DNA of 35,949 nt from Victivallaceae bacterium (GTDB lineage Bacteria; Verrucomicrobiota; Lentisphaeria; Victivallales; Victivallaceae), in assembly GCA_024405735.1 (NCBI GenBank), contig JAKSOF010000019.1:1-35949 (forward strand), given 5' to 3'. A program made the position numbers and the translations under genes. Below the pieces are notes generated by a model. The model saw nothing but the letters and a program-made list of their open reading frames with translations, was not told the DNA's origin and ran no database searches. Positions 1 through 35,949 of this stretch are shown here, piece by piece (the stretch's first letter is position 1; each line of letters begins with the position of its first letter).

Positions 1-61
1 TCCCATCCGACTGCGCGCTCGTCGGCAACCGACTCGCATCCGACAGCAATCAAAGCGTATG
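1..61 (-). repeat. Dispersed hairpin repeat, copy C (cut by the window edge)
   Basis: Read on the minus strand, this matches the left end of the large repeat copies at 19027 and 33617, including the phrase GTCGGATGCGAG and the flank CATACGCTTT seen just before copy A. The copy runs off the window at base 1. Its hairpin at 21-33 (GTCGG-CAA-CCGAC) differs from the other copies (GGCGG-CAA-CCGCC) by two substitutions that keep the pairing. Confidence 0.85.
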
Positions 62-69
62 TGGTTTTT

Positions 70-125
70 CTCTCATCTCTCATCTCTCATCTCTCATCTC
101 TCATCTCTCATCTCTCATCTCTCAT
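70..125. repeat. Perfect heptamer tandem repeat (CTCTCAT)x8
   Basis: Eight uninterrupted copies of CTCTCAT occupy 70-125, with a partial ninth. The tract lies about 240 bp beyond the oppC stop codon, next to repeat copy C. A unit of 7 is not a multiple of 3, and no convincing reading frame crosses it. It looks like a minisatellite that can change length by slippage. Confidence 0.95.
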
Positions 126-134
126 CTCTAAAAC

Positions 135-360
135 CGCAGGAGATTTTAAGGGGGCAGGGGGATCTTTAGCAAAAAGTAAAAAACTACCATACGCGAAGTC
201 GCGAGTACCGGAAGTGCGAAGCACCGAGGAACGGATGCGCGAGAGCGCGGGGGCTCCCCCGAAAATCGACCGGCTCGTCACGGCGTAGCCCGCAGGGCGA
301 AGACGGAAGCCGCGAAGCGGGGCGCACCCTCTCACGGGTGCGCAGGAGATTTTAAGGGGG
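135..360. repeat. 20-bp direct repeats bracketing a hairpin-rich block; rest of the 1-362 gap is non-coding
   Basis: A 20-base string beginning CGCAGGAGATTTTAAG occurs at 135-154 and again at 341-360. Between the two copies are several short palindromes: GTGC-GAA-GCAC near 217, GGGGG-CT-CCCCC near 250, GCCC-GCA-GGGC near 288, CCGC-GAA-GCGG near 310, and GCGCACCC-TCTCAC-GGGTGCGC at 322-343. I see no credible gene in 1-362. The last hairpin lies just past the oppC stop on the minus strand but has no T-run, so it is not a standard intrinsic terminator. Confidence 0.8.
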
Positions 361-362
361 AT

Positions 363-1295
363 TTACCGTCCTCTGCTTTCTTTCGGGTCAAATGCGTCGC
401 GCATCGCGTCGCCGAGGAGGTTGAGCGCCAGGACTAAAATGAACATAAAGAGCGTCGCACCGCCGATTTCCCAATAGACGCCGCGCCATAATTTTTCCTG
501 CCCGTCGGCGATCATCACGCCCCAGCTCGGCGCGCTCTGGACGCCGAGACCGAGGTAACTCACGATCACTTCGAGCATCACGGCTCCGGCGAAAGTGAGC
601 GTAAAGAAAATGATGACAAGATGCCGCAGATTGGGCAGAATATGGCGGCAGATGATGCGGAAACTCCCGACGCCCGCGATTTTGGCGGCTTCGACGTAGG
701 GCGCTTTTTTGAGTTTCATGCATTCGGCGCGGATGACGCGGCTCAACGTCACCCATCCCGTGAGTCCGATCGCCATATAGACGGCGAGCATTCCCGGCTC
801 GACGTGGATACACGCCGCCATGCCGCGCACGGCATTCATCAGCGCCGGCGGCAAAAAGCCGCGTGAGATCAGCAATGCGAAACCGAGGATGAAAAGCAGA
901 CTCGGCATCGATGCGAAAACGCTGTAAAGCCAGACGACGAGATCATCCCAGAATTTTCCGAAATACCCGGCAAGCGTGCCGAAAAAAACACCCAGCACCA
1001 CGGCGATCACGCCGGAAACGATGCCGACTTTCATCGCGGTCGCCGTCCCGGCGACGGCGCGGAAAAAGACGTCGCGTCCCTGATAATCCGTGCCGAAAAG
1101 ATGACGGGAGTCGGGTTTCCGGAATTTTTCGCCGAGCGCCTGATCGTAGGCGGGACGCACATCGCGCATCTGGCACGAAACGCTGTAAATTTCGATCCCG
1201 ACGGCAAGGAGCATATAAAGCGCGACGATGGCGAAAGAAACCGCGCCCCACGGATTTTTCAGAAGTTTTTTGAAAGGTGTGATGTTTTGTGCCAT
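363..1295 (-). CDS. oppC: ABC transporter permease, DppC/OppC family
   Basis: The 310-residue protein is an inner-membrane permease of the peptide/nickel ABC importer type. An N-terminal OppC_N-like helix (about 17-37) is followed by the typical HLFGTDYQGRD stretch and a BPD_transp_1 domain with about five hydrophobic segments. The EAA loop that contacts the ATPase is clear (EAAKIAGVGSFRIICRHILPN region, about 205-225). It starts 4 bp after the mnmG stop, and its AAGGA ribosome site lies inside the mnmG 3' end, so it should be cotranscribed with the upstream translation genes. Usually oppC follows oppB, with ATPase and binding-protein genes nearby. None is present here, and 362 bp of repeats follow. 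The substrate (peptide, nickel or sugar oligomer) cannot be told from a permease alone. Confidence 0.9.
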   Translation of the reverse strand: MAQNITPFKKLLKNPWGAVSFAIVALYMLLAVGIEIYSVSCQMRDVRPAYDQALGEKFRKPDSRHLFGTDYQGRDVFFRAVAGTATAMKVGIVSGVIAVVLGVFFGTLAGYFGKFWDDLVVWLYSVFASMPSLLFILGFALLISRGFLPPALMNAVRGMAACIHVEPGMLAVYMAIGLTGWVTLSRVIRAECMKLKKAPYVEAAKIAGVGSFRIICRHILPNLRHLVIIFFTLTFAGAVMLEVIVSYLGLGVQSAPSWGVMIADGQEKLWRGVYWEIGGATLFMFILVLALNLLGDAMRDAFDPKESRGR

Positions 1296-1299
1296 AAAA

Positions 1300-3159
1300 T
1301 CATTCCTTTTTCCGGCGGCGCAATGCGACTTGCAAAAGTGCGGTGTCCGAGGGCGTCACGCCGTCGATGCGTCCCGCCTGCGCGACGGTAAGCGGACGCA
1401 GTTTCACCAGTTTCTGCCGCGATTCGTTACTCAAGCCTTCCAGTTCCGCATAATTGAAATCGGGAGGAATCTCCAACTGATCGAGTTTTTTCATCCTTTC
1501 GATCTGGAGAAGCTCCCGTTGCAGATAGCCGTCGTAGTGCGCTTCGACGGCGAGCATTTTCGCCAGCCGTTCGCGGAAGTTGCCCGCAAGTTCGGGCAAT
1601 GCGCTTTCGGGGAAGGGCAGTTCGATATTTCCGGGAGAAGCGACGTCGATCCCCTTGAGCAGACTCCAGAGCGTTTTTCCGTTGTGATGACGCATTTGCG
1701 CCAGATCTCTCAATTCGGAAAATTTTTCTTTGAAATCCTGATAGGCACGGTATTTTTTCTCCGGCAGTATCCCCGCGTTGTAAGCGAATTCCGCCAACCG
1801 GAGATCGGCATTGTCCTGCCGGATCGAGAGGCGGTATTCGGCGCGGCTGGTAAAAAGCCGGTAGGGTTCAACGATCTCCTTGGTGGCGAGGTCGTCGAGC
1901 ATCACGCCGATGTAACTTGTGTCACGCCCGGGCGCGAGCAATGGTTTCCCTGCGGCGTAGCGGCTCGCATTCATCCCGGCGATCAAACCTTGCCCCGCCG
2001 CTTCCTCGTAACCGCTTGTCCCGTTGATCTGTCCGGCGGTGAAAAGATTGTCGTAACGCTTGTTGCGGAGCGTGCATTCCAGTTGATCGGGGTAGATGAA
2101 ATCGTATTCGATCGCGTAGGCGTAGCGCATGATCTCGGCGTTTTCCAGTCCGGGGATCGAGTGGACCATCTCTTTTTGGACGGCAATCGGCAAACTGGTG
2201 GAAAGTCCGTTGAGATAGTATTCCCCCGACTGCGCCCCCTCCGGCTCCAGATAAAGCAGATGGCGGGGATGTTGCGGGAAACGCACGACTTTGTCCTCAA
2301 ACGAGGGACAATAACGCGTCCCGATGCCCTTGATGATGCCGCGGTACATCGGCGATTCGTCAAGATGGCGGCGGACGATTTCCGCCGTTTCATCGGTGGT
2401 GTAGACCATGTGACAGGCAAGTTCCCGGTGCGCTGCCTGCGGCAACTCCGGCAAATCGCTTTTGTCCCAGAAACTGAAACGCTCGCCGCCCGTTTCCGAC
2501 GGCTGAAGTTCCATTTTGCTGAAGTCGATCGACTTGGCGACCAGCCGCGGCGGAGTTCCGGTTTTCAACCTGCCGAGGCGCAGTTTCAGGCGTTCGCTCA
2601 ACGCGTGCGAAAGCGCGTTGGATGGGAAATCTCCGGCACGCCCGCCCGGAAAGTGGTTCAAACCGTAGTGCAGAAGTCCGTTGAGAAAAGTTCCCGTCGT
2701 CAACACGACGGCGCGGCAGAAAAAGTGCTCTCCCAACTGGGTGACGACACCGGTGATGCGGCCGTTTTCCACATCGAAATCGACGGCTTCACTTTGCATT
2801 ACCGTCAGATCCGGAGTCGATTCGAGCAACATTTTCATCGCGCGCTGATAGATTTGCTTGTCGCATTGCGCACGGGGCGAGTGGACGGCGGGACCCTTGG
2901 TGCGGTTGAGCATCCGGAACTGGATCGCCGCCGCTTCGGCGACGATGCCCTGGATCCCGCCCATCGCATCAATTTCGCGCACGACCTGACCTTTGGCGAT
3001 GCCGCCGATGCAGGGGTTGCAACTCATCTGCCCGATGTGGTCGCAGTGAAGCGTCAACAGCAATGTTTTCGCTCCCGACCGGGCGGCGGCGTGGGCGGCT
3101 TCGCATCCCGCGTGACCCGCTCCGACGACGATGACGTCAAAAATCCCGTCCGGCGTCAT
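1300..3159 (-). CDS. mnmG: tRNA uridine-5-carboxymethylaminomethyl modification enzyme MnmG (GidA)
   Basis: This FAD protein works with MnmE to install the cmnm5 group on U34 of tRNAs reading split-box codons. At 619 residues it has normal length. The dinucleotide-binding motif GAGHAG lies at 13-18, the family signature SCNPCIGGIAKG at 46-57, and the conserved GTSGYEEAAGQG stretch in the middle. The start overlaps the thiE stop by 4 bp, and oppC follows after 4 bp. The C-terminal helical domain that contacts MnmE and tRNA appears complete, ending in a basic tail. A long open frame on the opposite strand (1228-3174) is only its shadow. Confidence 0.97.
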   Translation of the reverse strand: MTPDGIFDVIVVGAGHAGCEAAHAAARSGAKTLLLTLHCDHIGQMSCNPCIGGIAKGQVVREIDAMGGIQGIVAEAAAIQFRMLNRTKGPAVHSPRAQCDKQIYQRAMKMLLESTPDLTVMQSEAVDFDVENGRITGVVTQLGEHFFCRAVVLTTGTFLNGLLHYGLNHFPGGRAGDFPSNALSHALSERLKLRLGRLKTGTPPRLVAKSIDFSKMELQPSETGGERFSFWDKSDLPELPQAAHRELACHMVYTTDETAEIVRRHLDESPMYRGIIKGIGTRYCPSFEDKVVRFPQHPRHLLYLEPEGAQSGEYYLNGLSTSLPIAVQKEMVHSIPGLENAEIMRYAYAIEYDFIYPDQLECTLRNKRYDNLFTAGQINGTSGYEEAAGQGLIAGMNASRYAAGKPLLAPGRDTSYIGVMLDDLATKEIVEPYRLFTSRAEYRLSIRQDNADLRLAEFAYNAGILPEKKYRAYQDFKEKFSELRDLAQMRHHNGKTLWSLLKGIDVASPGNIELPFPESALPELAGNFRERLAKMLAVEAHYDGYLQRELLQIERMKKLDQLEIPPDFNYAELEGLSNESRQKLVKLRPLTVAQAGRIDGVTPSDTALLQVALRRRKKE

Positions 3160-3806
3160 TTCCGCTTCTCCTGAAAGATTTTTTGCGTCAGTTGGTCAAG
3201 TTCGCGTGTCGCTTCCGCGATGTCGGACGCGCCGAAAATTGCGGAAACGATCGCCGCGCCCGCGATGCCGCGGTCGGCAAAGAGGGGCAGATTTTCCGCC
3301 GTGATGCCGCCGATGACGACAACGGGGATCCTGACCGCTTTGATGATCGCATCCAATTCATTTTGCGAAACGATTTCGGCGTCGTTTTTGGTCGAAGTCG
3401 GAAACATCGCTCCGACGCCGAGATAATCCGCCCCCGCCGCTTCGGCGGCGACGGCTTCGGCGACCGTGTGCGCGGAAACGCCCATGATTTTGCCGGGACC
3501 GAGGAAAGCGCGCACCTGACTTGCGTTTTCATCGCATTGCCCGATGTGGACTCCGACCGCTCCGCAGTCGACGGCGATCGCGGGATCGTCGTTGATGATC
3601 AAGGGGATATGATGACGCTGACAAAGTTTCTGCACCTTTTCCGCTTCGCGCGAAAATTCGGTGCCGCCAAGTTCTTTTTCCCGCAACTGGAGCATCGTTG
3701 CCCCGTTTTCGAGCGCGGTTTGCACCGCCGTCAGAAAATCGCGTTTCCCGATCGCATGGCGGTCGGTCACGGCGTAAAGCCGCAAAGCATCACGCAAGGA
3801 ACTCAT
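3156..3806 (-). CDS. thiE: Thiamine-phosphate synthase ThiE
   Basis: ThiE joins hydroxymethylpyrimidine pyrophosphate and thiazole phosphate to make thiamine monophosphate in the cytoplasm. The 216-residue TIM barrel has the family motifs: LQLREK at 39-44 for diphosphate binding, NDD at 72-74 (Mg2+), VHIGQ at 86-90, GVGAMFPTSTK at 130-140 and IGGI near 165. It overlaps the thiM 3' end by 17 bp and the mnmG start by 4 bp. Beside thiM it gives a thiazole salvage pair. The pyrimidine branch (thiC, thiD) must be elsewhere if present. No TPP riboswitch can fit, because the gene is internal to an overlapping operon. Confidence 0.95.
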   Translation of the reverse strand: MSSLRDALRLYAVTDRHAIGKRDFLTAVQTALENGATMLQLREKELGGTEFSREAEKVQKLCQRHHIPLIINDDPAIAVDCGAVGVHIGQCDENASQVRAFLGPGKIMGVSAHTVAEAVAAEAAGADYLGVGAMFPTSTKNDAEIVSQNELDAIIKAVRIPVVVIGGITAENLPLFADRGIAGAAIVSAIFGASDIAEATRELDQLTQKIFQEKRK

Positions 3807-4608
3807 ATTTGCCTCTGATTTGCAGATCGCGATCGGTCAGATTGCCGATGGCGTCAAGCAGTTTTACCTTAAAAGTGCCGCAAGCATTGGCGTTTGGAAG
3901 CGATCGACAGGCGATCTCCCCCGCGACGCCCATGGCGATCACCGCGCTGAATTGTGACGCAAAAAGCGTTTCCTTTTGAATCGCGCAAGCGGCGCAAAGC
4001 GCGCCGAGCGCACATCCCGTGCCCGTGATGTTTTCCAGCATCGGGCAGTCGTTGAAAATCACCGCAGTCGATGCGCCGTCGGTGATGAAGTCCCGCTTGC
4101 CCGTCGCGATCGCGATCAATTGATGCTCCGAGGCGAAACGCCGCAAGCCGTCGACGATGAGACTTTGCTCCAAATCGATTTTTCCCGCATCGACGCCGCG
4201 CCCCGGGACCCCGCTGATCCCGGAAAGGAAAAGCATTTCCGCGAGATTGCCCTTGACGACGTCGGGGCGAACTTCCCGGATGATCTTTGCCGCCGCCTCC
4301 TGACGCGCCGAAGTCGCTCCGACGCCGACAGGGTCGAAAACGACAGGGATATGCCGTTCCTTTGCCGCCCTGCCGGAGATGAGCATCGCATCCAGACCCG
4401 ACGGATCGATCGTCCCGATATTGAGATAAAGCGCGTCGGCGCATTTTGTCGCATCGGCGGCTTCCTGCGGGGAATCCGCCATCATCGGCGACGCTCCGGC
4501 GGCGAGCAAAACATCCGCGCAGAAATTGGCGGTGACGAAATTGGTGATGGCATGCACCAACGGACGCTCTTGCCGGATCAAAGCGAGGGTGGAAAAACCG
4601 ATTTTCAT
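3790..4608 (-). CDS. thiM: Hydroxyethylthiazole kinase ThiM
   Basis: ThiM phosphorylates 4-methyl-5-(2-hydroxyethyl)thiazole with ATP, the salvage entry of the thiazole half of thiamine. The 272-residue ribokinase-fold protein shows PLVHAITNFV at 16-25, FDPVGVGATS at 91-100 and the anion-hole/active-site stretch NITGTGCALGA at 193-203, with Cys199 at the family's conserved Cys position. It begins 4 bp inside the smpB 3' end, so it is translationally coupled to a ribosome-rescue gene, and it overlaps thiE downstream. Salvage rather than full synthesis of thiazole is suggested because no thiG, thiS or thiH is nearby; this is inference from a limited window. Confidence 0.95.
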   Translation of the reverse strand: MKIGFSTLALIRQERPLVHAITNFVTANFCADVLLAAGASPMMADSPQEAADATKCADALYLNIGTIDPSGLDAMLISGRAAKERHIPVVFDPVGVGATSARQEAAAKIIREVRPDVVKGNLAEMLFLSGISGVPGRGVDAGKIDLEQSLIVDGLRRFASEHQLIAIATGKRDFITDGASTAVIFNDCPMLENITGTGCALGALCAACAIQKETLFASQFSAVIAMGVAGEIACRSLPNANACGTFKVKLLDAIGNLTDRDLQIRGKYEFLA

Positions 4609-5066
4609 TTCCTCAGCGCCCGACGGATCTCGCGGTCGCTCTCCCTTTTTTTCAAATCTTCACGCTGGTCGGCGTGCGTTTTGCCCTGACAGTAGGCGAT
4701 CTCGACTTTGACCAGTCCGTTTTTGAGGTAAAAACGAAGCGGGATCACCGTGCCGCCTTTGGTGTCGAGCCACTGGGCGAGTTTGAGGATCTCGCGCTTG
4801 TGAAGCAGTAAAGCGCGCTCCTGTTTCGCCGGATGGTTGAAAATGTTGCCGAATTCATACTGGGCAATATGCACGTTGGCAAGGATCGCGCGGCGGTTCT
4901 TGATGTAGACGTAACCGTCCTGCAGCTGGATCGCCCGCGCCCGGCAGCTTTTGACTTCGGTGCCGGAAAGGCGTATGCCCGCTTCAAAACGGTCAAGTAC
5001 CGTATAATTGTGAAACGCTTTTTTGTTGCTCGCGAGCAACGGTTCGCCGGGATCTTTGCGGGGCAT
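4605..5066 (-). CDS. smpB: SsrA-binding protein SmpB
   Basis: SmpB binds tmRNA and brings it to ribosomes stalled without a stop codon. The 153-residue protein has the OB-fold core with NKKAFHNYTVLDRFEAGI and SGTEVKSCR, then the basic C-terminal tail (GKTHADQREDLKKRE onward) that enters the mRNA channel. The tail normally reads GKKxyDKRE. Here THADQRED replaces part of that basic stretch, a small oddity. It follows dnaJ after 3 bp and overlaps thiM by 4 bp. I did not see the tmRNA gene (ssrA) in the window. Confidence 0.96.
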   Translation of the reverse strand: MPRKDPGEPLLASNKKAFHNYTVLDRFEAGIRLSGTEVKSCRARAIQLQDGYVYIKNRRAILANVHIAQYEFGNIFNHPAKQERALLLHKREILKLAQWLDTKGGTVIPLRFYLKNGLVKVEIAYCQGKTHADQREDLKKRESDREIRRALRK

Positions 5067-5069
5067 GTT

Positions 5070-6212
5070 TTACTCCTCGCGCAGAAATTTTCCGGCGCGC
5101 GTCTGAAATTCCTTTTGCCGCGGCTGATTGGATGCCGTGAGCGACGCATTGAATTGATCGAGCAAAGATTGTTGCTCTTTGCTGAGCTTGACGGGGCTTT
5201 CGATATCGACGCGGACGTGCAAATCACCGCGTGCGCCGCCGCGCAGACTCGGCGCGCCTTTTCCCTTGATGCGCAAGACCGTACCGCTTTGCGTACCCGC
5301 CGGAATTTTCATTTTGGTTTTGCCGGCGATCGTCGGCACGTCGACCACGCCGCCGTTGACGGCGACGGCAAGCGGCACCGGCACGATGCAGAGCAGATCG
5401 TCGCCGGAACGCTCAAAGACGTTGCTCGTCCTGACGCGGATGAAAACGTAAAGGTCGCCGCTCGGACCGCCGTTGGAGCCCGCGTTGCCCTTGCCGGAAA
5501 CGCGCAACTGGGAGCCTGTCATCACGCCGGGACGGATCTGGATCTGAAACGTTTCCCGCAACTGCATACGGCCGTTGCCGTGGCATTTTTTGCAGGGTTT
5601 CTCGATCACCTTGCCGGAGCCGCCGCAGGCGGAGCATGGCTGACGCACGCTGAAAAACCCCTGCGACATCGTGATCGACCCGGTGCCGTTGCAACGGCTG
5701 CAGCGTTTCTTGCCGGAACCCGCTTCACAGCCGGAGCCGTGACAGTCGGAACATTCGACAAGGTGCGGGATCGTCACCGACTTGGTGGCGCCGTACATCG
5801 CGTCCTCGAAGTCGATTTCCATATCGTAGCGCAGATCGTCGCCGGGGACAGGGGCGTTGGGATTACGGCTCCTGCCGCCGCCGAAAAGATCCTCGAACGA
5901 AAATCCGCCGCGCCCGCCGCCGAAAAACTGGCTGAAAATATCCTGCGCCCGCTGATAATCGGCGCCGCCGCCCGCGCCGTGACTGGCGTTGGTGTAGGCT
6001 TCGTGCCCCATCTGGTCGTACTGGCGGCGTTTGGAATCGTCGCCCAATACCTCGTAAGCGAGCGAAATGTCCTTGAATTTTTCCTCCGCTTCCTTGTTGC
6101 CGGGGTTGCGGTCGGGGTGATATTTCAAGGCAAGTTTGCGGTATGCTTTTTTGATTTCGTCGGCGGTCGCGTTTTTCGTGACGCCGAGCGTATCATAATA
6201 GTCTTTTCCCAT
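5070..6212 (-). CDS. dnaJ: Chaperone protein DnaJ (type I Hsp40)
   Basis: This co-chaperone stimulates DnaK ATPase and delivers unfolded clients. The 380 residues carry the J domain with HPD at 32-34, a Gly/Phe-rich linker (about 73-118), four zinc-finger CxxCxGxG repeats (154-161, 171-178, 193-200, 207-214), and the two C-terminal substrate-binding barrels. All four zinc repeats are intact, so it is a full type I protein. It begins 3 bp after the grpE stop. dnaK is not in the window; many genomes place it beside grpE, so its absence here means it is encoded elsewhere. Confidence 0.98.
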
Positions 6213-6215
6213 ATT

Positions 6216-6848
6216 TTACTTTTCCTCTTTTTCCGGATTGTTTTCCGCTTGCGGCGCGCCGGATGAAACGACGACGCGTGCGGGGCGCAGCAGCCGTTCG
6301 CCGAGTTTGAAACCGCGATTCCATTCCCGGATGATCGTGCCTTCGGGAACTGTTTCCGAGGGTTCCTTCGCCACGGCATCGTGGAATTTCGGGTCGAATT
6401 TCTGATTGACGCTCTCCAGCGGCGTCACTCCGATCTCCTCGAAGACCTTGAAAAACTGGTCGATGATCATTTTGAGCCCCTGCCGGATCGAATCGATGTT
6501 GTCCGACTTGACGGCGGCGTTGTCCGCCATCGAGAGATAGTCGAAAACGGTCAAAAACGGCGTCAGCGTATCGGCGACCGTGAGCGCGCGGGTTTCGGCG
6601 ATGTCCTTGGCGACGCGCTTGCGGTAATTCTGATATTCCGCCTGCAAATAGAGATATTTCTGGGCGAGCTCGGCGAGTTTTTCCTCGGGAGTAAGTTCTT
6701 TGACTTCCTCCTTTTTTTCCGCTTCCGCCGCTTCTTCGGCGACTTCGGGCGCCTGGTCTTTTGTTTCCGCCGCATCCGGTGTCGCGGTGCCGCCTTCACA
6801 TTGCGTCCATTCGGTATTTTCCTGCGGAGTCTTTTCTTCGTCTGCCAT
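6216..6848 (-). CDS. grpE: Nucleotide exchange factor GrpE
   Basis: GrpE releases ADP from DnaK. The 210 residues have a long, low-complexity Glu/Lys/Ala N-terminus (about 1-58), a coiled-coil dimer stalk, and the C-terminal beta-wing domain with the GrpE signature around EIGVTPLESVNQKFDPKFHDA. The ATG at 6848 is preceded by a strong GAGGAGG ribosome site. It is the first gene of the seven-gene minus-strand run. A sigma-70 promoter lies 50-80 bp upstream, and I see no CIRCE element and no hrcA gene, so heat control by HrcA is not evident here. Confidence 0.96.
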   Translation of the reverse strand: MADEEKTPQENTEWTQCEGGTATPDAAETKDQAPEVAEEAAEAEKKEEVKELTPEEKLAELAQKYLYLQAEYQNYRKRVAKDIAETRALTVADTLTPFLTVFDYLSMADNAAVKSDNIDSIRQGLKMIIDQFFKVFEEIGVTPLESVNQKFDPKFHDAVAKEPSETVPEGTIIREWNRGFKLGERLLRPARVVVSSGAPQAENNPEKEEK

Positions 6849-6899
6849 AATTGCCTCCTCAATATTTAAAAACTGCTCTTTACGTTAAAACAAGTACAT

Positions 6900-6928
6900 A
6901 ATATACACTCTTGCGCGCGCGAAGTCAA
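6900..6928 (-). promoter_or_regulatory. Promoter of the grpE operon
   Basis: On the minus strand TTGACT (6923-6928) is followed by 17 bp and then TATATT (6900-6905), about 50 bp before the grpE ATG. It is a near-consensus housekeeping promoter. Confidence 0.8.
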
Positions 6929-6950
6929 TCTTTTTTTGCAAAATTGCCGC

Positions 6951-6979
6951 TTGAAAAAAATGTCTTTTTGCTGTACCTT
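6951..6979 (+). promoter_or_regulatory. Weak candidate promoter of the PfkB kinase gene
   Basis: TTGAAA (6951-6956), 17 bp, then TACCTT (6974-6979), about 35 bp before the ATG at 7014. The -10 matches the consensus poorly, so this is tentative. Confidence 0.35.
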
Positions 6980-7013
6980 ATGTACGGAATCCCAATTTTT
7001 ACAGGAGGTTTTT

Positions 7014-8033
7014 ATGAATCGAAACGGAATTGTCGGCGCCGGTAACTGGATCGTCGATCACGTCAAAACCATCGACCGCTGGCCCGGCGAGGGGAATCTC
7101 TGCAACATTTTGTCGCAAGTCGCGGCTCCCGGCGGCGGTCCCGCCAACGTGCTTTTTGATCTGGCGGTGATGGATCCGGCTTTGCCGCTTTTTGCGGCAG
7201 GTTTGATCGGCGATGACGAAGACGGTGAATACTTGCTTCGCGAAATCGCGCAACACGGTGTGGATCAACGCTTTATGTTTAAGACGAAGTCGGCTTCGAC
7301 GAGTTTCACCGATGCGATGTCGGGGGAGGGGAAGCGTACCTTTTTTCACTGCCGCGGCGCCAATGCGCAACTTGATCGCGAAACGCTCGAAAAAATCGAT
7401 GTGCCGGCAAAATTTTTCTACCTCGGCTATCTCCTTCTCCTGGATGGACTTGATGCCGCTGATCCGGAATACGGCACCGTGGCGGCGCATTTGCTTAAAA
7501 ACTTGCGCGACAAGGGGTTCCGCAACGTGGTCGATTTCGTTTCCGAAGCCCCGGAAAAATTCCGCAAGATCGTTTTCCCCGCTTTGCCCTATATCGATAT
7601 TCTGATCGTCAACGAAGTGGAAGCCTCCGCCTGTTGCGGCATCCCTCTGCGCAAGGCGGACGGGACGATGGATTACGCGAAACTGCCCGACGCGGTCGAT
7701 TTCCTCTTTGCCAAAGGCGTCGGAGAAACGGTCGTCATCCACTTCCCCGAAGGCGCGGCGGGCAGAATGCGCGACGGCAAATATGTCTACGCGCCCAGTT
7801 GCGCGATCAAGCAGAGCGAGATCGTCGGCAGTACCGGAGCGGGCGATGCTTTCTGTGCCGGAGTGATGTACGCGCTTCATCAGGACTGGAGTCTTGAGGA
7901 TGCGCTGAAACTCGGTGCGGCATCGAGCAATTTCAATTTGCGTCACGCGACGGCGTCGGGCGGGGCGGTGTCGCTTCAGAAAATGCAGGAATTTTTGCAG
8001 ACCTGTAAATTTAATGAAGTGGAAAAAGCGTAG
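7014..8033 (+). CDS. PfkB-family carbohydrate kinase
   Basis: A 339-residue ribokinase-like cytoplasmic kinase, which phosphorylates a sugar or nucleoside with ATP. The N-terminal glycine-rich substrate site reads APGGGPANVLFDLA, and the C-terminal PfkB signature reads GSTGAGDAFCAG. The motif normally begins with Asp-Thr; here Gly-Ser precedes the conserved TGAGD, while the catalytic Asp of GAGD is kept. I chose the ATG at 7014 because an ideal AGGAGG lies at 7003-7008; an open frame continues upstream to 6936 but has no ribosome site. It stands alone, divergent from grpE, and no neighbour reveals the substrate. Confidence 0.88.
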   Translation: MNRNGIVGAGNWIVDHVKTIDRWPGEGNLCNILSQVAAPGGGPANVLFDLAVMDPALPLFAAGLIGDDEDGEYLLREIAQHGVDQRFMFKTKSASTSFTDAMSGEGKRTFFHCRGANAQLDRETLEKIDVPAKFFYLGYLLLLDGLDAADPEYGTVAAHLLKNLRDKGFRNVVDFVSEAPEKFRKIVFPALPYIDILIVNEVEASACCGIPLRKADGTMDYAKLPDAVDFLFAKGVGETVVIHFPEGAAGRMRDGKYVYAPSCAIKQSEIVGSTGAGDAFCAGVMYALHQDWSLEDALKLGAASSNFNLRHATASGGAVSLQKMQEFLQTCKFNEVEKA

Positions 8034-8040
8034 ATTTTTT

Positions 8041-8548
8041 TAGTTTTAAGTTTAAAGTTATAAGTTTACAGTGCTTGGCAGGGAGCTTTTCGGCTCCCTG
8101 ACCCTCCGACAGCGCCGATGCATCCCCCTCCGCCAAGGCTACGGCGGGACAAGTCGTGCCGGCTTAAAAAAGCAAACGGTAAAATGCCACTCTCGCGGCA
8201 TTTGCCGCGAAATTTACGGGGCGATGGGAATATTGGGAGTTGTGGGATTTGTGGGAATTTTGAGATAAGACAATCCTGCGATAATCACAACTCTGCGGCA
8301 ATGAGCGCGATAGCGAGCGTATTGTCCCACAATTCCCACTCCTCACACGACTCCCATATAACCACGTTTCTTTCGCGCTCGCGGCGCGATGCTTAAAAAA
8401 CAATCGGCAGTACGCATTGACCAAACCAATCGCGTACTGCCGTTTTGTATCGCTTTATAAGCCGACACGATGTGTCGGCGCATTCAGGGGCACGGGGGCA
8501 GAGCCCCCGACCAAGCACTGTAAACTCTAAACTTTAAACTTATAACTT
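8041..8548. mobile_element. Candidate MITE-like element bounded by 38-bp inverted repeats
   Basis: The 38 bases at 8041-8078 and the reverse complement of 8511-8548 agree at 33 positions, with the 18-base inner end GTTTACAGTGCTTGG nearly invariant. They bracket 508 bp with no gene but many hairpins. This is the layout of a non-autonomous transposable element. I cannot see target-site duplications or a second copy in the window, so a structured terminator region or a decayed repeat remains possible. Confidence 0.45.
8405..8446. terminator. Strong bidirectional intrinsic terminator
   Basis: CGGCAGTACGC (8405-8415) pairs with GCGTACTGCCG (8432-8442). The stem extends inward through ATTG/CAAT with one bulged base. 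On the plus strand TTTT follows; on the minus strand the stem is followed by ATTGTTTTTT. It can end transcription from both the PfkB gene and the gltX operon. Confidence 0.7.
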
Positions 8549-8551
8549 TTT

Positions 8552-8977
8552 TCACTCCGTGAAAAACACCGGCGCATTTTTCGGCAACCGGTGCGTGTTG
8601 TCGATGACCGCCGGCTGTTTCGGATTGACGGAAAGAAACACCAGCCGCTGTTTGGCATTGAGAAATTCGCCCTGAATGACAACGGTGGTCGTCCGTGTCG
8701 GGAAGTCCCAGGTGTATTCGGCGCGTCCGATCAAATCGGAAAAGTAGTTGATCTTGCATTTCGGCTCCGTTTGGAGCGCGATTTTGTATTCCGACGGTGT
8801 GATGAGGTTGTTTTTGCCCAAATTGTGCTGTAAAGTGGCGACGGCGATCGCCTGCATTTGCTTTTCTTCGGAATCGTAGAGCATTTTGCACGGTTTCCCG
8901 TTGACGTGAACGATGTTGCGGCAACCGCAAAGAAGCGCGATCCCGAGCAATCCGGCAAAGAGAGAGATTTTTTTCAT
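8552..8977 (-). CDS. Small putative lipoprotein of unknown function
   Basis: A 141-residue protein with a lipoprotein signal peptide: MKK, a hydrophobic run, then LLCGC with Cys19 as the likely lipidated residue. The mature part has no domain I recognise. It contains KPCKMLYDSEEKQMQAIAVA and alternating beta-like segments (TTTVVIQGEF, RLVFLSV), so a small beta-rich envelope protein is possible. It is last in the gltX-gatB-recO-like run, 10 bp after the RecO-like gene. I do not assign a role. Confidence 0.75.
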   Translation of the reverse strand: MKKISLFAGLLGIALLCGCRNIVHVNGKPCKMLYDSEEKQMQAIAVATLQHNLGKNNLITPSEYKIALQTEPKCKINYFSDLIGRAEYTWDFPTRTTTVVIQGEFLNAKQRLVFLSVNPKQPAVIDNTHRLPKNAPVFFTE

Positions 8978-8987
8978 AAACGACCTT

Positions 8988-9590
8988 TCAACGGCTGAGG
9001 TGTTGATAATCCAGTAGCGAATTGAGCCATAAGTTCAGTTCGTGCCAGTAATTTTCGGCACAGCGCGGCAGATCCGAATTGTCGATGCCCGCCGCGACGA
9101 GATTTTCGAGAAATTCCGATTGCTGGGGAGTCGTGCCGTCGGGGAGCAAGCCGTTTTCGTAGAGGTAAGCGCACTTGATGACGACGGCGCATTGCTCTAA
9201 AGTCCACGCATTTTCCTCTTTTCCTGCAAGTTGGGAAAAAACGGAACGCAACGTGTCGTAGGTATACGGTTGCGGCAGATTGCCGGGCAGATTTTTCAGG
9301 AGAAACGCTCCGATCCTTTCCGCCATCGCGAAGTTTTTGACGTGATCGGCGACGCCGGAAAAATCAGTCAGCGTTTCGATGCGGTCGGCGGTGAAAATCT
9401 CTCCTTTTGCATCGTCCTTGAATTCGGCTTCCACTTCGCGGAATTTGTCCGCGACCGGTCCCGCCGCGCTTTCGGCGCGGTGGAGCATCAGCGAGATCTT
9501 GCCGTAATCGGGGGAGATCCCGCGCAACACCAATGCCGTTTCGCGGCACGGGTGCTTGTCGAGGATGATGACGGGAGAAGTGACGATCAA
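8988..9590 (-). CDS. recO: Divergent RecO-like DNA repair protein
   Basis: A 200-residue protein whose N-terminus resembles the RecO OB fold: a short strand, a reactive-looking DKHPCRETALVLRG segment, then SPDYGKISLMLHRAESA, as in RecO's typical 'E-x-x-x-x-L-x-x-G-x-I-x-x-x-A-x-G' pattern. RecO loads RecA onto SSB-covered DNA with RecR. The rest is helical, as in RecO, but I see no CxxC zinc finger, and it is shorter than the usual 230-260 residues. It sits 5 bp after gatB. The assignment rests mainly on the first 45 residues, so it is probable, not certain. Confidence 0.55.
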   Translation of the reverse strand: MIVTSPVIILDKHPCRETALVLRGISPDYGKISLMLHRAESAAGPVADKFREVEAEFKDDAKGEIFTADRIETLTDFSGVADHVKNFAMAERIGAFLLKNLPGNLPQPYTYDTLRSVFSQLAGKEENAWTLEQCAVVIKCAYLYENGLLPDGTTPQQSEFLENLVAAGIDNSDLPRCAENYWHELNLWLNSLLDYQHLSR

Positions 9591-9595
9591 GGCGT

Positions 9596-11035
9596 TTACC
9601 CCAATTGTTTTTTCAATTCGGCGATCACCAGTTGCGGATTGGCGCGCCCCTTGCTCAATTTCATCACCTGACCGACGAGATACTGCAAAACGCGCTCGTT
9701 GCCCGCTTTGTATTCGCCGACCTGTTTCGGATTGGCGTTGATCGCGTCGGCGACGACGGAAGCGATCGCCGAGGAGTCGCTGACCTGCGACAAGCCCTTG
9801 TCGGCAATGATTTTTTCGGGGTCTCCGCCCGTGGAAAACATTTCCTCAAAGACGCTTTTGCCGATTTTGCCGTTGATTTTGCCGTCGGAAATGAGATTTG
9901 TCAGTTTTGCGAGCGAGCCCGGCGTGATCTTGCAAGTGTCGAGCGTTGTTTTGGTCTCTCCGAAAAGGCGGAGCAATTCCGACGAGATCCAGTTGGCGAC
10001 AAGTTTCGGCTGTTTGGCGAGTTTCGCCGCTGCGTCGAAGTAAGCGGCAAGCGCGGTGTCGGAAGTCATCACTCCGGCATCGTACGCGCTCAACTGATAG
10101 GATTCTTCGAACCGCTTGCGCATCGCTTCGGGCAATTCGGGCAATTCGGCGCGGATCTTTCCGATCTCCTCGTCGCTCAATTCAAAGGGCATCAGATCGG
10201 GGTCGGGAAAATAGCGGTAGTCGTGCGCGGATTCCTTGCTGCGCATCAGATAGCTTTCTCCGGCTTCGTCATTCCAGCCGCGGGTCTCCTGACGGATGAC
10301 GCCGCCCTCGTCGAGGATATGGCTCTGCCGCCAGTACTCGTACTCGATGGCGCGGTGAACGGCGCGGAAACTGTTGAGGTTTTTCAATTCGATCTTGACG
10401 CCGAATTCCTTTTGCCCCTCGGGGCGGAGCGAGATGTTGACGTCACAGCGCATCTGTCCTTTTTCCATATCGCAGTCGCTGATCTCACCGTAGCGCATGA
10501 TCTCCTTGAGGGCGGTCAAATAGGCATAGGCTTCATCGGCGGAGCGCAGATCGGGTTCGCCGACGATCTCGATCAAAGGGACTCCGGAGCGGTTGTAGTC
10601 CGCTCCGGTGGCGCCCGATGCGTGATTGAGTTTCGCGGGGTCTTCCTCCAGATGGATGCGGGTGATGCCGAGTTTCTTTTCGGGGAGGGGGGCGCCGGAA
10701 AATCCGGTTCCGGAAATCTGCAGAAAACCGTTTTCGCAAAAGGGCAGATCGAATTGGCTGATCTGGTAGTTTTTCGCCAAATCGGGGTAAAAATAACTTT
10801 TGCGGTCGAATTTGCTGTATTTGGCGATCGTGCAGTTGGTCAGCAGTCCCGCCTTGATCGCTTTGCGGACGGCTTCGCGGTTGGGCACGGGGAGCGTGCC
10901 GGGGTAGCCGAGGCAGACCGGGCAGACGAGCGTATTGGGTTCCGCGCCGAACTTGTTGGCGCACGAGCAGAACATTTTGCTTTGGGTGCGGACTTGGACG
11001 TGGACTTCCAATCCGATGACCGCTTCGTATTTCAT
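9596..11035 (-). CDS. gatB: Aspartyl/glutamyl-tRNA amidotransferase subunit B (GatB)
   Basis: GatB is the kinase-like subunit of GatCAB, which converts Glu-tRNA(Gln) and/or Asp-tRNA(Asn) to the amide form. The 479 residues start with the signature MKYEAVIGLEVHVQVRTQSK and include the paired CSCANKFG and CPVCLGYPGTLP zinc cysteines, then DRKSYFYPDL and the C-terminal helical/YqeY tRNA-binding domain. It follows gltX by 24 bp. Pairing with GltX suggests the latter mischarges tRNA(Gln) and GatCAB corrects it; gatA and gatC are not in the window, so this is inference from context. Confidence 0.97.
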   Translation of the reverse strand: MKYEAVIGLEVHVQVRTQSKMFCSCANKFGAEPNTLVCPVCLGYPGTLPVPNREAVRKAIKAGLLTNCTIAKYSKFDRKSYFYPDLAKNYQISQFDLPFCENGFLQISGTGFSGAPLPEKKLGITRIHLEEDPAKLNHASGATGADYNRSGVPLIEIVGEPDLRSADEAYAYLTALKEIMRYGEISDCDMEKGQMRCDVNISLRPEGQKEFGVKIELKNLNSFRAVHRAIEYEYWRQSHILDEGGVIRQETRGWNDEAGESYLMRSKESAHDYRYFPDPDLMPFELSDEEIGKIRAELPELPEAMRKRFEESYQLSAYDAGVMTSDTALAAYFDAAAKLAKQPKLVANWISSELLRLFGETKTTLDTCKITPGSLAKLTNLISDGKINGKIGKSVFEEMFSTGGDPEKIIADKGLSQVSDSSAIASVVADAINANPKQVGEYKAGNERVLQYLVGQVMKLSKGRANPQLVIAELKKQLG

Positions 11036-11059
11036 TTTTGCTGTTTCCTGTGATATGGC

Positions 11060-12508
11060 TTAATTGAGTTTTTTCAATGCGAGATCAAGACGCCGGAGCG
11101 ATTCCTCCTTGCCGAGGATCCCGGCGATGTCGCCGGCTCCGCCCGGAGTGACCGTCTGTCCGGCGAGGGCGATGCGGATCGCCCACATCGGCTGACCGAG
11201 TTTCACTTCGTGCTTCTGGGCATAAGTTGCGGCGATGCCGTTGACGGCTTCGAGTGTGAATTCACTTAACGCGGCAAATTGCGGAATGGTTTCCGTCAGC
11301 ACCGCTTTTGCGGTTTCGGCGTTGCATTTGCTTTTTTTGTTGTCGAAAAGTTCGATGCCGTAATCGGGCAATGCGCGCAAAAACGCAATTTTTTCGGGGA
11401 TTTCGGACAAGATTTCGGTGCGCGATTGCAAAAGCGCGGCGATCTTGTCCCACGCGCTTTCAAGCGGAGTGCCCGCGACATCCGCAAAGGGACGCGCCAT
11501 TTCGATGAATTTTTCCGGAGCAAGAGCTTTGATGTATTCGGAATTCATCCAGCGCAATTTTCCGTAGTCGAAAACCGCGCTCGACTTGTTGAGTCCCGTC
11601 AATTGAAAGGCTTCGGCGAGTTCCGTCAGGGTAAAAAGTTCGCGGTCGCTTTTGGGGGACCAGCCGAGCAAAGCGATGTAGTTGACGATCGCTTCCGGCA
11701 AATATCCCTCGGCGACGAGATTTTCAAAACTCACCGAACCGTGACGCTTGGAAAGTTTGGAAATGTTGCCCTCGGCGTCGCGCCCCATGATCAGCGGCAA
11801 ATGCACGTATTGCGGGATCTCCCAGCCGAAAGCGCGGTAAAGCATATTGTATTTCGGCGTCGACGAAAGATATTCCGAACCGCGCACGACGTGGGTGATC
11901 TGCATCAGATGATCGTCGATGACGTTGGCGAAGTTGTAGGTCGGCATCCCGTCGCTTTTGAGGAGGATCTGATCGTCCAGGACTTTGTTTTCAATGGTGA
12001 TCTCGCCGTAGACGCAGTCGGTGAAAGTCGTCGCTCCGTCGCGCGGTACGCGCTGACGGATGACCCACGGCGCGCCGGAAGCGATTTTTTTCTCGACCTC
12101 GGCGGCGGAAAGTTCGCCGCAATGACCGGGACATCCTCCGGCGTGCGGGGTTTCTTCTTCGCCGCTATCCTCGTGCTTTTCGCAGAAACAGTAATAAGCG
12201 CCGCCGCGCGCGACGAGTTCTTTGGCGTATTTTCCGTAAAGTTCCTTGCGTTCGCTCTGCACATAGGGACCGAAATCCCCTCCGGCGTCGGGACCTTCGT
12301 CGTGATCCAATCCGGCGCGTTCAAGCGTCGCGTAGATCACTTCGACGGCGTTGTCGACGTAACGGGCGCGGTCGGTATCCTCGATGCGGAGGATGAAACG
12401 GCCGTTTTGAGAACGGGCGAGCAACCACGCGTAAAGCGCGGTCCGCAAATTGCCGACGTGCATGAATCCGGTCGGACTCGGGGCGAAACGGGTACGGACA
12501 CAACTCAT
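11060..12508 (-). CDS. gltX: Glutamate--tRNA ligase (GltX)
   Basis: This class I synthetase charges tRNA(Glu), and possibly tRNA(Gln), with glutamate. The HIGH-type motif is PSPTGFMHVGN at the N-terminus and the KMSKS loop is ISKLSKRHG. A zinc-binding segment with CFC, then CPGHC, lies in between. About 482 residues, normal length. I start at the ATG at 12508 (protein begins MSCVRTRFAPSPTG), with AGGGA upstream. An in-frame TTG at 12535 would add nine residues before the usual start and is less likely. It heads the gltX-gatB-recO-like-lipoprotein operon and is divergent from the membrane glycosyltransferase. Confidence 0.97.
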   Translation of the reverse strand: MSCVRTRFAPSPTGFMHVGNLRTALYAWLLARSQNGRFILRIEDTDRARYVDNAVEVIYATLERAGLDHDEGPDAGGDFGPYVQSERKELYGKYAKELVARGGAYYCFCEKHEDSGEEETPHAGGCPGHCGELSAAEVEKKIASGAPWVIRQRVPRDGATTFTDCVYGEITIENKVLDDQILLKSDGMPTYNFANVIDDHLMQITHVVRGSEYLSSTPKYNMLYRAFGWEIPQYVHLPLIMGRDAEGNISKLSKRHGSVSFENLVAEGYLPEAIVNYIALLGWSPKSDRELFTLTELAEAFQLTGLNKSSAVFDYGKLRWMNSEYIKALAPEKFIEMARPFADVAGTPLESAWDKIAALLQSRTEILSEIPEKIAFLRALPDYGIELFDNKKSKCNAETAKAVLTETIPQFAALSEFTLEAVNGIAATYAQKHEVKLGQPMWAIRIALAGQTVTPGGAGDIAGILGKEESLRRLDLALKKLN

Positions 12509-12552
12509 AATCAAAATCCCTGTGTTTATTATCAAAAGAGAACCATCATTAT

Positions 12553-12581
12553 AATATAGTATCCGATACGCGCTTTTGCAA
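12553..12581 (-). promoter_or_regulatory. Promoter of the gltX operon
   Basis: On the minus strand TTGCAA (12576-12581), 17 bp, TATATT (12553-12558), about 45 bp before the GltX ATG. Confidence 0.75.
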
Positions 12582-12684
12582 TGAAAGGAAACGGCAAAAA
12601 AGATATTTCGCCGTCGCGGACAAATAATTATTTCCGCCGTTGTTTGATATAACCGGAATCTTCGGAGAAAAGTTTCTTTGAAAC

Positions 12685-12713
12685 TTGAAAAAATCCCGTT
12701 TTTGTGCTATATT
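12685..12713 (+). promoter_or_regulatory. Promoter of the membrane glycosyltransferase gene
   Basis: TTGAAA (12685-12690), 17 bp, TATATT (12708-12713), about 36 bp before the ATG at 12750. Confidence 0.75.
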
Positions 12714-12749
12714 AACGGCAACATAAAAATTTAACGGCGGGAATTCGGA

Positions 12750-14144
12750 ATGAAACGTATGAAATGGAGCATCGGCACCAAAGCGTTTGTCGCATTGATC
12801 GCAGTCTGTATCGCGGCGGTGTGCTTCCTCGGGTTCTTTTACGCGAATCCGCTTGAAGTGCTTTACACTCAAGTTGACTATGCACTTGCCGTTTTCGGCA
12901 TTTATGCGGCACTTGCTTCTTTGACTTACTTTTTGATCGTTTCACTGGGGGCATTCTTTTACCGCGCCGCGCCGACGCCCGGCGATGACGAATTGCCGAC
13001 GTGCACCGTGCTGATCCCCGCCTACAACGAGGGCAAGCAGGTCGCGCTGACGATCGAAAGTCTCCTCAAAAGCGATTATCCCGGTGACAAATTGCAGGTT
13101 TTCGCCATCGACGACGGCTCCAAGGACGATACCCGGTACTGGATCCGGTACGCCGCGGAAAGATCCGGCGGCAAGGTCACTCCGGTCTTTCTCGACCGGA
13201 ACGGCGGCAAAAAAGCGGCGCTTTACAAAGGAATGAAACTGGCGAAAAGCGAGGTCGTTGTAACGCTTGACAGCGATTCGATCGTCCGGCGTGATTCGCT
13301 CCGCAATCTGGTCGCGCCCTTTCAAAATCCGCGCGTCGGCGCCGTCGCCGGCAACATCCGCGTGATGAACGATCAAAACATTTTCGGCAAGATGCTCGAT
13401 GTTTCCTTTGCCTTTACGTTTGACTTTATGCGTTGCGCGCAAAGCAGTTTCGGAGGGACCGTCCTCTGTACTCCGGGCGCGTTGAGTGCTTACCGGCTTA
13501 CCGCTTTGCTGCCGGTGATCGACGAATGGCTCAACCAGGTCTTTATGGGCGCGCCCTCGACGATCGGAGAGGACCGTGCGCTTTCGAGTCTGATTTTGCT
13601 CTCGAATTATCAGGTGCGTTTTCAGCAGAACGCCATCGCCTGTACGACGATCCCGACGACCTATGTCCGCATCTGCCGGATGTATCTGCGCTGGATCCGC
13701 AGCGACATCCGGGAAAACATCCGGATGGCACGGGCGGTTTTGACTGGCACGATCCGCCACTGGTCGCCGCGGATGCTCGTATTGCAGGCGAATCTGCTCT
13801 TTCTCGATCTCAGCATTCTCGCGCCGCTGGTGGCGATCCCCGGAATCGTTTCCTTTTTGATCGTCCACCTTGCCAATCTGCCGATGATCCTGATGATGAT
13901 GCTTCTCGCTTCGCTGGGGTGGGCGGTCATTCCCGCCGTGATTTACGCGGAACGCTATTCGCCCTTGAAATCGCTCTGGGCTTTCGGGTATTGCGTCTTT
14001 TACTTTTTCGGTCTTTCCTGGGTGCCGATCTATTCTATTTTCACGCTCCGCAACGGCAGTTGGATGACGCGTGAACTTGCCCAGCAGGGACGCGAGGATC
14101 AAGCCGCCGCCAAGATCGAAGCGGTCGGCGTTTCCAAAAACTGA
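12750..14144 (+). CDS. Membrane-bound family 2 glycosyltransferase, hyaluronan synthase/NodC-like
   Basis: A processive beta-glycosyltransferase of 464 residues in the inner membrane. Two hydrophobic segments (about 10-32 and 44-70) precede a GT-A domain with VLIPAYNE at 87-94, DDGS at 121-124, DSD at 174-176, an acceptor-loop stretch CTPGALSAYR at 240-249, GEDR at 273-276 and an RMYLRW motif (about 310-315) in place of Q/RxxRW. Further membrane helices follow. This set is that of hyaluronan, chitin and NodC-type synthases. The product is unknown: hyaluronan needs UDP-glucuronate, which the dehydrogenase at 34020 could supply, but they are 20 kb apart. It has its own promoter and terminator. 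Confidence 0.85.
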   Translation: MKRMKWSIGTKAFVALIAVCIAAVCFLGFFYANPLEVLYTQVDYALAVFGIYAALASLTYFLIVSLGAFFYRAAPTPGDDELPTCTVLIPAYNEGKQVALTIESLLKSDYPGDKLQVFAIDDGSKDDTRYWIRYAAERSGGKVTPVFLDRNGGKKAALYKGMKLAKSEVVVTLDSDSIVRRDSLRNLVAPFQNPRVGAVAGNIRVMNDQNIFGKMLDVSFAFTFDFMRCAQSSFGGTVLCTPGALSAYRLTALLPVIDEWLNQVFMGAPSTIGEDRALSSLILLSNYQVRFQQNAIACTTIPTTYVRICRMYLRWIRSDIRENIRMARAVLTGTIRHWSPRMLVLQANLLFLDLSILAPLVAIPGIVSFLIVHLANLPMILMMMLLASLGWAVIPAVIYAERYSPLKSLWAFGYCVFYFFGLSWVPIYSIFTLRNGSWMTRELAQQGREDQAAAKIEAVGVSKN

Positions 14145-14169
14145 CGCATCACTTGTCGGCGTCAGTTTT
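14141..14169 (+). terminator. Intrinsic terminator of the glycosyltransferase gene
   Basis: CTGACGC (14141-14147), an 11-nt loop, GCGTCAG (14159-14165), then TTTT. The left arm contains the TGA stop codon itself (14142-14144), so the stem starts at the end of the gene. Confidence 0.7.
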
Positions 14170-14193
14170 CGTTTGCTCTCATCCGGTAAAAAT

Positions 14194-14922
14194 CTACTTC
14201 TTTCTCACCGCTTCGACGGGGGCGACTTTGCCGATGGCGGCAAGGAATTTCTGAATGGTGGCTTCGGGGGCGACCTGCAGTTGCGGGTCGATGCCGGGGC
14301 GGTCGAGCGTATTGAGTTGGACAATATCGGGCGCGATGCGCTTGACGTGCCGGGCAAAACGTGCGATGGCGTCGTCGGAATCGTTGATGCCGGGGACGAT
14401 AAAAAGTTCCAGCGCGACGCGGCATTTCGCCTGATGCCTGAAATCGGCGAGCGATTGGATCGTATCTTCAAAGCGTACGGCGGGGGAAGGGCGGTTGATC
14501 GCGTCGAATTCCTCCTGACACGAAGCGTCGAGCGAGGGGATGACAAGGTCGATATGACGCAATTCCTCCTGCAATTTTTTGTCGCCGAGCAGAAGCCCGT
14601 TGGTGAGCAAGGTCACGCGGTATTGCGGATAATGCGTTTTAAGAAAATCGATCACTTCCCCGATATGGCTGTGCAATGTCGGCTCGCCCAAGCCGGAAAA
14701 GGTGATGGAATCAAGTTTGGGAGCCGTTTTCAGCACGGCGTCAAGTTCCGCCAGCACTTCTTTTGTCGGCACATATTCTTTGCGTTCGCAAGTCGCGTCG
14801 GTCGTTTCTCCGGCTTCGCAGTAAATGCAATTTAAATTGCACGTTTTTTTGGGGATCAATCCGATGCCGAGCGAAACGCCGAGCCGCCGCGACTGCAAGG
14901 GACCGAAAACATAACGGGACAT
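14194..14922 (-). CDS. Radical SAM protein (COG0731-like)
   Basis: A 242-residue iron-sulfur enzyme with the radical SAM cluster motif CNLNCIYC at 28-35 (Cys28, 32, 35). It has GLGEPT-type residues in SITFSGLGEPTLH and a TLLTNGLLL strand, typical of the small radical SAM group related to wyosine/pyruvate-formate activators. It lacks an extra Cys-rich C-terminal domain. The ATG at 14922 has an AGGAG site 8 bp upstream. It has its own promoter, buried in an 11-bp inverted repeat, and lies downstream of the AraC gene on the same strand. The reaction cannot be inferred. Confidence 0.85.
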   Translation of the reverse strand: MSRYVFGPLQSRRLGVSLGIGLIPKKTCNLNCIYCEAGETTDATCERKEYVPTKEVLAELDAVLKTAPKLDSITFSGLGEPTLHSHIGEVIDFLKTHYPQYRVTLLTNGLLLGDKKLQEELRHIDLVIPSLDASCQEEFDAINRPSPAVRFEDTIQSLADFRHQAKCRVALELFIVPGINDSDDAIARFARHVKRIAPDIVQLNTLDRPGIDPQLQVAPEATIQKFLAAIGKVAPVEAVRKK

Positions 14923-14949
14923 ATCGTGAACTCCTTTGGTTATCGTCAG

Positions 14950-14980
14950 AATATACTTGAAAAAATGCGTTTTTTCAAGT
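14950..14980 (-). promoter_or_regulatory. Promoter with overlapping dyad operator for the radical SAM gene
   Basis: On the minus strand TTGAAA (14973-14978), 17 bp, TATATT (14950-14955). A perfect 11-bp inverted repeat, ACTTGAAAAAA (14955-14965)-TGCG-TTTTTTCAAGT (14970-14980), covers the -35 and all of the spacer. It could be an operator, or an AT-rich hairpin that also ends transcription from the AraC gene upstream. Confidence 0.65.
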
Positions 14981-15021
14981 GAAAACCGACGGGACGCTCC
15001 GGTCTGGGGCAGGGAAAAGCG

Positions 15022-15840
15022 TCATCTTTTTTTACGGTATTCCCCCGGCGTCATGCCGCATAACTCCTTGAATACGCGGCAGAAATAAAAACTGGATTCA
15101 AAACCGGAGGCGTCGGCGACGACGGAAAGAGTCCATTCGGGATGTTCGGAAAGGATTTTTTGCGCTTTTTGGATGCGTTTTTTCATCACGATGCGGCTGA
15201 AGCAAGTCTGATAACGCTCTTTCAGATAATGGGTCAGAGTGGACTCGCTGCAGGCGACGGCGCGGGCGGCGTTGGCGAGAGTCAGCGTTTCCGTGAGATG
15301 ACGGTCGATATACTGCTGAAGCTTGAACATCCGCAGGTCGCGGGGGTAGCCGACAAGTTCCTTGGAAACGATGTATTCAAGGAGAACTTGCACCATATGC
15401 TCCAGATTGCGCAGTTCCTCCCCCGCAAAGAGGGGCAGGGCAAAATAAGCGTCGTTTTCTTCCCTGCTCTGAATGCAGGAGGGGATTTGGTCGTCCATAC
15501 GGAATTGACCGATGACGAGAAATCCGGCGACTTCCTCCAGAAAGAGGACGGGCGCGATGATCTCGCCCAGCCCCGCGTGACAGCGGTATGTGAGGATTTT
15601 TTTCGCGGCAAGACATTCGCGCTGTTTTTCTCGGTCGAGGGCGGTGCAGGCGGCGACGCCGAAGCGTCTTTCCTGCATGAAACGGCAAAAGGCTGAACAC
15701 TCCGCATTGCGGCCGCGCTCAATGATTTTGCCGTCCGCGCTGAAAAATACGGCGCGCAGTTTCATCAATCCGGCGAAGTCGTCGAGCAACCGGCGCACGT
15801 CCTCTTTTAAAATCAATTCCGTCTGGATCGGATTTTCCAT
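15022..15840 (-). CDS. AraC-family transcriptional regulator with PocR sensor domain
   Basis: A 272-residue cytoplasmic activator. Residues about 1-150 form a PocR domain with its conserved cysteines (48, 52, 65, 76 and 87), a small-molecule sensing module. Residues about 168-272 are the double helix-turn-helix: first LTLANAARAVACSESTLTHY, then the second with TLSVVADASGFESSFYFCRVFK and the closing GMTPGEYRKK. It is divergent from the Gfo/Idh-TIM barrel operon with only 146 bp between starts. A pair of 12-bp direct repeats 20 bp apart lies in that gap, so it very probably controls the sugar operon and itself. The ligand is unknown; PocR domains are known for sensing small organic ligands. Confidence 0.9.
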   Translation of the reverse strand: MENPIQTELILKEDVRRLLDDFAGLMKLRAVFFSADGKIIERGRNAECSAFCRFMQERRFGVAACTALDREKQRECLAAKKILTYRCHAGLGEIIAPVLFLEEVAGFLVIGQFRMDDQIPSCIQSREENDAYFALPLFAGEELRNLEHMVQVLLEYIVSKELVGYPRDLRMFKLQQYIDRHLTETLTLANAARAVACSESTLTHYLKERYQTCFSRIVMKKRIQKAQKILSEHPEWTLSVVADASGFESSFYFCRVFKELCGMTPGEYRKKR

Positions 15841-15863
15841 CGTTAAAACTCCTTTTTATAGAT

Positions 15864-15892
15864 AATATAGCATCTTTTGCCAAATAATGCAA
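15864..15892 (-). promoter_or_regulatory. Promoter of the AraC gene
   Basis: On the minus strand TTGCAT (15887-15892), 17 bp, TATATT (15864-15869), about 24 bp before the ATG at 15840. The -35 region and spacer overlap the first operator repeat, which would allow autoregulation. Confidence 0.7.
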
Positions 15893-15909
15893 TGATCTGC
15901 CGGATAATG
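15878..15909. promoter_or_regulatory. Candidate AraC operator: two 12-bp direct repeats spaced 20 bp
   Basis: TGCCAAATAATG (15878-15889) and TGCCGGATAATG (15898-15909) agree at 10 of 12 positions. A weaker third TGCC starts at 15920. A 20-bp period equals about two helical turns, the known arrangement of AraC half-sites. The second repeat ends just before the -35 position expected for the sugar operon. Confidence 0.55.
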
Positions 15910-15930
15910 GATTTTTTTATGCCGATTCGG

Positions 15931-15939
15931 TGATATAGT
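15931..15939 (+). promoter_or_regulatory. Extended -10 promoter of the sugar operon
   Basis: TGATATAGT is an extended -10 (TG-N-TATAGT), 48 bp before the ATG at 15987. No good -35 exists at the right distance, as expected for a promoter that needs an activator. Confidence 0.5.
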
Positions 15940-15986
15940 ATGATGGAAACAGGGGAGATCCCCGTCAAAAAAACAGGAGGGAAAAA

Positions 15987-17036
15987 ATGAAAGAAGTGCG
16001 CATCGGATTGATCGGGCTGGGGTTTATGGGTACGACCCACTTCGGCATCTACCGGAATCTGCCGCAGGCGAAAGTCGTCGCCATCGCGGATGTCGACGCC
16101 GCGAAGTGTGCGGGCGATATTTCCAAGGTGATCGGCAACATCGGCGGCGGGGACAACTCCAAGCCGCTGGACTTGGCGGGGATCAGAACTTACGCCGACG
16201 CGATGGAAATGATTGCCGAGCCTGACATCGACATCATCGACATCTGTGTGCCGACTCCGCTTCACTTGCAGTATATGCTCACCGCATTGAAAGCGGGCAA
16301 AAACGTTTTCTGCGAAAAACCGGTCTGCCGCAACCGCAATGAATTGGCACAGCTTGCCGCCGCCGTCAAGGAGGCAAAAGGATTTTTCAACGTCGGAATG
16401 TGCATCCGCGCGTGGCCGGAATACGCCCACGCCCGCGAATGCGTCGTGACGAAAAAGTACGGGGAGGTGCGTCACGCGCTTTTCCGCCGTCTTTCCCCCT
16501 CGGTTTCCGGAAATGCGTGGGAAAACTGGTATATGGGGGAAAACCATTCCGGCGGGGCGATCCTCGATCTGCACTTGCACGACACCGACGCCGTCTGCCA
16601 CTTTTTCGGCAAACCTGACCGCGTTGTCAGCCGCGGCGCGCGCGGCATCGTCAGCGACAACGGCATCGACCACGTCATGACGACTTACATTTACGATAAA
16701 ATGCCGAATCTGCTCGTCACCGCCGAGGGCGGCTGGGGCGCCGCCAAGAGCGTTCCCTTTGAAATGAGTTTTGAGATCACCTGCGAAAAGGCGACGCTGA
16801 AACTCGACGCCAACGGCTACAAGATCTACTTCGACGATCACGTCGAAACGCCGGAACTTGCCGTCGGCGATCTTCCGACCGGATGGCATCGGGAACTGGA
16901 TTATTTCACCCGTTGCGTCGCCGAGGGCAAAACTCCCGACAAATATCAGACGTTTGAGAGCATCGCCGCGGCTTTCCGCACGGTGATGACGGAAATGGAT
17001 GCGGTAGACAGCGGCAAAGTGGAGGAGGTCTTTTAA
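15987..17036 (+). CDS. Gfo/Idh/MocA-family oxidoreductase
   Basis: A 349-residue NAD(P)-dependent sugar or inositol dehydrogenase. The Rossmann motif is IGLIGLGFMG at 6-15 and the catalytic lysine is in FCEKPV (EKP at 110-112). The C-terminal half-barrel has the family GGAILDLHLHDTD stretch, with a His-containing catalytic segment. It is the first gene of a three-gene operon; the next gene starts 1 bp after its stop. With two xylose-isomerase-like partners it fits a pathway in which a sugar is oxidised to a keto intermediate and then isomerised or cleaved. The substrate is not determined. A 400-residue open frame on the other strand is its shadow. Confidence 0.92.
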   Translation: MKEVRIGLIGLGFMGTTHFGIYRNLPQAKVVAIADVDAAKCAGDISKVIGNIGGGDNSKPLDLAGIRTYADAMEMIAEPDIDIIDICVPTPLHLQYMLTALKAGKNVFCEKPVCRNRNELAQLAAAVKEAKGFFNVGMCIRAWPEYAHARECVVTKKYGEVRHALFRRLSPSVSGNAWENWYMGENHSGGAILDLHLHDTDAVCHFFGKPDRVVSRGARGIVSDNGIDHVMTTYIYDKMPNLLVTAEGGWGAAKSVPFEMSFEITCEKATLKLDANGYKIYFDDHVETPELAVGDLPTGWHRELDYFTRCVAEGKTPDKYQTFESIAAAFRTVMTEMDAVDSGKVEEVF

Positions 17037-17037
17037 G

Positions 17038-17895
17038 ATGTACAAGGCACTTAATTACTGGGTCTACGGCGGCTTTTCCGGAGAAAAAACGCCTTATGAA
17101 TTCATTGATTACGCGGCGGAGAAAAAACTTTCCGGCGTCGAATTGACCGTCGGCGACGCGCTTTCCCCCGACATCACGGAAGCGGAATGCAAAAAGATCG
17201 CCGCCTACGCGGCGGCAAAAAAAGTCGGCTTGCGTACCATCGCGACCGGTTTCTACGGCGGCTGTTCGCTCGGCGCCGCCGATGAGGCGGAGCGTCAGAA
17301 GGCGATCGACTTTTCCAAAAAGTATTTGCAGATCGGCGCGTGGCTCGGCGTCGAAGCGGTCTTGATCGTCCCCGGTTCGACCCGGGTGGCTTGGGACCCG
17401 TCGCGTCCGATCGTTTCCTACAAGACGGTTTGGGAAAATTCGCAGAAATCGATCCGGGAACTGCTCGAAGTCGCCCATAGTCTTCACGTCGACATCGCGC
17501 TTGAAAACGTCTGGACGCGCTTCCTCATTTCTCCGATGGAGTGGAAACTTTATCTTGACAGTTTCAACGATGACGCCGTCGGCATTTACTTCGACGCGGG
17601 CAACTGCTGTCTGAACGGCCGTCCCGAAGATTACGTCGAAATTCTCGGCAAAAAGATCAAAGCGGTCCATCTCAAGAACTTCACCGAAAGCGACTGCGCC
17701 GGCGGTCTTCACGGCTTCGGCGACGATTTGCTCAAGGGCGAAGTGAATTTTTCTTCGCTCTTTGCCGAACTTGAAAAAATCGGTTATCAGGGCCCGCTGA
17801 CGGTCGAAATGATCCCCTTCTGCCGGTTGCCCGATCTGGTGCTGCCCGATCAGGCGCTCGCCGACGCAACGGTGGAGAAACTGCTCTCGTTATGA
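17038..17895 (+). CDS. Sugar phosphate isomerase/epimerase-like TIM barrel (first)
   Basis: A 285-residue xylose-isomerase-like (AP_endonuc_2) barrel. Likely metal ligands are Glu156 (IALENVW), Asp186 (IYFDAGN), His211 (AVHLKNF) and Glu257 (LTVEMIP), the layout of the L-ribulose-5-phosphate 3-epimerase, hexulose-6-phosphate isomerase and tagatose/psicose epimerase group. It follows the dehydrogenase by 1 bp and overlaps the next gene by 4 bp. It probably epimerises or isomerises the keto product of the dehydrogenase; the exact sugar cannot be named. Confidence 0.88.
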   Translation: MYKALNYWVYGGFSGEKTPYEFIDYAAEKKLSGVELTVGDALSPDITEAECKKIAAYAAAKKVGLRTIATGFYGGCSLGAADEAERQKAIDFSKKYLQIGAWLGVEAVLIVPGSTRVAWDPSRPIVSYKTVWENSQKSIRELLEVAHSLHVDIALENVWTRFLISPMEWKLYLDSFNDDAVGIYFDAGNCCLNGRPEDYVEILGKKIKAVHLKNFTESDCAGGLHGFGDDLLKGEVNFSSLFAELEKIGYQGPLTVEMIPFCRLPDLVLPDQALADATVEKLLSL

Positions 17896-18686
17896 ATATC
17901 TGCATGATGTCGCTGATGCTTGCGGATCAGCCGATCCACGAGATCCTTGCCATTGCTTCCGCCTGCGGAATGGGCGCGATCGACTGGATCGGTCTCCACG
18001 GCACGACGGCAAAGGCGCTGAAAGCGGCGAGCGACGATGCGGGGATCCCCATCGCCGCCCACACCCTTTTCCGCCCCGACGGCCTTTACGGCGACCCGGA
18101 GGATATGGATACTTTTCGCGCCGCACTGGATGCCGCGTGCGAAATGGCAGCGCCCGTACTGATGGTGCCGCCTTTCGCCACGCGCAACCAGATTTCCCCC
18201 GAAAACGACCGGAAACGCTACATCGACTTTTACGGCAGAGCGATGGAACTCGCCCAAAAAACCCCCGTCCAACTGACGATGGAAAGCACCGGATTTCTCA
18301 ACAGCCCGATCACCTCGGCGGCGGAGTGTCTGGAAGTCCTCCGCGCCGTGCCCGGCTTGAAACTCACCTTTGATTTCGGCAATGCGGCGACCGTCGAAGA
18401 CCCGATCCAGTCCTTTCTGCAACTGCGATCTTATATCGTCCACTGGCATTTGAAAGACTGGTATATTTCCGATCTGCCGTTTGAAAACAGCGACCGCAAA
18501 CGGTGCGGCGGCTATTTCGCCGATGCGATGATCGGCGACGGCGATATGCCCATTTCCCGCTTCTGGTCGATATTGACCCCGGAAGAAAAAAATCTGTGGG
18601 TCAATCCGGAAACACGCGACTATACGGGCAAAATGTCGCCATTGAAGGCGTTTCAGGAAATCTGCCGCCGTCTCCGCGCAATGTAA
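17892..18686 (+). CDS. Sugar phosphate isomerase/epimerase-like TIM barrel (second)
   Basis: A 264-residue xylose-isomerase-like barrel, distinct from its upstream partner. Candidate metal ligands are Glu131 (LTMESTGF), Asp161 (LTFDFGN), and His184/His186 (IVHWHLKDW). The start ATG overlaps the previous stop as ATGA, so translation is coupled. Two such enzymes beside a Gfo/Idh dehydrogenase recall inositol or keto-sugar catabolic clusters, in which one acts as isomerase and another as dehydratase or lyase. No transporter or kinase is next to them. Confidence 0.85.
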   Translation: MNICMMSLMLADQPIHEILAIASACGMGAIDWIGLHGTTAKALKAASDDAGIPIAAHTLFRPDGLYGDPEDMDTFRAALDAACEMAAPVLMVPPFATRNQISPENDRKRYIDFYGRAMELAQKTPVQLTMESTGFLNSPITSAAECLEVLRAVPGLKLTFDFGNAATVEDPIQSFLQLRSYIVHWHLKDWYISDLPFENSDRKRCGGYFADAMIGDGDMPISRFWSILTPEEKNLWVNPETRDYTGKMSPLKAFQEICRRLRAM

Positions 18687-18763
18687 GGGTTTTTCTCTTT
18701 TCTCACTTTGGCGCAATGGGAGCCAGAGGGGGCTGGTTTCGCCCCCTCTGAGACTCTCCTCAA

Positions 18764-18783
18764 CCAGCCATAGGCTGGATTTT
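18764..18783 (+). terminator. Possible terminator of the sugar operon
   Basis: CCAGCC-ATA-GGCTGG (18764-18778) followed by ATTTT, 78 bp after the last gene. The stem is short and the T-run brief. Confidence 0.4.
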
Positions 18784-19026
18784 GTACTTTCCGCAGATAT
18801 TTGCGGATGATCGTTTTGTCCGCGTTTTAAACGTTTGTCACCGCAAATCTCCGCGGTCTCGTCTGTTTGTTACCGCAAAGAGGACGGGCGTCCCACGCGG
18901 GCTAATGCTTCGCTTTACGCTCCGCCCGCCCGACTGCTTGATATGCGATGCTCCCCATGCCGATGTTTCTCTCGCGAATGTCATCGCGAAAAAAAGCGGA
19001 GGAATACCGCATACGCTTTATTTGTC

Positions 19027-19422
19027 GTCGGATGCGAGGCGGTTGCCGCCGAGCGCGCAGTCGGATGGGAGCGATTTTCCGCATTGCAAGCAATGCGGAA
19101 ATGCGCAAACAATTGTTTGCGCAAGTGACCGTAGACGAGCACGGTAGCCGCGAGCGAACGAAGCGGCAAATCGAGCCGGAGTGAAACGACGGCACGGTTT
19201 GTAAAACGAAGCGGCAAATCGAGCCGGAGTGAAACGACGGCACGGTTTGTAAAGCGAAGTGAAGCGCAGGCGTATGGGAGTAAAAAGGGGAACATCCACA
19301 TCCGTTTTGACCACGGTCGCACGGGGAAAGGGGTGGTTAAGGAGGGGAAAGCCGGAAGAGTACGGCTGTCCCCTCCTTGCACCTGACACATCGGGTATTT
19401 CCGCTCACTTCCCTGTTTTTCT
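19027..19422 (+). repeat. Dispersed multi-hairpin repeat, copy A
   Basis: Near-identical to copy B (33617-33926) over long stretches. Hairpins in order: GGCGG/CCGCC (19038-19050), CCGCATTGC/GCAATGCGG (19079-19098), the perfect palindrome GCGCAAACAATTGTTTGCGC (19103-19122), and GGAGGGGA-AGCCG/CGGCT-TCCCCTCC (19341-19376). Copy A carries an extra pair of 48-bp units at 19157-19252 that copy B lacks. It may be a non-coding RNA, a REP/BIME-like DNA element, or a non-autonomous mobile element. Confidence 0.9.
19157..19252. repeat. Two tandem 48-bp units inside repeat copy A
   Basis: The 48-base unit beginning AACGAAGCGGCAAATCGAG occurs at 19157-19204 and again at 19205-19252 without change. Copy B has only a short, different segment at this place. 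Confidence 0.9.
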
Positions 19423-19463
19423 TGCCAAATTTTTCTCGTGTTCCCATTGCGCAGTGATGATAC

Positions 19464-19508
19464 AAAAAAAGACCGTTGCAAACCTTTGGTCTGACAACGG
19501 TCTTTTTT
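19464..19508. terminator. Strong bidirectional intrinsic terminator
   Basis: A run of seven A (19464-19470), GACCGTTG (19471-19478), a 16-nt loop, CAACGGTC (19495-19502), then six T. It ends the minus-strand secreted-protein gene, whose stop is at 19520. Confidence 0.85.
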
Positions 19509-19519
19509 GACTTGGGATT

Positions 19520-20032
19520 TTATTCCGCGGATTCGAGTTCCTCGGTGGCGTCGACGACGGCGGCGACATCCATCGTGGAGGGATTGAATTCGGGATTGCT
19601 GCTCAGCACGATGCAGTCGATGCGGGAACTGGCATTGCCGATGACTTCGACTTTGATGACCGCATTGGCATCAACCTTGAGGGGAAGCATCGCTTTTTTC
19701 CAGTGCAACCGGGGTTTCACGAAATCCTTGACTTTTTCGTCGCCGAATTTGCCGAAGGACATGCCGTTGATCTTGACCTGGACTTTGCGCCAGCCTTCGT
19801 TGTTGGTCTGCGTGTAGACCCAGACGGCGTAGGAGCCGGCTTCGGGAATCTGATAAGTGCCGGTGAGCGAACCTTTTTTCGCCGCGTAGAGCATATGGCC
19901 GAGCGTGCCGGCGCAATGGTCTTTCCACTCGCTGTCGTCGGATTGATTCATGGCGTTCGCTTCGATGCGGTACTCGGCGGCGCCGCAGAGCGAAACCGCG
20001 CCGAAGAGGATGGCGAGAAACAGTTTTTTCAT
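19520..20032 (-). CDS. Secreted protein with predicted beta-sandwich (CBM-like) domain
   Basis: A 170-residue protein with a type I signal peptide (MKKLFLAILFGAVSLCGAA, cut near residue 19) and a compact domain. The stretch YQIPEAGSYAVWVYTQTN, then WRKVQVKINGMSFGKFGDEK and IKVEVIGNASSRIDCIVLSS resemble the beta-sandwich seen in carbohydrate-binding modules of the CBM6/35 kind, where a 'GxYxVWVRxxxN' and a terminal 'IDxIVLTxD' are typical. An acidic tail follows. The mature protein has two cysteines. It is monocistronic, with its own promoter and terminator. Carbohydrate binding is inference; no catalytic domain is attached. Confidence 0.7.
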   Translation of the reverse strand: MKKLFLAILFGAVSLCGAAEYRIEANAMNQSDDSEWKDHCAGTLGHMLYAAKKGSLTGTYQIPEAGSYAVWVYTQTNNEGWRKVQVKINGMSFGKFGDEKVKDFVKPRLHWKKAMLPLKVDANAVIKVEVIGNASSRIDCIVLSSNPEFNPSTMDVAAVVDATEELESAE

Positions 20033-20082
20033 TTTTTTTCCTTTGTTAGTGTTGTATGCCGCCGTTTTAGCGGTACTTTCTT

Positions 20083-20111
20083 ACAATATCATAAAGAAGC
20101 AAGGTTGTCAA
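20083..20111 (-). promoter_or_regulatory. Promoter of the secreted-protein gene
   Basis: On the minus strand TTGACA (20106-20111), 17 bp, TATTGT (20083-20088), about 50 bp before the ATG at 20032. The consensus -35 begins 8 bp after the rarA stop. Confidence 0.7.
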
Positions 20112-20118
20112 GCGGAAT

Positions 20119-21435
20119 TTATTTTTTTGCATTCTTTTCCCGGCGGAGTTTATCCCAGTAATCGAGTCTTTTTTTGATTTCGCGCTCGAAACCGCGCTCG
20201 ACGGGCAGATAAAATTTCTGACGGGGCATCTTGTCGGGGAAGTAGTTCTGCCCGGAGAACCCCTCCGGCGTGTCGTGGTCGTAGCAGTAGCCTTTGCCGT
20301 AGCCGAGTTCTTTCATCAGCCGGGTCGGCGCATTCAAGATATGCGCCGGAGGCATCAGCGAACCGTATTTCTGCGCCGCGCGCCGCGCGAGCATCGCCGC
20401 CTTGTCGGAAGCGTTGGATTTCGGCGCGGTGCCGAGAAAGGCGACGAGTTCAAAAATCGCGATGTCGCCCTCCGGAGAACCTAATCTCTCGTAAGCGTCC
20501 CACGCGGCGATCGCCGTCTGCAATGCCAGCGGGTCCGCCAGCCCGACGTCCTCCATCGCGAAGCGGGTGAGGCGGCGCAAAATGTAAAGCGGGTCTTCGC
20601 CGCCTTCGAGCATTCTGGCGGCGTAATACATCGCGGCATCGGTGTCCGAGCCGCGCAAGGATTTATGCAATGCGCTGATGAGGTTGTAATGACCCTCGCG
20701 GTCTTTGTCGTAGGCGGGGGCGCGCTGCTGAACGATTTTCAGCAACGCTTCCTTGCCGAGCAATTCTTCCTGCAATGTCAGGTCGAAAACCGATTCCATC
20801 AGATTGATGAAATAGCGTCCGTCGCCGTCGGCAAGTTCGATCAAAGTCGTGCGCGCTTCCTCGTCGAGCGGGAGTTTGCGCTCCATCAGCGTTTCCGCCT
20901 TGTCGATCAATTTTGCGAGCGCGGCTTCGCCGAGCGGCTTCATCACAAAGACTTTACAGCGGGAAAGCAACGCGCCGTTGAGTTCAAAGGAGGGGTTTTC
21001 CGTCGTCGCGCCGACGAGCACGACCGTGCCGTTTTCGACATAAGGCAGAAAGCCGTCCTGCTGGGCGCGGTTGAAACGGTGGATCTCGTCGACAAAGAGG
21101 AGAGTCGCTTCGCCGCTTTGCCGCCGCATTTTCGCTTCGTCGAAAGCGCGGCGCAGATCGGCGACCCCGGAAAAGACCGCCGACAAGGCGACGAAGTGCA
21201 TTTTGGCGCAATGCGCGAGGATTTTGGCGAGCGTCGTCTTGCCGCATCCGGGGGGGCCCCAGAGAATGAAACTGGAAATTTTTCCCGAATCGATCATCCG
21301 GCGCAGAGGCGCGCCGTTTCCGAGCAATTCCTCCTGACCGAAAATACCATCGATGCGATCGGGGCGCATCCGGTCGGCGAGGGGACGGCTCACCTGATCG
21401 GAAAAGAGGCTTTCGTCGTTGAAAAGATCGCTCAT
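20119..21435 (-). CDS. rarA: Replication-associated recombination protein A (RarA/MgsA), AAA+ ATPase
   Basis: A 438-residue AAA+ ATPase related to clamp-loader subunits, acting at stalled replication forks with SSB. The N-terminus (RPLADRMRPDRIDGIFGQEELLG) is diagnostic. Walker A is GPPGCGKTT at 60-68, and Walker B is LLFVDEIHRFNRAQQD. The sensor region VGATTENPSFELN and the C-terminal MgsA tetramerisation domain with SLRGSDTDAAMYYAARMLEGGEDPLYI are complete. It overlaps the CYTH gene by 4 bp (ATGA), and rnhC lies upstream, so a replication/RNA-DNA hybrid operon is suggested. Confidence 0.96.
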   Translation of the reverse strand: MSDLFNDESLFSDQVSRPLADRMRPDRIDGIFGQEELLGNGAPLRRMIDSGKISSFILWGPPGCGKTTLAKILAHCAKMHFVALSAVFSGVADLRRAFDEAKMRRQSGEATLLFVDEIHRFNRAQQDGFLPYVENGTVVLVGATTENPSFELNGALLSRCKVFVMKPLGEAALAKLIDKAETLMERKLPLDEEARTTLIELADGDGRYFINLMESVFDLTLQEELLGKEALLKIVQQRAPAYDKDREGHYNLISALHKSLRGSDTDAAMYYAARMLEGGEDPLYILRRLTRFAMEDVGLADPLALQTAIAAWDAYERLGSPEGDIAIFELVAFLGTAPKSNASDKAAMLARRAAQKYGSLMPPAHILNAPTRLMKELGYGKGYCYDHDTPEGFSGQNYFPDKMPRQKFYLPVERGFEREIKKRLDYWDKLRREKNAKK

Positions 21436-21917
21436 TTATCCTTCCCCCAACGCGAAAACGGCATCTGACTCAAAAAGCCGTTTCCGAAGCGTCTGTCACC
21501 GCTGACTTCCTTGCCCAGCCACGCGGGGCGGTCAAAGGAAGCGTCGGTACGCGGCAATTCGATCTCCGCAACGACAAGACCTGAATTTTCGCTGAGAAAT
21601 TCGTCGATTTCCCATTTGAAATCGCCCGCCGGGACGATATGGCGGATCTTTTCGATGGTCGCGCCGTTGCCGAATTGTTGCAGCATTTCAAGCACGTCGG
21701 ATACGGGCAACTCGTATTCAAATTCACTGCGCTCAATGCCGCGTGAGTGACCTTTGAGCGTCAGATAAGCGCGCTCGTCGTCGATCACCCGGAAGCGGAT
21801 GGTGCCGATTTTTCCCGCCGGAGAAGCATATCCCTGGATCAGATGGTGTTTTTCGGCAACGGATGCTTTCCACGAATCGTCGAGGACGAGAAATTTTCTT
21901 TCGATCTCACAGCCCAT
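21432..21917 (-). CDS. CYTH-domain protein (triphosphate tunnel metalloenzyme family)
   Basis: A 161-residue single-domain CYTH protein. The tunnel motif EIERKFLV is at 4-11. Charged strand pairs follow (TIRFRV, YLTLKGHSRG, RSEFEYELP, KIRHIV, KWEIDEF, VVAEIELP), ending with GKEVSGDRRFGNGFLS. Family members of this size hydrolyse inorganic triphosphate with a divalent metal. I start at the ATG at 21917, directly before the EIERKF motif; the frame is open another 73 codons upstream, but that part is rnhC in another frame. It overlaps rnhC by 11 bp and rarA by 4 bp. The exact substrate is not determined. Confidence 0.88.
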   Translation of the reverse strand: MGCEIERKFLVLDDSWKASVAEKHHLIQGYASPAGKIGTIRFRVIDDERAYLTLKGHSRGIERSEFEYELPVSDVLEMLQQFGNGATIEKIRHIVPAGDFKWEIDEFLSENSGLVVAEIELPRTDASFDRPAWLGKEVSGDRRFGNGFLSQMPFSRWGKDK

Positions 21918-22824
21918 GGCATAACTCCGCATAAGTTTTGAAATGGGTCTTGGCGCAACGCTCAAAAACGGCATCACCGTGCTTTTCAAGCAACTCTTTG
22001 CCGATGATTTTAACTTGAGGCCCCGCGCCGCGCGGCAGTTCGACGCCGATCTCGGCGGATAATTTTTCCATCCCGCGCAGAAATCCTTCGCGGGCGAGGA
22101 AACTTGCGGCGGCGACGGCGACGTCGCTTTCGGCACGGACTTGCTGATCGAGCGTGATGCGCCGCCCGCGCTCCATCAATGCGCGTTTGATCAATGCTTC
22201 ATTGCCGAATTTGTCCGAGAGCATCCTGGGACACGAGGGAACCAGTTCAAGCAGATTTTCGATACAGCGGGCGTGCCCCCAGGCAAGGAGCCGGTTCAGA
22301 TTGCCGATCTGACGGTAGAGCCGGTTGTAGGTTTCCGGTTTCAGGGAAAGTACGGTATAGTGTCCGGGGATCGCTTCGCGGATCTTTTTTGCCATCTCGA
22401 GCAGTTTTTTATTGCTGGATACCTGTTTGGAGTCGCAGGCGCCGATTTTGCGCAAAACCGGCGCGGTTTCGGCATCGGCATAGACCGCCGCGACGACGAG
22501 CGGACCGAAAAAGTCGCCTTTGCCGCTTTCATCGACTCCGCCGTGAGGCGTGACGGCGATCCCCGCCGCTTCTTCCGGCGTGTAGCCGTAGGTGAAAGTA
22601 TGCAGGATTTCCGGCTCCAGCGTGAAGCGGACGAATTCCTCCGTGCCGCGCCCCTGTACGACGAGTTTTCCGGAGGTGTAGGCGGTGACGTTGACGTGAT
22701 CGTTTGCCGACGCCGCGCGGAAATCGGCGTAGGGGCATTCGGAAAATTCCCAGCCGCGGCTTGCAAGCAAAGTCTGCAATTGCGCGTTTTGCTCTTTGGT
22801 TGTCTGACAAACGAATCCCGCCAT
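21907..22824 (-). CDS. rnhC: Ribonuclease HIII
   Basis: RNase HIII cuts RNA in RNA-DNA hybrids. The 305 residues have the N-terminal TBP-like DUF3378 substrate-binding domain (about 1-85), then the catalytic RNase H2-type domain opening with GVDESGKGDFFGPLVVAAVY. Asp98 and Glu99 are the first two active-site acids of the HIII DEDE set. ACDSKQVSSNKK and the later AESDVAVAAASFLAR stretch complete the site. It heads the rnhC-CYTH-rarA operon from a promoter that is divergent from the lipoprotein-yicC operon. Confidence 0.95.
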   Translation of the reverse strand: MAGFVCQTTKEQNAQLQTLLASRGWEFSECPYADFRAASANDHVNVTAYTSGKLVVQGRGTEEFVRFTLEPEILHTFTYGYTPEEAAGIAVTPHGGVDESGKGDFFGPLVVAAVYADAETAPVLRKIGACDSKQVSSNKKLLEMAKKIREAIPGHYTVLSLKPETYNRLYRQIGNLNRLLAWGHARCIENLLELVPSCPRMLSDKFGNEALIKRALMERGRRITLDQQVRAESDVAVAAASFLAREGFLRGMEKLSAEIGVELPRGAGPQVKIIGKELLEKHGDAVFERCAKTHFKTYAELCHGL

Positions 22825-22853
22825 ATAAACCTCTTTTTTTTGCTTTTCAGTTT

Positions 22854-22882
22854 AATATACAGTGTGGAAACGGCTTTGACAA
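22854..22882 (-). promoter_or_regulatory. Promoter of the rnhC operon
   Basis: On the minus strand TTGTCA (22877-22882), 17 bp, TATATT (22854-22859), 30 bp before the ATG at 22824. Confidence 0.75.
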
Positions 22883-22916
22883 GCGCGGTTATTCCAATAA
22901 AAAAACTTTTTCCGGG

Positions 22917-22945
22917 TTGAAGTTTTTTGAAAATCAAGGTATATT
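22917..22945 (+). promoter_or_regulatory. Promoter of the lipoprotein-yicC operon
   Basis: TTGAAG (22917-22922), 17 bp, TATATT (22940-22945), 31 bp before the ATG at 22976. An AAGGAG ribosome site precedes the start. Confidence 0.75.
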
Positions 22946-22975
22946 CTAAAAAATGTATCAAAAGGAGTTCTTTTT

Positions 22976-23752
22976 ATGAAAAAATCGACGGTAATCGGGA
23001 TTTGCGGATTTTTCGGCGCCGCACTCATACTTTTGGCGGGATGCCGGAGCGACCAGTTTTACCATTCCCGCGCGGCGGATGAAGCCAGAGAGTTTCTGTT
23101 GAAAAATTCTCCGGATTTGACGGCGGATCAGGTTTGTTTTGTGCGTTACAACGATCCGGTGCTGTTGAAAGGAGAGGGTCTGGGCGATCCCAAGGAGCTC
23201 GGGGGGTGGCAGACCAGTAAAAGCTATATCCGGCAAATCTGCGTCGCGTGGGAGATCCCCGGCAGGGACGATATTTATATGGTCTGCGGTTTTTCCGAGG
23301 AGCGGATGCAATACTGGAAGCCCAACCGTCTGATCCGCAAGAAATTTCAGCGCAAAGCGCAGGCGCAGGACGAGATGCTGTCCAGCGCCCGCAAATATTT
23401 GCTCAACAATCTTACCGCCGATTTGACGACGGAGGAGATCAACCGGGTGCGTTTTACCTATCCGGTGCTCGCGGAAACGGATTTTGAAGTCAATTTCAAT
23501 ACCGATTTGAAAATGGATGCGGAAAAAGCCGCCCAAAGCAAGGCGGCGGCGGAAAAAAAACGGCAGTATTCGCTGCTTTGGACGATCGGCGACCGCAGCG
23601 TGGTATTTGCCGGGTATTCGTCGCCGGAACTGGGAGGTTGGAGCATTCTCTTTGCCGGGATGCTGCCGACGGATGAAGTGACGCAACATACGCTTCACGT
23701 GGTCAAGAATCCGGAAAATTTCAATACGAGTCTGATTCAGGAAATAAAATAA
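22976..23752 (+). CDS. Putative lipoprotein with an internal duplication
   Basis: A 258-residue envelope lipoprotein with the lipobox LLAGC and lipidated Cys23. No known domain is recognised. The mature part contains a two-fold repeat: AREFLLKN...DLTADQVCFVRYNDPVL (37-63) resembles ARKYLLNN...DLTTEEINRVRFTYPVL (138-165), and VAWEIPGRDDIYMVCGFS (90-107) resembles LLWTIGDRSVVFAGYSS (200-216). A Lys/Ala-rich linker near 180-196 separates the second motifs. It starts an operon with yicC 10 bp downstream. Function unknown. Confidence 0.8.
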   Translation: MKKSTVIGICGFFGAALILLAGCRSDQFYHSRAADEAREFLLKNSPDLTADQVCFVRYNDPVLLKGEGLGDPKELGGWQTSKSYIRQICVAWEIPGRDDIYMVCGFSEERMQYWKPNRLIRKKFQRKAQAQDEMLSSARKYLLNNLTADLTTEEINRVRFTYPVLAETDFEVNFNTDLKMDAEKAAQSKAAAEKKRQYSLLWTIGDRSVVFAGYSSPELGGWSILFAGMLPTDEVTQHTLHVVKNPENFNTSLIQEIK

Positions 23753-23762
23753 CGGGGGCATT

Positions 23763-24641
23763 ATGCTCAGTATGACAGGTTTCGGCAAGGCGGAGGGGGA
23801 GATCTCCCCCGGCAGCGTCTTGTCTTTGGAGATCGCTTCGGTCAACCGGAAACAGTTTGAATTACGTTGCAATCTGCCGCCGGAATTCAGTTCGTTTGAA
23901 AACGGCATCCGGCAGAGACTTTCCGGCGTGATTTCACGCGGTTCCGTTTCTTTGCGCGGCACTTGGCACCGGGGCGAAAATCATTCCTCCGCTATCCGGG
24001 TCGATCAGGAATTGCTTCGCGCTCTTGTCGAAAACTGCCGGGCGGTACGCAAGGCGTGTCAGCTGGATGAAAACGTCAACGTGGAAGCGTTGGTTTCCGC
24101 GCCCGGAGTGATTTCCGGAAATGCGTTCGATCCCGACGCTCCCGGTATCGAAGAGGCTTTTTTTGCGGTGCTTGACGCGGCGCTTGCGCGTTATCAGAAA
24201 ATGCGCGCCGTCGAGGGCGAAGCGTTGAAACAGGATACATTGAAGCGGTTGCAGTTGTTGCGCGAAACACTCGAAAAAATCGAGCCGATCGTCGCAAAGA
24301 TCCCCGAATTGCAGAAACAGCGCATCCTCGGTAAATTGAAAGCCGAACGCATCCCCGTGCCCGCCGCTGACGAACAGCTTTTGCGCGAAGTGCTCTTTTA
24401 TGCCGATCACGCCGATGTGACCGAGGAGATCACGCGTTTAAAGAGCCATTTCGGGCAGTTTCAGAATTTTCTGCAATCGGATCGTCCGGTCGGGCGGAGT
24501 ATGGATTTCCTGATCCAGGAATCCTTCCGCGAGATCACGACGCTCGGTAACAAAGCCGGCGGCGTGGAGGTTTCCCCGTTGCTCGTTTTGTTTAAAAGCG
24601 AACTGGAAAAACTGCGCGAGCAGATTCAAAACGTGGAGTGA
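23763..24641 (+). CDS. yicC: YicC-family endoribonuclease
   Basis: YicC is an RNA endonuclease family; the E. coli member affects small-RNA turnover. The 292 residues begin with the signature MLSMTGFGKAEGE and end with the DUF1732 stretch GRSMDFLIQESFREITTLGNKAG before a helical tail ending in EKLREQIQNVE. Length and both conserved ends are normal. It sits between a lipoprotein and a serine acetyltransferase, with 6 bp to the latter. In many other bacteria yicC neighbours gmk and rpoZ, which are not here. Confidence 0.93.
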   Translation: MLSMTGFGKAEGEISPGSVLSLEIASVNRKQFELRCNLPPEFSSFENGIRQRLSGVISRGSVSLRGTWHRGENHSSAIRVDQELLRALVENCRAVRKACQLDENVNVEALVSAPGVISGNAFDPDAPGIEEAFFAVLDAALARYQKMRAVEGEALKQDTLKRLQLLRETLEKIEPIVAKIPELQKQRILGKLKAERIPVPAADEQLLREVLFYADHADVTEEITRLKSHFGQFQNFLQSDRPVGRSMDFLIQESFREITTLGNKAGGVEVSPLLVLFKSELEKLREQIQNVE

Positions 24642-24647
24642 TTTTTT

Positions 24648-25556
24648 ATGTCGGACCTTGATTTGAAAACGCTTGCAGGTGAACTGGATGCGACCTATCT
24701 TGACAACGTCGGCGTCAACCCGGGAGGATTCGACGATCTGCCGCGCCGCAACGAAGTGATCGCGCTGACGGAGAAACTGCTCGAATTGCTTTACCCCGGC
24801 TTCATCCGCAACTTTGAAGAAAAAACGACGGAGGGCAAACTGCGCGCCGTCCGCAATGAATTGCTCGGCGTGCTCCAGCGTACGATGCGCCGTTCCGGTC
24901 AGGGCAGATCGCAATGTCCCGCTCCGGAAAAGTGCGGCGACGAGGATTCGCATTGTACGCAGATCGCCAATTGCGTCCTGTCCGCACTGGTTTCCTTGCG
25001 GGAGATCGTCAAACTGGACATCGCCGCCGCTTTCATCGGCGATCCCGCCGCTCACAATTACGATGAGATCATCGTCAGTTATCCGGGGTTGAAAGCGATC
25101 ACCATTCAACGCCTGGCGCATCTGCTTTATCAGCAAAAAGTTCCGCTTCTTCCCCGGATGATGACGGAGTATGCGCATACCGTGACCGGCATCGACATCA
25201 ATCCCGGCGCGCAACTCGGCAAAGGAATTTTTATCGATCACGGCACCGGAGTCGTCATCGGCGAAACCGCGGTCATCGGGGACAACGTCCGCATCTATCA
25301 GGGCGTTACGCTGGGCGCGGTGAGTTTCCCGAAAGACGCCTGCGGGATGCTGATCAAGGGCAACAAGCGGCATCCGACGATCGGCAATAATGTGACGATT
25401 TACTCCGGGGCATCGGTTTTGGGCGACGTGACGATCGGCGACGATGCCGTTGTCGGCGGCAACGTCTGGCTGACGGAAAGTCTGCCGCCGGGAGCGAAAA
25501 TCACGGCGCGTCCGCCGGAGCATACGGTCAAACTTGCTTCCGATCGGCAAAAATGA
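24648..25556 (+). CDS. cysE: Serine O-acetyltransferase (CysE/EpsC-type)
   Basis: This enzyme transfers acetyl from acetyl-CoA to serine, the first step of cysteine synthesis. The 302 residues have a helical N-terminus and a left-handed beta-helix of hexapeptide repeats (about 180-290). The family core is clear: TGIDINPGAQLGKGIFIDHG with the catalytic His near 198, then GVVIGETAVIGDNVRIYQGVTLG and KRHPTIGNNVTIYSGASVLG. Four cysteines at 90, 96, 103 and 109 form an unusual cluster before the helix domain. It ends in an ATGA overlap with yggS. Confidence 0.92.
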   Translation: MSDLDLKTLAGELDATYLDNVGVNPGGFDDLPRRNEVIALTEKLLELLYPGFIRNFEEKTTEGKLRAVRNELLGVLQRTMRRSGQGRSQCPAPEKCGDEDSHCTQIANCVLSALVSLREIVKLDIAAAFIGDPAAHNYDEIIVSYPGLKAITIQRLAHLLYQQKVPLLPRMMTEYAHTVTGIDINPGAQLGKGIFIDHGTGVVIGETAVIGDNVRIYQGVTLGAVSFPKDACGMLIKGNKRHPTIGNNVTIYSGASVLGDVTIGDDAVVGGNVWLTESLPPGAKITARPPEHTVKLASDRQK

Positions 25557-26224
25557 ATATTCAGGAAAATTACAGTGCGCTGAAGGCGGCGGTCGCCGCC
25601 GCCGCGAAAAACGCGAACCGCGATCCCCGCGATGTACTGTTGCTCGCCGTCACCAAAAGCGTTGATTTGCCGCAGGTACAGGAGCTTTACGATCTTGGCG
25701 TGCGCCATTTTGCGGAAAACCGCGAACCGGAATTGCTCCGCAAGACGGCGGCGTTGCCGAAGGACATCATCTGGCATTTCATCGGACCTTTGCAATCCAA
25801 CAAAGTCCGCAAGGTCGTCAAAAACGCGCAAGTCATTCACGCATTGGATTCCCTTGCCCTGATCGAACGCGTCGACCGCATCTGCGGCGAAGAAAACCGT
25901 CATCCCGACGTGATGCTTGAGATCAATATTTCCGGCGAAGCGAGCAAGGGAGGATTTTCTGTGGCGGAGGCTCTCCCTGCGGCACAACTTGCGGCAAGTT
26001 GCAAAAATATCCGATTGACGGGGTTGATGACGATGGCGCCCAATCACGCCGAAAAAAAGGTTTTGCAACAGGTTTTCGGCGGACTTGCCGCTTTGCGCGA
26101 CCGTCTGGCAAAGGAATTGGATCTTCCGTTGCCGACTCTCTCGATGGGGATGAGCGGAGATTTCGAGACCGCCATTGTCTGCGGGGCGACGGTCGTGCGC
26201 ATCGGAAGTGCGCTTTTTGTTTAA
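25553..26224 (+). CDS. yggS: YggS-family PLP-binding protein (PLP homeostasis)
   Basis: PLPBP/YggS proteins hold pyridoxal phosphate without a known reaction and balance B6 and amino-acid pools. The 223 residues form an alanine-racemase-like barrel with the PLP lysine in LLLAVTKSVD, then FAENREPELLRK in place of FGENRVQE, HFIGPLQSNKVRKVV, and the phosphate-binding end LSMGMSGDFETAI followed by GATVVRIGSALF. It overlaps the serine acetyltransferase by 4 bp, which fits a role near PLP-dependent sulfur amino-acid enzymes. Confidence 0.95.
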   Translation: MNIQENYSALKAAVAAAAKNANRDPRDVLLLAVTKSVDLPQVQELYDLGVRHFAENREPELLRKTAALPKDIIWHFIGPLQSNKVRKVVKNAQVIHALDSLALIERVDRICGEENRHPDVMLEINISGEASKGGFSVAEALPAAQLAASCKNIRLTGLMTMAPNHAEKKVLQQVFGGLAALRDRLAKELDLPLPTLSMGMSGDFETAIVCGATVVRIGSALFV

Positions 26225-26310
26225 AATGAAATATCATGATTCCGCGCGGCTTGTTTTCCGGCATATTAAAGTTTTTTGAGCGAAAAAAACGCAGTTTACA
26301 AAAAAAACGC

Positions 26311-26338
26311 TTGACATTTTTTTAAACGGAGTTATATT
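26311..26338 (+). promoter_or_regulatory. Strong promoter of the coiled-coil/HTH gene
   Basis: Consensus TTGACA (26311-26316), 16 bp, TATATT (26333-26338). An A-rich stretch (26282-26308) lies just upstream like an UP element. The leader of about 45 nt has a small CAATT/AATTG stem before the ATG. Confidence 0.85.
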
Positions 26339-26390
26339 GTCAGCAAGGTAGACCGCAGGGGAACAATTATCAAAATAAGGAATTGTCGTT

Positions 26391-26849
26391 ATGCCTGACA
26401 TCAAGCAAGTTTTAAGTGAAGAGATCCGTCGTCTTGCCCGCAAGGAGATCCGCATCGCCACCCAGGCGTTGGAAAAGAGCGTTTCGATGCTCCGCCATCA
26501 GCTTTCCGAAGAAAAAAAGACGATCGCGCTGTTGGAAAAACGTTTGACCGTGTTGGATAAAACGTCTCCTCTTAAACCGGCTGCGGTCGCCGCTTCTCCC
26601 GTCAAAGTGCGGATGAATGCAAAGGGGATCGTGCGGCTTCGCAAAAAGTTGAAGCTGACGCAGGACAAACTTGCCGCATTGGTCGGCGTCGCGGCGCATA
26701 CCGTCAGTTTGTGGGAGCAGGGGAAAACTTCTCCGCGTCAGGCGCAAAAGGAAAAACTCGGCGCGCTTCGCTCCGCCGGCAAGCGCGAATTAAAAAAACA
26801 GCTTTCCGCGATCACGGCGGAGAAAAAAGCGGAAAAGCCGCAGGCGTAA
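26391..26849 (+). CDS. Small protein with N-terminal coiled coil and C-terminal XRE-type helix-turn-helix
   Basis: A 152-residue, very basic cytoplasmic protein. Residues about 8-57 form an amphipathic helix likely to make a coiled coil. After an Ala/Pro linker, residues about 78-126 are a Cro/C1-type HTH (LRKKLKLTQDKLAALVGVAAHTVSLWEQGKTSPR, where the usual 'Q-x-x-L-A-x-x-x-G-V-x-x-x-x-I-S-x-W-E' pattern is visible). A Lys-rich tail follows. The strong consensus promoter suggests high expression. It could be an abundant DNA-binding protein or a regulator; no target is evident. frr follows after 26 bp. Confidence 0.8.
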   Translation: MPDIKQVLSEEIRRLARKEIRIATQALEKSVSMLRHQLSEEKKTIALLEKRLTVLDKTSPLKPAAVAASPVKVRMNAKGIVRLRKKLKLTQDKLAALVGVAAHTVSLWEQGKTSPRQAQKEKLGALRSAGKRELKKQLSAITAEKKAEKPQA

Positions 26850-26875
26850 GCGGACTTTTCACGAGGTAGAGAAAA

Positions 26876-27445
26876 ATGTACAATTGTGAAATCGAACTTT
26901 TGCTCGACACGGTCGAGGAGTATATGCTCAAAAGCGAGGATGCGCTGAAAAATTCCTTTGCCGCCATCCGCACCGGAAAAGCCTCTCCTTCGCTCGTCGA
27001 AGGATTGATGATCGACTATTACGGCACGTCGACGCGTTTGCGCGACATCGCCGGGATCACGACGCCGGAAGCGCGGCTCCTCGTCATCCAGCCGTGGGAC
27101 GCGCACGCGGTTTCCGCGATCGAAAAGGCGATCCTCGCATCCAACATCGGCATCACGCCGATGAGCGACGGCAAAACGATCAAATTGCCGATCCCGCCGT
27201 TGAGTCAGGAACGCCGTGCCGCGCTTTCCAAACAGGCGAAAGGCGAAGCCGAGGATGCCAAAGTGTCGCTCCGCAACATCCGCCGCGAAGGCAATGAAAC
27301 CGCCAAAAAAGCGGAAAAGGACGGCAATCTCACCGAGGACGAGTTGAAAAAGATGCTCGACGACATCCAGAAAATGACCGATCGGTACATCGCAAGTTTC
27401 GACGCGTTGCTTGCCGAAAAGGAAAAAGAATTGATGACGGTTTAG
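26876..27445 (+). CDS. frr: Ribosome recycling factor
   Basis: RRF with EF-G splits post-termination ribosomes. The 189 residues show the three-helix-bundle plus beta-domain pattern: LKNSFAAIRTGKASPSLVEG, YYGTSTRLRDIAGITTPEARLLVIQPWD, then SDGKTIKLPIPPLSQERR, and VSLRNIRREGNE, with a slightly long C-terminal helix. It follows the HTH gene and is ended by a strong terminator. pyrH and tsf, common neighbours elsewhere, are absent. Confidence 0.97.
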   Translation: MYNCEIELLLDTVEEYMLKSEDALKNSFAAIRTGKASPSLVEGLMIDYYGTSTRLRDIAGITTPEARLLVIQPWDAHAVSAIEKAILASNIGITPMSDGKTIKLPIPPLSQERRAALSKQAKGEAEDAKVSLRNIRREGNETAKKAEKDGNLTEDELKKMLDDIQKMTDRYIASFDALLAEKEKELMTV

Positions 27446-27466
27446 TTCTCTCTTTTATCAGCAAAA

Positions 27467-27497
27467 AACCGCTTCAATTGATTTTGAGGCGGTTTTT
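27467..27497 (+). terminator. Intrinsic terminator after frr
   Basis: AACCGCTTCAA (27467-27477), a 6-nt loop, TTGAGGCGGTT (27484-27494), giving 11 pairs with one G-T, then TTT-C-TTTTT. An A-run before the stem makes it usable from the other strand. Confidence 0.85.
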
Positions 27498-27501
27498 CTT
27501 T

Positions 27502-27530
27502 TTGCAAAATCATCGCTTTTGCGCTATATT
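27502..27530 (+). promoter_or_regulatory. Promoter of metX-metW
   Basis: TTGCAA (27502-27507), 17 bp, TATATT (27525-27530). Transcription would start near 27537, leaving an extremely short leader before metX. Confidence 0.7.
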
Positions 27531-27541
27531 ATGAAAATGAT

Positions 27542-28687
27542 TTGAGGAGTGATGTTAAAATCGAAAATACTGCTACATTGATCACGGTCCCGCAGGAATG
27601 CCGTTTTACGGAAGCCCTGCCGCTGGATTGCGGACGCTCCTTGAAGGACGTTGTCATCCGCTATGAAACGGCCGGCAAACTCAATGCCGACGCTTCCAAT
27701 GCGGTTTTGATCACGCACGCCCTGACGGGGGATGCTCACGTGTGCGGCAAACACGATGTTTCCGACCGCAAAAGCGGCTGGTGGGACGAGATGGTAGGTC
27801 CCGGAAAATACATCGACACCAACCGCTATTTCGTTATCTGTTCCAACGTGCTCGGCGGCTGTTCCGGTTCGACGGGGCCGCAGTCGATTGATCCCGATAC
27901 GGGAAAGCCTTATCATCTTGATTTTCCCGTCATTACCGTGCGCGATATGGTGCGGGCGCAGAAGCGGCTGATCGATGCGCTCGGCATCCGGCAACTGCTT
28001 GCCGTGGTCGGCGGTTCGATGGGGGGGATGCAGGTGTTGCAGTGGGCGGTCGATTATCCCGATGCGATGCGTGCGATCGTCCCGATCGCGACGGCGGCGA
28101 ATTATTCGCCGCAGAATATCGCCTTCGACTGGGTCGCCCGCGATGCCATCCGTTCCGATGCGAACTGGAAAAACGGCGACTATCCGCCCGACGATCCCCC
28201 CTGCCGCGGATTGGCGGCGGCGCGGATGCTCGCGCATATCACGTATCTTTCCGAGGAGTCGCTCGGACGCAAGTTCGGGCGCAATTTGCAGGACAAGTCG
28301 GAGTACGATTTCGATTTCGCCCATGATTTCGCCGTCGAGAGTTATCTGGAGCATCAGGGCAAACGTTTCGTCGAACGCTTTGACGCCAACGCCTATTTGT
28401 ACATCACGCGGGCGACCGACTATTTCGATCTGACGGCGGAAACCGACGGCGATCTCGCCAAGGCGTTTGCCCGCGTTTCGGCGAAATTTCTGATCGTTTC
28501 GTTTTCGAGCGATTGGCTTTTTCCAACGCGGCAGTCGCGTCTGATGGTCGAAGCGCTGTTGCGCGACCGCAAGGAAGTTTCTTTCTGCGAGATCCAGTCC
28601 GGTTACGGGCACGACGCCTTTTTGCTGGAAGTCGATGCTCTCGGACGTATGGTGCGCGATTTCCTGCGCCAAGTGGAGGTGAAATGA
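27542..28687 (+). CDS. metX: Homoserine O-acyltransferase MetX (start uncertain)
   Basis: An alpha/beta-hydrolase enzyme that acylates homoserine at the entry to methionine synthesis. Conserved parts: YETAGKLNADASNAVLITHALTGDAHV, the GGCSGSTGP loop, nucleophile Ser159 in VVGGSMGG (numbered from 27542), and the catalytic His in YGHDAFLLE. Acetyl versus succinyl donor cannot be told. No in-frame ATG or GTG exists near the 5' end. In-frame options are TTG at 27542, almost at the predicted transcript start, or TTG at 27578, whose first two bases precede the stop of a 9-codon ORF (ATG at 27552). The GAGGAG at 27544-27549 fits neither well. metW overlaps the stop by 4 bp. Confidence 0.9.
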   Translation: MRSDVKIENTATLITVPQECRFTEALPLDCGRSLKDVVIRYETAGKLNADASNAVLITHALTGDAHVCGKHDVSDRKSGWWDEMVGPGKYIDTNRYFVICSNVLGGCSGSTGPQSIDPDTGKPYHLDFPVITVRDMVRAQKRLIDALGIRQLLAVVGGSMGGMQVLQWAVDYPDAMRAIVPIATAANYSPQNIAFDWVARDAIRSDANWKNGDYPPDDPPCRGLAAARMLAHITYLSEESLGRKFGRNLQDKSEYDFDFAHDFAVESYLEHQGKRFVERFDANAYLYITRATDYFDLTAETDGDLAKAFARVSAKFLIVSFSSDWLFPTRQSRLMVEALLRDRKEVSFCEIQSGYGHDAFLLEVDALGRMVRDFLRQVEVK

Positions 28688-29301
28688 TGTTTCTGCGACG
28701 CGATCTTGACGTCAACCGCCGACGCGATTTGGAAGTCATCGCCGGATTGGTTCAGCCTGGGAACCGGGTCCTCGACCTCGGTTGCGGCGACGGTGTTTTT
28801 TTGAAGCAGTTAAAAGAGGAACGCGGCGCCGACGTGCTCGGCATCGAGATCGACTCCGATTCGATCGGCCGCTGTATCGCCAACGGAGTTCCCGTTATTC
28901 AGGGCGATTTGGACAATTCTCTTGATTTCGCCGAGGATCACTCGTTTGATCTTGTGGTCGTCAGCCATACGTTGCAGGAGATTAAGCGTCCCGATCTCCT
29001 TTTGAAACACATCGTGCGCGTCGGCAAACGCGCGGCGGTAAGTTTCCTCAACTTCGCCCACTGGCGTTGCCGTCTGCAACTGCTTGCGGGCAAGATGCCG
29101 CGCAACGCCCAGTTGCCCTATCAATGGTACAACACGCCCAACATCCACTTGGGGACGATCGCCGATTTCCGCGACACCTGCCGGGAATTCGGGATCGAGA
29201 TCGTACAGGAAACGCCGATCGCGGCGCGCTTCCCGATGTTGAGCCGCCATCTGCCCAACTTATTCGCCGTCGGCGCGGTTTTCGTGCTGGAAAAGCGGTA
29301 G
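28684..29301 (+). CDS. metW: MetW-family methyltransferase-like protein
   Basis: A 205-residue class I methyltransferase fold protein that pairs with MetX in many bacteria, where MetW supports homoserine acylation. It has RDLEVIAGLVQPGNRVLDLGCGDGVFLKQL with the SAM-binding DLGCGDG. The MetW-specific VVSHTLQEIKRPD, SFLNFAHWRCRLQLLAGKMP and QWYNTPNIHLGTIADF stretches follow. The start is the ATG at 28684 (ATGATG), overlapping the metX stop, with GGAGGT upstream. Its last 42 bp overlap the 3' end of tilS on the opposite strand. Confidence 0.94.
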   Translation: MMFLRRDLDVNRRRDLEVIAGLVQPGNRVLDLGCGDGVFLKQLKEERGADVLGIEIDSDSIGRCIANGVPVIQGDLDNSLDFAEDHSFDLVVVSHTLQEIKRPDLLLKHIVRVGKRAAVSFLNFAHWRCRLQLLAGKMPRNAQLPYQWYNTPNIHLGTIADFRDTCREFGIEIVQETPIAARFPMLSRHLPNLFAVGAVFVLEKR

Positions 29302-30615
29302 AGCCCGCAACTTGAAACGCACGCTCTTTTGATGCGGAAAAGTGACGGCGTGCTCTCTTCCCTGCCGGACTCCGGCAAACCAGAGGATGTTGCCGTTTTC
29401 ATCGCGGAGCACCGGTAAGGGCGGATAGGCGCTTTGCTTGCGGTCGGTGCGGAGTTTTTTGAGTTTTTCCCGGGAATCCCGTCCGAAAGGGATCATCGTT
29501 TCGCCCTCCTTGGCGGTGTTGACGATGAGCGGGCAGGGCAGGGTATCTTGAGCGAAACGCGCTTCGTCTGGCGCGCAGGGCGTGCCGTCGTCCGGGATGA
29601 CGGCAAGTTGAAAATTTCCCCATCGCAGACACGTTTTGCTTTGCCAGTCCCAAAGGACTTCCGGCGGCTCCGGAAGTTCCAAAGAGAGCGAATCCCGCGT
29701 CAAAATCAAGGTGATGCCGCCGGAAAGCGTCAAACGGCGCGTTTGCGTTTCATAACAGGACAAGGCTTCATCCAGACGGCGGCAGTCGCCGCTTGTCAGG
29801 AGAAAATCGCTCTTGGTTTTTTCAAAGATGAAGCGGCGCAGCAACCGGGGGCGCAAGGCTTCCGGCGCCTGACGCCAGAAAACGGCGTCGCCGGGGTCGC
29901 CTCCGTCGAAATAATTTTTTGCCGCGTTTTCCAGAAAAAGCGCGTCTTTTTCCAACGCTTCCAGCGCCGCGAGAAAACCGCTTTTGCCGCCGGGGGATGC
30001 CGCATAGAGGGCAGGGAGCAGTTTATGCCGCAAAGAGTTGCGGAAATAGCGGCAGTCGGCGTTGCTGGAATCTTCGGCGAATTCCGTGACCCCGCGCTGA
30101 CGGAGAAATCCGACAAGTTCTTCTTTGGTGAAGTCAAGCAAAGGGCGCACGAAACAGATCCCGTTGACATATGACACGGCACGCAGAGAAGTCGCTCCCG
30201 AAGCATTGGCGCCGCGCCCCAGCCGGAGCAGGAGATTTTCCAGACGGTCGTCGGCATGATGCGCGAGCAAAACGGCATCGGCGCGGTATTCTTTGACCAA
30301 AGTTTTCCACGCCTCAAGACGCGCTTCGCGGGCGGCGTTTTCCAGATTGCCTTGAGCGGAAACTTCAAGATCGACTTTTTGGAAGCCGATGCCGCGGGTC
30401 AAGGCGAATTTTCCGGCATTTTGCGCTTCGCGGTCGGACTCCGCGCCGCGAAGATGGTGATTGAAATGGATCGCGGTGAAACGGTAGGAAAAATCCGGTT
30501 GCAATTCGCGGACGATTTCAAGCAGAGCGGTGCTGTCGGCTCCTCCGGAGAAACCGATGAGAAGCGTTTTGTCATAAAATTTTGAAAAAATTTGCCGGCA
30601 GGCGTCATAATTCAT
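29260..30615 (-). CDS. tilS: tRNA(Ile)-lysidine synthase TilS
   Basis: TilS places lysine on C34 of the CAU-anticodon tRNA(Ile) so that it reads AUA. The 451 residues have the PP-loop ATP site SGGADS at 23-28, IHFNHHLRGAESDREA and AHHADDRLENLLLRLGRG. The family usually reads AHHxDDQxET at that last place; DRLEN is a mild variant. A C-terminal substrate domain ends with the TilS_C-type segment. I start at ATG 30615 (MNYDAC) rather than the TTG six bases upstream. The tail overlaps metW by 42 bp. Confidence 0.93.
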   Translation of the reverse strand: MNYDACRQIFSKFYDKTLLIGFSGGADSTALLEIVRELQPDFSYRFTAIHFNHHLRGAESDREAQNAGKFALTRGIGFQKVDLEVSAQGNLENAAREARLEAWKTLVKEYRADAVLLAHHADDRLENLLLRLGRGANASGATSLRAVSYVNGICFVRPLLDFTKEELVGFLRQRGVTEFAEDSSNADCRYFRNSLRHKLLPALYAASPGGKSGFLAALEALEKDALFLENAAKNYFDGGDPGDAVFWRQAPEALRPRLLRRFIFEKTKSDFLLTSGDCRRLDEALSCYETQTRRLTLSGGITLILTRDSLSLELPEPPEVLWDWQSKTCLRWGNFQLAVIPDDGTPCAPDEARFAQDTLPCPLIVNTAKEGETMIPFGRDSREKLKKLRTDRKQSAYPPLPVLRDENGNILWFAGVRQGREHAVTFPHQKSVRFKLRALPLFQHENRADGE

Positions 30616-30643
30616 TTGCAAAAATCCCGTTTCTTGTTATAAT
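30616..30643 (+). promoter_or_regulatory. Promoter of rdgB
   Basis: TTGCAA (30616-30621), 16 bp, TATAAT (30638-30643). Its -10 overlaps the minus-strand tilS -10 by three bases. The predicted -35 lies directly against the tilS ATG. Confidence 0.7.
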
Positions 30644-30669
30644 ATATGCCGGGTAAATGAAAATACCAA
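30641..30669 (-). promoter_or_regulatory. Promoter of tilS
   Basis: On the minus strand TTGGTA (30664-30669), 17 bp, TATATT (30641-30646), about 26 bp before the ATG at 30615. Confidence 0.6.
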
Positions 30670-30688
30670 ACAGGGAGTGAAAAATTTT

Positions 30689-31291
30689 ATGGCTTATATC
30701 GTCGTCGCAACGAAAAACGCCCACAAGGTGGAGGAGTTCCGCGCTTTGATCGGCGATCAGGATGTTGAATTGAAATCGTTGCTGGATTATCCGGATTTTC
30801 CCGAGATCGAGGAGGACGGCAAAAGTTTCAAGGAAAACGCTTCGCTCAAGGCGCTCGCGGCGTGCAAATACTGCGACGTGCCTGCGTTCGCCGACGATTC
30901 CGGCTTGGAAGTCGAGGCGCTTGACGGCTCCCCCGGCATCTACTCCGCCCGTTACGCGCCGACGGCTCCTGCGCGTATCGAGAAACTGCTCAAGGCGCTT
31001 GAAGGCAAGGAAAACCGCCGCGCCCGTTTCGTCTGCGTCATCGCGATCGCGGTCAACGGCGAAGTGATCGACACCTTTGAGGGCGAAGTCAAAGGGCGTA
31101 TCGCGGATGCTCCGCGGGGCGAAGGCGGTTTCGGCTACGATCCCGTATTCATTCCCGACGGTTACAACTGCACCTTTGCGGAGTTGCCCGCTGAAGAAAA
31201 GAACAAGATCAGTCACCGCGCCCGCGCATTCGCCAAGGCGATGGAATTTGTCGAAGATCAGATGTCCGTGCTGGACAACGATTTCCTCTAA
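30689..31291 (+). CDS. rdgB: Non-canonical purine NTP pyrophosphatase (RdgB/HAM1 family)
   Basis: This enzyme removes dITP, XTP and related purine triphosphates before they enter DNA or RNA. The 200 residues have VVATKNAHKVEEF at the N-terminus, FPEIEEDGKSFKENASLKALAA, the FADDSGLEVEALDGSPGIYSARYA signature and GGFGYDPVFIPDG, then the closing KNKISHRARA. I start at the ATG at 30689 because AGGGAG lies 11 bp upstream; a GTG at 30677 is also in frame. It begins a plus-strand operon with the decarboxylase 26 bp on. Confidence 0.96.
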   Translation: MAYIVVATKNAHKVEEFRALIGDQDVELKSLLDYPDFPEIEEDGKSFKENASLKALAACKYCDVPAFADDSGLEVEALDGSPGIYSARYAPTAPARIEKLLKALEGKENRRARFVCVIAIAVNGEVIDTFEGEVKGRIADAPRGEGGFGYDPVFIPDGYNCTFAELPAEEKNKISHRARAFAKAMEFVEDQMSVLDNDFL

Positions 31292-31317
31292 ATCCAATTT
31301 GGAAAGGACCCCATTTC

Positions 31318-32496
31318 ATGCCCCTCCATCTCACTGACTATTATTCCGAAGAAGAGTGGAATCTCTTCAAGACGGAGGCCGCCCGGCACGAAACGCCGTT
31401 TCTGCTGGTCAATCTGGACATTGTCCGCCGCAAATATCAGGAATTGAAAAAATTCTTTCCCTTTGCTCAAATCTATTACGCCGTCAAGGCGAATCCCGCA
31501 CCGGAAGTGATTTCTCTGCTGCGCGATCTCGGCTCCTCTTTTGACATCGCTTCGCGCTATGAATTGGATCGTGTCCTGTCGCTCGGCGTGCCGCCGGAGC
31601 GTTTGAGTTACGGCAATACGATCAAAAAACCGGCGGACATCCGCTATTTCTACGAAAAGGGCGTGCGGCTTTTTGCGACCGACAGCGAATACGACTTGCG
31701 CAATATCGCAAAGGAAGCGCCGGGAGCGAAAATTTTTTGCCGAATCCTTTCCGAAGGCGGCGAAACGGCGGACTGGCCGCTTTCGCGCAAATTCGGCTGT
31801 CATCCCGATATGGCGATCGATCTCATTATGCTCGCCAAGACGCTGAATCTGGAGCCTTACGGCATCAGTTTCCACGTCGGTTCGCAACAGCGCGAGATCG
31901 GCGCGTGGGACTCGGCGATCGCCAAAGTGCGCTACATTTACGATTATTTGGAGGAAGAAAATATTCACCTTCAGATGATCAATATGGGAGGCGGCTTCCC
32001 GGCGAATTACATCAGCAAGACCAATGATATGGAAATCTATGCCGAAGAGATCACCCGCTATCTGAAAGAGGATTTCGGCGAAGAGTTGCCGACGATCATT
32101 CTGGAACCGGGGCGTTCGATGGTCGGCGAATGCGGCATCATCGTCAGCGAAGTCGTGCTGATCAGCAAAAAGTCGGCGACCGGCATCGACAGGTGGCTTT
32201 ACACCGATGTCGGGCGCTTCAACGGCTTGGTCGAAACGCTCGATGAGAGCATCAAATATCCGATTTACAGCGAAGCGCGCGGCGAGGAATGCACGGACTT
32301 CATCATCGCGGGACCGACCTGCGACAGTCAGGATGTGATGTACGAGTATTTCCGCAATCCGCTCCCGGCATACATCAAGCCGGGCGACCGCCTCTACTGG
32401 CTGACTTGCGGCGCGTATACGTCAAGTTACGCCTCCGTCGAATTCAACGGCTTCCCTCCGCTTGCGACCTATATTATCGGCGGAAACAAAAAGTAA
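31318..32496 (+). CDS. PLP-dependent ornithine/lysine decarboxylase, fold type III
   Basis: A 392-residue alanine-racemase-fold decarboxylase that would make putrescine or cadaverine for polyamine synthesis. PLP lysine is Lys57 in YYAVKANP. Also present are SFHVGSQ (His186), INMGGGFP, EPGRSMVG (263-270) and the partner-subunit catalytic Cys335 in GPTCDSQDVMYE, which marks ODC-type enzymes rather than LysA, as does CGAYTSSYASVEFNGF near the end. Ornithine versus lysine preference cannot be read off. It lies between rdgB and the WaaG-like gene. Confidence 0.9.
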   Translation: MPLHLTDYYSEEEWNLFKTEAARHETPFLLVNLDIVRRKYQELKKFFPFAQIYYAVKANPAPEVISLLRDLGSSFDIASRYELDRVLSLGVPPERLSYGNTIKKPADIRYFYEKGVRLFATDSEYDLRNIAKEAPGAKIFCRILSEGGETADWPLSRKFGCHPDMAIDLIMLAKTLNLEPYGISFHVGSQQREIGAWDSAIAKVRYIYDYLEEENIHLQMINMGGGFPANYISKTNDMEIYAEEITRYLKEDFGEELPTIILEPGRSMVGECGIIVSEVVLISKKSATGIDRWLYTDVGRFNGLVETLDESIKYPIYSEARGEECTDFIIAGPTCDSQDVMYEYFRNPLPAYIKPGDRLYWLTCGAYTSSYASVEFNGFPPLATYIIGGNKK

Positions 32497-32502
32497 CGCC
32501 TT

Positions 32503-33603
32503 ATGAAAATCGCTCTCGTCGTCTTTCGCTTTTTTCCCTATGGCGGTTTGGAGCGCGATATGCTCCGTGTCGCCGAATGTGCCGCCCGCCGCGGACACGA
32601 GGTAACGGTTTTGACGACGAAGTGGGACGGAGCTTTGCCCGACGGCATAAAGATCGAATTCATCAAAATTTCCGCGTGGAGCAATCACGCGAAAATGCGG
32701 GAGTTCGAGCAAAAAGTGCAACCGCGTCTGGCGGAATTTGACGTTACCGCCGCTTTCAACCGCATTCCCGGATGCGATTTTTATTTCGCCGCCGATGAGT
32801 GCTATGCGCTGGAAATGCCGCAACGGCACGGCAAACTCCTCTGCCGTCTGTTGCCGCGCTACCGCACGTTTCTCGATCAGGAAGGACGAATTTTTGCTCC
32901 TGACGCCAAAACGCGCATCTGGACGATCGTCCCGCATCAGAAAACGGATTATCAGTCTTTTTATCATACACCGGATGAACGCTTTGTCGAATTGCCTCCC
33001 GGAATCGACTCCGTTTTCCGATATGATGAAACATCGGCGGTACGGCGTGAGGCGATGCGGAAAAAACTGCACCTCGCGCCGACAGACAGGATGATTCTTG
33101 CCGTCGGTACGGATTTTATCCGAAAAGGGGTGGATCGGGGAGTTCTCGCATTGGCGGCGTTGCCCGGGGAGATCAAAAAAAGGACACATTTCTTTTTTGC
33201 CGGCAGATCCAATGCCACACCCATTGTGAAGCTTGCGCAAAAATACGGCGTCGCCGATCATATTCATCCGTTGGGGACGCGCGACGACGTGCCGGAGTTG
33301 TTGCTGGCGGCGGATCTTGCCGTGTTGCTGTCGCGGAATGAAGCGGCGGGCGCGTTTCTTACGGAAGCGATCGCGTCCGGATGTCCCGTCATCGCTTCCG
33401 GCGCCTGCGGCTTTGCCCCGTTGGTCGCGGCGGCAAATGGCGGCGTTGTGCCGGAGCCGTTTGACCAGAATGTCTGCAATCAGATGATCGCTGAATTTCT
33501 CTCTGAAATCGACACGCGTCGCAGTCAGGCGATCCTCTACGCCGGAAACGTCGATTTCACGCGCCGCGCCGACGCCGCCGTTGACGAAATGGAAAAGCGA
33601 TAA
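32503..33603 (+). CDS. waaG: WaaG-like family 4 glycosyltransferase (lipopolysaccharide core)
   Basis: WaaG adds the first glucose to the heptose of the lipopolysaccharide core. The 366 residues match its characteristic pattern: MKIALVVFRFFPYGGLERDM, ARRGHEVTVLTTKWDG, FNRIPGCDFYFAADECYA, the conserved RYRTFLDQEG segment, VGTDFIRKGVDRGVLALAALP, and the EX7E donor site in NEAAGAFLTEAIASGCPVIAS. That set argues for an outer membrane with LPS. It starts 6 bp after the decarboxylase stop. The exact sugar may differ from E. coli's. Confidence 0.88.
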   Translation: MKIALVVFRFFPYGGLERDMLRVAECAARRGHEVTVLTTKWDGALPDGIKIEFIKISAWSNHAKMREFEQKVQPRLAEFDVTAAFNRIPGCDFYFAADECYALEMPQRHGKLLCRLLPRYRTFLDQEGRIFAPDAKTRIWTIVPHQKTDYQSFYHTPDERFVELPPGIDSVFRYDETSAVRREAMRKKLHLAPTDRMILAVGTDFIRKGVDRGVLALAALPGEIKKRTHFFFAGRSNATPIVKLAQKYGVADHIHPLGTRDDVPELLLAADLAVLLSRNEAAGAFLTEAIASGCPVIASGACGFAPLVAAANGGVVPEPFDQNVCNQMIAEFLSEIDTRRSQAILYAGNVDFTRRADAAVDEMEKR

Positions 33604-33616
33604 CGTCCTGATTGCA

Positions 33617-33926
33617 GTCGGATGCGAGGCGGTTGCCGCCGAGCGCGCAGTCGGATGGGAGCGATTTTACGCATTGCAGAGCAATGCGGAAATGCGCAAA
33701 CAGTTGTTTGCGCAAGCTCTCCGTAGACGAGCACGGTAGCCGCGAGAGAGCCGAATGCAATGAGGCGAACGCAGGCGTATGGGAGTAAAAAGGGGAACAT
33801 CCACATCCGTTTCGACTGCGGTCGCACGGGAAAAGGGGTGGTTAAGGAGGGGAAAGCCGGAAGAGTACGGCTGTCCCCTCCTTGCACCTTACACGTTGGA
33901 TATTTCCGCTCACCTCCCTGTTTTTC
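33617..33926 (+). repeat. Dispersed multi-hairpin repeat, copy B
   Basis: It is nearly identical to copy A over its left end (33617-33745) and right part (33768-33926), but lacks the two 48-bp units. Hairpins: GGCGG/CCGCC (33628-33640), CGCATTGC/GCAATGCG near 33670-33690, GCGCAAACA/TGTTTGCGC near 33694-33713, and GGAGGGGA-AGCCG/CGGCT-TCCCCTCC (33846-33881). It begins 13 bp after the WaaG-like stop codon. Confidence 0.9.
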
Positions 33927-33957
33927 TCACCTGATATACCTTACTCTCATCTCTTCC

Positions 33958-33986
33958 TTGACAAATCCATCTTCCGGCGGTATATT
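33958..33986 (+). promoter_or_regulatory. Promoter of the UDP-glucose dehydrogenase gene
   Basis: Consensus TTGACA (33958-33963), 17 bp, TATATT (33981-33986), 34 bp before the ATG at 34020, with AAGGAG as ribosome site. Confidence 0.85.
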
Positions 33987-34019
33987 TAAGCATACTACAC
34001 ATATAAGGAGTTCCATCTT

Positions 34020-35390
34020 ATGGCGAAAAAAAATATTCTCTGCATCGGTGCCGGTTATGTCGGCGGGCCGACGATGGCGGTGATCGCCGATAAATGCCCT
34101 GATTACCGGGTGACGGTGGTCGACATCAATCAAGCGCGCATTGACGCGTGGAATTCGGATCGGTTGCCTGTTTTTGAGCCGGGATTGGCGGAAGTCGTGG
34201 CGCGTTGCCGCAACCGCAATCTGTTTTACTCCACCGATATTCCCGGTGAAATCAAACGGGCGGACATTATTTTTGTCAGCGTCAATACGCCCACCAAGAC
34301 CTTCGGCTACGGCGCGGGCAAGGCGGCGGATCTGCAGTTCCTGGAAAAGACCGCCCGGAGCATCGTCGAATATGCCGACTGCGACAAGATCGTCGTCGAA
34401 AAAAGTACCTTGCCGGTGCGGACGGCGCAAGCGTTGAGCCGGGTACTTCACGCGAATACCAAGGGGATCCATTTCCAGATCGTTTCCAATCCGGAATTCC
34501 TTGCCGAAGGTACGGCGATCGCCGATTTAGAGAATCCAGACCGCGTGCTGATCGGCGGTATGGAAACTCCCGAAGGTCGCAAGGCGATGGAGGAAGTTTC
34601 CGCGATTTACGAAAACTGGGTACCCAAAGAGCGCATCATCACGACTAATATCTGGTCGAGCGAGTTGACGAAACTGGTTTCCAACGCGCTCCTCGCGCAG
34701 CGGGTATCTTCCGTCAATTCGATTTCCGCTCTGTGCGAACGCACCGGCGCGGACATTGATCAGGTGACTGCGGCGGCTGGGCGCGACAAGCGCATCGGCG
34801 CGCGTTTCCTGAAAGCAGGGTTGGGCTTCGGCGGTTCCTGCTTCAAAAAGGACATTTTGAATCTGGTTTATCTGTGCGAGCACTACGGCTTGCCGGAAGT
34901 CGCCGCCTATTGGGAAGAGGTGGTGAAGCTCAACGATTATCAGGCGAAACGCTTCGTGGAAAATATGCTCGGCGCGATGTTCAATACGGTTGCCGACAAA
35001 CGCATCGGCGTGCTTGGATTTGCTTTTAAGGCGGATACCGGAGATACGCGTGAATCCCCCGCGATCGCGGTCTGCCGTCAGCTCCTTGAGGAACACGCGG
35101 AACTTTTCATTTACGACCCCAAGGCGCTGGAAAACGCCAGACAGGATATGATCGGTTATCAAAAGGTGCATTTCTGCGAAGACCCCTATGAAGCGCTCAA
35201 AGGCGTCCACGCCATTGTCGTCGCGACGGACTGGCAGTGCTTCAAGGAGCTGGATTATCAGAAAATCTTTGATAATATGGAAAAGCCCGCCTTTATTTTC
35301 GACGGCAGAAACCTGCTTGACCGGAAAAAACTTTTTGAGATCGGTTTCAATATCTACGGCATCGGCAAGAAGCCGTTGACGAAATTTTAA
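34020..35390 (+). CDS. ugd: UDP-glucose 6-dehydrogenase, animal-like type
   Basis: It oxidises UDP-glucose to UDP-glucuronate with two NAD+. The 456 residues have GAGYVGGPT at 10-18, FEPGL at 52-56, [12 protein letters not shown] at 156-167 (catalytic Glu), [14 protein letters not shown] at 210-223 (Lys218 region) and catalytic Cys274 in [10 protein letters not shown]. The long central helix region, [20 protein letters not shown] and [12 protein letters not shown] resemble metazoan UGDH more closely than the common shorter bacterial Ugd. It stands alone under its own promoter, between a repeat and a tRNA. UDP-glucuronate could feed capsule, LPS or the HAS-like synthase at 12750. Confidence 0.96.
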
Positions 35391-35431
35391 GCGGTTTTTG
35401 CGAAAAAGTTGTTTTTTTACCGGGAAACGGC

Positions 35432-35460
35432 TTGCAAAGTTTAAGATTCCGGCATATATT
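35432..35460 (+). promoter_or_regulatory. Promoter of tRNA-Asn
   Basis: TTGCAA (35432-35437), 17 bp, TATATT (35455-35460), 15 bp before the mature tRNA 5' end. Confidence 0.75.
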
Positions 35461-35475
35461 ATAAAACTTTGATGC

Positions 35476-35550
35476 TCCGGCATAGCTCAGCGGTAGAGTA
35501 GGTGGCTGTTAACCACTTGGTCGCTGGTTCGAGCCCAGCTGCCGGAGCCA
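35476..35550 (+). tRNA. tRNA-Asn (anticodon GTT)
   Basis: A full cloverleaf of 75 nt with encoded CCA. Acceptor TCCGGCA pairs with TGCCGGA, discriminator G73. D stem GCTC/GAGT, anticodon stem GGTGG/CCACT with GTT at 35508-35510 in loop CTGTTAA, T stem GCTGG/CCAGC with loop TTCGAGC. Eight T residues follow the CCA directly and probably act with the acceptor/T stems as a terminator. An open frame on the other strand is a shadow of the tRNA. Confidence 0.97.
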
Positions 35551-35573
35551 TTTTTTTTGCCTTTTTTCTGCGC

Positions 35574-35602
35574 GAATAAAAAACCGCCCTCTGAAGGGCG
35601 GT
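35574..35602 (-). terminator. Intrinsic terminator of the FabZ-like gene
   Basis: ACCGCCCT-CTGA-AGGGCGGT (35583-35602) with six T following on the minus strand (35577-35582), 25 bp after the stop codon. Confidence 0.85.
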
Positions 35603-35626
35603 AAGCATGTTGCCGTTTCGAGGTCG

Positions 35627-35949
35627 TTACGCGTCCACCACGGCGAACATCAGCGAGCAACGGAAAACATCGCGTCCGTCTACACTGAGCACACCGCCGC
35701 ACTTGCCGAAACTGGATTTGAATTCCAAATTGGAAAATTTGATTTTCAACCGGTCTCCGGGCAATACCGGAGCGAGCGATTCAGCCTCCGTAGTACTCAT
35801 AAAATATGCCAGTTTACCCTGATTTTCCGGCTTGGAAAGCACACTGGAGCATCCGGATTGAGCGGCGATTTCACACATTACTGATTCCGGCACCGCCGCA
35901 TATCCGCCGCGGCATCCCGCAAAAAACGCTTCATCGGCGGTAACATTTT
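35627..35949 (-). CDS. FabZ-like hotdog protein, 5' end outside the window, catalytic His replaced
   Basis: The frame is open to the window edge, so only the C-terminal 107 residues are seen. They follow the beta-hydroxyacyl-ACP dehydratase (FabZ/FabA) pattern: NVTADEAFFAG, then VMCEIAAQSGCSSVL, ENQGKLAYFMS, the VLPGDRLKIKF strand, and a GGVLSVDGRDVFRCSLMFAV end. In FabZ the catalytic His lies in FFxGHFPG, 14 residues before the catalytic Glu. Here that place is Cys in FFAGCRGG, while the Glu of VMCE is kept. It may be an inactive or altered-activity member, perhaps of lipid or aryl-polyene synthesis. A short GTG-start reading (35893) is only an internal codon. Confidence 0.8.
   Translation of the reverse strand, partial: NVTADEAFFAGCRGGYAAVPESVMCEIAAQSGCSSVLSKPENQGKLAYFMSTTEAESLAPVLPGDRLKIKFSNLEFKSSFGKCGGVLSVDGRDVFRCSLMFAVVDA

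What the first reader, a model, noticed from the sequence alone, without database searches (positions are those of the whole stretch)
19027..19422. Dispersed multi-hairpin intergenic repeat with a compensatory stem change
Copies A (19027-19422) and B (33617-33926), plus the truncated, inverted copy C (1-61), share long near-identical sequence and four hairpins in fixed order. The first stem is GGCGG/CCGCC in A and B but GTCGG/CCGAC in C: two changes that keep the pair. Paired change with kept structure suggests selection on a folded RNA or single-stranded DNA form, not only sequence copying. The copies sit between operons in both orientations. A structured RNA, a REP/BIME-like DNA element or a non-autonomous mobile element would all fit; I know no named family with this set.
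Basis: partly seen in the sequence, partly recalled or inferred. Interest (0 to 1): 0.62.

Follow-up and report, generated by a model that had tools for sequence, protein, structure and literature searches.

The report
Structured mobile repeat in Lentisphaeria gut bacteria
The repeated intergenic sequence is a member of an apparently undescribed family of short, gene-less mobile DNA elements found across one order of gut bacteria, and its body folds into a strongly conserved shape, most likely an RNA, whose paired bases change together between species; what that shape does is unknown.

Summary
The window lies in a Lentisphaeria MAG (1.89 Mb) with 21 covariance-model matches. Copy C is not truncated biologically: the contig starts there. 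The same fold occurs in 31 of 137 genomes of the order (2 families, 7 genera), with up to roughly 100 copies per genome. Its anatomy: hairpin P1 between invariant GCGA and GAGCGCGCAG; a long-range helix P6 (CAG-NN … N'N'-CGAGCA) enclosing hairpins P2 and P3; P4; a long purine/pyrimidine hairpin P5. P1 and P6 covary strongly (95.6% of cells paired against 72.5% in shuffles; covariation 0.478 against 0.100, 0/500). In two relatives the complete 385-620 bp elements have 24-bp terminal inverted repeats and about 9-bp target duplications, with no gene inside: non-autonomous transposons (MITE-like). In the window's own genome the ends and duplications are eroded. No Rfam family matches; HEARO/IscB, RAYT and recurrent protein partners were not found. 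Stems are almost purely Watson-Crick and wobble counts are strand-neutral, so folded RNA is the favoured reading, but folded single-stranded DNA is not excluded. No transcript data exist, and the mobilising transposase was not found.

The parts
19027..19422 (+). Copy A of the element (body; extra 48-bp tandem duplication inside P4)
   Evidence: model match G000:C11:19028-19194, E 1.9e-29
19038..19050 (+). A: hairpin P1 GGCGG-TTG-CCGCC between invariant GCGA and GAGCGCGCAG
   Evidence: sequence; covariation
19060..19062 (+). A: 5' arm of long-range helix P6 (GTC)
19076..19101 (+). A: hairpin P2 (TTTCCGCATTGC/GCAATGCGGAAA)
   Evidence: folds
19102..19123 (+). A: hairpin P3 (TGCGCAAAC/GTTTGCGCA)
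   Evidence: covariation; G-C to A-T double change with G-T intermediate among G000 copies
19134..19141 (+). A: 3' arm of P6 (GAC) followed by invariant CGAGCA
19147..19272 (+). A: P4 domain (GCCGCGAG ... GCGCAGGCG)
19339..19378 (+). A: terminal hairpin P5 (AAGGAGGGG-AAA-GCCG ... CGGC-TGT-CCCCTCCTT)
   Evidence: varies in step across species
33617..33927 (+). Copy B of the element, between a glycosyltransferase gene and a UDP-glucose dehydrogenase gene
   Evidence: model match E 6.1e-34
33628..33640 (+). B: hairpin P1
33844..33883 (+). B: terminal hairpin P5
1..61 (-). Copy C: 5' end of an element (P1 = GTCGG/CCGAC), cut by the contig start

Best explanation
The repeat is a short, gene-less (non-autonomous, MITE-like) mobile element whose body of about 260-300 bases is a conserved folded module. 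Shown: the fold and its covariation; the many copies in Lentisphaeria genomes; and, in relatives, inverted repeats with about 9-bp target duplications, which mean insertion by a DDE-type transposase supplied in trans. Inferred: that the module is transcribed from the strand carrying GCGA-P1-GAGCGCGCAG and works as an RNA, probably bound by a protein or active by itself, and that its function keeps the fold intact while the element's ends change freely between species. The copies in the window are probably older members whose ends have eroded.
For: 21 model matches in the own genome and 31/137 genomes of the order. P1+P6: 95.6% of cells paired vs 72.5% shuffled, covariation 0.478 vs 0.100 (0/500), collapsing to 0.03-0.10 when slid by 1-3 columns. 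P6 pairs 81% within a copy vs 41% across species, 14 distinct 5' arms. Folding z mean -4.0 on the sense strand, -3.4 on the antisense, sense lower in 16 of 21. G007: 171 TIR matches vs 0 control; 15 complete copies of 395-621 bp with core inside; shared flanks 6.3 vs 4.4 bases, 0/300 shuffles. G032: complete copies of about 385 bp with duplications such as TTTTCAAAA and ATATGAAA. Core conserved while ends differ by species.
Against: No autonomous partner or transposase with these ends was found. No target duplication is demonstrable in the window's own genome (6.06 vs 5.38 control, maximum 6.18). No expression data. Stems are almost only Watson-Crick, and G-T vs A-C counts are neutral (52:40, p 0.13; 16:15), so RNA is not favoured by wobble. 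No recurrent protein partner.
Confidence: 0.58

Rival explanations
1. The same mobile element, but the conserved fold works as single-stranded DNA or a cruciform, as a recognition structure for a transposase or recombinase or during replication, and is never needed as RNA.
For: Stems are about 97% Watson-Crick; G-T and A-C mismatches are equally common. P1 is exchanged wholesale in otherwise near-identical copies of one genome (GGCGGTTGCCGCC vs GCACCGCGAGGGTGC), as DNA palindrome exchange would do.
Against: The conserved fold is internal and includes a long-range helix (P6) around two hairpins, with long invariant single-stranded strings, which is more typical of RNA; the mobility ends are separate TIRs; the sense strand folds better relative to shuffles in 16 of 21 species.
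Confidence: 0.24
2. An ordinary MITE whose palindromes are kept by copying, gene conversion and template switching; the apparent covariation reflects subfamily history and no function is selected.
For: Mosaic, nested and partly deleted copies are common in the own genome; three cores have a broken P1 pair; TIR-bounded gene-less elements are ordinary.
Against: P6 is a long-range pairing of short arms that palindrome repair would not keep; invariant strings persist across 2 families and 7 genera while ends and spacers change fully; the observed covariation exceeded all 500 shuffles.
Confidence: 0.12
3. A stand-alone guide RNA of an OMEGA system (IscB/HEARO) or a bridge RNA of an IS110-type element, left without its protein gene.
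For: Multi-hairpin RNA tied to mobile DNA, many gene-less copies; one copy in G005 has an IS110-type gene right behind it.
Against: No HEARO match in 78 genomes (control silent) nor at E<=10 on copy A; no RRXRR protein in the own genome (control silent); the 5' flank is constant within a species up to the TIR, not variable like a guide; the IS110 gene interrupts P4 and looks like a nested insertion; no recurrent partner gene.
Confidence: 0.04
4. A cis-acting RNA at gene ends (terminator or attenuator) that spread by copying.
For: B directly follows a gene; several G007 copies sit just after terminator hairpins.
Against: Both orientations, between convergent and co-directional genes; no gene family in common; no T-run directly after P5; the G007 position preference is explained by A/T-rich insertion targets.
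Confidence: 0.02

Closest known systems
MITEs (non-autonomous derivatives of DDE insertion sequences)
   Same: Short, no gene, many copies, terminal inverted repeats GGCTCTGTTCCC..., about 9-bp target duplications in A/T-rich sites (shown in G007 and G032)
   Different: Body is a conserved, covarying multi-helix fold shared across genera while the ends differ by species; no parent insertion sequence found
IStrons (group I intron ribozyme joined to an insertion sequence; PMC4227781)
   Same: A structured RNA-like module carried by a DNA transposon
   Different: No group I intron match in Rfam; no transposase gene in the elements; intergenic, not inside genes
HEARO / OMEGA guide RNAs of IscB (RF02033)
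   Same: Multi-hairpin RNA linked to mobile DNA, can occur stand-alone
   Different: No model match, no IscB found, no variable guide region; TIRs and target duplications are not a feature of IS200/IS605-type elements (own knowledge)
REP/BIME palindromes with RAYT transposases
   Same: Dispersed intergenic palindromic repeats in many copies
   Different: Much longer, multi-helix, TIR-bounded in relatives; no Y1_Tnp match over its cut-off in the own genome

Membership tests
MITE | Terminal inverted repeats | tested here: met
   24-bp TIRs in G007 (171 matches, 0 control) and G032 (25, 0 control); not resolved in the window's own genome
MITE | Target site duplication | tested here: met
   G007 6.3 vs 4.4 shared bases, 0/300; G032 complete copies. 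In the own genome not demonstrable
MITE | Short, no transposase gene | tested here: met
   385-621 bp, no ORF recurring
MITE | Related autonomous element with the same ends | tested here: inconclusive
   None found in G007/G032; draft assemblies break at these repeats
Structured RNA family | Covarying base pairs across species | tested here: met
Structured RNA family | Discrete transcript | not testable with these tools
   no expression data
Any Rfam 15 family | Model match | tested here: not met
   (only weak chance matches)
HEARO / IscB guide RNA | RF02033 match and IscB protein | tested here: not met
   the control genomes were silent in the genome searches, so absence is not proven
REP / RAYT | Y1 transposase in the genome | tested here: not met
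   one sub-threshold broken fragment; controls rang in 5 genomes
IS110 bridge RNA | Adjacent IS110 recombinase, RNA in its end | tested here: not met
   no recurrent neighbour; the single IS110 gene interrupts an RNA copy in G005
Group I/II intron (IStron) | Intron model match | tested here: not met

The most novel reading that the evidence does not exclude
The elements are vehicles of a new class of functional RNA (a ribozyme or an RNA of a ribonucleoprotein) that repeatedly switched between transposon ends: a gene-less transposon whose only cargo is a conserved RNA, kept intact in tens to about a hundred copies per genome across an order of gut bacteria.
Probability: 0.33. Interest if true: 0.82.

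Novelty: new variant of a known kind. Interest (0 to 1): 0.6.

Why it matters
MITEs are normally seen as passive debris of insertion sequences. Here the inside of the element is better conserved than its ends and has the signature of a selected fold. If it is an RNA, it would be a new structured RNA family of bacteria carried as the sole cargo of a mobile element, and its partner protein or catalytic activity becomes a direct experimental question. Practically, the family also explains why several of these Lentisphaeria assemblies break at so many contig ends.

Tried and rejected
Rfam at gathering and relaxed thresholds: only chance matches. HEARO/IscB, Y1 transposase and DDE_Tnp_1 searches: no partner. 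Neighbour-protein clustering over the fetched loci: no recurrent family. G-T against A-C strand test: neutral. Core in viral contigs, element in phages and plasmids: none. Orthologous site of A in three relatives: synteny broken, not informative. Target duplications in the own genome: not above control. Transposase inside TIR pairs of G007 and G032: none in the loci read. Literature searches for a described family in Lentisphaerae: none found in the open library; subscription papers are not covered.

Full report
Observation. Copy C on the minus strand at 1-61 carries P1 as GTCGG/CCGAC. The window is bases 1-35949 of contig 11 of a 1.89-Mb, 26-contig draft genome, so C is cut by the contig start; other copies also lie at contig ends (L064, L069, L070-L073). 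The organism is a Lentisphaeria MAG: a UDP-glucose dehydrogenase in the window is 96% identical to one of Lentisphaeria bacterium UBA1791. BLAST finds some 20 larger copies plus several solo 5' cores in the genome; the covariance model later gave 21 matches.

Anatomy. Aligning copies from several species gives: invariant GCGA, hairpin P1, invariant GAGCGCGCAG, a short 5' arm of helix P6, hairpins P2 and P3, the 3' arm of P6, invariant CGAGCA, then roughly TAAG-GCC-GCGAG, hairpin P4, GARCGCAGGC, a spacer of about 60-100 bases, and a long hairpin P5 with a purine-rich 5' and pyrimidine-rich 3' arm and an internal AAA/TGT step. P1 takes at least seven arm pairs: GGCGG/CCGCC, GTCGG/CCGAC, GCGGG/CCCGC, GCCTC/GAGGC, ACGGG/CCCGT, GGCGC/GCGCC, and GCACC/GGGTGC, with the flanks unchanged. 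P6 takes GTC/GAC, GACC/GGTC, GTCC/GGAC, GCCC/GGGC, GGCT/AGCC, GACT/AGTC, GTCT/AGAC and others.

Statistics. On 29 sequences, P1 and P6 pair in 95.6% of cells against 72.5% after shuffling partners; 37 cells changed on both sides against 9.1; covariation 0.478 against 0.100; no shuffle of 500 reached these three values; sliding the partner by 1-3 columns collapses the score. This structure was read from the same sequences, so some advantage over the slid versions is expected; the shuffles keep columns but not kinship. P6 pairs 81% within a copy and 41% between species. The P1-P4 stretch folds with mean z -4.0 on the sense strand and -3.4 on the antisense.

Distribution. The model R1 matches 24 of 78 genomes of the family and 31 of 137 of the order, in two families and seven genera. 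It was not found in viral contigs by exact core, in plasmids or in phages. Rfam 15 has no matching family.

Mobility. In G007 the left inverted repeat GGCTCTGTTCCCGATATTGGTTGA is followed by the core at a fixed distance, except one rearranged copy, among the left ends read, and 171 TIR matches occur in the genome with none for the reversed pattern. Fifteen complete copies of 395-621 bp run TIR-core-TIR, most with P5; their outer flanks share direct repeats such as ATAATGTTT, TAAGAAAAA and GCAAAAAAGAA (mean 6.3 vs 4.4 bases, 0 of 300 shuffles). In G032 complete copies of about 385 bp have related ends (GGCTCTGTTCCCCACATGGGTAGGT) and flanks such as TTTTCAAAA and ATATGAAA. No transposase lies between such ends in the loci read. 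In G031/G003, G017, G009 and G033 the flanks beyond the core differ from these and from each other, although the core is the same. In the window's genome the copies begin near CATACGCTTTGATTGC and end near CTCCCTGTTTTTCT, but no duplication stands out; they are probably older.

Site B. In the UBA1791 relative, the same gene pair (79-88% identical) holds no copy of B; it holds a diverged copy of the same family in the opposite orientation. This is best read as independent insertions. Copy C lies near the same dppC/mnmG region as a G005 copy; with the number of sites compared, two such coincidences are not above expectation by my rough estimate.

RNA or DNA. Counting G-T against A-C mismatches in stems was meant to name the folded strand. 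It did not: 52 to 40 over all hairpins (p 0.13) and 16 to 15 in P2/P3. In the own genome the few wobbles are all G-T (7 to 0), including a G-C to A-T change of P3 with its G-T intermediate, but this subset was not chosen in advance. Long-range P6 and the invariant strings favour RNA; the near-absence of wobble and the wholesale P1 exchange in G007 fit DNA as well.

Mechanism. Most likely: insertion by a transposase supplied in trans onto the TIRs (anatomy shown in relatives, enzyme inferred), and a transcribed structured RNA as the only cargo (fold shown, transcription and function inferred). Membership: the relatives' elements meet the MITE features except a known parent element; the fold belongs to no Rfam family; HEARO, RAYT, IS110 bridge RNA and intron tests were not met, with the caveat that the control genomes were silent for the IscB and HEARO searches, unlike the Y1 search.

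Verdict. A real, order-wide family of gene-less mobile elements with a conserved covarying fold, apparently undescribed in Rfam and in the open literature searched. Function unproven.

Noticed in passing
window 181-345: A second dispersed repeat (AAAAACTACCATACGCGAAG...CGCGAGAGCGCGGGGGCTCCCCCGAAAATC...) that is also nested inside three copies of the element (L060, L074, L075), where it replaces the P3 region.
   Followed up: partly
window 18880-19013: A third dispersed module (CCCACGCGGGCTAATGCT...CCCGCCCGACTGC...) lies directly upstream of copy A and of many copies in the genome; intergenic regions are mosaics of several repeats.
   Followed up: partly
window 69-128: Microsatellite of about eight TCTCATC units beside copy C; similar GAGATGAGAG runs flank other copies.
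   Followed up: no
window 19160-19255: 48-bp tandem duplication inside P4 of copy A (GAAGCGGCAAATCGAGCCGGAGTGAAACGACGGCACGGTTTGTAAAAC).
   Followed up: partly
L059 (G000:C6:21676-21997): A copy lacking P1, explained by deletion between the two GTCGGAT direct repeats that flank P1.
   Followed up: no
L209 (G005:C153): IS110-type transposase gene inserted in the P4 region of an element copy.
   Followed up: no
L181, L185, L192 (G007): An apparent IS3-like insertion (TGATATGCACCC..., ORF start GGAGTGCATATTTTATGG) at the P5 region of several elements, recurring at similar positions.
   Followed up: no
L301 (G032:C94:47383): A roughly 150-bp element with the same type of TIRs but no core, containing only a P5-like purine/pyrimidine hairpin.
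   Followed up: no
L183 (G007:C98): Insertion flanked by a roughly 38-base duplication that contains a transcription terminator hairpin; several copies sit directly after terminators.
   Followed up: no
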